A stretch of DNA of 64,000 bases. Source: Bryobacter aggregatus MPL3. GTDB taxonomy: Bacteria > Acidobacteriota > Terriglobia > Bryobacterales > Bryobacteraceae. Where the stretch lies: NCBI RefSeq assembly GCF_000702445.1, contig NZ_JNIF01000003.1, positions 744,001 through 808,000 on the forward strand. The letters are read 5' to 3'. Below, piece by piece: positions 1 through 64,000 of this stretch. The first letter of the stretch is position 1. Every line of letters begins with the position of its first letter. The position numbers were made by a program, and so were the translations under genes. Under the pieces are notes generated by a model that did not search any database, was not told the origin of the DNA, and was given only the letters and a program-made list of their open reading frames with translations.

Positions 1-713
1 ACGCCGACGCCAAGCTCAGCATCTCCAACCAACTCGATGTTTCCCAGCGCCTGAGTGCGTTGAACCGGCTAACCGGCGGAGTAGCCCATGAAATTAAGAA
101 TCCTTTGAACTCGATTGGCCTCCATCTTGAGATTCTGAAGGAGCGCATCGGCACTCACGATGAGGAGGCAGCAGAGGAAATCCGCGTTCTGCGGGATGAG
201 ACCCGCCGGCTCGACCGGGTGGTAAAGACATTTCTCGACTTCACCAAGCCGGTAGAATTGAAGTTAGCCCCTCTCGACTTGTTTGAGCTCATCACCGGAA
301 TGACACAGTTCCTGATGCCAGAGGCGCAAAAGAATCGCGTGAATCTCGTAGTCGACTGGGACCAGGCACCGGCCAAGATCCAGGGAGACCCCGATCTGCT
401 CAAGCAGGCGTTTTTGAACCTGCTCCGCAACGGGATGGATGCCATGCCCGAAGGGGGCGACCAGGTTGTCAAAATCCACAAAGGAGTGGATGAGATCATC
501 GTGGAACTCTCGGATCAAGGCGTCGGCATCCCTCCAGAGAGCCGGGAGAAGATTTTTCAACTTTACTTTACGACCAAGTCGAAAGGAAGCGGAATCGGAC
601 TGGCGGTTACATATCGCGTCGTACAGTTGCACAATGGAAGTATCGATTTCCGCAGCACGCCTGGAGTCGGGACGACTTTCGAGCTGCGATTCCCAGAATT
701 GGTGGAGGATTAA
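1..713 (+). CDS. Sensor histidine kinase, C-terminal part (5' end outside window)
   Basis: The frame is open from base 3, so the protein begins upstream of the window and the in-frame TTG at 60 is not its start. The visible piece is the transmitter. It has an H-box (GGVAHEIKNPLNS, phospho-accepting His about residue 29 of the visible part), an N-box around FLNLLRNGMDAMPEGG, a G1 box (DQGVGI), an F-box region and a G2 box (GSGIGLA). The family autophosphorylates on His and passes phosphate to a response regulator. The H-box style resembles NtrB/AtoS-type kinases that pair with sigma-54 regulators; that pairing is inference. No response regulator lies in the window. The stop TAA overlaps the next ATG (TAATG at 711-715), so the two genes are probably translationally coupled. 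Confidence 0.95.
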   Translation, partial: ADAKLSISNQLDVSQRLSALNRLTGGVAHEIKNPLNSIGLHLEILKERIGTHDEEAAEEIRVLRDETRRLDRVVKTFLDFTKPVELKLAPLDLFELITGMTQFLMPEAQKNRVNLVVDWDQAPAKIQGDPDLLKQAFLNLLRNGMDAMPEGGDQVVKIHKGVDEIIVELSDQGVGIPPESREKIFQLYFTTKSKGSGIGLAVTYRVVQLHNGSIDFRSTPGVGTTFELRFPELVED

Positions 714-1327
714 TGCGTAGGTGGTGGCGGATCAAAGGCGGCTTGGCTCTGGCAGCAAGTCTGCTAGTGGAGCAGGGCTGTAGTTTTAAGCGAGAGCCGC
801 GAAAAGCGTCAATCGTGATCCCCCCTGCGCCGCAGCCGGGCCCGCCGCAGCCCTTGCCAGCCCCGCCGCAACTGACTCCCGGCGCAGTGCGTCAGCCACC
901 AGAAACGGCAACCCAGGAGATGCCGACGCTGCCCCCCCCAGTTGAGGCTCCCAAGCCCGCAAAACCGGCCCGGACACGTCGCCCAACGGGGAATGCCGCC
1001 CTGCCGCAAGAGCAGCCCAGCACCACGCCCAGCCCGGAAACACCTGCAGCTACCGTGCCCGCACCGGCACCTGCTCTGACCCTCCAGCCGATTTTAGGCA
1101 ACCAGGAGATTGCGGAGCGCAATCGACGGATCAAGCAGTATCTCGATAAGGCGATGCTGATCGTTTCCCGCGCCGAGAAGCTGAGCCCCGATGGGGCCCA
1201 AAGAGAACTCATTGAACAAGTGAAAACCTTTGCGCAGCAGGCCGAAGAGGCCCGCAAGGTCGACTTGGTGCGTGCCGAGAATTTGGCCGAACGAGCCGAA
1301 GTCCTTTCCCGCGCCTTGATCAAATAA
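713..1327 (+). CDS. Proline-rich probable lipoprotein with helical C-terminal domain
   Basis: A 204-residue protein of unknown function. It starts with basic residues (MRRWWR), a hydrophobic stretch and a Cys at about residue 23 in the context VEQGC. This resembles a lipobox but has an atypical Glu/Gln before the Gly, so lipidation is likely but not certain. Residues about 30-120 are very rich in Pro, Ala and Thr, as in periplasm-spanning linkers. The last ~80 residues are charged and predicted helical (NRRIKQYLDKAMLIVSRAEK onward). The ATG overlaps the stop of the histidine kinase, suggesting a shared transcript and perhaps a sensing or envelope role. It ends just before a strong hairpin terminator. 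No family is recognised. Confidence 0.8.
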   Translation: MRRWWRIKGGLALAASLLVEQGCSFKREPRKASIVIPPAPQPGPPQPLPAPPQLTPGAVRQPPETATQEMPTLPPPVEAPKPAKPARTRRPTGNAALPQEQPSTTPSPETPAATVPAPAPALTLQPILGNQEIAERNRRIKQYLDKAMLIVSRAEKLSPDGAQRELIEQVKTFAQQAEEARKVDLVRAENLAERAEVLSRALIK

Positions 1328-1328
1328 A

Positions 1329-1362
1329 AGCACGCCCAACGCATGGTTGCGTTGGGCGTGCT
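1329..1362. terminator. Bidirectional intrinsic terminator
   Basis: A perfect 15-bp stem (1329-1343 pairs with 1348-1362) with a 4-base loop TGGT lies between two convergent genes. On the minus strand the stem is followed by TTTATTTG, giving a good U-rich tail for the OmpA-family gene. On the plus strand it also closes the lipoprotein transcript. Confidence 0.85.
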
Positions 1363-1407
1363 CACTGCGTCCAGAAGTGGAGAGGGTGGGTGTGCAGCGA
1401 GAGGAAA

Positions 1408-2169
1408 CTAGTTCGCGGAAGCCGTCGTCTGCGTGCCGGCCTGATCGGCAGAAACGAAGACCTTCATCTCGACGCGGCGATTCTGCTTGCGGCCATCGCG
1501 TGTCTTGTTGTCGGCAACGCCATTTTCAGCTCCGTAGCCGGCCACAAAGATCCGGTGCAGCGGAATGTTGTGCTTGGTGGTCAAGTAACGGACCACGGCG
1601 TCAGCGCGCTTCTTGCTGAGTTCGATATTGGCAGCCTTATTCCCGGTGCTATCGGTAAAGCCCTGGATTTCGACCACGTAGTTCTTCTTTTCCGTGACCT
1701 TGCCGATGGAGTTGTCGATCGACGCCATTCCATCCTTATCCAGTTCGGACTGGTTGATCCGGAAGAGCACCTGATCGGTGTTGGCGAGCTTAAAGTTCTG
1801 CATGTTCTCGAAGCGCGTGTTCATGGTGGAATTCATCGCGTTCATGTCCTTGCCTAACTGATCGGCCCGTGTCAGCCCTTGCTCTGCAAGAGCACGGCCA
1901 TCGGCAGCTTCTTTGCGAGCCAGAGTGGCGTCCTTTTGAGCTGCATCGGCCTTGCCTTCGGCGCCCTGAGCGCGTTCGTCAGCCCGAGCGATCCCTCGCT
2001 CTGCTTCTTCAATCGACTTCGCCTGAGCCTGGGTGGTGGCGTCGAGTTCGCCAACTTTCTGGTTGATGGGGGTGACAGTCGTCTTGACGTATTTCTTGGT
2101 GGCGCAGCCGGTGATGAAAGGCGCCAGCGCGAGAGCGGCAATTGACGTCGTACGGAAGAGAGAGTTCAT
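1408..2169 (-). CDS. OmpA-family lipoprotein
   Basis: A 253-residue outer-membrane lipoprotein expected to tether the outer membrane to peptidoglycan. The start is placed at 2169 because AAGGAG lies about 7 bases before this ATG and a signal peptide with lipobox (ITGC, Cys about residue 22) follows directly; longer in-frame readings upstream look non-coding. Residues about 30-125 form an Ala/Glu/Lys/Asp-rich helical, probably coiled-coil, region. The C-terminal ~110 residues are an OmpA domain: VEIQGFTDSTG, then LSKKRADAVVRYL, then GYGAENG and NRRVEMKV, with the conserved Asp and Arg that bind diaminopimelate in this family. It is similar in plan to Pal but has a longer coil. It faces a bidirectional terminator downstream. 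Confidence 0.93.
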   Translation of the reverse strand: MNSLFRTTSIAALALAPFITGCATKKYVKTTVTPINQKVGELDATTQAQAKSIEEAERGIARADERAQGAEGKADAAQKDATLARKEAADGRALAEQGLTRADQLGKDMNAMNSTMNTRFENMQNFKLANTDQVLFRINQSELDKDGMASIDNSIGKVTEKKNYVVEIQGFTDSTGNKAANIELSKKRADAVVRYLTTKHNIPLHRIFVAGYGAENGVADNKTRDGRKQNRRVEMKVFVSADQAGTQTTASAN

Positions 2170-2380
2170 GGTAATGCTCCTTGTTATTTTGTCTTTTGGC
2201 ACGCTGAGATTCGTTTCGGCAGAAACCCCAGCAGAACGCGTCACAATGCCTGCCCCGGTGCCGGTGAAAGCACCCGAATTGCAACGCGTACTGCCAGAGG
2301 GTTCATTCACACTACCGCCGTTAAAGCGTCGGTTGCTGCCTCCGAGTGTGAATGAAAGCGAAATCATTGCACTCTCTTAG
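2168..2380 (+). CDS. Possible small secreted proline-rich protein (candidate)
   Basis: A 70-codon frame starting at ATG 2168 (or ATG 2174), divergent from the OmpA-family gene and overlapping its start codon by two bases. It reads as a textbook signal peptide, MVMLLVILSFGTLRFVSA followed by ETPAER, and then a Pro-rich tail of about 50 residues ending at TAG 2378-2380. A purine-rich GGAAGAGAGAG lies just upstream. Against it: the ompA promoter would have to lie inside this frame, the minus strand is also open here, and no family is recognised. It could be a chance reading of ompA upstream DNA. Confidence 0.35.
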   Translation: MVMLLVILSFGTLRFVSAETPAERVTMPAPVPVKAPELQRVLPEGSFTLPPLKRRLLPPSVNESEIIALS

Positions 2381-2544
2381 ATTGCAAGCCGGGGGCCAAA
2401 CTCTCGAACTCTCTTAAGTGATTGATATTGCTACAGAAGGACAAAATACACGTGAGGAGGAACCTTGTAAAAGCTGCGAGTCCAGGTAAGTCTTACGCTG
2501 TAGAGAATCCTCGCGAGGAGGCCCGGAGGGATCAGGAACAGGCC
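2381..2544. other. Intergenic DNA with short palindromes
   Basis: If the small candidate gene above is not real, the gene-free stretch is 2170-2544. It contains a perfect 12-bp palindrome TCCTCGCGAGGA at 2508-2519, a GTAAG-T-CTTAC palindrome at 2486-2496 and a direct repeat of ACTCTCTTA near 2371 and 2409. The 12-bp palindrome lies just past the end of the MutS-like gene but has no clear U-tract. No convincing promoter hexamers were seen. Confidence 0.4.
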
Positions 2545-4335
2545 TCACACCGGAACGCCGGCAAGCCTGGCAATTTCGAGAGCATTCGACTCATTCGTGA
2601 TACCTGACTTCAGAATGTAGTCAAACTCCATCGGATCGCCATTGCCAGCCGAGCCCATGTGGAGGTTGGCGCCATGGAGTTCCGGGGCATCGGCCAGCTC
2701 GGTCAAGGCAAGATCGTGGGTGGAGAGCGCGCCGATCGCCCCCCGCTCGATGAGAGTCCGGACCACGGCTTCGGCAGCGATGCGGCGGTCCTTTGAGTTG
2801 GTGCCGGCAAAGATCTCGTCAATGAGAAAGAGGACGGGTGGGCGCTGTGTCGTCGCGGCCAGAATTTGACTGAGCTTTTCGATCTCGGCCCGGAAGCGGG
2901 AACGTCCTTCGGCAAGCGAATCCGAGGCAGAGAGCGAAGTCGCAACCGACAACGCGGACATCCGCAATGTGCGGGCGCACACCGGAGCACCACTGCGGGC
3001 CAGGACGAGGTTCAACCCAATGGCACGCAGCAGCGTGCTTTTGCCAGACATGTTCGAACCGCTCACCAGGTGAAAGCGCGTGCCTCGATTGAGTTGCACG
3101 TCGTTGCGAACGCAAACATCGCGCGCCAGCAGTGGGTGCCCGATTGCGCTCGCTTCAAAACACAGTTCCTCCTCCGGGACCAGATCGGCCGCAGCGTGAT
3201 CCGGGTTCTCAAAGGCATAATTCGCCAGTGCGTGCAATGCCTCAAACTCTGCCCAGGCATCCAACCACACTCGTAGTTCTGCCCGATGCTCATCTCGCCA
3301 AACTTCAATCTCCAGGCAAAGCTGCGTGGCAAAGAGCAGGAAGAGAGAAGGACCATAAAACCAATCTTTATCACGCTCATACAACATCCGGAGCAGACGC
3401 TCCAGACGCCCGAGCGATGCAACGCTATGCGTCACCTGCTGCTGCAGCGCTTGCAATTTTGCCGACTGAAAGGATTGCAACGCCAGGAGCCCGAGTCCTT
3501 CCCGCAAGACAGAGATTTCTGCAGCGACCGAGCGGAGTACGGCAAGCTTCTCCTGCACCTGGCTGCGGCAGAAGAGCCCAATCGCGCCGCGCAGCAGCAA
3601 TACGGCGCAGAGCGACGGCAAGACCACCGACCAGGGAAGGAGTAATGCGATCCCCAAGACAAGAAACACCAGCAGCACAGCGAGCAAGGCCCAGGCCGCG
3701 ATCCGGATTCTGTTCCGATGCTCCATCACTTCCGAATCGAGCCACTGTGCAAAACTTTCCCAGGTCGATTCTGAAAACGCAAAGTTGCCGAGTACGGCGA
3801 TTTGTTCGCGCAGCTGCGTTTGCGGCGCCAACTCGCAGACCGCTTCGCGCCGTGCCACGGACTCAGCCAGGGATGGAGGAGAAAGCAAGTAGGCGGCAAG
3901 GCCACGCTGGCCAATCGCGGTGCGCGTGGTACAGAGCAATTGAAAGAGAGAGGAAGCGCCCAGAATGTTCAGATCACTCGCATAGGGATGGCAAGGATCT
4001 TCAAAGCCAGCCCCGCTGGGCCCGGTCCCATGCCAAGTGCCGGCCAGTCTCGCAGAGCCTCGAGCGTAGAAATCCGCCAGGCGGGAATCGCGATCTTCGC
4101 GAGCTGTCGAGCGGGTCCGTAAATGCAGTGCGCCAATGGCCACTGGAAGCGGAGCGATGGCCCAGAAGGGAGATCTGCCCTCGCGCAGGGACAGGATCGT
4201 AATCCCGCCAATCGCAACGGCCGCGGCAATCAAGACAAGACCAGATAGAGTGCGGCTTCTCCCTGCGGCGGCAAGTCTGGCTCGGAGATGCTGTTGCCGC
4301 TCCGTGTAAAACTCTCGCAGTTCTAAAACCGTCAT
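2545..4335 (-). CDS. MutS-like ATPase with N-terminal membrane segments
   Basis: A 596-residue protein. The start at 4335 (MTVLELREFY) is preferred over longer upstream readings that lack protein character. The C-terminal third is a MutS domain V ATPase: Walker A GSNMSGKSTLL at about residue 422 and Walker B LFLIDEIFAGTNS about 80 residues later, followed by a STHD switch. The N-terminal part lacks the MutS mismatch-recognition and connector domains. It carries two hydrophobic hairpins (around residues 25-65 and again near 210-255), so the ATPase is probably membrane-anchored. Such MutS-related membrane proteins occur in Acidobacteriota and Bacteroidota, but their substrate is unknown. It is divergent from the VOC gene with only 34 bp between starts. 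Confidence 0.88.
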   Translation of the reverse strand: MTVLELREFYTERQQHLRARLAAAGRSRTLSGLVLIAAAVAIGGITILSLREGRSPFWAIAPLPVAIGALHLRTRSTAREDRDSRLADFYARGSARLAGTWHGTGPSGAGFEDPCHPYASDLNILGASSLFQLLCTTRTAIGQRGLAAYLLSPPSLAESVARREAVCELAPQTQLREQIAVLGNFAFSESTWESFAQWLDSEVMEHRNRIRIAAWALLAVLLVFLVLGIALLLPWSVVLPSLCAVLLLRGAIGLFCRSQVQEKLAVLRSVAAEISVLREGLGLLALQSFQSAKLQALQQQVTHSVASLGRLERLLRMLYERDKDWFYGPSLFLLFATQLCLEIEVWRDEHRAELRVWLDAWAEFEALHALANYAFENPDHAAADLVPEEELCFEASAIGHPLLARDVCVRNDVQLNRGTRFHLVSGSNMSGKSTLLRAIGLNLVLARSGAPVCARTLRMSALSVATSLSASDSLAEGRSRFRAEIEKLSQILAATTQRPPVLFLIDEIFAGTNSKDRRIAAEAVVRTLIERGAIGALSTHDLALTELADAPELHGANLHMGSAGNGDPMEFDYILKSGITNESNALEIARLAGVPV

Positions 4336-4369
4336 GGCATTCAGGATAAGCGAGTGATAGGGTGTGGGC

Positions 4370-5284
4370 ATGCGAATCATTGGACTCGTGCTGGCCTTGG
4401 GCCTGGCTTGCAGCGCTGCAGAACTGAAACGGCCCAAGATCACGGGGGTGGCGCATATCGCGCTCTATGTCTCCGATATGGAAAAGGCACGCGAGTATTA
4501 CCATGGCCTACTCGGGTTTTCCGAGCCTTATTCCTTACAGAATCCCGACGGGAGCTTGTCGATGACTTTCTTCAAGGTCAATGACAGACAGTACATTGAG
4601 CTCTTCCCAGAAAAGAAAGCCAATACGGACCGGCTGAATCATATCTCGGTTGAGACCGATGACATTGAGGGGATGCGGAACTACCTCGCGTCGAAAGGGG
4701 TAGCGGTACCAGAGAAGGTGGGCATCGGAAGAATCAAGAATAAGAACTTCAACGTGAAGGATCCGGATGGAAACACGATCGAGTTTGTACAATACGAACC
4801 CGATGGTTGGAGTATGCGCGAGAAGGGCAAGCTGCAAGCCAGGGGCGTTTCATCACATATCATGCACGTTGGCGTGATTGTGACGGCGCTTGAGCCCTCG
4901 ATGCGTTTCTACCGGGACCTCCTCGGCTTCCAGGAATTCTGGCGAGGGAGTAAAGACGAGAAGGTCTTGAGCTGGGTGAACCTCAGAGTGCCAGACGGCG
5001 AGGACTATATCGAGCTCATGCTTTATGCCCAGAAGCCGGAAGAGACCAAGCGCGGCAGCGCACATCACCTCTGCCTTGCCGTTCCGGATATCAAACAGGC
5101 GCTGGCGGTCCTTGAAACTTTACCTGCACGGAAGAATTACACCCGGCCGCTCGAGATCAGAACTGGAATCAATCGCCGGCGGCAGCTAAATCTCTTTGAT
5201 CCCGACGGGACAAGAGCAGAACTGATGGAGACCAAAACCGTAGACGGACATGACCCTCTGTGGTCAAAAGCGCTGGCTCCTTAA
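4370..5284 (+). CDS. Exported protein with two VOC (glyoxalase/dioxygenase-fold) domains
   Basis: About 304 residues. ATG 4370 is chosen because AGGG lies 7 bases upstream and an export signal (MRIIGLVLALGLACSAA) follows; a GTG six bases earlier is the alternative. Two vicinal-oxygen-chelate modules follow: one from about residue 25 (VAHIALYVSDMEKAREYY through NTIEFVQYEP) and one from about residue 160 (HIMHVGVIV through ELME). His and Glu at the expected metal-ligand places are present in both halves. The fold serves glyoxalase I, extradiol dioxygenases and fosfomycin-resistance enzymes; the reaction here cannot be told. A periplasmic location is unusual for this fold. It is convergent with the sigma-factor gene, 17 bp apart. 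Confidence 0.88.
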   Translation: MRIIGLVLALGLACSAAELKRPKITGVAHIALYVSDMEKAREYYHGLLGFSEPYSLQNPDGSLSMTFFKVNDRQYIELFPEKKANTDRLNHISVETDDIEGMRNYLASKGVAVPEKVGIGRIKNKNFNVKDPDGNTIEFVQYEPDGWSMREKGKLQARGVSSHIMHVGVIVTALEPSMRFYRDLLGFQEFWRGSKDEKVLSWVNLRVPDGEDYIELMLYAQKPEETKRGSAHHLCLAVPDIKQALAVLETLPARKNYTRPLEIRTGINRRRQLNLFDPDGTRAELMETKTVDGHDPLWSKALAP

Positions 5285-5301
5285 TGGAATCGGTAGGAAA
5301 A

Positions 5302-5862
5302 TTACGCAGCTCTTTGCGTGGAAACAAAATCTGCGCCAGCTCTTTGGCTGGCTTTCGCGGCAAGATTCTGCTTCAAACGAGTCAGACGAACGCGAACGCC
5401 GACTGCCGATAAACCAAATGTGACCGATAACTCTTTGCTTGTGTACCCTTCCACGTAATACAGGTTGAGAAGGTTTCGTTCACTGTCGGTGCAGTTACTG
5501 ACCAGCCGTTCGATGTCCATGGTACTAGGAGGCGTTGGAGCGCCAACTAACATGGACTCAGCAAGTTCAGAGGAGCTGTGCATGCGGCGATAGTACGAAT
5601 GCAGCAAATTCTTCGCGATTGAGTTAATCCAAACATTCAATGCTTCTGCGTGCCGGAGTTGGGCTCGTGACTCCCAGCCGCGGGCCCAGGCCGCTTGAGC
5701 GATCTCTTCGGCCGCATCGAGCCCCGCTCCACCGGAGGCGAGAAAACGTACGGTGCGCCGGAAATTTTTTGTATAAGCGTCCGCAAACTCCTGCTCAGTG
5801 AGCGGCACGCACGAATCAGTAAGTGGATTGGGGGAGGTGGAATCAATCACAACAGCGTTCAT
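5302..5862 (-). CDS. ECF-type RNA polymerase sigma factor
   Basis: About 186 residues with a sigma-70 region 2-like segment (FADAYTKNFRRTVRFLAS ... AEEIAQAAWARGWESRAQL ... NVWINSIAKNLLHSYYRR) and a region 4 helix-turn-helix (LLNLYYVEGYTSKELSVTFG, then VGVRVRLTRLKQNL). This is the layout of extracytoplasmic-function sigma factors. ATG 5862 is taken as the start; a GTG at 5880 in frame is possible and neither has a strong Shine-Dalgarno sequence. No anti-sigma gene is adjacent. The divergent nitrilase-like gene across a 163-bp spacer is the most likely partner or target, which is inference. Confidence 0.88.
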   Translation of the reverse strand: MNAVVIDSTSPNPLTDSCVPLTEQEFADAYTKNFRRTVRFLASGGAGLDAAEEIAQAAWARGWESRAQLRHAEALNVWINSIAKNLLHSYYRRMHSSSELAESMLVGAPTPPSTMDIERLVSNCTDSERNLLNLYYVEGYTSKELSVTFGLSAVGVRVRLTRLKQNLAAKASQRAGADFVSTQRAA

Positions 5863-6025
5863 GCTGAGAATCTGTAGCACGATTTAGGCCAATTGGAAGA
5901 AAGCGCCCAAAAGATGCGATCGGAAAAACTCTCCCACTTTTTCACCCAATCCGGAAGAGACACTACGGAAGTTTATTCTTAGTGCGACATTTTGTGGAAG
6001 TAGGGTCAGAAGAATCGAGGGAATC

Positions 6026-6976
6026 ATGAAGCTTCACTCACTCCGGGCGAGGCGCCAGGAACCAAGGACAGCTGTGATACATATGCTTGCATCAGCCTTC
6101 AGCTCCCCACTTAAGGACAAATCGACGATGAGCAAACCCACCCCATCTCCGTGCAGAAAGGATGGCTACCCCGCAGTTGCAAAGGTTCGCAACCTCACAA
6201 AAGTTGGCTTCTTCCATTTCATGGCAGGGTATGAAAACCCTATCCAGGCATTGCGCCATCAGCTAGAAGCCAAGAAGGAAGGTCTAAGCGGTTCGCTCAT
6301 TGTCCTTCCAGAAGCCTTCAACGTTGGTGATTACAGAGGCACGCCAATCCCCACACCATCCAGCACCGAAGTAGCCGATGCAATGAAGAAAATTGAAGAA
6401 CTTTGCATTGAGTTCGAAACCGTATTCGTGGCAGGGATATTGATCCCTCAACCAAGCCTAGATCGGTCCAATTCAGCATTTTTGATTAATGGGTTCGCGC
6501 CCCCCATTCGACTCACAAGCAAAACTTCGCCGGATGGCTTGGAACACGGGGTCTACTCCCCGTGTACGCAGGATTGCGATCCCCAGAACCCACTGCCCTA
6601 TGGCGACAACGATTGGATTGCCACACTGATTTGCATGGACGCGCGAACAAGGCCAATCGGAGATGGGCGCGGCGATCAGACGAAAATCCAGTGTCGTATG
6701 CAGAAGATCAAGACTGTGATGGAAACTCAGCCCGAGCGCACCAGAATCCTATGCGTCCCCTCCAGCATGCAGTACGGAAACAGCCAAGACCTAGCTGCAG
6801 GCCAGAGCTACGATTGGGTCATTCTCGCCAATTCGTGCAATGCTCACGAAAATGTTCCATCCACGATTCTTCAGATTCAGAAGGGAGAGTCCCTGCCCGT
6901 AAGGACCTTCGGGGACAAAACAAGCAATGCAGTCTGCGTCTGGCCCATTCGATCAAAACCAGTCTTCCGGAAATAG
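6026..6976 (+). CDS. Divergent carbon-nitrogen hydrolase (nitrilase-superfamily) protein
   Basis: 316 residues from ATG 6026 (GAGGG 4 bases upstream). ATG 6128 (MSKPTPSP, AAGGA upstream) is an equally credible start, giving about 282 residues. The core shows the Glu-Lys-Cys triad pattern of the nitrilase superfamily: SLIVLPEAFN (Glu), a Lys in RLTSKTSPDG and ATLICMDAR (Cys). Family enzymes hydrolyse nitriles or amides, but the loops around the Lys and Cys are unusual, so the substrate is unknown. By eye its base composition is more AT-rich than its neighbours. It is flanked by an ECF sigma gene and tRNA-Leu, a setting compatible with horizontal gain. Confidence 0.65.
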   Translation: MKLHSLRARRQEPRTAVIHMLASAFSSPLKDKSTMSKPTPSPCRKDGYPAVAKVRNLTKVGFFHFMAGYENPIQALRHQLEAKKEGLSGSLIVLPEAFNVGDYRGTPIPTPSSTEVADAMKKIEELCIEFETVFVAGILIPQPSLDRSNSAFLINGFAPPIRLTSKTSPDGLEHGVYSPCTQDCDPQNPLPYGDNDWIATLICMDARTRPIGDGRGDQTKIQCRMQKIKTVMETQPERTRILCVPSSMQYGNSQDLAAGQSYDWVILANSCNAHENVPSTILQIQKGESLPVRTFGDKTSNAVCVWPIRSKPVFRK

Positions 6977-6979
6977 AAA

Positions 6980-7001
6980 CGGCGTCCCCAATTGGACGCC
7001 G
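6980..7001 (-). terminator. Intrinsic terminator of tRNA-Leu (and possibly ppk1) transcript
   Basis: Perfect 8-bp stem CGGCGTCC/GGACGCCG with loop CCAATT. On the minus strand it is followed by TTTCTATTTC, a U-rich tail, and it lies 20 bp past the encoded CCA end of the tRNA. On the plus strand it sits 4 bp after the nitrilase-like stop codon and may serve both directions. Confidence 0.8.
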
Positions 7002-7020
7002 GCAATGAAAAAATCTGAAA

Positions 7021-7109
7021 TGGTGCCCGGGGCGGGACTTGAACCCGCACTCCTCTTACGAGAAAACGGATTTTAAGTCCGTTGCGTCTGCCGATTTCGC
7101 CACCCGGGC
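7021..7109 (-). tRNA. tRNA-Leu (anticodon UAA)
   Basis: An 89-base class II tRNA with the 3' CCA encoded in the genome. The acceptor stem GCCCGGG pairs with CCCGGGC followed by discriminator A. The anticodon stem-loop GGA-CTTAAAA-TCC gives UAA. There is a long variable arm (TTTTCTCGTAAGAGGAG), and the T arm GCGGG-TTCAAGT-CCCGC is standard. It lies 72 bp downstream of ppk1 on the same strand. Confidence 0.97.
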
Positions 7110-7125
7110 AGAACGATCGTTCTGC
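7108..7125. promoter_or_regulatory. 18-bp perfect palindrome abutting the tRNA-Leu 5' end
   Basis: GCAGAACGATCGTTCTGC is a perfect inverted repeat lying between ppk1 and tRNA-Leu and reaching into the first two bases of the tRNA. It could fold as a 7-bp stem with a GATC loop in RNA, or be a dimeric protein site. It has no U-tract, so it is not a convincing terminator. Confidence 0.5.
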
Positions 7126-7181
7126 ATTCACCAGTTTAGCGCTGAGTGTCCCCTTTCAGAACTGCAAATCGAAGCATCCTC

Positions 7182-9293
7182 TCAACGCGCCAGGAATCGG
7201 GCCTGGGAATTCACCGCCGCCGGATCGTTTCGTTTTGGGCTACGCAGATAAGACCCATCCCGTTGCATGATCCTGACCTTTGCTTCATCGCGCAGGTACA
7301 ACTCCAGAATGTCCTCGCGAATCTGCTTGCCCAGCTTACGGTCCGTAATCGGGACCAGAATCTCGACTCGCCGATGCAGATTGCGCGGCATCATATCGGC
7401 GCTTCCCAAGTAGCAGTCCGCCTCGCCGCCGTTGCGGAACCAGTAGATCCGCGAATGCTCCAGAAAGCGGCCGACAATGGAACGGACACTGATATTCTCA
7501 CTGACCCCCGGCACTCCAGGGCGAAGCGAACAGGCCCCGCGGATGATCAACTCAATCTTCACACCTGCCTGGGAGGCTTCGTAGAGAAGCGCGATGATCT
7601 CCTGGTGCGCCAGGGAGTTCATCTTAAAAATGATGTGCCCCCCGCGACCCGCACGCTGGTGCTCGATCTCGCGATGGATCAGGGACTTCATCCGCTCCAG
7701 TAAATCGACTGGGGCCACCAGGAGCTTGCGGTAATGCTTCTTTGCCGAATAGCCCGTGAGGTGATTGAAGAGATCTGTCGCATCCGCGCCCAGTTCTTCC
7801 GAAGCCGTCATCAGACTGAGATCGGTATAGAGCCCTGCGGTGACAACATTGTAATTCCCCGTTCCAAAGTGGGTATAACGCCGGATCTTGTCCCCTTCTT
7901 TGCGCACCACCAGGGCGACCTTCGAATGGATCTTGAGCCCCAGCAGGCCATAGACGACATGAACGCCTTCCGCTTCGAGACGGCGGGCCCACTCGATATT
8001 CGACTCCTCATCGAAGCGCGCCTTCAACTCCACCAGAACCGCCACCTGCTTGCCGTTCTCGTTCGCCTCGAGCAGACAATCCACCACCGGCGAATTCGGC
8101 CCGACACGGTACAGCGTCATCTTGATAGCGAGCACCGCAGGATCACGCGCCGCCTTGCGGAGAAACTCTACCACCGGGTCAAACGAGTCAAAGGGATGGT
8201 GGAGGAGCAGGTCTCCCCGCCGGATCACGGAAAAAATGTCCGAATCCTCGTTCAGCTTCGGATCGAGCGAGGCCGGAATCCGAGGAATAAAGGAGCGCTC
8301 CCGCAAATCCCGGCGATCGATCTGGAGCAGATGCTTCAACCGCACCATGCTGATGGGGTCCTCGACGCGATACACGTCCTTCCAATCCGCTTCCAGGTTC
8401 GAGACCAGAATCTCGAGCAACTGATCGGGCATCCCCTGGTTCACCTTCACACGCACCACATCCCCAAAACGCCGCGCGCGCACCGACTCCTCAATCGTTT
8501 CGAGCAGATCGTCGGCTTCCAGTTCCTGGATCGCAATATCAGCGTCGCGGGTGACATGGAAGGGATGAGCCTCAATAATCTCCATCCCTGGAAACAATTC
8601 ACCCAGGTGGGACACAATCAGGTGGTCCAGCCAAATGAACCGTTGCTCCTTCGGCTTGACGCGACGCAGCTTCCCGTAGGCTTCAATCGGAATCAGCTGC
8701 GGCAGCGTATCAGGCACCTTGAGACGTGCGAAATGCTCCTGCCCGTCGGCGCCCCGAATCAAAATCGCCAGATTGAGACTTAAGTTCGAGATATGCGGAA
8801 AGGGACGGCCGGGGTCAAAAGCCAGAGGCGTCAGCACGGGATAAACCTTTTCGAGGAAATACTCGTGAAGGCGCTCGCGGGTCAGAGCATCGAGTTGATG
8901 CAGAGAAACCAGTTGAATGCCTTCGGCAGCAAGTGCAGGAATCAGTTCTTCCCGGAAGCAACGCCGGGCATCCACCATCAACTGGGCCACCGCAGGCCGA
9001 ATGGAATCAAGCTGTGCCGCAGCAGAAAGCCCGTCGGGCCCGGGGTCTTCGAGCCCCGCTTCCACTTGCTGCTTCAGGCCCGCGACACGAACCATGAAAA
9101 ACTCGTCCAGATTGGAGCCCAGAATGGACAGAAACTTGACCCGATCCAGCAACGGATTCGAGGGGTCGTTTGCTTCCTCCAGGACACGGCGCTGGAAGCC
9201 GAGGAGACTGAGTTCACGATTGATAAACAGGCTGGGGTCGTCGAGAGACGGCACCTGAACAGCCTCTACAGCCTTACGTTTCGGATGAGCCAT
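7182..9293 (-). CDS. ppk1: Polyphosphate kinase 1
   Basis: 703 residues, the usual length for Ppk1, which reversibly polymerises the gamma phosphate of ATP into polyphosphate. The N-terminal domain begins at FINRELSLLGFQRRVLEEA, and the head domain has SNLDEFFMVRVAGL. The two phospholipase-D-like C-terminal domains contain the catalytic-His segment GLKIHSKVALVVRKEG followed by YTHFGTGNYN, and a second His motif near NLHRRVEILVPI. The start at 9293 has AAGGGAG 6 bases upstream. It follows the M28 peptidase gene by 18 bp on the same strand and probably shares its transcript. No exopolyphosphatase gene is nearby. Confidence 0.97.
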   Translation of the reverse strand: MAHPKRKAVEAVQVPSLDDPSLFINRELSLLGFQRRVLEEANDPSNPLLDRVKFLSILGSNLDEFFMVRVAGLKQQVEAGLEDPGPDGLSAAAQLDSIRPAVAQLMVDARRCFREELIPALAAEGIQLVSLHQLDALTRERLHEYFLEKVYPVLTPLAFDPGRPFPHISNLSLNLAILIRGADGQEHFARLKVPDTLPQLIPIEAYGKLRRVKPKEQRFIWLDHLIVSHLGELFPGMEIIEAHPFHVTRDADIAIQELEADDLLETIEESVRARRFGDVVRVKVNQGMPDQLLEILVSNLEADWKDVYRVEDPISMVRLKHLLQIDRRDLRERSFIPRIPASLDPKLNEDSDIFSVIRRGDLLLHHPFDSFDPVVEFLRKAARDPAVLAIKMTLYRVGPNSPVVDCLLEANENGKQVAVLVELKARFDEESNIEWARRLEAEGVHVVYGLLGLKIHSKVALVVRKEGDKIRRYTHFGTGNYNVVTAGLYTDLSLMTASEELGADATDLFNHLTGYSAKKHYRKLLVAPVDLLERMKSLIHREIEHQRAGRGGHIIFKMNSLAHQEIIALLYEASQAGVKIELIIRGACSLRPGVPGVSENISVRSIVGRFLEHSRIYWFRNGGEADCYLGSADMMPRNLHRRVEILVPITDRKLGKQIREDILELYLRDEAKVRIMQRDGSYLRSPKRNDPAAVNSQARFLAR

Positions 9294-9311
9294 GCACTCC
9301 CTTCAGAGTAG

Positions 9312-10667
9312 TCAATTGGACGGCGCCGGACTGTTAAAGTTGCGTTGCACCAAAGTATACGCAGAGATCGGACTTTCGACCCCGTTCTTGCCGATAGCCC
9401 GGACTCCCAGGACAATATCGTCAATCGAAAGCCCTGGCATGAGATACTCCGTCACCTTTCCGACATAGACCTCCCGTTCCCAGAATGGCGCGGTCGTCGA
9501 ACGGACAGCGATGCTATACCCCGCAATCTCGTCGGGGTCCGAAGCCGGCACCCACTTCATCGCAGCATCATAGCCCTTGCCCCGGGTGAGATTCGGGCCG
9601 GTCACAACGCCGCTCGCATTAGTTCGCATCACCTCGGGCGCTGCTGGAGCAAGCGCCAGACTGGCCACCGCCGCTCCGTTCACGCGAGTGACCCGAGCGG
9701 TATAGGACGGCGACGCATTCTCAAAGGTATCAGTGGCCGAGTGCTGGTTTGCGTAGTTCTCCACCGGCGTGGTGAAGCGGATGGCCGGATATCCCAAATC
9801 GTGGAAAGGCGTGTGATCGCCACCGCGGCTGAAGCGATCCCCACGAAAGACAGGATTCGCCTTCATCGCCGGATCATAGCGCTCGGCCACCTCTCGGACA
9901 TAGCGGGCCAGGGCACGGGAGGAAGAATCCATCGGGTCGCCCGAGTAGACGTTGACCAGATCAGTGATGCGGCGGCCGTCGCCAGACAGGTCGTTACCAA
10001 TGATGTCGTTGTTGAAGATCCCGGCAAGCTTGCGCCGGGCCTCGTGGGCGTCCTTGGCATAGGCCCGGCTGCCAAAGAGCCCTTGCTCCTCGCCCGCGAA
10101 GGCAACAAAAACAAGAGTCTTTGGCCATTCGTAGGCGCTCATGATGCGGGCCAGTTCCATCACCAGTGCGACGCCGCTGGCATCATCGCTCACCCCGGGA
10201 GCATGCGCCTGCTCCGCGGAGGCAACCCAGTCCACCGCATCCTGGCCCGCAGGCACATTCTGCTTGCGGACGATCTGCAGCGAGTCATAGTGTCCGCTGA
10301 TGAGGATCTCATGCTCTTTCTGTGTCGTGCCCGGCAGAACCGCAACCACATTGACGAGATCGAGATCCTTGACGATGCGGCCTTGCTTGGAGATGCGATG
10401 AGTATCGAAATGGACCTGGAGCTTTGGAGAGTAGGATTGAAACTCTTTCGAGATCCAGGTACGCGCCGCGACATTGCCTCGATCGGGGGAATCGAGATCG
10501 TAATTCGTATTGCGTGAACCGAAGCTCTCCAGCTTTCTGAGAATCTTGGCAATCCGTTCCTCGGATACGGCATCAATGATTTTTTTGACTTGGGGATGGA
10601 TTCCCTTGGAGGAGACCTGTCCGCAAAGTGGCAGGGAGAAGACGAGAAGCAGCAGGCAGCGATTCAT
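9312..10667 (-). CDS. Secreted M28-family zinc peptidase
   Basis: About 451 residues. The start is set at 10667 (MNRCLLLLVFSLPLCGQ), where a signal peptide begins; the longer frame adds a non-hydrophobic leader. The catalytic domain carries the two-zinc ligand pattern of aminopeptidase Y/Q-like M28 enzymes: ISGHYDS (His), SDDASG (bridging Asp), FAGEEQGLFGS (Glu-Glu) and GGDHTPF (His). Residues after about 340 form a fibronectin-III-like tail (APEVMRTNASG ... IAGYSIAVRS ... DDIVLGVRAIG). It is expected to release N-terminal residues from peptides in the periplasm or outside the cell. It lies upstream of ppk1 in the same direction. Confidence 0.92.
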   Translation of the reverse strand: MNRCLLLLVFSLPLCGQVSSKGIHPQVKKIIDAVSEERIAKILRKLESFGSRNTNYDLDSPDRGNVAARTWISKEFQSYSPKLQVHFDTHRISKQGRIVKDLDLVNVVAVLPGTTQKEHEILISGHYDSLQIVRKQNVPAGQDAVDWVASAEQAHAPGVSDDASGVALVMELARIMSAYEWPKTLVFVAFAGEEQGLFGSRAYAKDAHEARRKLAGIFNNDIIGNDLSGDGRRITDLVNVYSGDPMDSSSRALARYVREVAERYDPAMKANPVFRGDRFSRGGDHTPFHDLGYPAIRFTTPVENYANQHSATDTFENASPSYTARVTRVNGAAVASLALAPAAPEVMRTNASGVVTGPNLTRGKGYDAAMKWVPASDPDEIAGYSIAVRSTTAPFWEREVYVGKVTEYLMPGLSIDDIVLGVRAIGKNGVESPISAYTLVQRNFNSPAPSN

Positions 10668-10709
10668 ACTTTGGCTTCCCGCTAGTCTAGCGAAGGCATC
10701 CAAAGAAAA

Positions 10710-10745
10710 ACCCACCTCCCCATGCCTGAGCACGGAAAGGTGGGT
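10710..10745 (-). terminator. Intrinsic terminator downstream of the first Oar-like receptor
   Basis: An 8-bp stem ACCCACCT/AGGTGGGT (10710-10717 with 10738-10745) is followed on the minus strand by TTTTTCTTTG. It lies 24 bp past the receptor stop codon and before the peptidase gene. Confidence 0.8.
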
Positions 10746-10768
10746 CTGGGAAACGGAAACGTTTGCGG

Positions 10769-13700
10769 TTAGAACTGCAAACGCAAACCGAACCGCATCG
10801 AGCGCTGGTCATCGAGGGCGCTGGTGATCTGCATGAAATCACCGGCGTTGACGTTCGAGCTCGGGTTGTTGAAGTGAGGCGTGTTGGTGAGGTTGAAGGC
10901 TTCCGCACGGAACTGCAGGAGGAAGCGTTCGCTCAACTTGATGTTGCGAAACAGGCCGAGGTCGACGTTCACAACACCGGGACCACGGAGCGCATTGCGG
11001 CCCATGGAACCAAAGCGAGCGGTTGTCACACCGGCGAAAGCAGAGCGGTCATAGAACTCACCGGTGCCACCGTTCCTGACAACCTGCGACTTCACCTGCT
11101 CGGCAGTCTGGGTGTTACCCGGAGCATTCAGACCACCACCATCGGCGGTGACGGTGAAGGGGCGGCCGGAATAGGCGCCAAAGATGCTGTTCATCTGCCA
11201 GCCCTTGATCACGTTTGAGATGATCTTGCCACCAGCGCCAGACTGGCCGAAGGGCAGGTCATACACAGCGGCAAGTTGGAGATTGTGAGGCGTGTCGTAG
11301 CCAGAGAGCGCGCGGTTGCGCGGCAACTGGCTCGGCGTGTTGAAGAGGTACTGCGCCCAGCCGTCGTCGTCACTGACGTTGAAGGCTTTGGACCAGGTGT
11401 AGGCGGCCTTCAGGACAAGGCCCTTACCGGCATTGCGGGTGGCGGACATCTGGAGACCGTTGTAGTTCGTGTTCGCCTGACCATTCCAATACCAGGTGGT
11501 AGCGGTGCGGCCATAAGCAGCGTAGAACGGACGGCCGGTGTTGCCGCCGCCAGGAGCAGCCGCATTGGCGTCCCAATCGATAAAGCTACGGATGGTGTTG
11601 GTGCCAACATAGCCGATCGAGAAGAGAACCGAGGAGGGCAGCTTGCGCTCGAGGAAGAAGTTCCAGCTCTGGACATAACCGCGGGTAACAGCGTTGCCAC
11701 TGATGGTGCGCATCTGAGCGGTGGGCGGCAGGGTGACAGCCGACTGGCTGAGATCGGGACCGGTGAAGGCGGGAATGCCGGCTTCCGTGGTGCCGTAGGG
11801 GATGTAAGCGTTGGGGGAGACGAACTCCTGCGCTACCGTCAGCGGATAGAAGCCGCGCAACGGACGGGCAAACGGCATCGGGTTGTAGGTGAGACCATAG
11901 CCGCTGCGGATGACCGTGTTGTCGTCGAGACGATAGGCAAAGCCAGCGCGGGGAGCAAAGAGCTTCTTGCTGGTGCTGATGCCGAGATCGGCAGGATTGC
12001 TGCCGCGGCCACCGAGCTGCACAAGATTCGTCTTCTCATCCCACTGTTCGATGCCGCCGTAACCGGAACGGGTGGCGAGCGGGTAGAGTTCGTAGCGCAG
12101 ACCGAGGTTCACGGTCAGCTTCTTCGATACCTGCCAACGATCGCGGAAGAAGAAGCCGAGCTGGTAGTTAAAGCTCGTCATCTTCGACCACTGCAGCGAC
12201 TTGCTGACGCTGTTCGGAAGGCCGAGATAGAACGAAGCCTGCGAATTGAACTGGCTGGTCGCACTGCCAGGGACTCCGGTGGTGGCCTGCGCGAAGTTGA
12301 AGCGTCCGCGCGGACCGGCGCCGAGTTCCGGCTGCCAATGGTTGAGCCAGTGGCGAACCCCTTCAAAACCAAAGCGCATGTCATGGTTGCCCTTGATCAT
12401 GCTGAAGTTCTGGGTCATGGTGTAGGTGGTGTCGTTGTAGAAATAGGGGTTCCAGGTTTCCGGCAGTCCCAGATCGGTGTAGTTGGCAATCTGGAAGTTC
12501 GGGACACCGCTCTCGCGAGGGCTGGCGCCGTTGGTGCCAGGAATCTTCAGGACGTCAAGACCGACGTTCTTTCCATAACCGGTCGGGATCGAATCTGCAC
12601 CCGTGCGGGTCCAGCCGATGGTCATGTCATAGAGGAAGGTCGGCGTGATCGTGTAGGTCTGGCCGATCGTGGCCAACTGTACGAGCTGGGAAGCATCGCC
12701 AACGCCAGAATCGCAACTGCAAGGACCACCAGCGTCACCAAAGGCCGAACGGCCGATGACGAGGGCGTCCATCGCGGCGTACTTGAAGAACATCGTGTGA
12801 GCCGCAGAGCGGTTCCAGTTCACCTTCATGTCGTAGTTGTCACGCGTGAGGTTCTGCGGGCCGGTAGCAAAGAAATTGTTCGCGATTCCGGGCAGATTTG
12901 CCGTGGGAAGCATGCCATACAATTGCTGCGTCACACGGCTCTGACGGTTGGCAGGAATGATGTTGTTCGGAAACGGTGTGCGGCCAGCTCCGGTCGCAAC
13001 ATTTCCAGTTGCAGGATCATAGATCACGGTCGGTGAAGCCATGAAGTTTCCAGCGCGCTGCTCCGCCGTCGGAACCGTCAGCAGCTTGCTGCGATTCAGG
13101 CGTTCGCGGGTACCTTCAAAGCTGCCAAAGAAGAACAGCTTGTTCTTGATGATCGGACCGCCAATGGTGCCGCCGCCAATGCTGACGAGGCTCTTGGGGA
13201 GCTTGGGACTCTTGAAGAATACGTTGCGGGCGCCCCAGGCGCTGTTCTCGTGGAACGCAAAGGCGCTGCCATGGAGCGAGTTGGTGCCGGACTTGGTCAC
13301 CACCGTGGTGGCCGCGCCACCAGCCATGCCCTGTTCGGCATCGAAGCTGTTGGTCGAGATGTTGACGGTCTCGATCGTTTCAGCCGGAGCCACGTAGGCA
13401 GTGTGGTGGGGGAGCCAGATGTTGGTTGTAACGGCGCCGTCGAGCTTGGTGACGTTATTGTTCCGGTTGACACCATTGACGCTCGTGGTGAGCGAACGGC
13501 CAGGCGTTGAGCCGGCAGAATTCTGGAAACGGCCGGGAGTCGAGCCGGGCACCAGATTGATCAGGCTCTGGTAGTTGCGATAGCGCGGCAAAGGCATGTT
13601 GGTGACTTCTTTGGCGCCGATCTCAGAGTGGACGTCCGACTTGTCGGTCTGGAGTTGAGCCGTGGAAGCTTCTACCGTGATCTGGTCGGAAACTTCACCG

Positions 13701-14032
13701 ATCTTCAAGCTGACATCGACACGAGCAATATTGTTAATGGAGATCACAATGCCCGAGCGAGTCAAACCTTGGAAGCCCGGCGCAACGATCTTGATGTCGT
13801 AGGTACCGGCGTTTACGTTCTGGAAGGAATAGCGGCCATTTCCTTCGCTCAGCGTGTCACGAGTGTAACCATTTTCACGGTCACTGATCGTGACTTTGGC
13901 ACCGGCAATTACAGCACCGGTGGAATCTGTGATGTCGCCCAGAAGAGACCCGTATAGCGTCTGGGCGTGGGAGGGACTGGCAAGAAAAAGCGTCAAGCTG
14001 GCAAATGCCAGCAAGATGGTACTTCTAGTCAT
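10769..14032 (-). CDS. Oar-like TonB-dependent receptor with carboxypeptidase-regulatory-like N-terminal domain
   Basis: 1087 residues. A signal peptide (MTRSTILLAFASLTLFLASPSHA) precedes a beta-sandwich regulatory-like domain at about 25-115 (GDITDSTGAVIAGAKVTI ... GRYSFQNVNAGTYDIKI). A plug-like domain follows (LDGAVTTNIWLPHHTAY, ETVNISTNSFDAEQG, VTKSGTNSLHGSAFAF), and then a long beta-barrel ending in the outer-membrane beta-signal RFGLRLQF. The start at 14032 has AAGGAAA upstream. Such receptors are greatly expanded in Acidobacteriota and are thought to import oligosaccharides or peptides or to export matrix; the ligand here is unknown. No TonB/ExbBD genes are nearby. A second receptor of the same class lies just upstream. 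Confidence 0.93.
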   Translation of the reverse strand: MTRSTILLAFASLTLFLASPSHAQTLYGSLLGDITDSTGAVIAGAKVTISDRENGYTRDTLSEGNGRYSFQNVNAGTYDIKIVAPGFQGLTRSGIVISINNIARVDVSLKIGEVSDQITVEASTAQLQTDKSDVHSEIGAKEVTNMPLPRYRNYQSLINLVPGSTPGRFQNSAGSTPGRSLTTSVNGVNRNNNVTKLDGAVTTNIWLPHHTAYVAPAETIETVNISTNSFDAEQGMAGGAATTVVTKSGTNSLHGSAFAFHENSAWGARNVFFKSPKLPKSLVSIGGGTIGGPIIKNKLFFFGSFEGTRERLNRSKLLTVPTAEQRAGNFMASPTVIYDPATGNVATGAGRTPFPNNIIPANRQSRVTQQLYGMLPTANLPGIANNFFATGPQNLTRDNYDMKVNWNRSAAHTMFFKYAAMDALVIGRSAFGDAGGPCSCDSGVGDASQLVQLATIGQTYTITPTFLYDMTIGWTRTGADSIPTGYGKNVGLDVLKIPGTNGASPRESGVPNFQIANYTDLGLPETWNPYFYNDTTYTMTQNFSMIKGNHDMRFGFEGVRHWLNHWQPELGAGPRGRFNFAQATTGVPGSATSQFNSQASFYLGLPNSVSKSLQWSKMTSFNYQLGFFFRDRWQVSKKLTVNLGLRYELYPLATRSGYGGIEQWDEKTNLVQLGGRGSNPADLGISTSKKLFAPRAGFAYRLDDNTVIRSGYGLTYNPMPFARPLRGFYPLTVAQEFVSPNAYIPYGTTEAGIPAFTGPDLSQSAVTLPPTAQMRTISGNAVTRGYVQSWNFFLERKLPSSVLFSIGYVGTNTIRSFIDWDANAAAPGGGNTGRPFYAAYGRTATTWYWNGQANTNYNGLQMSATRNAGKGLVLKAAYTWSKAFNVSDDDGWAQYLFNTPSQLPRNRALSGYDTPHNLQLAAVYDLPFGQSGAGGKIISNVIKGWQMNSIFGAYSGRPFTVTADGGGLNAPGNTQTAEQVKSQVVRNGGTGEFYDRSAFAGVTTARFGSMGRNALRGPGVVNVDLGLFRNIKLSERFLLQFRAEAFNLTNTPHFNNPSSNVNAGDFMQITSALDDQRSMRFGLRLQF

Positions 14033-14136
14033 GTATTTTCCTTATGAAATTGTGTCGAGCAAACAGAGATCGACTGGCGCAGCGAGAGGCGTTCTAGGAT
14101 TATTACATATCAATAGCTCATTCCCGCCAAGCACCA

Positions 14137-14163
14137 AAGGGCCACCCAAGACGGGTGGCCCTT
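14137..14163 (-). terminator. Probable terminator hairpin of the second Oar-like receptor
   Basis: A perfect 11-bp stem AAGGGCCACCC/GGGTGGCCCTT with a 5-base loop lies 24 bp past the stop of the 14187-17741 gene. The U-tract on the minus strand is only three bases, so termination efficiency is uncertain. Confidence 0.65.
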
Positions 14164-14186
14164 CGATTTCGAGGATTGTTTTTGGA

Positions 14187-17100
14187 TTAAAACTGGAAGC
14201 GGACCACGAGTTGCAGGATGCGCGGGTCGCGCGCGCCACTGACAGTCCCGAATCCATTTTTATCCCGTAAGGTCCCATCTGCATTAAAGGGCAGATTCGT
14301 GGGATTGGGGTTTGTAAGGCTGGCGAAGTTCAGCGTGCTGTTAATGCCATTGAACTGGGTGTGATTAAAGACATTGAAAGCATCGGCCCTGAGTTGCAGC
14401 CGGGTCCGTTCCGTAAACAGGAAAGTCTTCTGCAGCGTGAAGTCATAGTTCACAAAGCCGGGACGAATCAGGTAGCGCACCGGAGCGGTGAGGCCAATGG
14501 TACCCACCGGAGGGGTGGTGTAGGCGGCGGCGTTTAGACGCTTGTAGGGGTCCTGGCTGGTTCCGGTGAGCGGATTGCCAATCAGGTTGATGCGGGCGCC
14601 TTCGGTATAGGAACCCGTCAAGTTCTGATTGCCGACCCCGGAGATGCTCATGCCGACATCAAAAGGCTGGCCCGTCTGGGCGACGGTGATACCCGAAATC
14701 TGCCAGCCGTCGATGGCCGAGTGCAGCCAGGACTTGCTGGAGATGTAATGGCTGATCCCCGGAAGTTCGTAGACGTAGTTCACAGCGAGAGTCTGCGCCC
14801 GGTGGAAGTCAGCCAGACCATAGTTCGCCAGGCGATTGTTCGAGTCGATGCGGAAGAAGCTGCCATCCCCGCTAGCGGTGGTGAGGGCCTTGCTCCAGGT
14901 GTAAGCCAGACCAAAGAGGAATCCTTTGGAAAAGCGCTTGTTCAAACTGACCTGGAGCGAATTGTAGTTCGAGGTGCCGCCCATCTGGTGCAGATTGATG
15001 TTGCCGAAACCCTGGTAGGGCCGCAGGAAGTCCTGATTGTAGGCGTTGTTCCCCAGGATCGCGTTCGGAGTGGCCGCAACCTTAGTGGGGTCTTGGTTCT
15101 GAGGCAGGAAGGTCGCCCCATACGGAATCGCGTTGAGATTGAGGCGCTGCAACAGATGGTTCGAGATCGAACCGACATAGGAAGTATCGAGCACCATCCC
15201 AAACGGGACCCGGGCCTGGATGCCGACATTGAAGTTGTAGACCGTCGCGACTTTGCCGTCATAGCTGAAGGCATCGAGCGAAGGGGGCGCCAGCAGCGCG
15301 TTCTTCGAATCGATGTCCTTCAGGAAGCCGTTGAATAACGTCGGGGAGAAGGTCGTGGGCGGATTCTGGAGCATCGCAAACACCTCATTGCCCTGGAAGC
15401 GATCGTAGAACATGCCGCCACCACCGCGAAGCACCAGATTCTGCTTGCCCGTCAGGTCATAAGCAAAGCCAAAACGAGGAGCCCAGTGGATGCCGCGATT
15501 CTCCATGAGGTACTTGGAAACATCTTTACCTGCTTGTGCGACGCCATTGAGGATATTGCCAGAACCGGTGATGATACGGCCGACAGAGGAGACTGGATTC
15601 GTAGCTCCGGTGAGAGGATCCACGGCAATCTGCTGTCCGGCAGCATTCAGCGCCGGCTTCCACAAGCGCGAAGCTTTGGCTGGGTCGAAACGGTTGGGCA
15701 AGAAGGTGGAGGTCTGCAGTGCCGCGTCGAACTGCGGCTGGATCCAGTACAGACGAAGCCCGTAGTCGAGGGTCAGACGGCGATTGACCTTCCAGTTGTC
15801 CTGGATGTAGCCTTCGACGTTGGTATAGCGGTACATGCCGTTTGCATACTGCGAGGCTTGCTGGAAGGTCTGATAGACACCGACAGCCGCATTCGCATAG
15901 CCGTAGCCGGTGTCAAGCGGGTTGCTAGCCAGATCGCCGAAGTTATAGGTGCCATTGAAGGGCGCAAAGGAAGACTGATCCTTGCGGCTGCGCGAGAAGT
16001 AAATGCCGGTCTTGATGGTATGACCATTCCAGACCTTGCTGAGGTTGTCGATGAAGTCGATGGTGGTGTTGTAGTTGACGAAGGGCGCGTCCAACAAATT
16101 CCGGCTCGGGCTATTAGCCAGACGGCTGCCGCCAAACGCAAAGCTGGGAAGGTAGTCGCCCTGCACCGCGCTCGGATAGAGCTGAGGCAAGTCGGAGAGT
16201 CCGTTCTTCTTACGGGTCAGTCCGTCGCCGGCCCCATCAATGTTGATCTTGTTCTGGCCGACGCCGAAGGTCGCCTCATTGGTCATCGTCGGACTGATCA
16301 GCGTAGTGACGCTGAAGGCGGTGCTGCGCGCTGGACGCGCGTCAATGTGCTGGTTCGGACTCGCGTAGTTGCCATTCATCACGAAGGAGGCGTAGTTCGT
16401 GGTGATGACGTCGGTGTTGTTCACAAAGCGACCAAACATCTTCCACTTAGAACTGATGTTGTAGTCGACGCGCAGAGCATCTTCACGGCGCGGCTGCGTG
16501 TCGGAAACCTGCGACTGGAAGTTGAAGCCCTTATTTGTTGCGAGTTGGGCATTGGGCAGGGGATAGAAGTTCAGGATGGCAAGACCCGGAGCATAAAGGC
16601 GGCTCGCGGGAATCTTGCCGAGGACACCCCCATCGGCAAAGCATCCGCCAATCGAGGTGGAGTTGCAGGGCAGGCTGGAAAGCGGGTCCTTAATATACGG
16701 AAAGGGATTGCCATTGTTGTCGACGGTTTGCGAGAAGTCGCCCTTCCGCTCGAGCGCCGTAGGCATGGTGACATTGCGCGTGCTTTGGGGAACCAGTTGC
16801 TTTTGATATTCCTGGCTGAAAAAGAAGAACAGCTTGTCCTTGTTGCGGTTGAAAACCTTGGGAATAAAGACCGGACCGCCGATCGTGTATCCGGGATCGT
16901 TGTAGCGATACTTGTTGCGCTGAAGTCCATCGCGATTGTTCTTCCAGTTATTCGCATTGAGCCCTTCATGACGATGGAAGAGATAGGCACTGCCATGAAA
17001 TTCGGAACTACCGCTCTTCGTCACAACGCTGATCTGTGCCCCCGAGGAGCGGCCATACTCCGCCTGGTAGTTGCTGGTCAGAATCTTGAACTCCTGTACG

Positions 17101-17741
17101 GAATCCAAGCTGATCGTGGCAAGTTGGCCGCCGTTGCTGCCCGTGTCCACATTGCCAATCCCGTCCAGAGTCAGATTGTTCTGACTGGTGCGGGCGCCAT
17201 TCGCTGAGATCGAGCCCAGGCCGCCGCTGCCTGCCGTCTGGAGATTGACGGTGCTCACCACGCCAGGAGCAAGATTGACGAGAGCTAAGTATCCGCGGCC
17301 GTTGACCGCTACGTTTTGCAGTTGTTTTCCGACAATGGCGGAACCCCGCTCTGCGCTTTCTGTCTGCAATTCGAGAGCCTGCGCGGAGACCTCGATGGTT
17401 TGATCGATGGAACCAATCTCCGCAACGAAGGTAGGAAGCGCAAGCTTGTCATTGGCGTTGAGAGTGATGTTCTTTTGCTCAATCCGGCGGAAGCCAGGAG
17501 CCTGAACATGCAAAGTGTAGTTTCCGGGAGCAAGCTGCGGAAAGGAGAAGCGCCCGCTGGCATCCGTAGTGGCTTCGATCACAGACCGCTTGTCCTGATC
17601 TGTAATCGTGACCTTCGCATTAACTAGCGATGCGCTTTGGGCATCGGTAACGGTCCCGGAAATCGATCCGGATGCGGTCTGGGCAGAGAGTTCCGCTACA
17701 CAGAGGAACGATAGGAACAACAAAATAGAGAGAGATTTCAC
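14187..17741 (-). CDS. Oar-like TonB-dependent receptor (second copy type)
   Basis: 1184 residues starting at GTG 17741, preceded by AAGGGGG with 4-base spacing. The signal peptide MKSLSILLFLSFLCVAELSAQ leads into a carboxypeptidase-regulatory-like domain (SISGTVTDAQSASLVNAKVT ... GRFSFPQLAPGNYTLHV). The plug follows (LTLDGIGNVDTGSNGG, QEFKILTSNYQAEYGRSSG, VTKSGSSEFHGSAYLF), then a barrel ending DPRILQLVVRFQF. It shares architecture but only moderate similarity with the neighbouring receptor, so the pair is an old duplication or two independent family members. A terminator hairpin and a 154-bp gap separate them, so they are probably transcribed independently. The ligand is unknown. Confidence 0.93.
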   Translation of the reverse strand: MKSLSILLFLSFLCVAELSAQTASGSISGTVTDAQSASLVNAKVTITDQDKRSVIEATTDASGRFSFPQLAPGNYTLHVQAPGFRRIEQKNITLNANDKLALPTFVAEIGSIDQTIEVSAQALELQTESAERGSAIVGKQLQNVAVNGRGYLALVNLAPGVVSTVNLQTAGSGGLGSISANGARTSQNNLTLDGIGNVDTGSNGGQLATISLDSVQEFKILTSNYQAEYGRSSGAQISVVTKSGSSEFHGSAYLFHRHEGLNANNWKNNRDGLQRNKYRYNDPGYTIGGPVFIPKVFNRNKDKLFFFFSQEYQKQLVPQSTRNVTMPTALERKGDFSQTVDNNGNPFPYIKDPLSSLPCNSTSIGGCFADGGVLGKIPASRLYAPGLAILNFYPLPNAQLATNKGFNFQSQVSDTQPRREDALRVDYNISSKWKMFGRFVNNTDVITTNYASFVMNGNYASPNQHIDARPARSTAFSVTTLISPTMTNEATFGVGQNKINIDGAGDGLTRKKNGLSDLPQLYPSAVQGDYLPSFAFGGSRLANSPSRNLLDAPFVNYNTTIDFIDNLSKVWNGHTIKTGIYFSRSRKDQSSFAPFNGTYNFGDLASNPLDTGYGYANAAVGVYQTFQQASQYANGMYRYTNVEGYIQDNWKVNRRLTLDYGLRLYWIQPQFDAALQTSTFLPNRFDPAKASRLWKPALNAAGQQIAVDPLTGATNPVSSVGRIITGSGNILNGVAQAGKDVSKYLMENRGIHWAPRFGFAYDLTGKQNLVLRGGGGMFYDRFQGNEVFAMLQNPPTTFSPTLFNGFLKDIDSKNALLAPPSLDAFSYDGKVATVYNFNVGIQARVPFGMVLDTSYVGSISNHLLQRLNLNAIPYGATFLPQNQDPTKVAATPNAILGNNAYNQDFLRPYQGFGNINLHQMGGTSNYNSLQVSLNKRFSKGFLFGLAYTWSKALTTASGDGSFFRIDSNNRLANYGLADFHRAQTLAVNYVYELPGISHYISSKSWLHSAIDGWQISGITVAQTGQPFDVGMSISGVGNQNLTGSYTEGARINLIGNPLTGTSQDPYKRLNAAAYTTPPVGTIGLTAPVRYLIRPGFVNYDFTLQKTFLFTERTRLQLRADAFNVFNHTQFNGINSTLNFASLTNPNPTNLPFNADGTLRDKNGFGTVSGARDPRILQLVVRFQF

Positions 17742-17776
17742 GTGGCCCCCTTAAGGCTCAGCACACAAGAGTAGAG

Positions 17777-17782
17777 ATTATA
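17777..17782 (-). promoter_or_regulatory. Probable -10 box for the second Oar-like receptor
   Basis: A perfect TATAAT on the minus strand, 35 bp upstream of the GTG start, would give a leader of about 30 bases. No good -35 hexamer is seen at 16-18 bp, so this is a suggestion only. Confidence 0.4.
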
Positions 17783-17978
17783 GATTTACTCTTTCCTGGT
17801 TATCAGGGGTAACTCTATTACTGTCGACCTCCAGAGACAAGAGCCGTGAACCGTTCCAGTGATATTAATTTGCGCTCATACTCGGGGAAAGATCGGCGAG
17901 TGACAATATTGAGGAGCATCAGAAACAGGGCTGGCTGGAGTTGGCCCGAAAGCTCGTTTGGAGGAATATCCCATCACC

Positions 17979-19079
17979 ATGAAAATGTCGAAGGCTGCCG
18001 TCCTGCAGGAGTACCAGAAGCCACTACAAATCTGCGAATTCCCATTGAACGAAGAGTTGCAGCCCGGCGAGGCGCTGGCACGTGTCGAGATGGCTGGAAT
18101 CTGTGGAACCGATGTCCACCTTTGGAAGGGGGAACTCCCCATCCCTGTCCCCGTCATTCTCGGCCATGAGAGTGCAGGCCGCATCGCAAAGCTGGGCGCA
18201 GGATTGGAACGGGATTGGACAGGGCAAGCCTTGCAGGAAGGCGATCGCGTGGTGTGGGCAAGCAGCATTGTTTGCGGAGAATGCTACTACTGCAGGATCA
18301 AGCGGACCCCCACTCGCTGCTTGAAGCGGAAGGCCTATGGAATCTCCTATTGCTCCAACGAGGCGCCTCATCTCCGCGGTGGCTATGCAGAATGGATTCT
18401 GCTACGCGCAGGAACTTCGATCTTCAAGCTTCCCGACAATTTGCCCTTTGAATCGATCGTCGGAGCTGGTTGTGCGCTGAATACGGCCCTCCATGGCGTA
18501 GAACGGATTGGATTGGAGATGGGCGACACCGTCGTCATCCAAGGAGCCGGACCCGTTGGACTGGCCGCGCTAGCGGTCGCAATCGAAAGCGGGGCAGCCA
18601 AAACGGTGGTCGTCGGGGGCCCGGCCCATCGCTTGCAGATGGCGCTGGAGTTCGGGGCGGATGCGGTAGTGAGCCTCGAAGAATTTCCAACCGCCGCCGT
18701 GCGGCTCGAGGAAGTCCGGCGGCATACCGGCGAGTTTGGCGCAGATGTTGTCCTCGAATGCGTCGGGCATCCGAGCGCGGTGCCCGAGGGGTTTGAGCTT
18801 TGCCGGGATGGCGGAAAGTATCTTGTGCTTGGGCAATATGCCAATGCGGGAAATGTCGAATTCAACCCTCACGTGATCACCAAGAAGCAGTTGACCGTGA
18901 TGGGAAGTTGGGCATTTGAGCCCCGTCATGTCCTCGGTGCGATTCAATTTTTAGCACGGCCGCGCTGGAGGGAATTGTTCGCCAAGCAGGTGACCCATCG
19001 CTTTTCGCTCGACCAGGCCAGTGAAGCACTGGATACCGTACGGCGCCTCGAAGCAGGGAAAGCGGTGATTCTCCCTTAG
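17979..19079 (+). CDS. Zinc-dependent medium-chain alcohol dehydrogenase family protein
   Basis: About 366 residues. ATG 17979 is preferred; an in-frame TTG at 17958 overlaps the purine-rich GGAGGA. Catalytic zinc ligands are seen in MAGICGTDVH and VILGHESAG. The four-cysteine structural zinc lobe is VCGECYYCRIKRTPTRC. The Rossmann NAD(P) site is VVIQGAGPVGLAALAVA at about residue 185. The family oxidises alcohols or polyols, and the substrate is unknown. It is the first gene of a plus-strand run: the SNF2 helicase gene begins one base after its stop. Confidence 0.93.
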   Translation: MKMSKAAVLQEYQKPLQICEFPLNEELQPGEALARVEMAGICGTDVHLWKGELPIPVPVILGHESAGRIAKLGAGLERDWTGQALQEGDRVVWASSIVCGECYYCRIKRTPTRCLKRKAYGISYCSNEAPHLRGGYAEWILLRAGTSIFKLPDNLPFESIVGAGCALNTALHGVERIGLEMGDTVVIQGAGPVGLAALAVAIESGAAKTVVVGGPAHRLQMALEFGADAVVSLEEFPTAAVRLEEVRRHTGEFGADVVLECVGHPSAVPEGFELCRDGGKYLVLGQYANAGNVEFNPHVITKKQLTVMGSWAFEPRHVLGAIQFLARPRWRELFAKQVTHRFSLDQASEALDTVRRLEAGKAVILP

Positions 19080-19080
19080 T

Positions 19081-21966
19081 GTGGGTTACCATTCGGGATT
19101 GGCATTGCATTGTTCTGCGCTCGAAGGGCGCTTGTTTTTATGGACCGATGGCGAGACGGAAGAGTTCCGCGAAGCGCTGAAAAACATCGGCTTGGGGAAG
19201 GCTCACCTCGAAACCGCTTATGTGTCCATTCCGGACGCAGAGGGGCGTATTCTGCCCACGCAGAAGAGTGTTCTCCCGTTGGGGGTGGAAACTTGGCGGC
19301 GGCTGTGGGTCGACTGGCTGCAACCCCGCGAAGGGCTGGGCGAAAGCGCAGTCTACTGGGCCAACGCAACGCTTCTCGCCTGGCATTTGATGGAGAGAGG
19401 GGCGCATGTGCCAACAGTTCTCAAGAGCCGCGATGGGCTGGAGGGACGTTGGGCGGCACGCTGGATGGGCGAGGAGTACCAGAGCTTCCAAGCCATGGTC
19501 GACAGAATGCCCGATTCGGCCCGTGCCCTGTCTCTCAAAGCCGATCTCCTTCCTCGCAGCGACCGGGCCACACTACTCAATCAGGTGGTGAGCAGTGTCA
19601 TCGACACGCAGGCTCGCCGGGTAGCCAGTAGCCTGGGCCAGCGTTTTCCCGCTTCCACGATCTATAGCAAATGGCAATCGGCACTCAGCCACCCCAGCGC
19701 CTTGCTGCAAGGAGATTCCGGCACTCTCGAGCGCTTCCACCAGGGGATTCTGGGCTGGCAGCAGAGTTTGGATCTCGAGAGCCGTTTTGGATACCGGCTC
19801 GCCTTTGCAGTAGAAGAACCAAAGAACGAAAGCCGCGATGGCTGGACGATCGTTCCCCTCGTGGAGGATCTGCTCGACCCCAACGTCAAAATTGAAATTG
19901 GACGCGTGGAAGAAGTAGAGATGCGCGGAGGCGAAAAGGCTGCAGAAGCTGCCTGGCGTTGCTTCGAGCAGGCCTCCGTCCTCTACCCCGCCCTGGTTAG
20001 CTTTGAGGACGGCGACGGACTCTATCTGCCCGGCGAAAGAGTCATCGATTTCCTCTCCCGTTTTGCCCCGCTGCTCGAGCAGTCGGGCTTCCACATCCTG
20101 AAGCCGGGCTGGTGGACCGAAGGCGATGGCCTGCGTGTTGCCGTCACCGGCGAATTGCATTCGGACAGCGCAGCGGTGGACAGCACCAATGCGATGAGTT
20201 CGAAGGTGCGCCTCGATTGGGCGGCACTGCTTGGCGACCAACCCGTCACGATCGAAGAACTCAACGAATTGGCCAAACACGCTGGTGAAATGCAGCAGGT
20301 GGGTGGCAAGTGGATGCGCATTGACCCGGTCAGCGTCCGCGAGGCCGTGAAGTTCCTCAAGGGAGGCGTCAAGAAGGAACTCAGTGCCCGCGACGCGCTC
20401 CGGGAAGTACTGGGCATGGGGTCCGCCGGACGTGGACTCGAGATCCGGGAAATCCGTACGGAAGGCTGGATCGGAGACTTGCTGCAGCGGCTGCGTGAGC
20501 CCGGCGAGATCAAAGAACTCGAGATGCCCGCCGGACTGAAAGGCGAACTGCGCCCTTACCAGCGGCGCGGCTTCTCCTGGCTGAACTTTGTGACCGGCTT
20601 CGGGCTGGGAGCCTGTCTGGCCGACGACATGGGCCTCGGCAAGTCGCTCCAACTGCTGGCGTTGCTGGCATTGCGGCGAGGAAGTGGCAGGCCGACGCTC
20701 CTCATCTGCCCCACTTCGGTCATCGGCAACTGGGAACGTGAAGCAGCAAAGTTCTTCCCTTCTCTGCAACTGATGGTGCATCACGGTGCGGCGCGAGCCA
20801 AAGGCCCAACCTTTGTGCGCGCCGCCAAACGGCACGATCTGGTCCTGAGTAGCTATAGCCTTGTGCATCGCGACATCGAAATTCTAAAGCAAGTGCCGTG
20901 GGATGGCGTGGTGCTGGATGAAGCGCAGAACATCAAGAATTTCGAGACCAAACAAGCCAAAGCAGCGCGTCAGATCGAGAGTTCTTACCGCGTGGCGCTG
21001 ACAGGCACTCCAGTCGAGAATCATGTTGGAGACCTGTACTCGCTGATGGACTTCCTCAATCCCGGCCTGCTTGGCAGTGAACGGGACTTCCAGCAACGCT
21101 TCTTCAAGCCAATCCAGAATCATCACAATGAACGAGCGGCTAAACAGCTGAAGGGGTTGACCGCGCCCTTTGTACTCCGCCGCCTCAAAACAGATAAATC
21201 CATCATCTCGGACCTGCCCGAAAAGATGGAAATGAAGACCTACTGCAAGCTCACCAAGGAGCAAGCCAAGCTGTATGCGGACGTCGTCAGCGGCTGTTTT
21301 GGCGAAATGGATGGCAAGTCGTCCATGGAGCGCCGTGGCTTGATTCTTGCCACCATCTCGAGACTGAAGCAGGTTTGCAATCACCCCGCTCAAATCTTGA
21401 AAGAGCGTACCGACCTGGCCGGACGCAGCGGCAAGCTGAGCCGGCTCACCGAAATGCTCGAAGAGGTGCGCGAAGCCGGCGAAAAGGCGCTGATCTTCAC
21501 GCAGTTCGCCGAGATGGGAGAGATTCTGGCTCTCCATTGCGAACAGGTATTTGGAAAGACGGTCTCGTTTCTGCATGGCGGCACCCGGCGTCTCGATCGG
21601 GAAAAGATGATTGCCGACTTCTCCAAGCCGGAAGGTGCAAGCCTGTTCGTGTTGTCACTCAAGGCAGGCGGTACGGGCCTGAACCTGGTGGCCGCCAATC
21701 ATGTGTTTCATTTCGATCGCTGGTGGAATCCGGCCGTGGAGAATCAGGCGACCGATCGCGCTTTCCGCATCGGACAAAATAAGACGGTACAGGTACACAA
21801 GTTCGTTTGCATGGGAACGCTGGAGGAGCGGATCGATCAGATGGTGGAGGAGAAAAAGGCCTTGGTCAGCAAGGTAGTGGAAGCAGGCGAGGTCTGGCTG
21901 ACCGAGCTGTCCAATCAGGAACTGCGCGAATTGTTCTCCCTCTCGCGTGAGGCGTGGGAAGACTAG
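19081..21966 (+). CDS. SNF2/HepA-family DNA-dependent ATPase
   Basis: 961 residues from GTG 19081, one base after the preceding stop. The N-terminal half (to about residue 480) matches the SNF2-associated bacterial region that precedes the motor in this family. The motor has DDMGLGKSLQLLALL (Walker A), CPTSVIGNWEREA, a DEAQNIKN box, the SGT-like LTGTPVENH motif, and C-terminal helicase motifs (KALIFTQF, FLHGGTRR, LSLKAGGTGLNL, DRWWNPAVENQATDRAFRIGQ). Such enzymes translocate on duplex DNA and remodel protein-DNA complexes. Its stop overlaps the start of a SWIM zinc-finger gene, a classic pairing for bacterial HepA-type proteins. Confidence 0.95.
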   Translation: MGYHSGLALHCSALEGRLFLWTDGETEEFREALKNIGLGKAHLETAYVSIPDAEGRILPTQKSVLPLGVETWRRLWVDWLQPREGLGESAVYWANATLLAWHLMERGAHVPTVLKSRDGLEGRWAARWMGEEYQSFQAMVDRMPDSARALSLKADLLPRSDRATLLNQVVSSVIDTQARRVASSLGQRFPASTIYSKWQSALSHPSALLQGDSGTLERFHQGILGWQQSLDLESRFGYRLAFAVEEPKNESRDGWTIVPLVEDLLDPNVKIEIGRVEEVEMRGGEKAAEAAWRCFEQASVLYPALVSFEDGDGLYLPGERVIDFLSRFAPLLEQSGFHILKPGWWTEGDGLRVAVTGELHSDSAAVDSTNAMSSKVRLDWAALLGDQPVTIEELNELAKHAGEMQQVGGKWMRIDPVSVREAVKFLKGGVKKELSARDALREVLGMGSAGRGLEIREIRTEGWIGDLLQRLREPGEIKELEMPAGLKGELRPYQRRGFSWLNFVTGFGLGACLADDMGLGKSLQLLALLALRRGSGRPTLLICPTSVIGNWEREAAKFFPSLQLMVHHGAARAKGPTFVRAAKRHDLVLSSYSLVHRDIEILKQVPWDGVVLDEAQNIKNFETKQAKAARQIESSYRVALTGTPVENHVGDLYSLMDFLNPGLLGSERDFQQRFFKPIQNHHNERAAKQLKGLTAPFVLRRLKTDKSIISDLPEKMEMKTYCKLTKEQAKLYADVVSGCFGEMDGKSSMERRGLILATISRLKQVCNHPAQILKERTDLAGRSGKLSRLTEMLEEVREAGEKALIFTQFAEMGEILALHCEQVFGKTVSFLHGGTRRLDREKMIADFSKPEGASLFVLSLKAGGTGLNLVAANHVFHFDRWWNPAVENQATDRAFRIGQNKTVQVHKFVCMGTLEERIDQMVEEKKALVSKVVEAGEVWLTELSNQELRELFSLSREAWED

Positions 21967-22739
21967 TGCGGCTCCGAGGCAAAGCGGCGGCAGGCCCTGC
22001 AGTACCCGTTGGCGATCGTTGGATCGAATGGATCGAAGCGTTTCCGATGGGTCCGGAGCGCCATTCCAAAGGCAAGGCGTATGCCGAGAATGGAGCCGTT
22101 CTCAATCTCGAATCGACCCATGGCGTCGTCGAAGGTTCGGTCCTGGGCTCCCGGCCGGAGCCCTATCAGGTCAGTCTGGAATTCGCACCGGTCGATCGTG
22201 ACCGCTGGGCAGAGCTGTGGAGGATTGCAGCCCCCGAAGACTTGAAGGCTTTTCAAAAAGGATTGCTCACTGCGGGCATGGAGCGCTCTTTTGAAGACGC
22301 CGGAATCAAGATCTTTCCGGAGCGCTACAAGGACGTGAAGCCGAATTGCGACTGCCCAGACTGGATGCGCCCCTGCAAGCACGCGCTGGCGGTGCTGCGC
22401 GTTCTGGGCGTGGAGATCGCCAGAAATCCGCTGGTTCTCACCAAGCTCCGTGGCGATGCCTCGGAGAGCACCGAAACCCCGGAAGTGTTGCCCGTTGAGG
22501 ACGGCGAAGCATTACGCGCAGATCCTGCTGCATTTTGGGGCAGCGGCGCCGAATGGCAAACCCTACAGGACCAGTGGCTGGTGGGGGGCACAGGGTGGAG
22601 ACTCCTCAAGCGATTGGGGCCGGTGGCAGTATATGGTGTGAGGATGGACCCCGATGTGATGTTCAAACCCGTCTATGACGGCGTCGCAGCCGAGGCCGCC
22701 GTATTGATGGAGCAGGTGAAAGGAAAGATGCAGAGATGA
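21966..22739 (+). CDS. SWIM zinc-finger protein partner of the SNF2 ATPase
   Basis: About 257 residues starting at GTG 21966, which overlaps the helicase stop (TAGTG); GTG 21954 in the same frame is the alternative. The SWIM signature C-x-C-x(n)-C-x-H is seen as NCDCPDWMRPCKHALAVL at about residue 125. SWIM domains bind DNA or proteins and are often fused to or encoded beside SNF2 ATPases in bacteria. The coupling implies a stoichiometric complex, which is inference. The 3' end overlaps the SGNH hydrolase start by four bases. Confidence 0.9.
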   Translation: MRLRGKAAAGPAVPVGDRWIEWIEAFPMGPERHSKGKAYAENGAVLNLESTHGVVEGSVLGSRPEPYQVSLEFAPVDRDRWAELWRIAAPEDLKAFQKGLLTAGMERSFEDAGIKIFPERYKDVKPNCDCPDWMRPCKHALAVLRVLGVEIARNPLVLTKLRGDASESTETPEVLPVEDGEALRADPAAFWGSGAEWQTLQDQWLVGGTGWRLLKRLGPVAVYGVRMDPDVMFKPVYDGVAAEAAVLMEQVKGKMQR

Positions 22740-23473
22740 TGAAGCCGTTGTTGGGATGGATTGTGGTGGGATGCTTGGGATTCGCGCAAGAGGCGCCAGA
22801 TCCAGCCAAGGTACAGGCAGAATTGGCACGGGCGCAAAAGACGCTTCTCGATTGGCAGAATATCGGACGCTATAAGCAGGACAACGCAAAGCTGGGTGCG
22901 CCCAAGGCGGGCGAGAAGCGTGTTGTTTTTCTAGGAGATTCGATTACCGATGCCTGGGGCCGCCGCGGCGGGAAGTTCTGGCCCGATCTCCCTTATGTCA
23001 ATCGTGGCATCAGCGGACAGACGACACCGCAAATGTTGATTCGATTCCGTCCCGACGTGATCGATCTGGGCGCCAAGATGGTGGTGATTCTGGCAGGCAC
23101 CAACGACCTTGCCGGCAACACCGGGCCGATGACGCTGGAAGAGATCGAAGGCAACCTGCAATCGATGGCAGAACTGGCCGTTGCCAACAAAATCAAGGTA
23201 GTCATGTCGAGCGTGATGCCGGTCTGTGACTATCACCGCCCCCAAACCTCCCGCCGTCCCCCGGAGAAAATCATTGCGCTGAACGAATGGATCAAGGCCT
23301 ATTGCGCCAAGAACAAGCACGTCTATCTCGACTACTACTCCGCAATGCTCGACGACGCGAAGATGCTGCGTAAAGAGCTCACCGCCGATGGCCTCCACCC
23401 GAATCCTGCCGGCTACGCCATCATGGAACCGCTCGCGGAAAAGGCCATTGCCGAGGCCTGGAAGAAACGCTAG
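22736..23473 (+). CDS. Exported SGNH/GDSL-type hydrolase
   Basis: 245 residues starting in the ATGATGA overlap with the SWIM gene. A short signal sequence (MMKPLLGWIVVGCLGFA) leads to a GDSL-like esterase fold: block I VVFLGDSITDAWG (Ser), block II Gly in NRGISGQT, block III LAGTNDLAG (Asn) and block V DGLHPNPAGY (Asp-x-x-His). Family members are esterases or deacetylases on lipids and carbohydrates. The functional link to the helicase genes upstream is unclear; it may simply share the transcript. Confidence 0.92.
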   Translation: MMKPLLGWIVVGCLGFAQEAPDPAKVQAELARAQKTLLDWQNIGRYKQDNAKLGAPKAGEKRVVFLGDSITDAWGRRGGKFWPDLPYVNRGISGQTTPQMLIRFRPDVIDLGAKMVVILAGTNDLAGNTGPMTLEEIEGNLQSMAELAVANKIKVVMSSVMPVCDYHRPQTSRRPPEKIIALNEWIKAYCAKNKHVYLDYYSAMLDDAKMLRKELTADGLHPNPAGYAIMEPLAEKAIAEAWKKR

Positions 23474-23516
23474 CCTGCTGTAACCGGCTTCGCAGATCGG
23501 CTCTCTAAGAGTCAGC

Positions 23517-25061
23517 ATGCGAGAATCCGGGACGAAATCTCTGTGGGTTGGGGACGGCACGCCCCGCCCCACAGCGCCGTTGCACAAGCACCTGAGCACA
23601 CAGGTTTGTATTATTGGTGCGGGCATTGGAGGGTTGAGCACCGCTTATCTGCTGGCCAAAGAGGGCATTGAGGTGGTGGTGCTCGAGGCGCGTCAGGCCG
23701 GAGAGGGCGAAACCTTGCGGACGACGGCGCACCTGTCCAGCGCTCTCGATGATGGCTTTGCCGAACTGGAAAGACTCCACGGCGCAGAGGGCGTCAAGCT
23801 GGCCTACCAGAGCCATGTGGATGCAATCGATGAGATCGAGAGGATCATCAGCGCCGAAGGCATTGAGTGCGGCTTCACCAGACTGGATGGCTTCCTCTGC
23901 TTCCCTGTTCTCGATGCAGAGGGATTGTTTGACAAAGAAGTCCAGGCCGCAATGAAGGCGGGTGTCAGCTTTGAGGCCAGGAATCAAGCTCCGGAATCCT
24001 GGGGCAATATTGGTCCGGCGATGCGCTTCCCGCGCCAGGCCCAGTTCAATCCGGCAGCTTACTTGCAGGGCTTGGTCCAAGCGATTGAGAATCTGGGCGG
24101 CAAGATTTTCACGGGAACCCGGGTGACCAAGTTCAGCAGTGACAGCCGGACAGCCACCAGCGATCAAGGGTTCCAGGTGCGAGCCGCAGAGATGGTGGTG
24201 GCCACCGATTCGCCCATTGTCGATCGCCTCAAGATTCACACCAAGCAGGCCGCCTATCGCAGCTATGCGATTGCATTGGAGATTCCGGCAGGAGCCATCG
24301 AGCCGGCGCTCTACTGGGATACCGAGACTCCCTATCACTACGTTCGCCTGGATGAGAGCGGCAAGATCCTGATCGTTGGTGGAGAAGACCATAAGACCGG
24401 CCAGGACAATGACCCAGCCGCGCGTTTTGTTTCGCTCACGGCCTGGGCCCGCCGCAAGTTTCCGATGGCCGGAGCCCTCATCGCCCAGTGGTCTGGACAA
24501 GTGATGGAGCCCGTCGATGGGCTCGCCTTTCTGGGCCGCAATCCGGGCGACGACCACCTCTATGTGATTACAGGCGACTCCGGACACGGCATGACACACG
24601 GCACCCTGGGTGGCATGATCATCCGGGATCTCATGATGGGAAAGACAGACGGCTATCTGCGCCTCTATGACCCGGCCCGCACGAACCTCTCCGCTGCCGC
24701 AAAGTACCTCCAGGAGAATGCGAACGTCGCCGCACAGTTTGTAGATTGGGTTCGTTCCGGCGATTTGCAGAGCGAAGACGATCTGACACCAGGCGAAGGC
24801 GGCGTCCTGTTGGTGGGGCTGAACAAGTTGGCCCTCTATCGGGACAATCACGGCAAGATTGTGACCAGGACAGCCGTATGCCCGCACCTCGGTTGTATTG
24901 TGAACTGGAACAATGTTGAGAAGTCCTGGGATTGCCCTTGCCATGGCTCGCGATTTGATACCGATGGCCAAGTCCTGAATGGACCGTCCCTGAGCGAGCT
25001 GAAAACAGCGGACACGGATCTGCCCCCGATCGAACCCACCATGATCGGAACACCCTTATAG
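23517..25061 (+). CDS. FAD-dependent oxidoreductase fused to a Rieske [2Fe-2S] domain
   Basis: 514 residues. The N-terminal ~370 residues form a DAO-type flavoprotein with the dinucleotide-binding motif VCIIGAGIGGLSTAYLLAKEG and a C-terminal FAD motif near TGDSGHGMTHGTLGG. Residues about 425-510 are a Rieske domain with ligands CPHLGC and CPCHGS. This DadA-like plus Rieske fusion is known in many bacteria; electrons presumably flow between substrate, FAD and the cluster, and the substrate is unknown. It lacks a signal peptide. Its TAG stop directly abuts the TAA stop of the convergent alpha/beta hydrolase (TTATAG at 25056-25061). Confidence 0.93.
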   Translation: MRESGTKSLWVGDGTPRPTAPLHKHLSTQVCIIGAGIGGLSTAYLLAKEGIEVVVLEARQAGEGETLRTTAHLSSALDDGFAELERLHGAEGVKLAYQSHVDAIDEIERIISAEGIECGFTRLDGFLCFPVLDAEGLFDKEVQAAMKAGVSFEARNQAPESWGNIGPAMRFPRQAQFNPAAYLQGLVQAIENLGGKIFTGTRVTKFSSDSRTATSDQGFQVRAAEMVVATDSPIVDRLKIHTKQAAYRSYAIALEIPAGAIEPALYWDTETPYHYVRLDESGKILIVGGEDHKTGQDNDPAARFVSLTAWARRKFPMAGALIAQWSGQVMEPVDGLAFLGRNPGDDHLYVITGDSGHGMTHGTLGGMIIRDLMMGKTDGYLRLYDPARTNLSAAAKYLQENANVAAQFVDWVRSGDLQSEDDLTPGEGGVLLVGLNKLALYRDNHGKIVTRTAVCPHLGCIVNWNNVEKSWDCPCHGSRFDTDGQVLNGPSLSELKTADTDLPPIEPTMIGTPL

Positions 25062-26015
25062 CGGGCGGTTGGGGTGTGCGGCGAGAAAGCGAATCATCGC
25101 CGGCCTGGTGATCTCCGGCTCTTCGAGAAAGGGGACATGAGCGGACTTCTCCAGTGCGAGAAACTCCGCTTGCGGCATCTCCTTGCGCAGTTCCACGCGA
25201 TAGCGGAAAGGGACATCGCGATCAGCCTTCCCCCAAATGAGGAAGACCGGAATCTTCATCTTGCCCACTGCGGTGTAGCTCTGCACCCAATCGGCGGTTG
25301 CGTAATGCCGCAGCGTGGAGAGCAAGGCGCGACGGAAGCCGCGATAGCGCATTTGCGCTTTGTAGCGCTCGCTCCAGTCGGGAAACTTGCCAGGATCGAC
25401 AAAGTCAGACAGTTGCGCGCGCGGCAAATTCGGCGTGATCTGCGTTGCAAAAAGATACTCCCCAATCACCGGAGTCCGCAGTTGCCAGGGCAGGCGGCCG
25501 CCATGCGAATAGCCGGGTCCGATCAGCGTCAGGCTGTTCACCCGGTCCGGGTGCTGCACGGCATAGTCCGCAAGGATTGGGCCGCCCATCGAGGCGCCAA
25601 TCAGATCGACCTTCGATGAAATCTGCAACCTCGCAAGAAGTTCCGCGAGCTGCCGCACAAAAAGGGCGCCGTTGTAGTCGGCAAAGGGCCGGTCCGACTC
25701 CCCACGGCCATAGAGATCGTAGCGAAGCACGCGATAGCCCGCCTGCACCAGGGCCTCAAAGGTGCCATCCCAGAGGTAATAGGGCACCGAGAAGCCATGC
25801 ACCAGCACGACAGTCTGCGCCGTCTCTGGCCCGGCAATCTCGTAATGCGTGACGCCGGACTGGGTCCGGAGGTACAGGCCCGGCGCCTTCAGCTTCTGGC
25901 GCTCTTCCTGATTCAATTCGGTCGTTTCGAGGTTCGTACTCTGGTAGCGATAGCTGAAATAAGCAACCGCGCAGAGCACCCCGAAAAAGAGCAGCAGAAA
26001 GAGACGCCGCAACAT
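25056..26015 (-). CDS. Membrane-anchored alpha/beta hydrolase
   Basis: About 319 residues. The start is set at 26015 (MLRRLFLLLFFGVLCAVAYFS), an N-terminal membrane anchor; the longer frame upstream is a shadow of thrC. The core shows HGFSVPYYLWDG (oxyanion region), the nucleophile elbow LIGASMGGP, the acid WGKADRDVP and the His in EKSAHVPF, the standard Ser-Asp-His triad. The reaction (esterase, lipase or C-C hydrolase) cannot be told. It lies 5 bp after the thrC stop on the same strand. Confidence 0.9.
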   Translation of the reverse strand: MLRRLFLLLFFGVLCAVAYFSYRYQSTNLETTELNQEERQKLKAPGLYLRTQSGVTHYEIAGPETAQTVVLVHGFSVPYYLWDGTFEALVQAGYRVLRYDLYGRGESDRPFADYNGALFVRQLAELLARLQISSKVDLIGASMGGPILADYAVQHPDRVNSLTLIGPGYSHGGRLPWQLRTPVIGEYLFATQITPNLPRAQLSDFVDPGKFPDWSERYKAQMRYRGFRRALLSTLRHYATADWVQSYTAVGKMKIPVFLIWGKADRDVPFRYRVELRKEMPQAEFLALEKSAHVPFLEEPEITRPAMIRFLAAHPNRPL

Positions 26016-26020
26016 GGAGA

Positions 26021-27325
26021 CTAGTCTCCCAGGAGCTTGGCGATCGCAGCAAAGTCGTTTGCGACAACGACCGGCGGGTTTGCATAGGTGCCGGTGAGCG
26101 CTTGCTCCTGCGGGTCCTTCAACTGATTGGTGTGGTAGCGGTAAATGTAGTCGGGGTCCTTCAGCACGTTGCCGGTCAGCACGGCGACGATCGACTCGTC
26201 TGCGCGGATCTTGCCAGCGGCCCGCAGCTTCTTGACCCCGGCCAGCGTCGTCGCGCTCGCCGGTTCGCAACCAATGCCGGAGCGGCCAATGACGGCCTTT
26301 GCGTCGGCAATCTCCTGCTCGGTGACACTCTCCACCACGCCCTCGGCACCGATGGTCTGCCAGGCTTTCGGCCAGGAGACCGGGTCGCCAATCTTAATGG
26401 CAGTGGCCAGCGTTTCGGGGTGCGTATTCGGCGTAAAACCATGCTCGTGAGGCGCCTTCATGAATTCATAGAAGGGGCTCGCACCCGCAGCCTGAATGAC
26501 CGCGAACTTCGGCATCCGTGTGATAAAGCCTTGCTCGTACAACTCCCGCGCGCCCTTGCCGAAAGCGCTGATGTTGCCGAGATTGCCGCCGGGGACAACG
26601 ATCCAATCGGGAACTTCCCAATCGAGCTGATCCAGCATTTCAATGACGATCGACTTCTGGCCTTCGATGCGGAAGGGATTCACGCTATTTAACAGATAAA
26701 TCCCAAGCTTCTCCGCAAGAACACGAACCAAGGCCAGAATCTGATCGAAGTTCGCATCCACCTGCAAGGTCTTCGCACCATAATCCAGCGCCTGCCCCAG
26801 CTTGCCGAATGCGATGTTGCCGTTCGGGATCAGGATAATCGGTTCCAGCCCCGCCGACACCGCATAAGCGGCCATCGAAGCGCTGGTATTGCCCGTAGAG
26901 ACGCAGGCCACACGCTTCATGCCCAGCCGGACGGCCTGTGAAGTGCCTGCCGTCATCCCGTTGTCCTTAAAACTGCCCGTCGGATTGAAGCCCTGGTGCT
27001 TGAATCGAATCCGATCGACGCTGGCATAGCTGGAGGCGAGCACGGTATCGAGAATCGGAGTGTTTCCCTCACGGAGGGTGATCACATGCCGATCCTCTTC
27101 AAGGAAAGGAAACATTTCGCGATAACGCCACACCCCGCTCTGGTCGATCGGGTGATTGCTCATTCTGCGCTCGCGCCAGACTTGCTTGAGCGTCCAGGCC
27201 TCCGGCGACGGCCCTTCATAACGAGTTTCGAGCAGCCCCCCGCACTTGGGACAGGTGTAGATCACTTCGGTGACGGGGTAAACGGCTCCGCAGACCGTGT
27301 TGAAGCAGGCTAAATACGCACGCAT
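26021..27325 (-). CDS. thrC: Threonine synthase
   Basis: 434 residues. It converts O-phospho-L-homoserine to L-threonine using PLP. The start at 27325 (MRAYLACFNTVCG) is preferred; GGGGA lies upstream and the long upstream extension is a shadow of the divergent gene. An N-terminal zinc-ribbon-like segment (CFNTVCG ... CPKCGG) precedes the fold-II PLP core with GFNPTGSFKDNG (Schiff-base Lys) and STGNTSASMAAYA. The C-terminal half has GGNLGNISAFGKG. The length and ribbon fit the bacterial/archaeal form of the enzyme. The alpha/beta hydrolase gene follows 5 bp downstream. Confidence 0.95.
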   Translation of the reverse strand: MRAYLACFNTVCGAVYPVTEVIYTCPKCGGLLETRYEGPSPEAWTLKQVWRERRMSNHPIDQSGVWRYREMFPFLEEDRHVITLREGNTPILDTVLASSYASVDRIRFKHQGFNPTGSFKDNGMTAGTSQAVRLGMKRVACVSTGNTSASMAAYAVSAGLEPIILIPNGNIAFGKLGQALDYGAKTLQVDANFDQILALVRVLAEKLGIYLLNSVNPFRIEGQKSIVIEMLDQLDWEVPDWIVVPGGNLGNISAFGKGARELYEQGFITRMPKFAVIQAAGASPFYEFMKAPHEHGFTPNTHPETLATAIKIGDPVSWPKAWQTIGAEGVVESVTEQEIADAKAVIGRSGIGCEPASATTLAGVKKLRAAGKIRADESIVAVLTGNVLKDPDYIYRYHTNQLKDPQEQALTGTYANPPVVVANDFAAIAKLLGD

Positions 27326-27337
27326 GTTAGATTCCCC

Positions 27338-27343
27338 ATTATA
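27338..27343 (-). promoter_or_regulatory. Possible -10 box of thrC
   Basis: A perfect TATAAT on the minus strand ends 12 bases before the thrC ATG, which would give a very short leader of about 4-6 bases. A -35 match is not seen. Confidence 0.35.
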
Positions 27344-27349
27344 GAAAGC

Positions 27350-28303
27350 ATGATCGCCGTACACATTGCCTCCGGAAAATTGAGTGTGATCGACACCCCC
27401 AAGCCCAAAGTAAAAGCGGGCCACGCGCTGCTGCGCTTGCGGCTGGCTGGCATCTGCAACACAGATCTCGAACTGCTGCGGGGCTACTACGGATTCTCTG
27501 GGATTCCGGGCCATGAATTCGTTGCCGACGTCATGACCGGCCGCCTGAAGGGGAAGCGCGTCGTCGGAGAGATCAATCTGGCTTGCGGCCGCTGCGACTT
27601 CTGCCAAAGCGGCATGGGCCGGCATTGCGCCAAACGGAGCGTGCTCGGAATCGTAAGGCATCCAGGCGCTTTTGCCGAGTATCTGACGCTTCCAGAAGAA
27701 AACTTGCTCACAGTGCCAGCTGCGCTCGCCGATGAGGAAGCTGTATTCACAGAACCGCTCGCGGCAGCTTGCGAAATTCTGGAGCAGGTGAGATTTGCGA
27801 AAGGGGCAGAAGTTGCGGTGCTCGGAGATGGAAAGCTGGGATTGTTAATCGCACAAGTCTTGCAGCTCGCCGGGTTGCGGGTCGATTTGTTCGGCAGGAA
27901 CCAGCCTAAGATGGACCTCCTAAGGCCTTTGGGGGTAAACGGGAAACTCGTGTCTCGAATTCACCCTAGACTTCCCCAAAGCCTCTACCAGTACGTCATA
28001 GATGCGACCGGATCCACAGCCGGGCTGGAAGCCGCCATGCAGATGGTGCGTCCCCGGGGCACGATCGTCATGAAGTCGACGGTTGCCGGCAAGCTGACCC
28101 TCGATACGGCGCCTCTGATCGTGAACGAAATTTCACTCGTAGGGTCCCGCTGCGGCCGTTTCTCCAAGGCCCTAAAACTACTGAAGACAGGGGACTTGAT
28201 TCTACAAGGAATGATTACGGAAAGGAAGAAATTGAGCGAGGCGGTGGCTGGATTTCAAGCCGCGGAACAGCCTGGAGCCCTGAAGGTGCTCCTCGAACCC
28301 TAG
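27350..28303 (+). CDS. Medium-chain zinc dehydrogenase, short form
   Basis: 317 residues, shorter than the usual 340-370. The start ATG 27350 is divergent from thrC with 24 bp between starts. It has the catalytic zinc motifs LAGICNTDLELLRG and GIPGHEFVA, the structural Cys lobe ACGRCDFCQSGMGRHC, and a coenzyme site with a shortened glycine motif VAVLGDGKLGLL. The catalytic Cys is followed by Asn-Thr-Asp instead of the common Gly-Thr-Asp. The substrate is unknown. The divergent placement suggests shared control with thrC, which is inference. Confidence 0.9.
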   Translation: MIAVHIASGKLSVIDTPKPKVKAGHALLRLRLAGICNTDLELLRGYYGFSGIPGHEFVADVMTGRLKGKRVVGEINLACGRCDFCQSGMGRHCAKRSVLGIVRHPGAFAEYLTLPEENLLTVPAALADEEAVFTEPLAAACEILEQVRFAKGAEVAVLGDGKLGLLIAQVLQLAGLRVDLFGRNQPKMDLLRPLGVNGKLVSRIHPRLPQSLYQYVIDATGSTAGLEAAMQMVRPRGTIVMKSTVAGKLTLDTAPLIVNEISLVGSRCGRFSKALKLLKTGDLILQGMITERKKLSEAVAGFQAAEQPGALKVLLEP

Positions 28304-28331
28304 CCCTGCCGCATCCCCTAGCCCAAAGCTA

Positions 28332-28427
28332 AGGTTTTCGTTTCTAAGAAAAAACCTAAAGTACCAAGGCACTTTGTACCGATTGTTCTATTGGAACCTT
28401 AGCGGCAACTCCGTAGGATAAGTCCTA
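28332..28427. promoter_or_regulatory. Leader with two small inverted repeats before the degenerate-GGDEF gene
   Basis: AGGTTTT (28332-28338) and AAAACCT (28351-28357) form an AT-rich stem that may close the dehydrogenase transcript. TAGGA-TAAG-TCCTA (28414-28427) forms a perfect small hairpin 13 bases before the ATG, in the position of the ribosome-binding site (AGGAT). No other ribosome-binding site is apparent, so translation may depend on opening it. Confidence 0.35.
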
Positions 28428-28440
28428 TAACGGCAGAATT

Positions 28441-30066
28441 ATGAATTTCAGTGGATACGAACTCCAAATCTTCGTCAGTGTCCTGATCGTGCTGGGATGC
28501 GCCTTTGTGGCGTTGCTTGTCGACTACCTGAAGGGCAGTAATGAAAAGCTGCGGGAAAGTCACGTTGAGCTCCTGGCGCGTCAGGACATTGCGGCCAGCC
28601 AGCCAGCCGGCGAGACCTCAGCGATTCTCAAGGCGCTTTCGGATCAGACCTCGGCGCTGCGGGCGATCATCAACCGGCCGATCCAGGTGACAACAGCCGC
28701 GCCGGCACCCGCCTCTCTCTCTACTTTTCCAGTGAGTAGCATCCCCAGTCCGAAACGCCAATTCGTGGCCAATGCAGCACCGGAACGGGAAAAGGTGAAA
28801 GTCGCCAGGATCCCGGAGACGCGTGTGGCCGCCGCTGCGGAGCCTGAAGCCACGCTGCCCACGGTAGCAGCGGAACCAGAAGTGGCTCCTGCGCCCCCTG
28901 AAATTCTTGTCGCACCAGCACTGCCCCAGGCCGAAGAGGTTCTGCCCCCGAACGTGATCCGCATCCGGCTCATGCCCGATTTGAATCGCCGGGAAACAAA
29001 AGCGGCGCCAGTCGAGGCAGTGGAGCCCGTCGAGGTTGCCGAAGAAACAGTTGCGCTCGAACCGGAGATGGAGCCGGAGACTCCCTCTATTGCAGAAGAA
29101 GTTGTAGCAGTAGCCGAAAGTCCGCTGGTTGTCGCTCCCGAGCCCGCAGAGATCGTCGCCCAGAAAACTCTGGAAGCAGAACTGACAGAAGCAGAACCGG
29201 TGCTGGAAGAAGTGCAAATCGAAGCCATTCTTCCGGAAGAGGAAATGGCGCCGGTCGCGCTCGAGGCAGAGGAGTCCAGCACGAATGGGACTGCGACCGA
29301 TACGCCAGTGGTCGCAGCGGTCGAGACCGAAACCCATGAGGCCGAGGCGCTTAAAACACCAGACTTTGATCAATTCCTTGAGGAGTTGGTCGCCGAATTT
29401 GCGCCCCATTCTCATTTCTACAGCGAGGCCCCAAGCGCGGAATCGCCTCGCCTGCCTTATGCCTTTGAGCCCACCCCACTGACTTCAATGTCAGCCTTGC
29501 CGATTCTGCCCCAGCTGAACCTCCACCCGGACGGTGAACTCCTGCTCAATCACGAGGCGGAATCAAATCTCGAAGAGTTCATGCCCAATCTGGTTGTGCC
29601 TTCTGGCATTCATCCCGTGGACGTCTTCTCCGGGCTCCTTGAGCGCAAGGAACTGCTCACCGGACTGGTTGTCTCAGTGGGCATCAATGAGTATGGGCAG
29701 CTTCACGAGAATCTGGGTGCGGCAGCCGATGAACTCCTGCGGAGCGTGGATGGCCTGATGACCGGGCTGGCGGGCATCGATGGATTCTGCACCCGGAAGA
29801 AGCCCGACGAGTTCGTCCTGATCTTCGCCAAGCTCTCAGGCTCCGCCGCACAGCGCCGCTTGAGCGAATTATCGGAGCAGCTCTGGGACTTCCAGTTGCG
29901 GAATCTCGGTACCTTCTCGGTGGTCTTCTCCTGGGGAGCCAAGGAAGTCCAGCGCGAAAACCTCAGCGAGGCAGTCGCCGCAGCCACCGAACGGATGAAG
30001 GAGACCCAGTCTTCCCGTAAATCCGTTTCGATGGATCGCAGCCGCCGCCGGCGGGCCACCGCCTAG
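28441..30066 (+). CDS. Membrane-anchored acidic protein with degenerate GGDEF domain
   Basis: 541 residues. One N-terminal transmembrane helix (about 8-30) is followed by a short basic/helical stretch. Residues about 90-330 are a low-complexity Glu/Ala/Pro/Val-rich linker typical of a flexible spacer. The last ~150 residues look like a GGDEF fold in which the signature has become KKPDEF (PDEF at residues 455-458, bases 29803-29814). It is preceded by GFCTR and followed by [10 protein letters not shown] and a C-terminal segment [12 protein letters not shown] resembling the SIG region of diguanylate cyclases. Loss of both glycines argues against cyclase activity, so a c-di-GMP/GTP-binding or scaffold role is inferred. 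A basic C-terminus (RSRRRR) ends the protein. The assignment to GGDEF is by pattern only. Confidence 0.75.
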
Positions 30067-30087
30067 AAGCTCTAGCTTCAGAAAGAG

Positions 30088-30320
30088 TTTGAGGGATGCG
30101 TTCGCAATCGCGGACGAGACGGCGGAACCGGGTAGCCCAACCGCAACGACGTTCCGCCACCCAGCGCCGCGGAAGCAGCACAAATCCTTTCTTGGCCCTG
30201 GTCTCCCTAGGCCAAGCGAGATTCTCTCCGGCCACCGCAGCGACATGGGCACGGTCTAGTTCCCCAGCCCACGTTACGTAGAGGACCCAACGCTGCGCCG
30301 GCTGATCCCCCAGACAGCAG
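30088..30320 (-). pseudogene. IS5-family transposase C-terminal remnant (copy 1)
   Basis: On the minus strand the frame reads [13 protein letters not shown] (30149-30187), [16 protein letters not shown] and then IPQTL. This is the hallmark C-terminal block of IS5-family DDE transposases, including the catalytic-Glu region (RRWVxER). The N-terminal and central parts are missing and the preceding residues are scrambled. It abuts the stop of the degenerate-GGDEF gene. No terminal inverted repeats were recognised. Confidence 0.75.
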
Positions 30321-30382
30321 TGCATTCGACACCCACCGGCAGATGCAGTTTTCCTCCGTCCATCAACGTCAGATACGCTGAC

Positions 30383-30913
30383 TCACCCGTCTAGAGTCTG
30401 TCGCGAACTTAGCGGTGTCGCGAGGCATGCCGCTTCAGGAAGAGGCATGCGGTCAACCTCACGAACGAGGGGGGGGGCGAAAGCAGGTAGCCCAACCGAA
30501 GCTCCACTCGACAACCCAACGACTGGAAGCAGAACTCTGCTATTGTGCCGCCACTGCACCGGTATCACATTGATCCACTCAGGCCAGTTCCACATTCCCT
30601 TCGTTGATCTGCTGCACTTGTTCGGTCGCTGCCGGAGTCACAGGTAAGGCCAACAGTACCCCAACGTGTCTACAGCAAGGTGCACCGTGCTGCCTTCCTG
30701 TGTTGAGCTCTCTGGAGATTGCAACGTGCGGCTATCGATCACCACAGCCGTGGCCTTGCACCTCTCTCGTAGTCACAGCACTTCGCGCAAATCATGCACC
30801 ATGGCTTCAAACACCTGTGCTCGAATCAGCGCTGGAAGGTCGTACGAAATCGGCCGCCCTTTGGCCAGAGAACGGAGTCCATGGAAGACCTCGCGCAGGG
30901 AATCCATCCCTTG
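30383..30913 (-). pseudogene. IS5-family transposase remnant with stops and frameshifts (copy 2)
   Basis: Reading the minus strand from 30913: QVFEAMVHDLREVL, then an in-frame TGA (30773-30775), then TAVVIDSRTLQSPESS (first catalytic Asp region), STVHLAVDTLG, and a frameshift. LLALPVTPA, EGNVELA and a stop follow, then VDQCDTGAVAA, a deletion, and RWVVEWSFGWAT. The frame then breaks at a 9-G run (30469-30477). These pieces occur in the order found in intact IS5-type transposases. The RRWVVER block is the same one as in copy 1, so two copies of the 3' end lie 350 bp apart. The element is long dead. Confidence 0.8.
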
Positions 30914-30955
30914 AGGCGCTGACGGCTCCCCTTTCGGGATTCCAGACTCGCAGCG

Positions 30956-33673
30956 CTACTTCATCTCACCTTCGAGAGCTTCGAGCTCTCGAGCCGCATC
31001 GACGAATTTACCTTGTCCCATCAGTTCCCGGTAGCGACGCATCCGGGAGCGTACCTTCTCCAGCCGGGGATCGCTGCCAGCCGGTGGGTTGTTCGTTGTC
31101 ACCGGCGCGGCAGCAGGGCTGCTGCTGGGAGCAGACGGTGTCCCCCGCCCGCCCAACTGCGCGAGAGCCTCCGCATAAGTGTCTCCATAACCAATGACAC
31201 TTCCCAGCCCGACGGCAACCTTCTTCATCTCAGGCATGGGCGCATTGGTCGCCTTGATATAGATCGGCTCCACATAGAGAAACTGGTCGTCCATGGGAAG
31301 CACCAGCATTTGCCCCTTGATCACCTTGCTCCCCTGCTGGTTCCAAAGCGACAGGTCCTTTGAGATGTTCTGGTCTTGATTGATACGGGCGGCAATCTGC
31401 ATCGGACCAAAGATCAGTTCCTGCTTCGAGAGCCGCAGGACTTCGATCTCCCCGAGACGGGTGCCATCGCAGCGGGCCGCCATCAAGCCAATCAGATTCT
31501 GTTTGTTGCGGGGCGTGAAGGTGGTGAGCAGAATAAATTCCGGCTTGGCTTCCCCGGGAAGAGTAGCCATCACATAAGTGGGGCGCACCTGTTCCGGACG
31601 TCCATCAATCCCTTCCGCCGTTTGCGCAAAATCCCAGGGATCTTCGCGATTGTAGAAAGCCTCCGGATCTTTCATGTGATAAGTACGGTACATCTCGGCC
31701 TGGACCCGGAAGAAAGTCTCCGGATAGCGAGCATGGGCACGCAGATCGGCAGGTAAAGTGCCTGCCGGCTGGAAGAGCTTCGGGAAGAGCTGCCGGTATG
31801 CGGCCAGAACAGGATCTTTCTCGTCCCAGGCATAGAGGTGGACGGAACCGTCATAGGCATCGACGGTAGCCTTGACGCTGTTACGCATGTAGTTCAAGCG
31901 GCCATATGGAGTGTTTACACTTCTCGAGTAAGGGTGCATCGAGTGCGCGGTGTAGCCATCGATCATCCAGATCAACCGCCCATCCTGGCTCACCACCAGA
32001 TACGGGTCTTCATCCCAGGAGACAAAAGAAGCAAGCGTATCCACCCGCTTGATCACATTGCGCCGAATCAGCATCCGGGAATCCGCAGTGAGATAGTCCG
32101 TCAGCAGGATGTTCCAATCCCCCTCCGCCACAGAAGCGGCAAAGCGCATCAGCAGTCCATCAATCGGAATCCCGCCCTGCCCCTGGTACTTACTGTGAAC
32201 GTTCTCGGTGCCAGAGGGGTAGTTGAACTCGGGCTGCGCCGTACGGACAAAGACCGGCTCATGCGTCGCCTCGCCATAGTACAACTCAGGGCGCGTCACC
32301 TTGGGAGCGGACGCAACGGCCACCAACGGCGCATCCTTGATCAGAAGCTCCGGCAGCCCATCGGGAGTGATGCCATTGGCGTCTGCCATGACCATGCCAT
32401 AGCCATGCGTGTAGATGAAATGAGGATTGATCCAGCGGCTCTGGGCATCGGGAAGCTGGCGAACATCCAATTCGCGCGGGCTGAGAAGAACCTGGTTCAA
32501 CTCTCCATCCGGCCCCGGATAGCGATCCACATCGGTGTCCGCAAAAACATAATAGGGCCGCAACGCCTGGATCTGGGTGATCGTGTCATGAAAGGCCTGC
32601 CAATCCCACAGACGAACATTATTGAGCAGCGCCTGGTGCTTGGCAGGCTCGAAACTGCCGCCAATGCGAGCCGGGAAGTCGCGCTCCGTCAGTTGGGAAC
32701 CGAGCCCAAAAGCAGAACGGGTCGCATCAATATGCTGCTCGATATAAGGTTTTTGCAAGGAAATCTCGTTCGGACGCACGCTGAGCGCATTCACGATCTT
32801 GGGCAACACGGCTCCAGCCGCATAGACAACCAGCACCAGAAGAACGGCCATCCCCAGGCGGCGAGCCAGCACCAGCAATGCGCCGATCACACACGCACCC
32901 ACCAGGGTCCAGACCAGCGGAAGCACAACCCGGATGTCAACATAATCCGCTCCCACAAGAAAGCCGTGGTCGGAGAACAACACATCATAACGGCCGAGCC
33001 AGGTCCGGGCGGCCAACAACAGGAAAAACAGCGCGATCACGACCCGTACGGATGGGCCGCGCAGGACATCGCCCAAATTGAGACCACTCAGATCGATCCC
33101 TTCTTGCGGATCCATTTGAGAGAAGCGCTCCCGCAGACTATCGAAGCGGCTAGTGAGCCAATAGATCACAAAGCCGACAATCAGAATTCCCTGGAGATAG
33201 CGAAGCAACATCTCGTAGAAGGGAAGCTGAAAGAAGTAAAAGCCAATCGGGTGGGAGAAGACCGGATCCCGCCAGGCATCGTTCGCCGAGGCCGTTGCTC
33301 CGTAAAAGCGGGCGACAGTCCAGTTATCGATCAACACCGCACCAAAGACCAGCGAAGCAATGAGCCCGGCGCCCAGTTTCCAGATGTCGCTTCCAGTCTG
33401 GAAGCGTGAGCGCGCCCGCAGATAGAGAATCCAGAAAATCGGGAAGACCAGCAGACCGGCGGCGAGATTCGGCAACCAGCCGTAGAGGATGGTCTGCCCC
33501 CAGGTCTCCGTCTGGCCCAGTTCGCGCCACCAGGCATAGTCAATCCAGGCACTGGCAATCGAACGGGCACTGGCTACAAGAATCAGGATCAGGATCACCC
33601 AACCACCCCATCCAAAACCTGGGAATCCAGGAGGTCGCGGTGGGTTCATTTCAATGACATCGGGGCGTGGCAT
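30956..33673 (-). CDS. UPF0182-family membrane protein
   Basis: 905 residues from ATG 33673, which has GGAGG 5 bases upstream; an in-frame ATG at 33648 is the alternative. The N-terminal ~320 residues contain about seven hydrophobic helices, beginning GWVILILILVASARSIAS. A long soluble, presumably extracytoplasmic region follows, with family-typical stretches around NPHFIYTHGYGM and PYGRLNYMRNSVKATVDAYD, and a final Pro/Ser-rich segment. UPF0182 proteins of this size are widespread in Actinobacteria, Acidobacteriota and Cyanobacteria; their function is unknown. It is divergent from the AsmA-like gene with only 43 bp between starts. Confidence 0.93.
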   Translation of the reverse strand: MPRPDVIEMNPPRPPGFPGFGWGGWVILILILVASARSIASAWIDYAWWRELGQTETWGQTILYGWLPNLAAGLLVFPIFWILYLRARSRFQTGSDIWKLGAGLIASLVFGAVLIDNWTVARFYGATASANDAWRDPVFSHPIGFYFFQLPFYEMLLRYLQGILIVGFVIYWLTSRFDSLRERFSQMDPQEGIDLSGLNLGDVLRGPSVRVVIALFFLLLAARTWLGRYDVLFSDHGFLVGADYVDIRVVLPLVWTLVGACVIGALLVLARRLGMAVLLVLVVYAAGAVLPKIVNALSVRPNEISLQKPYIEQHIDATRSAFGLGSQLTERDFPARIGGSFEPAKHQALLNNVRLWDWQAFHDTITQIQALRPYYVFADTDVDRYPGPDGELNQVLLSPRELDVRQLPDAQSRWINPHFIYTHGYGMVMADANGITPDGLPELLIKDAPLVAVASAPKVTRPELYYGEATHEPVFVRTAQPEFNYPSGTENVHSKYQGQGGIPIDGLLMRFAASVAEGDWNILLTDYLTADSRMLIRRNVIKRVDTLASFVSWDEDPYLVVSQDGRLIWMIDGYTAHSMHPYSRSVNTPYGRLNYMRNSVKATVDAYDGSVHLYAWDEKDPVLAAYRQLFPKLFQPAGTLPADLRAHARYPETFFRVQAEMYRTYHMKDPEAFYNREDPWDFAQTAEGIDGRPEQVRPTYVMATLPGEAKPEFILLTTFTPRNKQNLIGLMAARCDGTRLGEIEVLRLSKQELIFGPMQIAARINQDQNISKDLSLWNQQGSKVIKGQMLVLPMDDQFLYVEPIYIKATNAPMPEMKKVAVGLGSVIGYGDTYAEALAQLGGRGTPSAPSSSPAAAPVTTNNPPAGSDPRLEKVRSRMRRYRELMGQGKFVDAARELEALEGEMK

Positions 33674-33716
33674 GGCACCTCCACATTGACACATTCAGCC
33701 AGTACACTCGTGAGGT

Positions 33717-36008
33717 ATGAATCAGAAACTTAGGATCGGGCTGGCGGTGCTGGTGGGGATACCGCTACTGGCGGGAGGGGCACTACTTTTCTTGGTGAGT
33801 CCCGAAAAGATGAAGCCCGTGGTGGAAGCGCAGTTGTCAGAAGCATTGCAGCGGCCAGCCAGCATGGAAGCCCTGAGTTTTCATCTGTTTCCTCCCAATT
33901 TTCGGGCCACAGGCCTGAGCATTGCCGATGATCCCAACTTTTCGAAGACGCCTTTTCTGCAGGCAGCTTCTGTTGAGATCATCCCGAAGTTCCTGCCGCT
34001 GCTCACAGGCAAGGTCGAGATCGAGAGCGTGATCGTGACAAAGCCAGCGATTGAGTTGATTCAGAATGCCGCTAAGCGTTGGAACTACCAGTCGATTGGA
34101 GCGAAGACAAATGACAGCAGCCCAAGCGCAGTGGTCCTGGGGCGGCTCGCCATCGAGCAGGCGCAAGTCGGGGTCACGCAGCCAGGAAAGAAGCGAGAAG
34201 AGTATTCCCAGCTCTCCGCTGAGGCCCGCGACTATGCAGAAGGCAAGCCCTTCGGACTCCGCGTGTCAGCCACCCTGCCCAAGGGAGGTGCGATTTCGAT
34301 CGACGGACGCATTGCGATGGCCAAGAGCAAAACCGTGATCGACGATATGACCTTCTCACTTGCTTCGCTAAAGGGCAAGATCAACGGCGAGATGGTTGGC
34401 GAGGCGCTTCATCTGGAGATCGAGGTGCCCAAGTCTCCCATCGCCGATCTGGCCCCGTTATTCCTCCCGAAAGGAATGAGCGTCCAGGGAGACGTGGTGG
34501 CAAAGATCCAGGCCCAAGGCGGCCTCGAAAACCCGGTGCTCAATGGCCGCATCAACGTCAGCGGTTTTGAAGTCTCAGGCGGCGATATCAAGCAACCCGT
34601 GAAAACCGCAAAGCTCGTGCTCGACCTGACCCCGGAACGAATCACGCTGGAGCCTGCAAATGTCAGTAGCGGCTCAACGCAGATCCAGACCTATGGCGTG
34701 GTGACGAAGTATGCAACGGCGCCGGTCGTGGAAGCGACGCTGATTGCCCCGAACGCACAAGTGGCAGAGCTCCTCGCGATTGCCCGCGCTTACGGCGTCT
34801 CCGCTGTGGATGGAATCAGTTCTACCGGACAAGCCAAACTCCAAGTGCGCGTGCATGGGTCTGTCCGGGACTTGCAGTTTGCTGGCTCCGGCTCGCTGCG
34901 CGACGCGAATCTGCAATTGCCTCAGCTCACCAAGGCAGTGACCATCCGCAACACCGACTTCAAGTTTGAATCGAACGCAGCCGCATTGACGGGAATCGAC
35001 GCCAGCATCGGCTCGACGACAGCACGTGGGGAGATGCGGATCGCGAACTTTGCGCAGCCCTCCCTCAGCTTCCAACTGAATGCCGACCAACTCCGCCTGA
35101 ATGAGATGCTGAGCTTGCTCAAAGAAAGCGGCGGCAAACCGGGCACCACACCGTCAAAACTGACAGCAGATGGCTCGCTGAACATCGGCAGCTTAGAGAT
35201 GTCCGACCTGAAGCTGAGCCAAGTCTCCTCCCGCATGGAATACCGGGATCGTCAGATGACTTTGAACCCTTTGAACGCAACCGTATATGGAGGCAAGCAT
35301 AGCGGCAACATGACGATCGATATGAAAGCGACTCCTGCCGTCTATACCCTGGTATCGAAGCTCGACAAGATCGAATCGGGCCAACTGCTCGGAGCAACCA
35401 CTGGATTGAAGAGCATTGTGAGCGGTCCGATGTCTGCAAATCTGAATCTACGCTTCACCCCAGCCGATGCGGTGCAAATGGCCCGCAGTCTCAACGGCAA
35501 CCTCTCCGTGAAGTTCGATCAGGGCAAGATTGCCAGCTTCAATCTGACCAATGAACTGGCACTGATCGCCAAGTTTCTCGGCTTTCAAAAAGGGGCGGAG
35601 AGCTTCACGCAGTTCCTGGGGATCAACGGGGACTTGGCGATTGTGAACGGCGCGGCAACGACGCAGAATTTGAAGATGGATCTGGCCAATCTGACTGCAG
35701 CTCTCACCGGCTCGATGAATCTCGCCGATCAGACCCTGGACCTCAAGCTCATGAGCATCCTCGACAAACGCTTCAGCGAGACGGTAGGGGGAGCTAAGGT
35801 GGGAGGCTTTATGACGGCAGCGATGGCCAACGGAGCAGGCAATCTGATGATTCCGGCCAGCATCAAGGGCAGCTTCGCGCATCCGGTCATCACTCCGGAC
35901 CCTGGGGCGATTGCGAAGATGAAGCTACAATCGTTTAGCCCCAAGGATCCGAAGCAAATGATGGAGAATGTGAACTCCATCCTCGACCTGTTCAAGAAGA
36001 AACCCTAG
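33717..36008 (+). CDS. AsmA-family envelope protein
   Basis: 763 residues. One N-terminal membrane segment (GLAVLVGIPLLAGGALLFLV) precedes an AsmA-type start (SPEKMKPVVEAQLSEALQRP, then ALSFHLFPPNFRATGLSIAD). A long repetitive beta-strand region follows, and the C-terminal AsmA_2-like part includes LNGNLSVKFDQGKIASFNLT and GSMNLADQTLDLKLM. Such proteins are anchored in the inner membrane with a periplasmic beta-groove and are implicated in lipid transport to, or assembly of, the outer membrane. The gene ends in a 4-base CTAG overlap with the convergent 36005-36949 gene. Confidence 0.92.
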   Translation: MNQKLRIGLAVLVGIPLLAGGALLFLVSPEKMKPVVEAQLSEALQRPASMEALSFHLFPPNFRATGLSIADDPNFSKTPFLQAASVEIIPKFLPLLTGKVEIESVIVTKPAIELIQNAAKRWNYQSIGAKTNDSSPSAVVLGRLAIEQAQVGVTQPGKKREEYSQLSAEARDYAEGKPFGLRVSATLPKGGAISIDGRIAMAKSKTVIDDMTFSLASLKGKINGEMVGEALHLEIEVPKSPIADLAPLFLPKGMSVQGDVVAKIQAQGGLENPVLNGRINVSGFEVSGGDIKQPVKTAKLVLDLTPERITLEPANVSSGSTQIQTYGVVTKYATAPVVEATLIAPNAQVAELLAIARAYGVSAVDGISSTGQAKLQVRVHGSVRDLQFAGSGSLRDANLQLPQLTKAVTIRNTDFKFESNAAALTGIDASIGSTTARGEMRIANFAQPSLSFQLNADQLRLNEMLSLLKESGGKPGTTPSKLTADGSLNIGSLEMSDLKLSQVSSRMEYRDRQMTLNPLNATVYGGKHSGNMTIDMKATPAVYTLVSKLDKIESGQLLGATTGLKSIVSGPMSANLNLRFTPADAVQMARSLNGNLSVKFDQGKIASFNLTNELALIAKFLGFQKGAESFTQFLGINGDLAIVNGAATTQNLKMDLANLTAALTGSMNLADQTLDLKLMSILDKRFSETVGGAKVGGFMTAAMANGAGNLMIPASIKGSFAHPVITPDPGAIAKMKLQSFSPKDPKQMMENVNSILDLFKKKP

Positions 36009-36949
36009 TTCTCCTCACGCACTCGAATCGTCTGCGCCGGCATCGTAACGCCGTGAAACGGAGTCTCATCCACCTGATAATCGCTGGGCGGCTCAAACAG
36101 GCTCTTGGACGGCTCGCCAAGGTGCAGGTTCGAGATGCGGGTGGTAGTTTCTCCCATACGGGGATCCGAGTGCTTCATCAGTACCGTTGCCTTGATCTCA
36201 TTGCTATACCAGGTCTCAGTGACGACCTCGATCGCGCGCTCATTCCCCATCTCCCCGGCTGGGATGATCATCGTCACGCGCGAGCCTTTCGCCGAAACAC
36301 CTTCGATATTCTGCGTCCCGAGATCCTCGTGCTTTGCATTGGACCGCACTGCCGGAACCGTATCCAGCTTCTGGATATAGGCAACCTCAGCCTGTCGCTT
36401 GGCAACATTGTCGGGCAGCACCTGCATCACCGCCGAACTCGTGGAAGCAGTGTCTCGCGCAATCACAAGCGTTTCCGCATTGGCTGGGGGCGCGGGGGCG
36501 ATAGACCTGATGTTTCCGCTCAAGGCTCGTACTGCTGCCATTCCTGCTTCAGACTTCGACTTGAAGGCCACCTTGCGATTCGGGTCGAGCGTATAGCTGG
36601 TCTTGGTCACCGGGTCGTCGATAAAAATGCTGACGATCGGAGACTCTGTTTGCCCGAGCTTTCCGAGGCCAACGATGGTCGTCTCACGGCGCGTACGGCC
36701 TTCGGAATCGCGGGCAAAAGAACTCTTGTTCGTTTGCGAAATGCGATTGCCATCGCCGAGGGTCTGGACCATTTCGGTGATGGTGTCCGCAGAGTACGGA
36801 GCGCCCTTGACGGCCAACTCCGCGCGGTTTGCAAAGTAAGTGAAGGAGGCTTGCGCCGGCATTGCCGGTATCGCCTGGACACTGATGTTGGGCTCCTGGC
36901 CGGAAAGAACAAGACCTGCTCCAAGAGCAAGACTACAAAGCGTTTTCAT
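36005..36949 (-). CDS. Exported protein of unknown function in sigma/anti-sigma operon
   Basis: 314 residues with a signal peptide (MKTLCSLALGAGLVLSGQ). AGGAGA lies 5 bases before the ATG. The body is beta-rich with conserved-looking stretches (DSEGRTRRETTIVG, IFIDDPVTKTSYTLDPNRKVAF, EVVTETWYSNEIKATVLMKHSDPRMGETTTRISNLH). This pattern is common in exported acidobacterial proteins encoded beside ECF sigma factors; no enzyme motif is seen. It lies 18 bp after the probable anti-sigma gene. It may be the regulated effector or signal input of that system, which is inference. Confidence 0.85.
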   Translation of the reverse strand: MKTLCSLALGAGLVLSGQEPNISVQAIPAMPAQASFTYFANRAELAVKGAPYSADTITEMVQTLGDGNRISQTNKSSFARDSEGRTRRETTIVGLGKLGQTESPIVSIFIDDPVTKTSYTLDPNRKVAFKSKSEAGMAAVRALSGNIRSIAPAPPANAETLVIARDTASTSSAVMQVLPDNVAKRQAEVAYIQKLDTVPAVRSNAKHEDLGTQNIEGVSAKGSRVTMIIPAGEMGNERAIEVVTETWYSNEIKATVLMKHSDPRMGETTTRISNLHLGEPSKSLFEPPSDYQVDETPFHGVTMPAQTIRVREEN

Positions 36950-36967
36950 GAGATTCTCCTATTTCAG

Positions 36968-37495
36968 TTATTCGGTGGATGGGATTCGGATGGCGCGGGC
37001 CATGCCGTCTTCGCCAAGCAAGACCTCGGCGGTAACGTTGGCATTGGGTTCCAACTGAGCCTGCACCAGGCCCAGCGCAGTCAAACGATCTCGGCTGATG
37101 TTGATCCGCAGCACTTGCAGCGTGACAGGCTCAGGTAACATCTCCGCCTGGGCCAGCGCGATAAAACCAGACCAGGAATTGGGTTGTTCCGTTTTCGGTG
37201 GGAGATGCGGCTTGCGCCGGCGGGGCGCTGGAGCCGCCACAGGCAAGACAACAGGCTCCACCGAAGGCGCTCCCACGGCGGCCACCGGAAGAGGCGGTGG
37301 CGTCACAATCGATACCGGAACAGGACGACGGCCGAACCAGATCGCCAGCGAAGCGGCCGCAGCCAGCAAGCCAATGCTCACGATCCGGTTCCGTCTGCGG
37401 CGCGCCTGCTCCCGCTGCAGGAGCGCCTCGAAATCGAAAGCAGGAGCGGCGGGCAAGGCGTCGCGGTATTCGTTCAAAAGCGAATCGAGCTTCAT
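36968..37495 (-). CDS. Probable membrane anti-sigma factor
   Basis: 175 residues. A short cytoplasmic N-terminus (LLNEYRDALPAAPAFDFEALLQREQARRRRNR) is followed by a single transmembrane helix (IVSIGLLAAAASLAIWF) and a Pro-rich linker. The ~65-residue periplasmic tail ends NANVTAEVLLGEDGMARAIRIP. The ATG overlaps the sigma-factor stop by four bases (ATGA) and has AAGGAGAG upstream. The topology and position fit a cognate anti-sigma, but a zinc-binding anti-sigma motif (HxxxCxxC) is absent. Confidence 0.75.
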   Translation of the reverse strand: MKLDSLLNEYRDALPAAPAFDFEALLQREQARRRRNRIVSIGLLAAAASLAIWFGRRPVPVSIVTPPPLPVAAVGAPSVEPVVLPVAAPAPRRRKPHLPPKTEQPNSWSGFIALAQAEMLPEPVTLQVLRINISRDRLTALGLVQAQLEPNANVTAEVLLGEDGMARAIRIPSTE

Positions 37496-38043
37496 CGGAT
37501 CTCTCCTTCAAATTGCCTCAGACGAAGTTTCAATTGTTGTTTAGCGCGGCTCAGCCGGGAGCGAACCGTACCAATGGCAATGTCAAGAGCAGCCGCAGCA
37601 TCCTCATAACTGCACTCTTCAATTTCACAAAGCAACACGACCTCGCGATAGTGTTCCGGCAGAGACAAGATGGCATCGCGAACCGCATGGATGCGCTGTT
37701 CTCTTTCGAGATGCAGGAGCAAGTCGCCGTCAGCAGCGTTGTCGTCCTCGAGCGGCTCCTCCCGCTCATTGCGCCGCGACGACCGCAACCGATTCCGGAC
37801 CACGCCGTAGAGAAAAGCCTGCGCGCTCCCCCGCGACGGATTAAAGAGCCCGGGGTTGCGAATCAGATCGAGAAAAGCCTCCTGAATTGCCTCCGCCGCG
37901 CGCGATTCCGATCCGGAAAAAGCAAGTCCGAAGCGGTACAGGCGCGGGTGCAGATGCGCGTAGAGCTGCCGTAGGTCGGGGACGGTTTCGGCTCGTTTGG
38001 GTTCCGCGATCAGCACTGCCTGTAATGGACGCGGAGCAGTCAT
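37492..38043 (-). CDS. ECF RNA polymerase sigma factor
   Basis: 183 residues. Region 2 spans RQLYAHLHPRLYRFGLAFSG through AEAIQEAFLDLIRNP and AFLYGVVRNRLRSSRR. After an acidic linker, region 4 has LSLPEHYREVVLLCEIEECS and YEDAAAALDIAIGTVRSRLSRAKQQL. It is translationally coupled to the probable anti-sigma gene. It lies 17 bp after the phosphohexomutase gene on the same strand, so it may also be read from an upstream promoter. The N-terminal ~25 residues are a short extra extension. Confidence 0.92.
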   Translation of the reverse strand: MTAPRPLQAVLIAEPKRAETVPDLRQLYAHLHPRLYRFGLAFSGSESRAAEAIQEAFLDLIRNPGLFNPSRGSAQAFLYGVVRNRLRSSRRNEREEPLEDDNAADGDLLLHLEREQRIHAVRDAILSLPEHYREVVLLCEIEECSYEDAAAALDIAIGTVRSRLSRAKQQLKLRLRQFEGEIR

Positions 38044-38060
38044 TTAGTTCCCGAAAAAGA

Positions 38061-39416
38061 TCAAGAGCGCAGCAGCGTCATCGATTGGTCAAAAAGCTGT
38101 TTGGCCCGCGCCGCATCTTTGCTTTCCACCGCGACACGCAGAATGGGCTCCGTATTGGAGGCGCGCAGATGAATCCAACCCTCCGGCAGATTCAGCTTCA
38201 GTCCGTCCATACGCTCGAGTTGCGCCTGTGGGTGCGCCTTCTCCATCGCCAGCATCAAGCCACCCAACTTGCCGTGTGCGAATTGCACCTTGCCGCCATA
38301 GCGATGAAAGCGCGGCAGCGCGCCGTTCATCTGGCTGAGGGTCTTGCCTTCGCCGGCCATGCGATCGAGAAGCAGGGCCATCGCCATATAGCTATCCCGG
38401 CAAAGATGCGTGCCCGAAAAGATCACGCCACCGCTCGAACCTTCACCGCCAATCAGAGCCTTGACGGCGCGCATCCGCTCCACCACATTCGCTTCGCCCA
38501 CCGCCGTGCGATATACGCGCACGCCAAAGCGGGAGGCCACCTCATCGATGACACTCGAGGTGGTGAGATTCACAACCACATCGCCAGTGGCGCGCGACAG
38601 CGCCGCTTCTACCGCGAGGGCGAGCATGTCATCGTTATCGATCATTTCGGCCCGCTCATCGCAAACCGCGAGGCGGTCGCCGTCCGGGTCCTGGCCGAAG
38701 CCGATGTCGCAACCATGCTCCCGCACCAGCGCCATCAATTCGCCGAGCGTTTCCGGCTTCGGCTCGGCCTCGCGCGGGAAGGTCTTTGTCGGGTCCACAT
38801 GAATCGCGTGCAGCTCGCAGCCCAGCACTTGTTCGAGAAACCAAACACTCATCCGCGAGCCTGCGCCATTGACGCCATCAATCGCCACACGGAAGCGCCG
38901 GGCACGAATGCGCTCCACATCGACATGCTTCAAAACACGATCGATGTGACGCTTCCAGGGGCTTTCTTCATCCACCGTGAGCCCCAGCATCTCCTCGTTT
39001 GTCGCCTCCGTAAAATCGCTCTGGTGGAACAGATCGAGCAACTCGGTGCGTTCGTAATGATTGAAGAACAGCCCATCGCCATTGAAGAGCTTGAGCGCAT
39101 TCCACTCAGCCGGATTGTGCGAGGCGGTGATGCCGATGCCGCCCACGGCGCCCGTCTCGGCGACATAGATCTGGATGGTCGGCGTAGTCTGCACTCCGAC
39201 ACGAACCACTTCGCAGCCCGCGGCCAGTAACCCGCAAACTACGGCATGCTCGATCATCGGGCCAGTGAAGCGAGTATCGCGGCCCACCACCACCCGGCCA
39301 TGACCGACATAGGTTCCAAAAGCTTGGGCAAAGTCTGCCGCCAGCAGCGGGGTGAGGAACTCACCCACAACGCCACGCACCCCCGAGACGCCCACCTTCA
39401 GTTTGTGCTCACGCAT
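38061..39416 (-). CDS. Alpha-D-phosphohexomutase (phosphoglucosamine/phosphomannomutase type)
   Basis: 451 residues with all four family motifs: phosphoserine loop GITASHNPAEWNALKL (Ser about residue 98), metal loop GQDPDGDRLAV, sugar-recognition loop GGEGSSGGV and phosphate-binding loop RASNTEPILRV. The enzyme moves phosphate between C6 and C1 of a hexose or hexosamine. The GEGSSGG loop is more like archaeal-type PMM/PGM/GlmM proteins than the GEQSGH loop of Escherichia coli GlmM. It overlaps the upstream paralogue by 8 bases and probably supplies sugar nucleotides for cell-wall or polysaccharide synthesis (inference). Confidence 0.92.
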   Translation of the reverse strand: MREHKLKVGVSGVRGVVGEFLTPLLAADFAQAFGTYVGHGRVVVGRDTRFTGPMIEHAVVCGLLAAGCEVVRVGVQTTPTIQIYVAETGAVGGIGITASHNPAEWNALKLFNGDGLFFNHYERTELLDLFHQSDFTEATNEEMLGLTVDEESPWKRHIDRVLKHVDVERIRARRFRVAIDGVNGAGSRMSVWFLEQVLGCELHAIHVDPTKTFPREAEPKPETLGELMALVREHGCDIGFGQDPDGDRLAVCDERAEMIDNDDMLALAVEAALSRATGDVVVNLTTSSVIDEVASRFGVRVYRTAVGEANVVERMRAVKALIGGEGSSGGVIFSGTHLCRDSYMAMALLLDRMAGEGKTLSQMNGALPRFHRYGGKVQFAHGKLGGLMLAMEKAHPQAQLERMDGLKLNLPEGWIHLRASNTEPILRVAVESKDAARAKQLFDQSMTLLRS

Positions 39417-40770
39417 AGTTGCGTACCGTCTCCAAAATATTTGCCATCAAGGCATCCGCGCGGCCCTCGCGGGTCTCGGCGATCACTCGAACAATCGGTT
39501 CCGTATTGGAGACACGCACATGGAACCAGCCATTCGGAAGGTCGGCCCGGAGACCATCCTGCGTATCCAGGCGAGCCGTCTGCCACAGATCTTCGAGCTG
39601 CGTCATCATCTCCGGAATCCGCTTGGAATCGAGCTTCACTTCGGCCTTGCACATGTCATAGGCTGGCATGGTCGCAAGAATCTCCTTGAGCGTTCTGCCC
39701 TCGGACTGCAAGCGGCTCGCAAGCGCAATCAGACTGGCGATTCCGTCATAGACAAAGCGGAACTCCGGCAGCATCACCGCACCAGTGCCTTCTCCGGCAA
39801 TCGCAATTCGCTCGGCAGGATACATCGCCAACGCATCCATCGCATATTGACGGCCCACCGGCACCCGCAACACAGTCGCATCGTATTTCTTTGCAATCTC
39901 TTCGAGCAGCGAAGTGGTCGACAGATTGGTGATCACCAAGCGGCCGGGCTGCTTGCGCAGTTGGTGCTCGGCCAGCAGCGGCAGAATCAGTTCCTCGCTC
40001 ACCACTTCGCCATCGCCACAGCAAACCGCAATCCGGTCACTATCCATGTCGAAAAGAACACCGAGATCGGCTCCGATCGCTTGCACAACCGGCGCCAGTT
40101 GCAGCCCCACCGTCCGGGCATTGGTATTGGGGATGTGAGCAAAAGCCTTCGGCTCCATCGCCGCGTTGATCATCGTGATGTTGAGCGAATGCCGCTCCTT
40201 GAGCCGCGCCAGAATCAGACTCGACAGGCCCGAAGAGCAATCTGCGACGATGCGAAGATTCTTCAGCGCCGTGACATCAAAGACCCGTTCAAGATCTTCG
40301 ATATAGAAATCAATCGCATCATCGCTATGATGCAGAAGCCCAACCTCCCGCCAATCTTTGAAATCAAAGCGGCGCAGATGGTAGATGTCGAGTAGTTCCG
40401 AGGCCTCACCAGTCGACAGATAATTTCCATTCGGCCCCAGAAACTTCAACGCATTCCATTCGGCGCTGTTGTGCGAGGCGCCGATCGAGATTCCGCCGGC
40501 GGCGTTTGTTCTCTGGATGGCGTGTTGCACGACAGGCGTCGAAGCAAGTCCCAGATCGATCACATCGCGGCCACTGGCCAACAGGGAGGCAATGATTCCT
40601 TCGCGCAACATGATGCTCGAGGCGCGCGGGTCACGCCCGATGAGAATGGGTCCGGGACGATCGAGGAGAAAACTGAAGGCAGCGGCGAATTCGAGCGCGT
40701 GGCGGGCTTGGAGCCCAGGGCCAACGATGCCGCGAACTCCAACCGTGCTAATGCGCAGGGAGTTGGCCAT
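39409..40770 (-). CDS. Diverged alpha-D-phosphohexomutase paralogue
   Basis: 453 residues, a tandem paralogue of the next gene. The phosphoserine loop is GASHNSAEWNALKF (the usual Pro after Asn is Ser). The metal loop is DMDSDRIAV, keeping the Asp residues but replacing the Gly. The sugar loop is GEGTGAVMLPE rather than GExSGG. The phosphate loop VSNTEPIVRV is intact. It is probably still able to bind phosphosugar and metal, but its substrate choice may differ from the neighbour or it may have a regulatory role. It starts 6 bp after the CBM9-like gene. The 8-base overlap with the downstream gene suggests coordinated production. Confidence 0.88.
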   Translation of the reverse strand: MANSLRISTVGVRGIVGPGLQARHALEFAAAFSFLLDRPGPILIGRDPRASSIMLREGIIASLLASGRDVIDLGLASTPVVQHAIQRTNAAGGISIGASHNSAEWNALKFLGPNGNYLSTGEASELLDIYHLRRFDFKDWREVGLLHHSDDAIDFYIEDLERVFDVTALKNLRIVADCSSGLSSLILARLKERHSLNITMINAAMEPKAFAHIPNTNARTVGLQLAPVVQAIGADLGVLFDMDSDRIAVCCGDGEVVSEELILPLLAEHQLRKQPGRLVITNLSTTSLLEEIAKKYDATVLRVPVGRQYAMDALAMYPAERIAIAGEGTGAVMLPEFRFVYDGIASLIALASRLQSEGRTLKEILATMPAYDMCKAEVKLDSKRIPEMMTQLEDLWQTARLDTQDGLRADLPNGWFHVRVSNTEPIVRVIAETREGRADALMANILETVRNYA

Positions 40771-40776
40771 CGATTT

Positions 40777-41457
40777 CTACTTGACGAACTCAAGAATGCC
40801 GAACTTCTCGGGCGTGTGATTGCTGATCCGTCCCGTCGGGGACCAAGCCACCATCTTGCGCTCCGGCGGCCCGCCCTGGAAGCGATAAAAATTACCGCGC
40901 ATCTTCGTGCCAGGCTTCACCGCTTTGTCCGTCACGCTCTTGAAGGGAATCTGAAACTCGCCGTACCAGATCTTCGCCTTCTCATCAATCCGCGCCTTGA
41001 CTTTCATCTGGCTGTCCCACTTCCAGGCATTGGGAATGGGCTTCTTCGTATCGATATCGAGATCGACCCACTCGCCCTGCGGACTCACCTGATACTCCCG
41101 GTAGCGATGGATGTTGTCAAAATCGGCACCCAGAAAAATCTCTGCCACATCGTGCTCCCAAAGCAGATTCGTCTCGGTCGTAGTGGAGGGATTCGGGTTG
41201 ACGTAGAGCTCGGTATAAGGGCAGCTCATCAAGACATAGAGCGAGTCTGGCGTCCAGCGGACGCGAATCTCGGTGCGATTGCCCGGAAGCTCCACGCCCA
41301 GGTTGCTGCGTGTCGCAAAAACAGGGGGGATCTGCTTCCAGAATTTACTCGCCGGATCAGCAGTCAGCGGAACATCCTTGCTGGCAAACTTTACTTTGAG
41401 AAGGTCTTCCGAGAAGGCCGAAGCGGCCAGCAAGAGGATGAGCGCGGGGAGTTTCAT
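40777..41457 (-). CDS. Exported carbohydrate-binding family 9-like protein
   Basis: 226 residues. The start at 41457 (MKLPALILLLAASAFS) has a signal peptide and GGGAGAAG directly upstream; the much longer frame runs antisense through the divergent esterase and is rejected. The body matches the CBM9/DOMON-like beta-sandwich used by exported sugar- or heme-binding proteins: RVRWTPDSLYVLMSCPY, LLWEHDVAEIFLGAD, YREYQVSPQGEWVDL and KIWYGEFQIPFKS. It lies upstream of two phosphohexomutase genes and divergent from an esterase, which suggests carbohydrate metabolism. Confidence 0.88.
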   Translation of the reverse strand: MKLPALILLLAASAFSEDLLKVKFASKDVPLTADPASKFWKQIPPVFATRSNLGVELPGNRTEIRVRWTPDSLYVLMSCPYTELYVNPNPSTTTETNLLWEHDVAEIFLGADFDNIHRYREYQVSPQGEWVDLDIDTKKPIPNAWKWDSQMKVKARIDEKAKIWYGEFQIPFKSVTDKAVKPGTKMRGNFYRFQGGPPERKMVAWSPTGRISNHTPEKFGILEFVK

Positions 41458-41467
41458 CTTCTCCCAA

Positions 41468-41473
41468 TATAAT
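41468..41473 (+). promoter_or_regulatory. -10 box suggesting a near-leaderless esterase transcript
   Basis: A perfect TATAAT ends 8 bases before ATG 41482. The spacing would put the transcription start at or next to the start codon. The same 24-bp gap must also carry the divergent CBM9-like promoter. No -35 hexamer is evident. Confidence 0.35.
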
Positions 41474-41481
41474 TGAAGCCT

Positions 41482-42327
41482 ATGGTCCATCGTCTTTTTC
41501 TGGTCCTTGCCCCGGCCCTGCTCTTTGCGCAATTGCAAACCCCAGACTGGGTCAGCGTCGAGTCGAACATCTCGTACTCGAAGCATCCAGAGACTGTGCT
41601 CGATGTCTATCAGTCCAAGCGCGCACCTGCGCCCCAGACAAAGCGAGCCGGAGTGCTCGTCATCCACGGAGGCGGCTGGGGAGGCGGCACCAAGGAGAAC
41701 GTCTTTGAGCGGCTCTGCCTGCCTTATCTCCAGAAGGGACTGGTTGTCGTCAATGTAGAGTACCGGTTGTCCCGAGCCGCGCTTGCCCCCGCAGCCGTGG
41801 AAGACGCCCTGCTCGCGGCAGATTGGTTTCGCGCCAACGCGGCGAAGTATGGCGTCGATAAAAACAAAATCATTGTCACCGGAGATTCCGCAGGCGGCCA
41901 TCTCGCGTTGATGGTCGGCATGACGCCGAAACAGGCCAAGCTCGGGCCGCCGGCGAAAGTTGCGGCCGTGATCAACTTTTACGGCATCACCGACGTGCAG
42001 GATCAACTCGAAGGGCAACACATGCGGCAGTATGCGGTCACCTGGTTGCCCGCTACGCTGCCCGACCGGCAGGAATTAGCCCGCCGCGTCTCGCCCATCA
42101 CCTGGGTGCGTAAAGACTTGCCTCCAATTCTCACCATTCATGGCGACCAGGACCCCACCGTTCCTTATGCCCACGGGGTCGATCTCACCAAAGCGCTGCG
42201 TGAAGCGGGTGCTGATGCCGAACTGATCCCTGTGGCACAAGGCGCACACGGTAACTTCGGCCCGGAGAAGGACGCCGAAATTTATGGTTTGATTTTCAAC
42301 TTTCTCGAAAAGCGAAAACTTCTCTAA
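41482..42327 (+). CDS. Exported alpha/beta hydrolase (esterase/lipase family)
   Basis: About 281 residues from ATG 41482; an in-frame TTG at 41473 is possible. A signal peptide (MVHRLFLVLAPALLFA) leads to a hormone-sensitive-lipase-like fold: oxyanion motif VIHGGGWGGG, nucleophile VTGDSAGGHLAL, acid HGDQDPTVPY and catalytic His in QGAHGNF. These enzymes cleave esters; acetyl or feruloyl esters of polysaccharides would fit the surroundings, but that is inference. Its TAA shares an A with the next ATG (TAATG), so it is coupled to the isomerase-like gene. Confidence 0.92.
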   Translation: MVHRLFLVLAPALLFAQLQTPDWVSVESNISYSKHPETVLDVYQSKRAPAPQTKRAGVLVIHGGGWGGGTKENVFERLCLPYLQKGLVVVNVEYRLSRAALAPAAVEDALLAADWFRANAAKYGVDKNKIIVTGDSAGGHLALMVGMTPKQAKLGPPAKVAAVINFYGITDVQDQLEGQHMRQYAVTWLPATLPDRQELARRVSPITWVRKDLPPILTIHGDQDPTVPYAHGVDLTKALREAGADAELIPVAQGAHGNFGPEKDAEIYGLIFNFLEKRKLL

Positions 42328-43346
42328 TGACACGCCGAGCTTTCTCCGCCATGCCCCTCCTCAGTAGCGCCTTCGCCGCCCCTTCCGACATCCGTCTGGG
42401 CATTGACTTGTTCAGTGTCCGCAGCCAGGGCTGGACCGCCTTTGAACATCTCGACTACGCCTCCCGGCTTGGCGCGAAAGTCGTTCATTTCTCTGAAATT
42501 CGCTTTCTCGGCTCGCTCGAGGATGAGCATGTCCAGAAGGTTGCCGCACACGCCAAGCGGCTGGGCATTGAACTGGAGATCGGGATGCGCTCCATCTGTC
42601 CCACCTCCACGCTCTTTGATCCCAAGCAAGGCACCGCGGAGGAACAGCTCCGCCGGGTGATCCGCGCGGCCAAGCTCTGTGACTCCCGTCTGGTGCGTTG
42701 CTTCCTGGGGTCGTCTCTCGATCGCGCCAGTGCCGTCCCCCTCAGCGCTCACATCGAGAACACGGCAAAGACCCTCCGGGCAGTCAAGAGCTTCGCGGTC
42801 GATCAGAACATCAAGGTCGCTGTCGAAAATCACTCCGGCGACATGCAGGCCCGCGAACTGAAGAGCCTGATCGAGTTGGCCGGCAAGGATTTTGTAGGCG
42901 CCGTCATCGATAGTGGCAATCCGGTCTGGGCGCTCGAAGATCCTCATCTCACGCTCGAAACACTCGCGCCCCACATTCTCACCAGCCATGTCCGGGACTC
43001 TTATCTTTGGAAGACGCCTCTTGGCGTCGCCGTCCAATGGACGCCCATGGGCCGGGGCAATGTCGACATCGCAGGCTGGGTAAACCGCTACCGGCAGCTT
43101 TGCCCGGGCAAGACGCTCTCGATGGAGATCATTGTCACCGGCGCCCGCAAGTTCCAGGTATTTGAGACCAAGTTCTGGGACGCCTATCGCGACACCCCTG
43201 CATGGGAATTCTCCCGCTTCCTCGCCTTAGCGGAAAAGGGGACCGAGCAACCTGACCCGCCCAAGCTCGACAAGGAAGCCGCCCTCCTCAAAGAGCGTCA
43301 GGATCTTGAGTCCAGCATGGAATTCACCCGGAAACTCATCGCATGA
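42327..43346 (+). CDS. Sugar phosphate isomerase/epimerase-like TIM-barrel protein with Tat-like signal
   Basis: 339 residues. The N-terminus MTRRAFSAMPLLSSAFA has twin arginines and a hydrophobic stretch, suggesting Tat export. The rest reads as an AP-endonuclease-2-like TIM barrel: RLGIDLFSVRSQGW at the start, VAVENHSGD and AVIDSGNPVWALEDP for metal-ligand Glu/Asp positions, HVRDSYLW for His, and SMEIIVTG late. Family members isomerise or epimerise sugars using a divalent metal. Exported members are common in Acidobacteriota and Planctomycetota. It is coupled to its neighbours on both sides (TAATG; ATGA). Confidence 0.88.
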   Translation: MTRRAFSAMPLLSSAFAAPSDIRLGIDLFSVRSQGWTAFEHLDYASRLGAKVVHFSEIRFLGSLEDEHVQKVAAHAKRLGIELEIGMRSICPTSTLFDPKQGTAEEQLRRVIRAAKLCDSRLVRCFLGSSLDRASAVPLSAHIENTAKTLRAVKSFAVDQNIKVAVENHSGDMQARELKSLIELAGKDFVGAVIDSGNPVWALEDPHLTLETLAPHILTSHVRDSYLWKTPLGVAVQWTPMGRGNVDIAGWVNRYRQLCPGKTLSMEIIVTGARKFQVFETKFWDAYRDTPAWEFSRFLALAEKGTEQPDPPKLDKEAALLKERQDLESSMEFTRKLIA

Positions 43347-44248
43347 GAATCTTAAGCTTCGTCCTTCTGGTAGCAGCACTCCAAGCGGCAATCGTCGCCG
43401 ACGTGCGCGCACTCCTGGCCCGTCAGGATTTCCCCGCAGCCGAGAAGCTGATTGAAACCCAGCGCGCCGGCGGAGCATGGACTCCGGAATTGCTCGAAGC
43501 GCAATCCTGGCTGGGCCGGGGGGCGCTGGCAGCCAAGCACTACGACAAGGCCATCGCCTATGCCAAGGGCACTCGCAAGCTGGCGCTTGACCTACTCAAA
43601 ACACGCAAGCTCGACGATGAGGCGCGCTTGCCTACCGCACTGGGCGCCACCATTGAGGTGGAAGGACAGGCACTCGCAGCCAAGGGGCATTTGCATGACG
43701 CACTGTCATTCCTCAACAGCGAGTTGCAACGCTACCACGCGACGTCGATCCGGACCAGAATCCAGAAGAACATCAATCTCCTGTCCCTGGTTGGCAAGCC
43801 GGCTCCGGCGCTGGATCTCCAGGTGGCAGTCGGCAAGAATCCCACGAAAAGCATTGCGCAATTCAAAGGCAAGCCCGTGCTGCTTTTCTTCTGGGCGCAC
43901 TGGTGTGCAGACTGCAAGGCACAAGCCCCGATCCTCGCCGAACTTGCGCGGACCTATGCCTCCAAGGGGCTCACCATCATTGGCCCCACACAATACTACG
44001 GCTACGCCGCAGGCGGCGAAGACGCAACAAAACCCGAGGAGAGAACGTATATTGCCTCGATCTACGATCGATACTACGCTTCCATCCCGGGCATGAGCGC
44101 CCCTCTCAGCGAGGAGAACTTTCGCGTCTACGGCGCCTCGACAACGCCGACCCTGGTGCTGATCGATCGCGCCGGAATCGTCCGCCTCTACCATCCCGGC
44201 TCGATGTCCAAAGAGGAACTCAGCGCTCAGATCGAGCGACTGCGCTAG
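43343..44248 (+). CDS. TlpA-like exported thioredoxin-fold protein
   Basis: 301 residues with a signal peptide (MRILSFVLLVAALQAAIVA). A helical, TPR-like N-terminal half (about 20-150; LLARQDFPAAEKLIE, AAKHYDKAIAYAKG) precedes a thioredoxin domain with the redox motif WAHWCADCKAQ at about residue 190 and the cis-Pro loop STTPTLVLIDRAG. It probably acts in periplasmic disulfide exchange. It overlaps the upstream gene by ATGA. Its TAG stop is shared in a CTAG with the convergent protease-like gene. Confidence 0.9.
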   Translation: MRILSFVLLVAALQAAIVADVRALLARQDFPAAEKLIETQRAGGAWTPELLEAQSWLGRGALAAKHYDKAIAYAKGTRKLALDLLKTRKLDDEARLPTALGATIEVEGQALAAKGHLHDALSFLNSELQRYHATSIRTRIQKNINLLSLVGKPAPALDLQVAVGKNPTKSIAQFKGKPVLLFFWAHWCADCKAQAPILAELARTYASKGLTIIGPTQYYGYAAGGEDATKPEERTYIASIYDRYYASIPGMSAPLSEENFRVYGASTTPTLVLIDRAGIVRLYHPGSMSKEELSAQIERLR

Positions 44249-44778
44249 TCGTCACAAATCCGGAGGAAGATGTCCTTCTCCGTGAGAGGGAACATGCGTG
44301 GATACCACGCCGCCAGGAAGCCGGCGTCGGCAGACCGGTCATAGAGTGGATCGCAAACCACCGCGTTCACCGACCACTTGGCAAACTCATTGAGCGGGAT
44401 ATCCGACGGCCGGTTCAACACGACAAAGGCGTGATTCCACCCTCCACGAAAGACACCAAAGTATTCAATGGGAGTCACCTGCTTGCGCGCCAGAAACTTA
44501 AAGGCAACGGCAGACAGTTCGCTGCAGTTCCCCGTGTTGCTGTCCTTGGCCAGAGCTGCCATCTCGTGGATGTAACGAACCGGGTCAAAGGGGCCCTTAT
44601 ACTTCTCCGAACGCTCATTGCCCAGGCTCTGGGACTTCAAGCGAGCCGCAAACTTCTGAGGGATATTGAGCGGGTCTCGAATCCATCCTCCGGCGGTGTT
44701 TAAGCCTCGATAGCGAACGACTGATCTCACTTCCGAAAGGGCGCCTTTAGCCATCGCCCGGTACTCGTGTAGCTGCAT
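44245..44778 (-). CDS. Small protein with transglutaminase/papain-like Cys-His-Asp pattern
   Basis: 177 residues with no signal peptide. AAGGAGAG lies 3-4 bases before the ATG. Ordered motifs suggest a cysteine-protease-like fold: Cys in DSNTGNCSELSAVAFKFL (about residue 85), His in GGWNHAFVVLN (about 115) and Asp in NAVVCDPLYDR (about 142). This spacing resembles the transglutaminase-like/papain-like clan, but no close family is recognised. The N-terminal ~80 residues are mostly helical with a Pro/Arg-rich turn. It lies 60 bp downstream of dnaB on the same strand and tail-to-tail with the TlpA-like gene. Confidence 0.7.
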   Translation of the reverse strand: MQLHEYRAMAKGALSEVRSVVRYRGLNTAGGWIRDPLNIPQKFAARLKSQSLGNERSEKYKGPFDPVRYIHEMAALAKDSNTGNCSELSAVAFKFLARKQVTPIEYFGVFRGGWNHAFVVLNRPSDIPLNEFAKWSVNAVVCDPLYDRSADAGFLAAWYPRMFPLTEKDIFLRICDD

Positions 44779-44838
44779 TTCTCTCCTTCGTTTCTCTATT
44801 TAGAAACGCGCGGAAATCGCCGCTAGAGGATCGAAGGG

Positions 44839-46224
44839 CTACACATAATCATCGGAACCGCCACCACCGCCATCACCCATCCCCGGTTCATCGGCGAGAT
44901 TGCCGAATTTTGTGAACTTGTGCATGAAGGCAAGATCGACTTTTCCGATCGGACCGTTACGTTGCTTGGAAATGATGAGCTCGGCGCGTCCCTTAATATC
45001 TTCGCGATCAGGTTTGTACACTTCCTCACGAAACAGGAAGCACACCATGTCGGCGTCCTGCTCGATCGAACCCGATTCGCGCAAATCGCTCAACTGCGGA
45101 CGGTGGTCGCCGGGACGTGTTTCCGGCGCACGGCTCAACTGACTCAGAGCCAGAATCGGAACACGCAGTTCCTTACTGAGCAACTTCATGCCGCGCGAGA
45201 TCGAGCTGACTTCCTGCGTACGGCTATCGTGCGAGCCGCGAGCCTGCATGAGTTGCAGGTAGTCGATGACGACAAGCCCAAGGCCACGCTCGGCCTGCAC
45301 GCGGCGTAGCTTCGCGTGGATGTCCATCATGTTGATGCCCGGCGAATCGTCGAGATAAAGCGGAGCATCCATCAAATCCGTCGCCGCCACCGCAAGCTGA
45401 CGCCGCTCATCATCGCCCAGAAAGCCGGTGCGGAAGCGATGCTGGTCCACGCGCGCCGCGGCGCAAACCATACGAGTGAGCAGGCTCTCTTTTGACATTT
45501 CGAGCGAGAACACCGCCACCGCCTTGTTCACCTTCGGCCCGCAGACATGCTGCGCAATGTTCAGCGCAAAGGCGGTCTTGCCCATGGCGGGGCGCGCGGC
45601 CAGAATGATCAGTTCGCCTTCACGAAAGCCGCCTGTCATCTCGTCCAGCTTCGTAAAGCCGGTCGAGACGCCCTTAATGCGATTGCTGGGATCGAGAAAT
45701 TGATCGAGACCAATCTCGTCGATGATCTCGGTTGGCGTAGCCAGCGTGTTCTTGCCACGCGCCGCGCCGACATTGAGGAAGGACTCTTCGGCCTCGGCGA
45801 GAATGTGATTCGCCTCGTCGACGCCCAAGAAAGCCTTGTCCATCACGCTCTGCGCGGTGAAGATGATCTTGCGCAGCGTCGACTTCTCGCGGACGATTTT
45901 GACGTAGCCAAAGACGTTGAGCAGTTGCGGCAGCCCTTCGTCCAGGCTCATCAGGTAGCTCAGGCCGCCTGCGCCTTCCAGCTCCGAATGGCGCATCAGC
46001 TCGTTGGCCAGCGCAATGCGATCGATGTGCTCGCCGCGCTCGGCCAATTCGCTCATGCGCTGGAAGATGCGGCGGTGTGACTCGAGACTGAAGTCTTCTG
46101 CCGTCAGTTCGCCACCCACCAGCGGAAACTGAGCGGGGTCCACCAGGACGGCGCCGAGCGTCAAGCGCTCGGCCTCAAGATTTGCGGGTAGGCCTTTCTG
46201 GAAGGCGATGTCAGCTACATTCAT
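44839..46224 (-). CDS. dnaB: Replicative DNA helicase DnaB
   Basis: 461 residues, a normal length. The N-terminal helical domain starts at LPANLEAERLTLGAVLVDP. The RecA-like motor has the Walker A ILAARPAMGKTAFALN, VFSLEMSKESLLTRM, the Walker B region LGLVVIDYLQLMQ, and SRGMKLLSKELRVPILALSQLSR. The C-terminal arm carries RGRAELIISKQRNGP. The tail is acidic and Gly-rich. It unwinds DNA at the replication fork. A DnaA-box-like sequence lies about 45 bp upstream. Confidence 0.97.
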   Translation of the reverse strand: MNVADIAFQKGLPANLEAERLTLGAVLVDPAQFPLVGGELTAEDFSLESHRRIFQRMSELAERGEHIDRIALANELMRHSELEGAGGLSYLMSLDEGLPQLLNVFGYVKIVREKSTLRKIIFTAQSVMDKAFLGVDEANHILAEAEESFLNVGAARGKNTLATPTEIIDEIGLDQFLDPSNRIKGVSTGFTKLDEMTGGFREGELIILAARPAMGKTAFALNIAQHVCGPKVNKAVAVFSLEMSKESLLTRMVCAAARVDQHRFRTGFLGDDERRQLAVAATDLMDAPLYLDDSPGINMMDIHAKLRRVQAERGLGLVVIDYLQLMQARGSHDSRTQEVSSISRGMKLLSKELRVPILALSQLSRAPETRPGDHRPQLSDLRESGSIEQDADMVCFLFREEVYKPDREDIKGRAELIISKQRNGPIGKVDLAFMHKFTKFGNLADEPGMGDGGGGGSDDYV

Positions 46225-46265
46225 CGCGTACAGCCATAGTTTGGCACTCCCCCGCGTGGAGAAGC

Positions 46266-46274
46266 TGTGGAAAA
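46266..46274 (-). promoter_or_regulatory. DnaA-box-like site upstream of dnaB
   Basis: TTTTCCACA on the minus strand fits the relaxed DnaA box TTWTNCACA. It is a single site between the RND-TolC gene and dnaB; one 9-mer can occur by chance. Confidence 0.35.
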
Positions 46275-46292
46275 CATGTGATGATCCTGTGA

Positions 46293-49200
46293 TTACTGCA
46301 AGGAAATCTGATGGGTCTCGAGCGTGGCTCCCAGCGCCTGTTCGAGACGGGCAATCGCCTTATTGAAATCGAGCCTTGCCACCAAGCCGCGGCGTTGCGA
46401 ATCGGCATATTCGTTCTGGCGCGTCAGCACTAAGAAGTTTGTGCTTTCACCTGTTTCAAACAGCCGCTGTTCGCTGTCCAGTTTCTCCTTGGCCGCGCTG
46501 GCGCTGGCTTCGGCTGCGACAATCCGCTGTTCCGCCGTTCGCAAGAACTGCAGCGAATTGCGAACCTCCGCCTCCACCTGCTGCTCGCTGCGCGTCCGTT
46601 GCAGAACCAGTGTGCGATCCGTCAGATTGGTCTGCACCAGATTCTCCTTGGCCGCACGATTGCGCAGGGTCCAGTCCACCTGAATCCCGGCTTGCCAACT
46701 TGTATAGTTGTTGCCAAACAGATTATTGAGCGTGGTGCCGTAGCCGCCGATGAAGCTGCCCGGCACACTACTTCCGATGGCTGCAGGCAGCGGCTCGAGT
46801 CCGGCAAGCTGCGAAAGCTTGTTGATTCTGTCCAACTGTGCGGCCCCGGACGAGGTGAACGGATTGGGTGCATTGTTCACCACACCGGCAAGACCCGTGC
46901 TGAGATACCCCCCCGTCAGATTCACCGCGGGCAGCAGTTGATTGCGGGCCAGATCCTTCTGGTACTCGTTCGACTCGAGACGCAGCCGCAGATTCTTCAG
47001 TTCCGGACGGCGCTGGATGGCGTCCCGCACAGCGGTCTTCAGATCATCCACCGCCGGAGGCGCGAGACTACGCGTTTCAATCGGGATGATCTCGTCATCC
47101 CAGATCGACTGATCGCGGCCACCAGCCAGCAGGCTCTTCAGATTGTTCTCGACCTCGGTGAGAAAGCCGATGCTGGCGTAATAAGTGTCCTGGCGGCGCT
47201 CCATTTCGGCAAGCGCAGCCGAGAGTTCCACTGGCGCAAGAGTGCCCGCGTCGATCTGGCGCTTGCTTCTCTCATACTGATCTTTGGCCAGGTCGACACT
47301 CTGCTTCTGGACATTGATGTCTTCCCGCGCCGCCACCAGATCCCAATAGGCCTGCGTCACCAGCGTCACCACATTGATCACGCGCAGTTCATAATCCACA
47401 TCGCTGATATCCACCTGCTTGCGGCGGACGCGAATCAGATTCCGGTCATTGTCAATCTTTCTGCCACGCAACAAGGGCTGCGTCAGGGTCAGCGAAAGGC
47501 TCGACTGCAGATAAGGATTCAAGCCCGTAAATGGGTTCGTTGTGTTGATCCGGCTATTGTTGAAGGCCGCATCAAAGCGAGTGCCATTCCAGGGGAGGCG
47601 CTGGGTGGCGCCGAAGTTATTCGTAAAGTTCCGATCGACCAGACGTCCATCGGCAGCTTGCAGCACACTCGATGTGGGCGTGACATTATAGTTGAACGCC
47701 GGTTTGTAGCCGAGCGTAAAATCCCAGACGCCGAAGGTCTGGCGATACTGGCTGCGGGCAATCACCGTGTTCGTCTTCTCGAGTTGGATCTCGAGATTGT
47801 TCTGCATGGCCATCTCGATGGCGTCCTTTAACATCAGCTTCTTCTGCCCGGCGCTCACACCCACGCGGGCCGGAGTTTCCGCAGCAAAACCAACCGATGC
47901 GAACAGCACTAAACTCAGCAGACTCGCAAAGACTTCCTTCGCCGCGCGACGCTTGAAGATTCGATTCAGGCGCGAGAACAGATGCCAGTTTGACATATCA
48001 TCGAACAGCGAATAGACCACCGGCGTCACCAGCAAGCTGAGCAGCAGACACATGGTCTGCCCCCCGATGACGACGATCGCGACCGTACGGCGAGTGCCGG
48101 CGCCCGCGCCGCCGCCAAAGGCAAGCGGCAACATACCGGCAACGAGCGCGGCAGTAGTCATCAGAATCGGGCGGAGACGGTCTTCGCAACCCTTCAGAAT
48201 CGCCTGGGCCCGAGGGAGCCCTTCCTCTCGCAGACGCTTGATATGGTCCACCTGTAGAATCGAATTCTTCTTCACGATTCCGAAGAGCACCAGGATTCCG
48301 ACTGAGGTGTAGATGATGTTGTAGTTCTCATTGGCCAGCTTCAAGCTCAAGAGCGCGAAGGGCACGCTGAGCGGCAGGCTGAGCAGGATCGTAATCGGGT
48401 CAAGGAAGCTTTCAAACTGCGCCGCCAGAATCATGTACATGAAGATGAAGCAGAGCAGGAAGGCGCCGATGAAGCTGACCCCCGCCTTGCCAAACTCCTT
48501 ACTGCGGCCCACCGTACCGGTGGCGTATTGCGGCGGCATGTTCAGATCGTTGACAATCTTCTGCGTCGCTGCCAGCGCGTCTGACAAGGACCCACCCTTG
48601 GCAATGTTCGCCTGGATCATGATCTGCCGCTGCCGGTTGTAGCGGTCAATGGCCGTGGGGCCGGTCGCGTCAATCAGACTGGCCACGTTCGACACTGGCA
48701 CATTGCCCAAGGTGGTCGAAGGGACAAACAGCCGGTTCAACGCTTGCGGCGAATTGCGGAAGTTCTTATCGACGCGCAGTTGGACGTCATAGCGATCGTC
48801 CCCCTCGCGATAGGTGGTCACCTGGGAGTCCCCGGCAACCAGCGTGCGCAAAGCCGTGGCGATGCTGTTGACGCTGACGTTGAGGTCGGCAGCCTTGTCG
48901 CGATTGATGTCGACGCGCAGTTCCGGCTTGCCAGGCTCATAGGACATATCGAGATCAGCCACACCGGGCACTTCGGCCAGCTTCGTCATGATGGCGCGGG
49001 AGTAACGCTCCAACTGAGCGAGGTCCGGGCCCTGGACGTAATACTGCAGATCGCGATCGCTCGCGCCGCCCGAAATCAGGGCCGGCAACTGCACGCCCAC
49101 AATCATGTCCTTCGAGAAGGGCTTCATCATCGCACGCGTCTTTTCCATCAATTGCTGCTGGCTGAACTCACGCTTCTCGGGCGGCACCAGTTGCACGATG

Positions 49201-51038
49201 ATGCTGCCGCGATCGACGCGCTTCTGGATATCGGCGCCAATCGTGGTGAGCAGATACTTCAAGCCCGGGAGCTTCTTCAGTTCGCCTTCGACGCTATTCA
49301 TTGCATTGGTGGTGCCCTCGAGCGAGGAACCCGGAGCCGTTCTCACCGTCACCTCAAAGTAGCTCTGGTCATCGACGGGCAGGAAGTCCTTACCCATGCT
49401 CATGAACAGCGGTCCGGTGGTGTAGATGACCACGGCGGAAATGACGATGATCACCCAGCGGTGCGACATGCTCCAGTCGAGCAAACCCATGTAAGGCCGG
49501 GAGACCACCTTGAAGAGCAACCCTTCCTTGGTGCTGTTGTGGCCGGTATTTGGCTTCGTTTTGAGGAATTTGGCCGACAAGGCCGGCGTCAGCGTGAAGC
49601 TCACCAGCAGGCTGACCATGATTGCAAAAGCAGCGGTAAAGCCGAAGCTCGACATGAAGCGGCCGACGATGCCCGTCATGAGCGCCACCGGCATGAAGAC
49701 CACCGCAAGACTCAGCGTCGTCGCCAGCACGGCGAGACCAATCTCGCGCGTTCCTTCAATGGCTGCCTCCACCGGGCCCATGCCCTTCTCTTCCTGGAAG
49801 CGGAAGATATTCTCCAGCACGACGATCGCGTCGTCGATGACGATCCCCACCATCAACACCAGCGCCAACATCGAGATCTGGTTCAGCGTAAAGCCCATCA
49901 CGTACATCAGGGTGTAAGTGGAGATGATCGAGGTGGGAATGGCGAGCGCCGCGATCAGTGTCGCGCGCCAACTGCGGATAAACAACAGCACGACGATCGC
50001 GGCAAAAAGTCCACCCTCCACAAGATGCGCCTGCACCGCTTCAAAGGCGCCCTTGATGAAGTCGCTCTGGTCGCGTGAGTAATTGATCTCGAGGTCCCGA
50101 GGAATGAGCCCCGATGTCTGTAAGCCGCCGATGCGCTCCTTAATCACGCTAATCACGTCGAGCGTGTTGGTTCCGGCTTGTTTGCGCACTTCGAGCACCA
50201 CCGCAGCCACGCCGTTGAGGCGGGCCAGCGAACGGGGCTCTTCGACACCATCGACAATCCGGCCCACATCGCGCACGCGAATCGGTGCACCATTCAGCGT
50301 GCCGATGATGATGTTGGCGAATTCTTCGGGACGCAGCAGGCGTCCGAGGGTTCGCAGACTCACTTCCCGAGCGCCCTGATCGACACGGCCCCCCGGAACT
50401 TCCACATTCTGCGCCGCCAACGCAGCACGAATCTGGTCGACGTTCAGGTTGTAGCTGTACAGCTTTTCGCCATCGAGGATCACCTGGATCTGGCGGGTGC
50501 GGTCACCGACAAAGCGGACTTCGCCGACGCCGTTCAAGCTTTCGATATTCTTCTTGATCAGGTCGTCCACCAGCTTGGTGGTCTCGCGGATCTCACGCGG
50601 CGAACTCACCACCACGCTGATCACGGGCGAGGCATCGGTCGCCACCTTCTGGATCACGGGTTGCTTGGCGTCCCGGGGCAATTGGTTCAGCACCTGATTG
50701 ACCTTGTCGCGCACTTCCTGGGCCGCCACTTCGCCATCTTTCTCGAGGGTGAACTGGATCGAAACCAGCGAGTTGCCTTCGCTCGAGGTCGAGCGCAGTT
50801 CATCGATGCCGGAGATGGTATTGACCGCCTCCTCAATGCGTTTGGTGACCTGGCTTTCCACTTCTTCGGGAGCCGCGCCCGGCAACTGGGTGGTCACCGT
50901 CACAAAGGGGAATTCCACCTTCGGGAAGAAGTCCACACCGAGCTTCATGTAGGAAGCAGCACCCAACACCACCAGGGCCAGAATCAGCATGGTGGCAAAG
51001 ACAGGGCGTTTGATACAAATTTCAGCGAGTTTCTGCAT
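46293..51038 (-). CDS. RND efflux pump (HAE1 type) fused to a TolC-like outer-membrane channel
   Basis: 1581 residues in one uninterrupted frame. Residues 1 to about 1015 are a complete RND permease of the AcrB/HAE1 type: start IKRPVFATMLILALVVLG, proton-relay aspartates in GIVIDDAIVVLENI, the TM10 Lys segment FGIVKKNSILQVDH, and the final TM12 near LLSLLVTPVVYSLFDD. After a basic stretch (NRIFKRRAAK) comes a hydrophobic segment FASLLSLVLFASVGFAA followed by ETPA (about 1035-1054). This looks exactly like a signal peptide. Residues about 1060-1581 are a TolC-type outer-membrane efflux protein (LKDAIEMAMQNNLEIQLEK, VTLVTQAYWDLVAAREDI, then RSEQQVEAEVRNSLQFLRT). An internal ATG at 47996 could start a separate TolC chain but has no clear Shine-Dalgarno sequence. 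It lies third in the TetR operon. Confidence 0.95.
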   Translation of the reverse strand: MQKLAEICIKRPVFATMLILALVVLGAASYMKLGVDFFPKVEFPFVTVTTQLPGAAPEEVESQVTKRIEEAVNTISGIDELRSTSSEGNSLVSIQFTLEKDGEVAAQEVRDKVNQVLNQLPRDAKQPVIQKVATDASPVISVVVSSPREIRETTKLVDDLIKKNIESLNGVGEVRFVGDRTRQIQVILDGEKLYSYNLNVDQIRAALAAQNVEVPGGRVDQGAREVSLRTLGRLLRPEEFANIIIGTLNGAPIRVRDVGRIVDGVEEPRSLARLNGVAAVVLEVRKQAGTNTLDVISVIKERIGGLQTSGLIPRDLEINYSRDQSDFIKGAFEAVQAHLVEGGLFAAIVVLLFIRSWRATLIAALAIPTSIISTYTLMYVMGFTLNQISMLALVLMVGIVIDDAIVVLENIFRFQEEKGMGPVEAAIEGTREIGLAVLATTLSLAVVFMPVALMTGIVGRFMSSFGFTAAFAIMVSLLVSFTLTPALSAKFLKTKPNTGHNSTKEGLLFKVVSRPYMGLLDWSMSHRWVIIVISAVVIYTTGPLFMSMGKDFLPVDDQSYFEVTVRTAPGSSLEGTTNAMNSVEGELKKLPGLKYLLTTIGADIQKRVDRGSIIVQLVPPEKREFSQQQLMEKTRAMMKPFSKDMIVGVQLPALISGGASDRDLQYYVQGPDLAQLERYSRAIMTKLAEVPGVADLDMSYEPGKPELRVDINRDKAADLNVSVNSIATALRTLVAGDSQVTTYREGDDRYDVQLRVDKNFRNSPQALNRLFVPSTTLGNVPVSNVASLIDATGPTAIDRYNRQRQIMIQANIAKGGSLSDALAATQKIVNDLNMPPQYATGTVGRSKEFGKAGVSFIGAFLLCFIFMYMILAAQFESFLDPITILLSLPLSVPFALLSLKLANENYNIIYTSVGILVLFGIVKKNSILQVDHIKRLREEGLPRAQAILKGCEDRLRPILMTTAALVAGMLPLAFGGGAGAGTRRTVAIVVIGGQTMCLLLSLLVTPVVYSLFDDMSNWHLFSRLNRIFKRRAAKEVFASLLSLVLFASVGFAAETPARVGVSAGQKKLMLKDAIEMAMQNNLEIQLEKTNTVIARSQYRQTFGVWDFTLGYKPAFNYNVTPTSSVLQAADGRLVDRNFTNNFGATQRLPWNGTRFDAAFNNSRINTTNPFTGLNPYLQSSLSLTLTQPLLRGRKIDNDRNLIRVRRKQVDISDVDYELRVINVVTLVTQAYWDLVAAREDINVQKQSVDLAKDQYERSKRQIDAGTLAPVELSAALAEMERRQDTYYASIGFLTEVENNLKSLLAGGRDQSIWDDEIIPIETRSLAPPAVDDLKTAVRDAIQRRPELKNLRLRLESNEYQKDLARNQLLPAVNLTGGYLSTGLAGVVNNAPNPFTSSGAAQLDRINKLSQLAGLEPLPAAIGSSVPGSFIGGYGTTLNNLFGNNYTSWQAGIQVDWTLRNRAAKENLVQTNLTDRTLVLQRTRSEQQVEAEVRNSLQFLRTAEQRIVAAEASASAAKEKLDSEQRLFETGESTNFLVLTRQNEYADSQRRGLVARLDFNKAIARLEQALGATLETHQISLQ

Positions 51039-51047
51039 GGCTGTTCC

Positions 51048-52232
51048 CTAGAGGGTCTTCACACTCACGCCGTTGACGAGGTTGAGCAGGTTGCTCACGG
51101 CGATCGAGTCCCCAGGCTGGATGGTGCCGGCAGGGGCTTCTGCCCAACCGTCGATCTCAGCAGCAGGAGGAATCTTCACTTCCACCGCCTTGCCGTTGCG
51201 CACCACGTACACCTTGCTCAGCCCGGCCACCGAGTAGATGGCTTGCTTGGGCACCATCACCACTTGCTCGGCGCGCTGGGTGACCAGCTTGACCTGCACA
51301 AAAGTGCCCGGACGCAGACGGGGGTCGCTGGCCGGAATCTTCGATTCCGCCAGCAGCGTCCGATTCTTGGAGTCAAAACTCGGGTTCAACTTTTGGATGC
51401 TGGCGTTGAACTCTTTGCCCGGCGCCGCATCGGTTGTAAAGGTCACCACGCTGCCAGGGCGAATGAGCGCCGAATAGGTCTCCGGAATCTCCACCCGCAA
51501 GCGCAGCGGACTCGTCTTCACCAGCGTGGCGACCGCCGTATTTTCCTTGATGTACTGGCCCGGACTCACCAGCTTTGCGCTGATGCCGCCGTCGAAGGGC
51601 GCGCGAATCACGTTGTCGGAGAGGCGCTTGGTGGCAATCTCCAGATCGGCCTTCTGCGCGCGGAGCTGGGCAATCATCATATTCAGCTCGTCATTAGTCG
51701 CGTCGATCATCGCCTGCCGTGCCTGCAGGGTCTTCTGCAACTCAACAGCCCGTTCCTTCGAGATGTCACCGCTTTGCACTAATTTAGCGGCCGAATCGTA
51801 TTTCGACTTCGCGTCCTCCAGATTCGCCTGCGCCTGGCGGATAGCCGCCGTCGAGGTGGGATAGGGATCATCCCATTTCTTCATGCCGAGACGGGCCGCC
51901 AACTGGCTGACATTGGCCTTGGCACGCTCAAGAGCCCATTCGGAATCCCGCGGATCCAGTTCGGCGATGATGTCGCCCTTTTTCACCAGTTGTCCAAAGT
52001 CGACCCGGAAGCGGGAGACGCGCCCGGCGATTTCAAAACTGAGGTTGACGGTTTCATCCGCGTCGAGCGACCCAGTCACATCGATGGACTTATCGAGAGT
52101 GCGAGCTACGGCCTGTTGCACGCGAACCTGAACTGGTTCTGGTGCCACAGGAGCTTTAGCCTTGGGATCTTCTTTCTTTGCGCACGCCGACAGGAGTAGT
52201 AGGGCAGGAACTACAAAGTAAAACAATTTCAT
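51048..52232 (-). CDS. RND efflux membrane fusion lipoprotein
   Basis: 394 residues. The lipobox ALLLLSAC places the lipidated Cys at about residue 17. The biotinyl-lipoyl-like half-motifs (LSFEIAGRVSRFRVDFGQLVKKGDIIAELD and VIRAPFDGGISAKLVSPGQYI) flank a coiled-coil hairpin at about 95-205. Beta-barrel and membrane-proximal domains follow. This periplasmic adaptor links the RND pump to the outer-membrane channel. The coil includes the DSEWALERAKANVSQL type helix. It overlaps the tetR-like gene by four bases (ATGA) and precedes the pump gene by 9 bp. Confidence 0.95.
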   Translation of the reverse strand: MKLFYFVVPALLLLSACAKKEDPKAKAPVAPEPVQVRVQQAVARTLDKSIDVTGSLDADETVNLSFEIAGRVSRFRVDFGQLVKKGDIIAELDPRDSEWALERAKANVSQLAARLGMKKWDDPYPTSTAAIRQAQANLEDAKSKYDSAAKLVQSGDISKERAVELQKTLQARQAMIDATNDELNMMIAQLRAQKADLEIATKRLSDNVIRAPFDGGISAKLVSPGQYIKENTAVATLVKTSPLRLRVEIPETYSALIRPGSVVTFTTDAAPGKEFNASIQKLNPSFDSKNRTLLAESKIPASDPRLRPGTFVQVKLVTQRAEQVVMVPKQAIYSVAGLSKVYVVRNGKAVEVKIPPAAEIDGWAEAPAGTIQPGDSIAVSNLLNLVNGVSVKTL

Positions 52233-52852
52233 GAATTTTTTTCAACGATTCCGTTTAAGAAAATTTGGACAGTCAAGTTCACCATCTCTTCCCGTTCGAT
52301 CGTGGAGCAGAGCGGCGACTTGAAGAGAATTGTGTTTTGGCAATACTGGCCGATCATGCCGCAGAAGGCGAGAGCCGCCCCCAGAGGCTGGACCCCGGTG
52401 AAGGCTCCCTCCTCAATGCGGCGCTGGATGTAGCCAGTAATGATGTCGAGGAAAGGCTTATGCTGCTTCTCGTTCAGTTCGTCCATGCTCTCGTGCCCTT
52501 CCAACGCCGAGAACAGCTTCAGGCGAATCAACTCCGGCTTCGTTTCGTGCCAGACAATCATTTCGCGCGCCAGATGAGTGAAGAACTCGCGATCGTCACT
52601 GCCGCTTGCTACACGTGCCAGCCCAGAGAGCGCATCCACATAACCCTGATCTTTCGAAGCTTCGAGAATCGCCGTATACAGATCTTTCTTACTTGGAAAG
52701 TGTTGATAAAGAACGGGTTCACTCACGCCGACACTGGCCGCTAGCTCCCGGGTGGTGACCCCGCGGAAGCCACGTCCGGAAAAAAGCCGGATGGCTGCAT
52801 CCAGAATCGCGCAACGACGCTGTTGACTGCTGAGACGAGGAAGCAAAGACAT
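52229..52852 (-). CDS. TetR/AcrR-family transcriptional regulator
   Basis: 207 residues. The N-terminal helix-turn-helix is classical: RRCAILDAAIRLFSGRGF, TTRELAASVGVSEPVLYQHF and PSKKDLYTAILEAS. The C-terminal ligand-binding helices are less conserved, with Cys residues near GQYCQNTILF. It is the first gene of the efflux operon (ATGA overlap with the fusion protein gene). A near-perfect palindrome lies directly in front of its start codon, so autoregulated repression of the pump is likely; the inducer is unknown. Confidence 0.95.
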   Translation of the reverse strand: MSLLPRLSSQQRRCAILDAAIRLFSGRGFRGVTTRELAASVGVSEPVLYQHFPSKKDLYTAILEASKDQGYVDALSGLARVASGSDDREFFTHLAREMIVWHETKPELIRLKLFSALEGHESMDELNEKQHKPFLDIITGYIQRRIEEGAFTGVQPLGAALAFCGMIGQYCQNTILFKSPLCSTIEREEMVNLTVQIFLNGIVEKNS

Positions 52853-52853
52853 A

Positions 52854-52882
52854 CTAGCGAATACTAAGTTAGCAGACGCTAG
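52854..52882. promoter_or_regulatory. Probable TetR-family operator
   Basis: A 29-bp imperfect inverted repeat centred on G 52868. Outer arms CTAGCG (52854-52859) and CGCTAG (52877-52882) are perfect, the centre CTAAGTTAG (52864-52872) is a perfect odd palindrome, and 11 of 14 position pairs match overall. It begins 2 bp upstream of the regulator's start codon, where binding would block transcription of the whole operon. Size and symmetry fit AcrR-type operators. Confidence 0.7.
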
Positions 52883-52899
52883 GGTAATTGGGAAGGGCG

Positions 52900-53154
52900 C
52901 TAGAACGCGCTCAGTCGCCGCTCAAACTTGCAGTCCCGGTTGGGGCAGACAGCCCAAAGCACCTTCCGCACCGGTTTCTCGAGCAAGTAGGCGCTGGAGC
53001 AATGGGGGCAGGGCTCATTCCGAGGTTGAAACTTTGAGGTAAAGCCGCATCGAGGGAATCGATTGCAACCGTAGAAAGGCTTCCCGTCGACGGACTTTCG
53101 AGGAATGATCAACCCATCCGTACAGTTTGGGCAAAGGGGGCTGAAATCGGGCAT
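52900..53154 (-). CDS. Stand-alone topoisomerase-type zinc-finger protein
   Basis: 84 residues composed almost wholly of two four-cysteine zinc ribbons: CPNC with GCNRFPRC, then CPHC with CPNRDC. The first has the KPFYGCNRFPRCGFT consensus of the DNA-binding C4 fingers at the C-terminus of bacterial topoisomerase I. The neighbouring divergent topA gene lacks such fingers. This protein may therefore supply them in trans or be a separate DNA-binding factor (inference). The two starts are 97 bp apart. Confidence 0.88.
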   Translation of the reverse strand: MPDFSPLCPNCTDGLIIPRKSVDGKPFYGCNRFPRCGFTSKFQPRNEPCPHCSSAYLLEKPVRKVLWAVCPNRDCKFERRLSAF

Positions 53155-53251
53155 GGTTCAATTCCGTTGTACACTCTTCGGTAGTCGGACGGGTGCGGAG
53201 ATTTCAGGGTGGCCCGTGCGGCAGAATCCATCAGAACGGTCAAATTCAGTA

Positions 53252-55939
53252 ATGGCAGCGAAGTCACTGGTCATCGTCGAGTCCCCGACGAAAGCGAAAA
53301 CAATCACGAAATTCCTCGGGAAGGACTTCATCGTGCGCGCGTCGATGGGACACGTACGGGACCTGCCGGAGAACGCCTCAGAGGTTCCGGCCAAGTTGAA
53401 GAAGGAATCCTGGGCGCGATTGGGTGTCAATGTCGATCAGAACTTCGAACCAGTTTATGTAGTCCCCAAGAACAAGAAGGATCAGGTCAAGGAGTTGCAA
53501 GACCTCCTGAAGACTTCCGACCTCTTATACCTCGCAACTGACGAAGACCGCGAAGGGGAGTCGATCAGTTGGCATCTGCGCGAAGTGCTGAAGCCCAAGA
53601 TCCCGACGCGGCGTCTGGTCTTTCACGAAATTACGAAGGACGCGATCCAGAATTCGCTGGAGCATGCTCGCGATATCGATGAGGATCTGGTGCGGGCTCA
53701 GGAAACACGCCGCATCATCGACCGGCTCTTCGGATACGAAGTCAGCCCGCTGCTTTGGAAGAAGATGGCTCCTGGTTTGAGCGCCGGCCGCGTGCAGAGC
53801 GTTGCCGTCCGCTTATTGGTGGAGCGGGAACGGGCACGCATCCGCTTCCGGAGTGCGGCCTATTGGGGCGTCAAGGCGAAGCTGCAAAAGCCGGGGGCCG
53901 AACCCTCTTTTGAAGCGGAATTGCTGCAGATCGCAGGTAAGCGGGTTGCCACCAGCAAGGATTTCAATCCGGACACCGGCAAACTGGACGACCCGAATGC
54001 ATTGGTGTTGCTCGACCAGGCGGGTGCCGAACGAGTGGTCAAGCTTCTCGAGGCTGGGCCGGTTTCAGTCAAGAGTGTCGAACAAAAGCCCTTCATCCAG
54101 CGGCCGGCCGCTCCGTTTGTCACCAGTAGTTTGCAGATGGAGTCGAACTCGAAGCTCCGCTTCTCGGCCAAGCGCACCATGCAGGTCGCCCAGCAGTTGT
54201 ACGAAAACGGCTACATCACCTATATGCGTACCGACTCGACCTCCTTGTCGGAAGAAGCCGTTCGTGCCGCGCGTTCGCTGATCACCGCCGAATACGGCAA
54301 GGAATATCTGTCGCCGTCCGTCCGTACCTACGAGACCAAGGTAAAGAACGCCCAGGAAGCACACGAAGCCATTCGCCCAGCTGGTGACAAGTTCACCTCT
54401 CCTGAGGTAGTGCAGGCCTCGCTCGGGCAGGAAGCCTTCCGGCTCTACGACCTCATCTACAAGCGCACCGTGGCCTGCCAGATGGCCGATGCGCGCGGCA
54501 CCAATACGACGGTGCTGGTGGAAGCAGGCGATGCGACCTTGCGCGCCAGCGGCAAAGTAATTGAATTTGCTGGATTTCTCAAGGCCTATGCCGAGGAATC
54601 CGATGACGAGAACCAGAGCGATCAGGTTCGTGTTCTGCCCCAGATGGCGCAAGGTGACGGGCTGAAGACGTTGAAAGCCGATTCCCTCGAGCGCTCCACG
54701 CAGCCGCCAAATCGCTTTACCGAAGGTTCGCTCATCAAGGAATTGGAAAAGCTTGGCATCGGACGCCCCAGCACCTGGGCCTCCATCGTCGAACTGGTGC
54801 TCAACCGCAGCTACGCCTTCAAAAAAGGGACTGCGCTCGTGCCAACCTTTACGGCAATGGGTGTGGTGGGCCTGCTGGAACAGCATTTCGCAAATTTCAT
54901 CGATTACAAGTACACCGCGAATCTCGAAGACGATCTCGACGCGATTTCGCGCGGCGAAGAGCAAAGCACGGTTTATTTGAAGGCCTTCTACTTTGGGGAC
55001 GCACTGCCGGGATTGAAAGACCTGGTGCAGCACGGCGAAAAAGAAATCGACCCCCGCATCATCAACGGCCTGCCGCTGGGAGAGTGGGAAGGGAAAAAGG
55101 TCGAAGTCCGCATTGGCCGCTACGGCCCCTTCATCAGCGACGGCGAACGCCGCGCGAGTGTACAGGATGAGATGCCGCCCGACGAGTTGACGCTCGACAA
55201 GGCGCTGGAAATGCTGGAAACGGCAAGCAAAGAGCCGGAGAGCCTCGGCTTGCATCCCGATCTCGGAATGCCCATCTTCCTCAAGGTGGGCCGCTACGGT
55301 CCTTATGTCCAGATGGGCGATGGCCGCGACGGAGCCAAGCCGAAAATGGCCTCTCTGGTGCAAGGAACGGACCTGAAGGATGTCGATCTGGTCCACGCCT
55401 GTAAGCTGCTTGCTTTGCCCAAAACCCTGGGCACACACCCCGAAACCAATGAACCAGTGATTGCAGCCAACGGCCGCTTTGGCCCCTACGTACAAAGTGG
55501 GAGCGAAACGCGGAGTTTGCCCGCCAACCTGTCTCCCATCGATGTCACGTTAGAGGAAGCGATGGAACTCATCCGCCAGCCGAAGGCACGCGGACGTGGC
55601 GGCATGACCCGGCAACAGACCTCGCTCAAGGATTTTGGCATCAACCCACTGAATTCGAAGGGCGTCAAGTTGCTGAGCGGACGCTACGGCGCCTACATCA
55701 CCGATGGTGAGGTGAACGCAACCGTACCTCGCGGCAGCGATCCGATGACGATGACTCCAGAGCAGGCCTTTGAGCTCCTGGCTGCGCGTGCGCAGCAGAT
55801 TCTCGATCAAGGAGGGCCCGAAGCTGCAAAGAAAGCGACCAAGGCTCGACGCGCGACGAAGAAGGCAGCGACAAAGACGGCCAAGAAGACAGGCAAGACC
55901 CCGGTAGCAGTGCCCGAAGAAGTCGAAATCGAATTCTAG
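53252..55939 (+). CDS. topA: DNA topoisomerase I
   Basis: 895 residues from ATG 53252 (MAAKSLVIVESPTKAKTI); the longer frame adds a non-conserved leader overlapping the divergent gene. The Toprim domain has LVIVESPTKAKTI and the acidic triad region ATDEDREGE. The core includes GLSAGRVQSVAVRLLVERE and the active-site Tyr in NGYITYMRTDSTSLS (about residue 320). Instead of C4 zinc fingers, the C-terminal part carries four short repeats of the RYGPYV type (IGRYGPFISDG, VGRYGPYVQMGDG, NGRFGPYVQSG, SGRYGAYITDG). A Lys/Ala-rich tail follows. It relaxes negative supercoils. It ends in a CTAG shared with dprA. Confidence 0.96.
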   Translation: MAAKSLVIVESPTKAKTITKFLGKDFIVRASMGHVRDLPENASEVPAKLKKESWARLGVNVDQNFEPVYVVPKNKKDQVKELQDLLKTSDLLYLATDEDREGESISWHLREVLKPKIPTRRLVFHEITKDAIQNSLEHARDIDEDLVRAQETRRIIDRLFGYEVSPLLWKKMAPGLSAGRVQSVAVRLLVERERARIRFRSAAYWGVKAKLQKPGAEPSFEAELLQIAGKRVATSKDFNPDTGKLDDPNALVLLDQAGAERVVKLLEAGPVSVKSVEQKPFIQRPAAPFVTSSLQMESNSKLRFSAKRTMQVAQQLYENGYITYMRTDSTSLSEEAVRAARSLITAEYGKEYLSPSVRTYETKVKNAQEAHEAIRPAGDKFTSPEVVQASLGQEAFRLYDLIYKRTVACQMADARGTNTTVLVEAGDATLRASGKVIEFAGFLKAYAEESDDENQSDQVRVLPQMAQGDGLKTLKADSLERSTQPPNRFTEGSLIKELEKLGIGRPSTWASIVELVLNRSYAFKKGTALVPTFTAMGVVGLLEQHFANFIDYKYTANLEDDLDAISRGEEQSTVYLKAFYFGDALPGLKDLVQHGEKEIDPRIINGLPLGEWEGKKVEVRIGRYGPFISDGERRASVQDEMPPDELTLDKALEMLETASKEPESLGLHPDLGMPIFLKVGRYGPYVQMGDGRDGAKPKMASLVQGTDLKDVDLVHACKLLALPKTLGTHPETNEPVIAANGRFGPYVQSGSETRSLPANLSPIDVTLEEAMELIRQPKARGRGGMTRQQTSLKDFGINPLNSKGVKLLSGRYGAYITDGEVNATVPRGSDPMTMTPEQAFELLAARAQQILDQGGPEAAKKATKARRATKKAATKTAKKTGKTPVAVPEEVEIEF

Positions 55940-57090
55940 TGCCAGACGCGGGTATAGGTTTTACCCGCTAGTTGCCGGATCTGGCCGTCCAGTTCCAGTT
56001 CAAACAGGATGGAGATCAGGTCAGAAAAGTTCGCCATCCCGTTTGAACCGAGCTGGTTCGCCAACTCGTCGATTGAGATGGGGTTGTCATAGGGAATGGC
56101 AACAATCACCTGGGCCCGGAGCGATTGCAGCGGGTGGGTTGTCTCTTCATCGAGCAATCGCTGCGGGCCGCGCAATTGCAAGTTCCGGCGCGCCTCGAGC
56201 GGAAGATCGCACAGCACGTCGCTGGGCTCCTGCACCAAGCGAGCGCCTTGCCGGATCAACAAATTAGGCCCCCAGCTTTGCTTCGAAGTGATGTTGCCGG
56301 GGATTGCAAAGACTTCCCTGCCCTGATCGAGCGCGACCCGCGCGGTAATGGCCGAACCAGAGTACTGCGCCCCCTCCACAATCAACACGCCATAGCTAAG
56401 CCCACTGACGATCCGATTCCGGACCGGAAAGTTCTGCGGATAACCAGGAGTGCGCAGCGGATATTCACTCAGCACGAGCCCCTCACGCTGGATCTGAGCA
56501 GCCAGCTTCTTGTTTTCTGCAGGATAGGTGACATCCACTCCACATCCCAGCACCGCAATGGTGTTGCCCTGGACGGCGAGTGCTGCGGTGTGCGCCGCCG
56601 TATCGATGCCGCGCGCCAAGCCACTCACGATGGTAAGACCTGCCTTCGCCAGTTCGCGGCCAAAGCGGTCAGCAACGTTGGTGCCATAAGGGGAGGGCCT
56701 GCGGGTGCCCACCACGGCCACACAGGGTTCGGCCAGCAGTTCCAGCCTGCCACGAGTAAAGAGCAGAAGGGGCGGGTCGTAGATCTGGCGGAGGAGTGAA
56801 GGGTAGCGATCGTCATAGTAGGTGAGAATCTCCGTCCCTGTCGCGCGCATCAGCCGCTGTTGTTCGAGGGCCTCTTCAATGGCTGAACCCGCCTCGATGG
56901 AACGGGCTACGCTCGCGGAAAGACCCGCGCCCTCCAGCTCACGGGCCTCCATCTGAAAAATCGCCCCTGGCGAACCAAATCTTTCGACAAGATCGACAGA
57001 ACGGCGTGTGCCGAGTTGGGGCGTCATCCGTAACGCCAACCAAAGAAGTTCTTCTTGCTCGTTCCTCACGCTACTGGTGCCGGCGGTCAT
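55936..57090 (-). CDS. dprA: DNA-processing protein DprA
   Basis: 384 residues. An N-terminal helical/SAM-like domain is followed by the Rossmann-like core: VAVVGTRRPSPYG, IVSGLARGIDTAAHTAAL, GCGVDVTYPAENKKL, SEYPLRTPGYPQNFPVRNR and GSAITARVALDQGREVFAIPGNI. A C-terminal winged-helix domain (about 310-380) ends the protein. DprA loads RecA on incoming single-stranded DNA in natural transformation. In many bacteria dprA and topA are co-directional neighbours; here they are convergent and share CTAG as overlapping stops. Confidence 0.96.
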   Translation of the reverse strand: MTAGTSSVRNEQEELLWLALRMTPQLGTRRSVDLVERFGSPGAIFQMEARELEGAGLSASVARSIEAGSAIEEALEQQRLMRATGTEILTYYDDRYPSLLRQIYDPPLLLFTRGRLELLAEPCVAVVGTRRPSPYGTNVADRFGRELAKAGLTIVSGLARGIDTAAHTAALAVQGNTIAVLGCGVDVTYPAENKKLAAQIQREGLVLSEYPLRTPGYPQNFPVRNRIVSGLSYGVLIVEGAQYSGSAITARVALDQGREVFAIPGNITSKQSWGPNLLIRQGARLVQEPSDVLCDLPLEARRNLQLRGPQRLLDEETTHPLQSLRAQVIVAIPYDNPISIDELANQLGSNGMANFSDLISILFELELDGQIRQLAGKTYTRVWH

Positions 57091-57118
57091 CTTCTGGAGT
57101 AGTTGCGGTCTGCCGCAA

Positions 57119-57589
57119 ATGTTCTCAGTGAAAATCGCCTATGAGATATTTGAGAAGATGGCCACGCAAGCTACACACGAAGACGCGAATCTGATTCTAC
57201 GCCTGTACGAAATCCGCCGCGAAGAACGGATGCGGACCGCACGGGACTGGTATGCCCGCAGTTTTCGTCCGAAAACAATGCAAGAATTTGGCAGCATTGC
57301 CCCTCCAGGATCGTCCGAAAACACCTATATGCGGCAGGTGACAAGCTACTACGAAATGGTGGCGAGCTTTCTGACCGCAGGCCTGCTGAACAAGCAGCTC
57401 TTTTTTCAGTCTGGGGCCGAACTGTTGCTTTGCTACCTCCGCTTGCGTCCGATTCTGCCGCAATTGCGCGAATCCTTTGTCAATCCTCAGGCCTTTGCCA
57501 ATCTGGAAATCATGGGCGAGGAATATCTGGCCTGGTACGACCAGAAGCAGGCCGGATCGAAAGACGCCATTCTGGCGCGGATGTCCTAG
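57119..57589 (+). CDS. Conserved-looking helical protein of unknown function
   Basis: About 156 residues if started at ATG 57119, or 143 from ATG 57158; the longer frame to 57008 would overlap dprA and is not preferred. The protein is helical with motifs LILRLYEIRREERMRTARDW, SYYEMVASFLTAGLLNKQL and MGEEYLAWYDQKQAG. No signal peptide or membrane segment is evident and no family is recognised. It is divergent from dprA (28 bp) and followed 15 bp later by another small gene, probably in one transcript. Confidence 0.75.
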   Translation: MFSVKIAYEIFEKMATQATHEDANLILRLYEIRREERMRTARDWYARSFRPKTMQEFGSIAPPGSSENTYMRQVTSYYEMVASFLTAGLLNKQLFFQSGAELLLCYLRLRPILPQLRESFVNPQAFANLEIMGEEYLAWYDQKQAGSKDAILARMS

Positions 57590-57604
57590 GAGTTCCGAAC
57601 ACCA

Positions 57605-57865
57605 GTGAAGCAAGACCCGGAGTTTTTTGGCGAGGCGGAACTTGACCTCGTCTATATCGCGAAGAAACTGCGCGAAGCCCTCCCGCTCGAAGAAGCCTTT
57701 ACGGCACAAGGAATCGATTACGCGATTGAGCTCGACACCTATACCGGCGGCTTGATCTTTCGCACAGAACGGACCGGAGTTTTCTTCTACGTCCTGCCGG
57801 AAAAGACAGAGGCCGCGAAAGAAATCATTCGCGGCCTCCGGCTCAAACCTTACGAGATCGTTTAG
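57605..57865 (+). CDS. Small conserved-looking protein of unknown function
   Basis: 86 residues starting at GTG 57605, with AGGAG about 12 bases upstream. A mixed alpha/beta pattern is seen: a helical start (FFGEAELDLVYIAKKLREA), then alternating beta segments (IDYAIELDTYTGGLIFR, TGVFFYVLPEK) and a final helix (AAKEIIRGLRLKPYEIV). This resembles small regulatory alpha/beta-sandwich folds, but nothing more can be claimed. Its stop TAG directly abuts the stop of the convergent NHL protein (TAGCTA at 57863-57868). Confidence 0.75.
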   Translation: MKQDPEFFGEAELDLVYIAKKLREALPLEEAFTAQGIDYAIELDTYTGGLIFRTERTGVFFYVLPEKTEAAKEIIRGLRLKPYEIV

Positions 57866-60697
57866 CTACTGGTTGGCCGCATCCTTCTTCGCGTTCTTCA
57901 CGGCAAAGGTGACGATGTTGCTCCTGTAGGCACTCTGAGCGATGTACAGTTGGGTGGTCGGGTTGGTGTCGAGATCGGTATTCAGTTCGAGATGAACTTC
58001 GTAGATGCCAATCAACCCGACTTTCAGACCGGCGAATAGGACATTCGCGGTCTTAAGGCCGGCCATTGCGTCGACAAACTCCAGGGGCTGGTTCATTTCT
58101 TCACCGGCATAAGCATAGCCCGTGTAGAAGGAGTTGTTGGCCACTTCCGGATAGATCGCACCGAGGCCAGTGGCGAGAACGACAATCGTCTCTCCTGGAA
58201 CGGCAGGATTTTCTTCCGTCACCGGCGCACCCGCAACATTGGCGCAACACAACTCGCTGTTGAAGGCAGTGAGAATCACACTGGCGACCTTATCGTTTGT
58301 CGTGTCGGTGTCCAGATTCTGGACCGTCGTGCTGGTGGCCGTAATCGGCGTTCCATTTCCATCCGGGCCAAACTTCTTGGACTGCAGGCGGATGCGAGTG
58401 TAATAACCGCTAGGGAAGGCGTAAACTTCCGGATCGCCGCTTCCCGCATTGATCGCCTCAATCAACTTCTCAAAAAGAATCCGATTTGCTTTCGTGTTGT
58501 CATTCTCATCGACATCGCTCTCCTGCACCGTATAGCTGTAGCTGCGATTGTTGATGGTGATGACGCCGACGTCATCCTTAACGGCCGTACCATCGATTGA
58601 AACAGTGGCGGTGGCAGCGCTGGAGTAGTGAGTGACGACGCCGACACGGGGATCGGTGCCTTCCTCGGCAAAGATGCCTGGATTGTAAGGAACAATCGGA
58701 ACGCCCACTGGAGCACTGTACTTCACCGTGCCGTCGGAAAAGACAGAACGAACCCAAACGTTGGATGCCGTAGTATCGCCCAACTCAACGGGCACCTGGG
58801 CGGTAATTCGGGTTGGGGAGACCGCTTGGATCGGCACCGAGATGCCGTCAAAGAAGACTTCGACCCCCGCCAGACCGCGCGGCCAAGCTGCAGAGTCCAT
58901 CGGAATCGAGGCGGTTTGGTCGGTGAATCCGTCGCCAAGAACAAAGACGATGGTTCCTGGAGCAACCTGTGCCGCATCCCCACCACCGGCAAGATTTGCG
59001 CCTGCAGCCTGGACAGCCGTTTTGGGTGTGTCCCCTTCCTTCACGGCTGCGACTTCAGCGCTGTAGGTGATCTCGTTCCCGGCTTCTCCAGCAACACGAG
59101 CCGTGAGAGCAAGAGCAAAAAAGTCACTGCGCAACACCGCCGTGGCCACTACATTTGCGTTGCCGCCGTTCTTCGTATTGATGTCATTGGCCAACGTATT
59201 GATCGCGTCGGCCAGCGTATTGTCCTTGGCGAACTTGAAGGTGTAGCTCGTGTTGTCGGTGTCGTTCTCGTCGTAGTTGATCTTGATCGTGACCGTTTCG
59301 CCCTCGGTAGCAACGCCACCAAAAGCAACCGATCCGACGGCGAACACTTCGCGACTGGCGGCATTGCGAACACCGGTATCGCTAATCAGGCGAGGCGCCG
59401 GGGTAAAGACCAGAACGCGCCGGTTGTAGGGATCGGCAACATACAGGTTGGAACCATCCCAGGCCAGGGAGGTAGGAGTACGGATGACGTCAGCAGCTGA
59501 AACGAAGTTCGGGAAAGCGCTGTCGCTGGTCAGGTTCAAAGTATCGGAGCGCTGTCCGAGTACGGCGTCGGCCCGGGCGCCATTGGTGGTCGGAATCGTG
59601 TTGTAGACAAGAACGCGATCATTGCCACCATCGGCGACATAGAAATGTTCTCCATCACTGAGGGCAAAACGGGGAAAGCTAAGGGTCGAGGCACAGCGGC
59701 CGGGATAGGTAGGATTCCCATCTTCATCGGTCCCATTCGAATCGCACAGCACCGTGACGTTGTTGGCGACAGCACTGGTAAAGTCCGGCTGCCCGAGAAC
59801 CAGATCGGCGGGCGTCTGGTTGGCAGTGGGAATGGAGTTCCACACCAACACGCGGTTGTGGCCCAGATCAGAAACCAGGAGACGGCGGCCATCACTCGAT
59901 ACCGATACCGGGTTCAACAGATTCTTCGCTTGCGGATCGACAGTGGCCTTGGTGAGATCGACCTGGGGAACGACCGTAAAATTGGGCTGCCCCAACACGA
60001 CGTCGGCAGGCTGGTCGTTTGTCGTCGGAATCCGGTTCCAGATGAGGACGCGATGATTTTGCGTGTCGGCAACAAAGAGCTTGCCATCCTGAATCCAAAC
60101 CCCCTGCGGACCGCGCAGCGACTTGTTGTCGGTAGCAACCGGGCGCAGCTTATCGAGCGCGGCTTGCCCCAGTACGAGATCGGCTGGCTGACCGTTATAA
60201 GTGGGGAGATTACGCCAGATCAACACCCGGTTAAAGTCGGTGTCGGCAACGGCAAGCACTTTGCCGTCCGAGGCGACAGCCGTGGCCAAACGCATGGTGG
60301 TGGCGGCAACCTTGGTGGGGAAAACATTCTCTGGAGCCACTTCAAAGTTCGGCTGGCCGAGGACAATGGTGCCCACGCCAACGCAAGCGGGACAACGCGG
60401 CCCTTGCGGCGGTACGACGTCCGGGTCTGGAACAAAGCTCGAGACGCCGTCGTAAACGACAACCCGATGGTTGGCTGGTGCGGCGCCGATCCGGCTGGAA
60501 TCGGCAACATAGAGACGGTCGCCAGCAATGGCAACGCCCCCCGCGGCGCCCAACTGGGTAGCACTGCTACCAGGGTATTGTGCGGTGAAGTTTTTTTGCC
60601 CGATGATGAGGCGGGCGGCCTGGCCTGTATAGAAGTCTTGGGCTGAACCCAAGCACGCAAACACACAGAGGCCTACGAGAAGCTGGTAAATCAACAT
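57866..60697 (-). CDS. Secreted NHL-repeat protein with Solibacter-type C-terminal domain
   Basis: 943 residues from ATG 60697, with TTAGGA upstream and a signal peptide (MLIYQLLVGLCVFACLGSAQ). Residues about 20-460 form a beta-propeller of six repeats, each built around ADTxNHRVLIW and ending in VLGQPNF-like motifs. The C-terminal part has the TIGR03437-like pattern VAPGTIVFVLGDGF, GVEVFFDGISVPIQAVSPTRITAQVP, NPGIFAEEG, PGETIVVLATGLGAIYP and VLFAGLKVGLIGIYEVHLEL, diagnostic of Solibacter-related bacteria. Two extra beta-rich modules interrupt it (about 480-590 with TIKINYDENDTDNTSYTFKF, and about 725-820 with VITINNRSYSYTVQESDV). It is probably a surface or extracellular protein; the ligand is unknown. 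Confidence 0.92.
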   Translation of the reverse strand: MLIYQLLVGLCVFACLGSAQDFYTGQAARLIIGQKNFTAQYPGSSATQLGAAGGVAIAGDRLYVADSSRIGAAPANHRVVVYDGVSSFVPDPDVVPPQGPRCPACVGVGTIVLGQPNFEVAPENVFPTKVAATTMRLATAVASDGKVLAVADTDFNRVLIWRNLPTYNGQPADLVLGQAALDKLRPVATDNKSLRGPQGVWIQDGKLFVADTQNHRVLIWNRIPTTNDQPADVVLGQPNFTVVPQVDLTKATVDPQAKNLLNPVSVSSDGRRLLVSDLGHNRVLVWNSIPTANQTPADLVLGQPDFTSAVANNVTVLCDSNGTDEDGNPTYPGRCASTLSFPRFALSDGEHFYVADGGNDRVLVYNTIPTTNGARADAVLGQRSDTLNLTSDSAFPNFVSAADVIRTPTSLAWDGSNLYVADPYNRRVLVFTPAPRLISDTGVRNAASREVFAVGSVAFGGVATEGETVTIKINYDENDTDNTSYTFKFAKDNTLADAINTLANDINTKNGGNANVVATAVLRSDFFALALTARVAGEAGNEITYSAEVAAVKEGDTPKTAVQAAGANLAGGGDAAQVAPGTIVFVLGDGFTDQTASIPMDSAAWPRGLAGVEVFFDGISVPIQAVSPTRITAQVPVELGDTTASNVWVRSVFSDGTVKYSAPVGVPIVPYNPGIFAEEGTDPRVGVVTHYSSAATATVSIDGTAVKDDVGVITINNRSYSYTVQESDVDENDNTKANRILFEKLIEAINAGSGDPEVYAFPSGYYTRIRLQSKKFGPDGNGTPITATSTTVQNLDTDTTNDKVASVILTAFNSELCCANVAGAPVTEENPAVPGETIVVLATGLGAIYPEVANNSFYTGYAYAGEEMNQPLEFVDAMAGLKTANVLFAGLKVGLIGIYEVHLELNTDLDTNPTTQLYIAQSAYRSNIVTFAVKNAKKDAANQ

Positions 60698-60733
60698 TTT
60701 TCCTAAGGTTGGATCAGGTGAGACTAACCCAAT

Positions 60734-60739
60734 ATTATA
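60734..60739 (-). promoter_or_regulatory. Probable -10 box for the NHL-repeat gene
   Basis: A perfect TATAAT on the minus strand, 36 bp before the ATG, predicts a leader of about 30 bases. No -35 match is seen. The rest of the 60698-60943 spacer is GC-rich with no other clear signal. Confidence 0.4.
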
Positions 60740-60943
60740 GCGGTTCGACGGGGGGACGCGGGAAACGGGCTGCGGGTTGCACTCAAGAGCTCCAGACGAA
60801 CCCATCGGACCCAATTCCCGCCCCGGCACAAGAGCTGCCGCAGCGGGAGATGCGTTGGTGGGGATCAATCCGGCTCTCAATCTAACCTTCTAGCAAATTT
60901 GGGACCAATTCTATCGCCGAAGCGGCACCCGATCGCGAAAGCC

Positions 60944-62152
60944 ATGACTCTATTGCGTGCGCATGCAAACAAACGGCGCCGGGAAGCCCGTGCGAAATCA
61001 GTCCGCAGTGGCCCGGAAAGCCCACCTGTGACCGGCGCACACACCACAAATCTCGAGAACTCGATCCGCGTGCAGGCCAAGTATAATCTTGAGTTGGACC
61101 TGAAGGAATCGAATCGGATCACGCGGGCTGGGGATTGGCTATTGGAGTCGGGAATCCAGGAGATCAGTGGAGGGGTGTCGCGCTACCGCCGCACCGACCT
61201 TGGCGTCAATTTACCCATCTCAACTGAAATCACTGGCTATGCTCTCAGCGGGCTCTGCCTCGCATTTGAAGAAAGTGGCGCTTCTCGTTTTCTCGAAGCA
61301 GCAAAACGCGCGGCTGATTTTCTCATCGCAGAGGCCTGGCAAGACGAATTGAAGACGATGCCCTTTGAGCTGGGGTCCACAGGCCGCTATAGCTACTTCT
61401 TCGATTGCGGGATCATCGCCCGTGGCCTACTGTGGCTTTATCGCATCACTCAGTCGGAGATTTACCTCAACTACGCGCAACAGACGGGTGTAGCGATGGA
61501 ACGCGATTTCCGTGCGCTGTCCGGCTTTCATCCCATCGTGCTCCTGCCGTGTAAAAGTCCAGCTCCCTATGAGATCTGGTGGAGCCGGATGCCTGGCGCC
61601 TTCCAGTTGAAGGCGGCTTTGGCCTGGCTCGATCTCAGTCTCGAGACCGGGGACGCGGCATTCCGCGATTCCTACGAGAAGATGCTTTCATTCTCCCTGC
61701 GGCGCTATCGCGAGACGCTCGACAACGAAGTGGACGAAACCAAGAAGATGGACCGGCTGCATGCCTGGGCTTACTTCCTCGAAGGGCTTCGCCCGGTCAT
61801 CGACCGCAAGGAAGTGGCGGAAACCTTCTCCAGCGCGCTGGCCGAAGCCGAATCGTTACGGGACCGGATTGCCCCTCAATTCCTGCGCAGCGATGTTTGC
61901 GCGCAGTTGCTCCGCCTGCGATTGTTGAGCGGTGGGCAGCCCGCAGCAACTGAGGTAGAGCGAATCGAGAACTTCCAATACGCCAGCAACGACAAGCACC
62001 TGGACGGTGGCTTTGCCTTTGGTTCCCGGTATGGTGAACTCACGCCTCATGTCAATCCTGTTTCCACTGTGTTCTCGATGCAGGCGCTGAGTTACGCTCG
62101 CCGCGCGACGGAAGGTAGCCTCGACCATGCCGACTGGCGCCGACTCATCTGA
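60944..62152 (+). CDS. Predicted alpha/alpha-barrel protein at a polysaccharide locus
   Basis: About 402 residues from ATG 60944; an in-frame TTG at 60899 would add 15 residues. The N-terminal ~50 residues are basic and unstructured-looking. The remainder is a series of paired helices (ESNRITRAGDWLLESGIQ, STEITGYALSGLCLAFEES, DCGIIARGLLWLYRIT, GAFQLKAALAWLDLSLETGD, KMDRLHAWAYFLEGLRPVI). This is typical of (alpha/alpha)6 toroids such as six-hairpin glycosidases and related epimerases. No catalytic residue can be assigned. The downstream glycosyltransferase start lies 26 bases inside its end, so the two genes are coupled and likely act on the same glycan. Confidence 0.8.
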   Translation: MTLLRAHANKRRREARAKSVRSGPESPPVTGAHTTNLENSIRVQAKYNLELDLKESNRITRAGDWLLESGIQEISGGVSRYRRTDLGVNLPISTEITGYALSGLCLAFEESGASRFLEAAKRAADFLIAEAWQDELKTMPFELGSTGRYSYFFDCGIIARGLLWLYRITQSEIYLNYAQQTGVAMERDFRALSGFHPIVLLPCKSPAPYEIWWSRMPGAFQLKAALAWLDLSLETGDAAFRDSYEKMLSFSLRRYRETLDNEVDETKKMDRLHAWAYFLEGLRPVIDRKEVAETFSSALAEAESLRDRIAPQFLRSDVCAQLLRLRLLSGGQPAATEVERIENFQYASNDKHLDGGFAFGSRYGELTPHVNPVSTVFSMQALSYARRATEGSLDHADWRRLI

Positions 62153-64000
62153 GATCAAGCTCGCTTTCGCCAGTGGTTCGCAAGACCTGATCGATCAGTT
62201 TGTCGAAGAAGTCGAGAAGATGGCTGGCCTCGATTTGCCGGTCTATCTGGTGTCGGAGTTCAAGCCGGAAGTTGCTTGCCATTGGATTCCCTGGCATCCC
62301 TTTGAAGCCTTTGAGACCAACCTGGCCCGCATTCGCTGGCATATCGGCCCACATCGGATCCGCTTCAACTGCATTCTGGTGCAACCCCGGCAACCGTATT
62401 GGAAGATGCGCTGGGCGGGGATCCGGATCGCTCCCACCAAGGTCTATTTCTTCAACGAGAATTACGGATACTTTCCGATGCATCTGCGGGGGCTGCCGCA
62501 AATGATTCGCCATGGTCTGTGGCGCACCCGCAATTTTCTGGTCTCCCAGACGCGCATTGAAGGTCCGCTCTTCACCTACTGGTGGCGCCTCAAAAATCCA
62601 TCGAGCTTTGAGCGGCCACTCTATGCGTGGCTGGCGAGCCGCCGCAAGGCGCTCGAGACAAAGCCGTTGCGGAGTGAGAAGGCGCCGGAACTCGAGCCTG
62701 GAATCACGGTCGTGATCCCGTCCCGGCAAGGGCGGCACTTACTCGAACAACTGCTGCCACAGATCCGGGCCCAGCAAGGCGTCCAGCGTGTGATCGTGGT
62801 CGACAACGGATCGAGCGACGATACGGCATCGCTCGCCGACGACTTTGTCGATGTCATGGTCGAACGCCTGCCGATGTCGTTTGCAAGCGCCGTCAATGCC
62901 GGAATTCGCGCTACCCGCACCACGCATGTTTGCCTCTTAAACAACGACATGGTGCTCGAGGACGGCTTCTTTCCGGCCCTCCAACGAGCCTTCGATCTCT
63001 TTCCGAATCTCTTCTGCGCCACCGCCCAGATTTTCTTTCCAGAAGGTAAGCGCCGTGAGGAAACCGGCAAAGCAGCCTGGAAACCTGTTTCTCCTCGCGA
63101 CTTCCCCGTACGTTGCCTGCCGCCCGCCGCGGGAGAGAACTATACGCCTGTTCTCTATGGGTCGGGCGGCTGTTCGTTGTATGACACCCGGAAATTGTTG
63201 GCGATTGGCTGCCTGAAGGAAGCCTTTCGACCTGCTTATGTTGAGGATCTGGATGTGGGTTGGCGCGGTTGGCAACAGGGTTGGCCCACTGTGTTTGTGG
63301 CCGATGCCCGTGTGATCCACCACCATCGATCCACGACGGCACGCTTTATTGCGGCGTCTTCGATTGAACTTGCGATTGAGCACAATTACCTGCGCTGGAT
63401 CCAGAGCAGTGTCGCAACTCCCACGGTGTTCGACAGACTGTGGCAGGCCGCCGTCATGCGAGCGAATCTGCTGGCTGCGGTGCCGGAACCCGCGCCCATC
63501 GCGATGTACACGCTGCGCTTTGCCGCCTTTGAGAAGCCTTATTTTGCCTGGGACCGCCCTGCGCAACCCCTGTTTCCGGAAGATCGCATTCTGGCTTTAG
63601 GCGGCGGGGATCTCGCCTGCTTCCCGGGGCAAGCCGCGCACGACAAGCCGCGCATTCTGATCGCCACGTCTTATCTCCCCTACCCGCTTTCTCATGGTGG
63701 CGCAGTGCGGATGTTCAATCTGATGCGGGAGGCCGCCAAGCATTACTCGCTTGTGCTGCTGAGCTTTGTCGATGAGTTCCTGCAGCCGGAACCGGAACTT
63801 GCGGAGTTATGCGTCGAGGTGGTGGAAGTCTTGCGGCAAGGCACTCATTACCGGCTTGCCACACCACGTCCGAAGGCGGTGGAGGAGTTTGATAGTGACG
63901 CGTTTCGCGCGGCGCTGCATTGGGTGAAGGAACGTTGGCAGCCACAGATTGCGCAGTTGGAGTTTACGCAGATGGCGCAGTATGCAGGGCAATGTGCACC
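62127..64000 (+). CDS. GT2-GT4 fused glycosyltransferase (3' end outside window)
   Basis: At least 624 codons, open to the window edge. The start ATG 62127 overlaps the preceding gene by 26 bases. Residues 1 to about 190 are an uncharacterised N-terminal domain (FASGSQDLIDQFVEEVEK, then WKMRWAGIRIAPTKVYFFN). Residues about 190-440 are a GT-A family 2 domain: TVVIPSRQGRHLLEQ, VIVVDNGSSDDT, LLNNDMVLEDGF (DxD-like), YGSGGCSLYD and AYVEDLDVGWRGWQQG. From about residue 510 a GT4-type N-terminal domain begins (KPRILIATSYLPYPLSHGGA, then VRMFNLMREAAKHYSLVLLSF). Such double transferases build O-antigen, capsule or exopolysaccharide chains. No signal peptide is seen, so it is expected in the cytoplasm. 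Confidence 0.93.
   Translation, partial: MPTGADSSEIKLAFASGSQDLIDQFVEEVEKMAGLDLPVYLVSEFKPEVACHWIPWHPFEAFETNLARIRWHIGPHRIRFNCILVQPRQPYWKMRWAGIRIAPTKVYFFNENYGYFPMHLRGLPQMIRHGLWRTRNFLVSQTRIEGPLFTYWWRLKNPSSFERPLYAWLASRRKALETKPLRSEKAPELEPGITVVIPSRQGRHLLEQLLPQIRAQQGVQRVIVVDNGSSDDTASLADDFVDVMVERLPMSFASAVNAGIRATRTTHVCLLNNDMVLEDGFFPALQRAFDLFPNLFCATAQIFFPEGKRREETGKAAWKPVSPRDFPVRCLPPAAGENYTPVLYGSGGCSLYDTRKLLAIGCLKEAFRPAYVEDLDVGWRGWQQGWPTVFVADARVIHHHRSTTARFIAASSIELAIEHNYLRWIQSSVATPTVFDRLWQAAVMRANLLAAVPEPAPIAMYTLRFAAFEKPYFAWDRPAQPLFPEDRILALGGGDLACFPGQAAHDKPRILIATSYLPYPLSHGGAVRMFNLMREAAKHYSLVLLSFVDEFLQPEPELAELCVEVVEVLRQGTHYRLATPRPKAVEEFDSDAFRAALHWVKERWQPQIAQLEFTQMAQYAGQCA

Follow-up and report, generated by a model that had tools for sequence, protein, structure and literature searches.

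A free-standing zinc ribbon gene beside the finger-less topA of Bryobacter aggregatus MPL3, a probable remnant of a displaced native topoisomerase I

The window, that is, the whole stretch of 64,000 nt that was analysed from Bryobacter aggregatus MPL3, contained topA and, divergently oriented to it, a small gene designated here as zf (Table 1). The 5.75-Mb genome harbored a single match to PF01131. By Pfam, the TopA of the window consisted of a Toprim domain, a Topoisom_bac domain, and four Toprim_C_rpt stretches, with the YMRTDS motif of the catalytic core starting at residue 324, the repeat motifs GRYGPF, GRYGPY, GRFGPY, and GRYGAY at residues 622, 680, 741, and 810, respectively, and a lysine-rich tail from residue 860. 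No PF01396 match (Pfam, E <= 0.1) was found in this TopA, and its open frame contained no CxxC motif. The conserved start of the protein (MAAKSLVIVES...) was located at 53252, and a longer open reading frame from 53105 would overlap zf. The dprA gene was convergent with topA, and the genes past it (c12 and c3) occupied an equivalent position in several of the loci mapped in related genera. On the zf side, the tetR gene at this place was, among the mapped loci compared, found in loci of the window's genus only.

Table 1. Features of the topA-zf locus of B. aggregatus MPL3, numbered from the first base of the 64,000-nt window.
Feature	Position	Strand	Evidence or remark
zf, free-standing two-C4-zinc-ribbon protein, 84 aa	52900..53154	-	PF01396, alignment, selection
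Divergent region, 97 bp, zf to topA start codons	53155..53251	.	Holds the 11-base block
11-base block, AGTGTACAACG	53165-53175	zf strand	Unchanged in 8/8 genus genomes
topA, finger-less, 895 aa	53252..55939	+	Toprim, catalytic core, four Toprim_C_rpt repeats
Span of four G(R/K)(Y/F)G(P/A)(Y/F) repeat motifs	55115..55696	+	Motif positions (starts at 55115, 55289, 55472, 55679); Pfam PF13368
Lysine-rich C-terminal tail of TopA	55829..55939	+	
dprA, anchor of the ancestral dprA-topA locus	55936..57090	-	Strand of zf, opposite to that of the present topA
DUF4760 gene (c12) and small gene (c3), past dprA	57008..57865	+	Synteny anchors
TetR-family regulator gene, downstream of zf, then efflux genes	52229..52852	-	

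The zf protein has eight cysteines, at positions 8, 11, 30, and 36 (finger 1) and 49, 52, 70, and 75 (finger 2). Finger 1 scored 40.2 bits against a PF01396 cut-off of 32 bits and is therefore a PF01396 zinc ribbon, and finger 2, with its C-x4-C pair, became apparent only when the protein was aligned with TopA of relatives, as the equivalent of their last finger. Among six PF01396 matches in the whole genome (E <= 10), zf alone was above the cut-off. Neither Toprim nor Topoisom_bac was detected by Pfam in the 84-aa protein, PF01396 being its only domain above cut-off, and zf is thus not a TopA itself. The first-pass annotation of this DNA had described a TopA without C4 fingers that ends in four repeats and a lysine-rich tail, which was confirmed by Pfam, by the motif positions, and by the lack of CxxC; the cysteine pattern, PF01396, and the alignment likewise bore out its description of a separate gene on the other strand, 97 bp away, that consists of two C4 zinc ribbons.

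A chance open reading frame was ruled out for zf, because all eight genomes of the genus matched it, with 77 codons from the first cysteine aligned without gaps and all eight cysteines conserved. The C-terminal end, (R/K)R(L/V)SxF, was also conserved in the eight genomes, in each of which zf adjoins topA. The ratio of dN to dS (omega) of zf was 0.08-0.26 in the 13 of 28 genus pairs with unsaturated dS; dS was saturated in the other 15 pairs, including all seven that involve the window's own gene. The corresponding values were approximately 0.04-0.10 for topA (ten pairs), so that zf changes faster than topA, approximately 0.09-0.14 for tetR (the five of six pairs with a finite dS), and 0.20 for dprA (the one such pair of three).

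Most members of the family possess a native TopA that bears fingers and usually lies beside dprA. PF01396 was found at E <= 0.01 in 57 of 61 sampled family genomes, mostly several times in each, and the 84-aa protein was matched in 133 of 150 family genomes (E <= 1e-4). In the 17 finger-type loci that were mapped whole, the matching part lay at the C terminus of the TopA frame, with dprA adjoining in 16 of them. The zf protein of the window was 43-56% identical to ten native same-family TopAs over 71-75 aa, and the region matched corresponded to the last two of five fingers, as judged from the alignment and from the five PF01396 stretches in one such locus (L110). Each of the six stand-alone proteins tabulated (of 12) matched a same-family TopA best, over the last two fingers of that enzyme. 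All ten native TopAs outranked those of other families for the window zf and for two proteins of the genus g70; for three further proteins (G104, G146, and G111), same-family copies held the top rank, yet one or two TopAs of family f2 outranked two or three of the ten, so that the family-level origin is clear from the top ranks only. A tree of the finger pairs, from which duplicate genus sequences were left out of the fused set and to which L107-L109 contributed no finger pair, had 77 columns and long branches and was too short to root; the stand-alone proteins were not placed inside the fused copies. The best match and the dprA-topA locus together support the identification of zf as the C-terminal tail of the native family TopA. 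Because zf matches native TopA fingers and sits at the dprA locus on the strand of dprA, the native topA was probably displaced with its 3' end kept.

The gene order around dprA is consistent with this. Read along dprA, the five genus loci that include dprA had the order dprA(+) topA(-) zf(+), with topA inverted between the other two, while all three genomes of g70 and one of the genus g71 (G111) had the order dprA(+) topA(+) finger ORF(+). Adjacency of dprA and topA occurs in finger-type and finger-less loci alike, and the neighbours beyond dprA are common to some finger-type loci (c2 and c3 with G100, c3 and c12 with G032), which identifies the locus as the original site of dprA and topA; for many further finger-type loci, dprA is the only gene in common. 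In g70, the ORF following topA encodes 324-330 aa, comprising an eroded N-terminal Toprim domain and then three fingers. Its N-terminal part corresponded to residues 3-151 of finger-type TopA in a profile comparison (probability 93.4%, E 2.4e-7), Toprim was not recognised there in a Pfam scan, the DxDxE acids (DPDRE) were replaced, and no catalytic core domain was found in the ORF. Omega in g70 was 0.13-0.27 for the fingers, 0.29-0.42 for the Toprim remnant, and 0.02-0.03 for topA. The g70 ORF is a visible half-way state of the proposed displacement.

A finger-less TopA was detected in 20 of 237 family genomes, belonging to 7 of 76 genera, when all 237 were searched at E <= 1e-140. The topA genes of G150 and G152 were cut by contig ends, which leaves G152 outside the 20-genome count; the divergent start of topA was seen in L236 and L235. 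Each of the eight genus genomes gave one match to the 84-aa protein, which was the small gene. Among the 13 genomes with a finger-less TopA outside the genus, four contained only remnants, namely the native finger 3' end that was also kept in one g71 genome (G111) and, fused to the eroded Toprim domain, in all three of g70. The other nine had no finger match (E <= 0.05), although six of these assemblies were less than 90% complete; these were g8 (five genomes), g12 (two), g43 (G042), and g6 (G005), and thus no finger gene was seen in four of the seven genera with a finger-less TopA. With the small gene as the sole match in the genus genomes, and none or only remnants elsewhere, native and foreign TopA were never seen together. 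The second g71 genome, G071, was uninformative: the 84-aa protein had no match in it, the search at E <= 1e-140 found no finger-less TopA, and its one PF01131 match had an E of 2e-104. Several fragments were rejected as stand-alone genes, since their frames run off the contig start (G085) or reach the contig end (G038), or their matches begin at contig base 3 (G057) or 2 (G080); G095, where a native TopA at the end of a contig is represented by two overlapping frames, was not counted. A finger gene in genomes whose TopA has its own fingers would, according to the first-pass annotation, speak against its reading; across 150 family genomes, one finger fragment beside a finger-bearing TopA was found, in G019, and it was a near-copy of the end of G019's own topA.

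The resident TopA belongs to a different lineage, which is also present in other acidobacterial classes. Of 396 phylum genomes sampled, 57 outside the family had a near full-length match at 45-53% identity and were carried forward, partial matches in G467, G390, and G472 being left out of the finger search. No PF01396 was found at the TopA place in these 57 genomes, and no CxxC in three TopA relatives from other classes. In a tree of the 20 family sequences, 18 from outside the family, and five finger-type TopAs, the family sequences formed one clade (SH-aLRT 100), which sits among those of the other classes. RpoB of G042 grouped with finger-type members of its own genus (100/100), whereas its TopA grouped with that of G005; RpoB of G005 grouped with G082, G011, and G100 (100/100), whereas the TopA tree placed G082 beside the window genus. 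The deep forks of the RpoB tree had no resolution. The conflict between the two branching orders points to horizontal entry of the finger-less TopA and to its onward spread. The best PDB matches of the window TopA were DNA topoisomerase 1 chains, 6pcm and 5d5h, both mycobacterial enzymes, and its architecture is that of the Toprim_C_rpt TopA of the mycobacterial type, with no essential difference.

These results suggest that zf is probably the end of the native TopA with its last two ribbons, retained at the dprA locus after the enzyme had given way to a foreign finger-less Toprim_C_rpt TopA. The homology to the last two fingers, the position at the dprA locus, the mutual exclusion with native TopA, and the purifying selection can all be read from the sequences. 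In such a replacement, the foreign TopA would have taken the place of the finger-bearing one at dprA, and the 3' end of the displaced topA would have survived as a gene of its own. The number of retention events would lie between one and three: the finger tree joined g70 with g71 (97/81, on long branches), RpoB weakly joined g71 with the genus (81/74), and the TopA tree joined g71 with g8 (SH-aLRT 97). A related possibility, to be regarded as tentative, is that several lineages separately kept the old tail for a job of its own, such as docking on single-stranded DNA or RNA polymerase to limit R-loops, with the tail adapting through charge and a stacking tryptophan, and that other lineages do without it.

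The stand-alone proteins differ in composition from the fused fingers. Between the first and the last cysteine, the genus proteins carried a net charge of +6 to +8, that of g71 +7, and those of g70 +4 to +7, whereas 35 fused copies averaged +2.4 and ranged from 0 to +7. In finger 2, the residue three places ahead of the third cysteine was tryptophan in all nine two-finger stand-alone proteins, whereas the 35 fused copies had tryptophan in 4, phenylalanine in 11, and valine or methionine in 20, and the three g70 ORFs had arginine and no aromatic residue; the same position in finger 1 was phenylalanine in 9/9 two-finger copies. The eight genus sequences represent one lineage, and the shifts in charge and tryptophan therefore rest on two or three lineages. 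A DNA-stacking aromatic residue just before the third cysteine, on strand beta3, is described in the literature (PMC9369019, PMC10969213). The finger 2 tryptophan of zf is likely to occupy this position, the exact register being our reading. Purifying selection, the added positive charge, and the tryptophan site suggest that zf is a working protein that binds single-stranded DNA.

An AF2 model of 83 residues (without Met1) consisted of two beta zinc ribbons (pLDDT 86.4, pTM 0.65). Foldseek returned no match at E <= 0.001; weak matches included chain I (Rpb9) of RNA polymerase II entries (best E 0.005) and, at E 0.14-0.45, TopoI of E. coli, either by itself or within RNAP-TopoI entries, with an rmsd of 12-18 over the finger pair for the named matches. 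No PDB entry was matched when the two-finger alignment served as a profile query. The ribbons of E. coli TopA bind single-stranded DNA mainly via stacking, according to the sections consulted of PMC4678816. Binding of single-stranded DNA near transcription is the most likely role of zf by analogy. Free zf might bind single-stranded DNA, or the junction of RNA polymerase and DNA, behind transcription, as the zinc ribbons of TopA do, and might be expressed from a promoter region in common with topA. The genera without a finger gene suggest a helper rather than a missing subunit of the resident TopA, and this helper would be non-essential and act in the control of supercoils or R-loops.

The first-pass annotation had proposed instead that the present TopA underwent fission and that its finger function is now supplied in trans. 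Adjacency in all eight genus genomes and the lack of fingers in the resident TopA would fit such an event, but the core belongs to the C_rpt clade, whose members have the repeats and the basic tail whether a finger gene is present or not, as do the three relatives from other classes, and the fingers match another TopA lineage, native and finger-type; fission is therefore very improbable. The fingers are indeed of the topoisomerase type, and they now lie apart from the catalytic core and beside topA, but they were not detached from the TopA that is present today. A need for their function in trans is not supported, since nine family genomes, six of them less than 90% complete, have a finger-less TopA without any PF01396 match (E <= 0.05), and the finger gene is accordingly not an obligatory part. 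The presence of the finger gene beside this topA in three genera might alternatively mean that both arrived together. This is hardly credible, given that the finger gene matches native TopAs of the same family best, that gene orientation varies between genera, and that PF01396 (E <= 0.05) was found in 8 of the 57 out-of-family genomes with such a TopA, where the five matches above the cut-off all lay in frames of at least 545 aa and the short frames with weak matches, in G492 and G523, had one CxxC each.

Other alternatives concern what zf does rather than where it came from. One is that zf might serve as an RNA polymerase adaptor, retaining the docking role of the old tail and either bringing the new TopA to the transcribing polymerase or complementing it there. 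The C-terminal domains of E. coli TopA are stated, in the same sections of PMC4678816, to interact with RNA polymerase, and the conserved divergent region points the same way, as do the weak structural matches with chain I of RNA polymerase II and with the TopoI chains in RNAP-TopoI entries; this role is nevertheless unlikely, as four genera with the same TopA type showed no finger gene and the structural similarity may reflect the zinc ribbon fold at large. Regulation of topA, or of zf itself, through the 97-bp region is rather more doubtful: the divergent pair and the unchanged 11-base block would suit a transcription regulator, but the block could be no more than a promoter, PMC4678816 reports such ribbons as binders of single-stranded DNA, and in g70 and g71 the finger gene lies downstream of topA and is not divergent. 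Decay of a functionless pseudogene tail might be read from the faster evolution of the g70 Toprim part relative to its fingers and from the four genera that show no fingers. It is nonetheless extremely unlikely for zf, whose ORF is intact, gapless, and complete in its cysteines in 8/8 genomes despite dS saturation in 15 of 28 pairs, and whose C-terminal end and upstream block are conserved in all eight.

The retained tail invites comparison with two known kinds of protein. The Topo_C_ZnRpt (PF01396) fingers of TopA align with the zf pair over 71-75 aa through the last two same-family fingers, and TopA of Acidobacterium capsulatum is given five ZnRpt and no C_Rpt in the part consulted of PMC9369019; zf differs in being a gene of its own without a Toprim or catalytic domain, in being on average more positive, and in its fixed finger-2 tryptophan. 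YrdD of Enterobacteriaceae is, like zf, a free-standing protein of TopA-type zinc ribbons. It seemingly has four ribbons and is reported to bind single-stranded DNA in a zinc-dependent manner (PMC4678816, consulted in part), and yrdD is activated by hypernegative supercoiling according to an excerpt of PMC8301835. In contrast, the two-ribbon zf lies right beside topA and is the probable remnant of a displaced TopA; it is thus not a YrdD. Among 80 public loci kept from 114 relatives, most were fused TopAs, and a two-finger stand-alone gene lay beside a finger-less TopA in seven, six of the window's genus and L240, the locus of G111. Nine other loci contained four-CxxC frames of 180-236 aa whose flanking sequence, retrieved over up to 4 kb, included no topoisomerase core; in this classification, a frame without cysteine was picked in L277, and L251, L273, L281, L302, and L308 were left unclassified. 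Frames with four CxxC in Pasteurellaceae bacterium Pebbles2 and Lonepinella (192 and 205 aa) matched zf at 44 and 42%, respectively, and are YrdD-like in our reading of their layout. Frequent occurrence of the small gene far from topA would, according to the first-pass annotation, speak against its reading; four-finger stand-alone frames with no topoisomerase core in the retrieved flanks do occur in other bacteria. Since two-finger stand-alone genes beside topA were limited to these seven loci, with nine four-CxxC frames elsewhere, the nearest known stand-alone relative is YrdD of E. coli, which differs in origin, size, and location.

Literature searches found nothing on topoisomerase gene fission with a zinc ribbon, on a Bryobacter topoisomerase, on a detached TopA tail, or on RNAP-TopoI structures, and the relative advantage of the two TopA tail types is called "not fully understood" in the part consulted of PMC9369019. 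One family contains all three states, namely a native finger-bearing TopA, a finger-less TopA with a free finger protein, and a finger-less TopA alone, and it thereby offers a natural test of the roles of TopA zinc ribbons apart from relaxation. If the separate retention by several lineages were true, it would amount to a natural domain-separation experiment on a housekeeping topoisomerase. Retention of the native tail at dprA, together with its intermediate in g70, would show the tail of a central enzyme outliving the catalytic part after replacement by a foreign one.

A frame combining a type IA topoisomerase with a RecQ-like helicase was also encountered in the bacterial family of the window. 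The single example examined by domain scan, in the family genome G027, carried Toprim, Topoisom_bac, DEAD, Helicase_C, RecQ_Zn_bind, and HRDC domains. Frames about as long as this fusion occur in many family genomes, where they are recognized by length alone and, for a few, by approximately 25% identity to the TopA of the window. A search of the window's own genome with the topoisomerase core profile (PF01131) yielded no second match, and a literature search for a topoisomerase III-RecQ fusion protein in Acidobacteri found no paper. The sole PF01131 match in another family genome, G012 (96% complete; locus L093), lies within a 1345-aa frame, and this genome has no match to the C4 zinc finger profile (PF01396) at E<=0.01. 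Either G012 lacks an ordinary TopA or the gene falls in an assembly gap.

Features located in the window and in family loci
Feature	Position	Strand	Basis
1581-aa frame, AcrB-type efflux pump and outer membrane efflux protein (OEP)	46293-51038	-	domain scan
Type IA topoisomerase and RecQ-like helicase, single fused frame	L107:6068-10045 (G027)		domain scan
167-aa ORF whose end is almost identical to the final ~50 aa of TopA in that genome	L315:1848-2351 (G019)		
Finger-bearing TopA	L315:3276-5696 (G019)		

The fused efflux frame of the window comprises an AcrB-type pump (residues 5-1012) and an OEP part reaching residue 1570. Frames of 1559-1582 aa were present at four of the five mapped loci of the genus, and two shorter frames occupy that place at the fifth (G146).

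In G019, the 167-aa ORF looks like a recent duplication of the topA 3' end. It is separated from topA by an antitoxin-like gene and a ParE-like one, the latter with a score under the profile cut-off.

Between the divergent two-zinc-finger gene and topA of the window, the block AGTGTACAACG (53165-53175) is identical in eight genomes. Its TGTACA core is a palindrome, and for that reason the block may be either an operator or a promoter.
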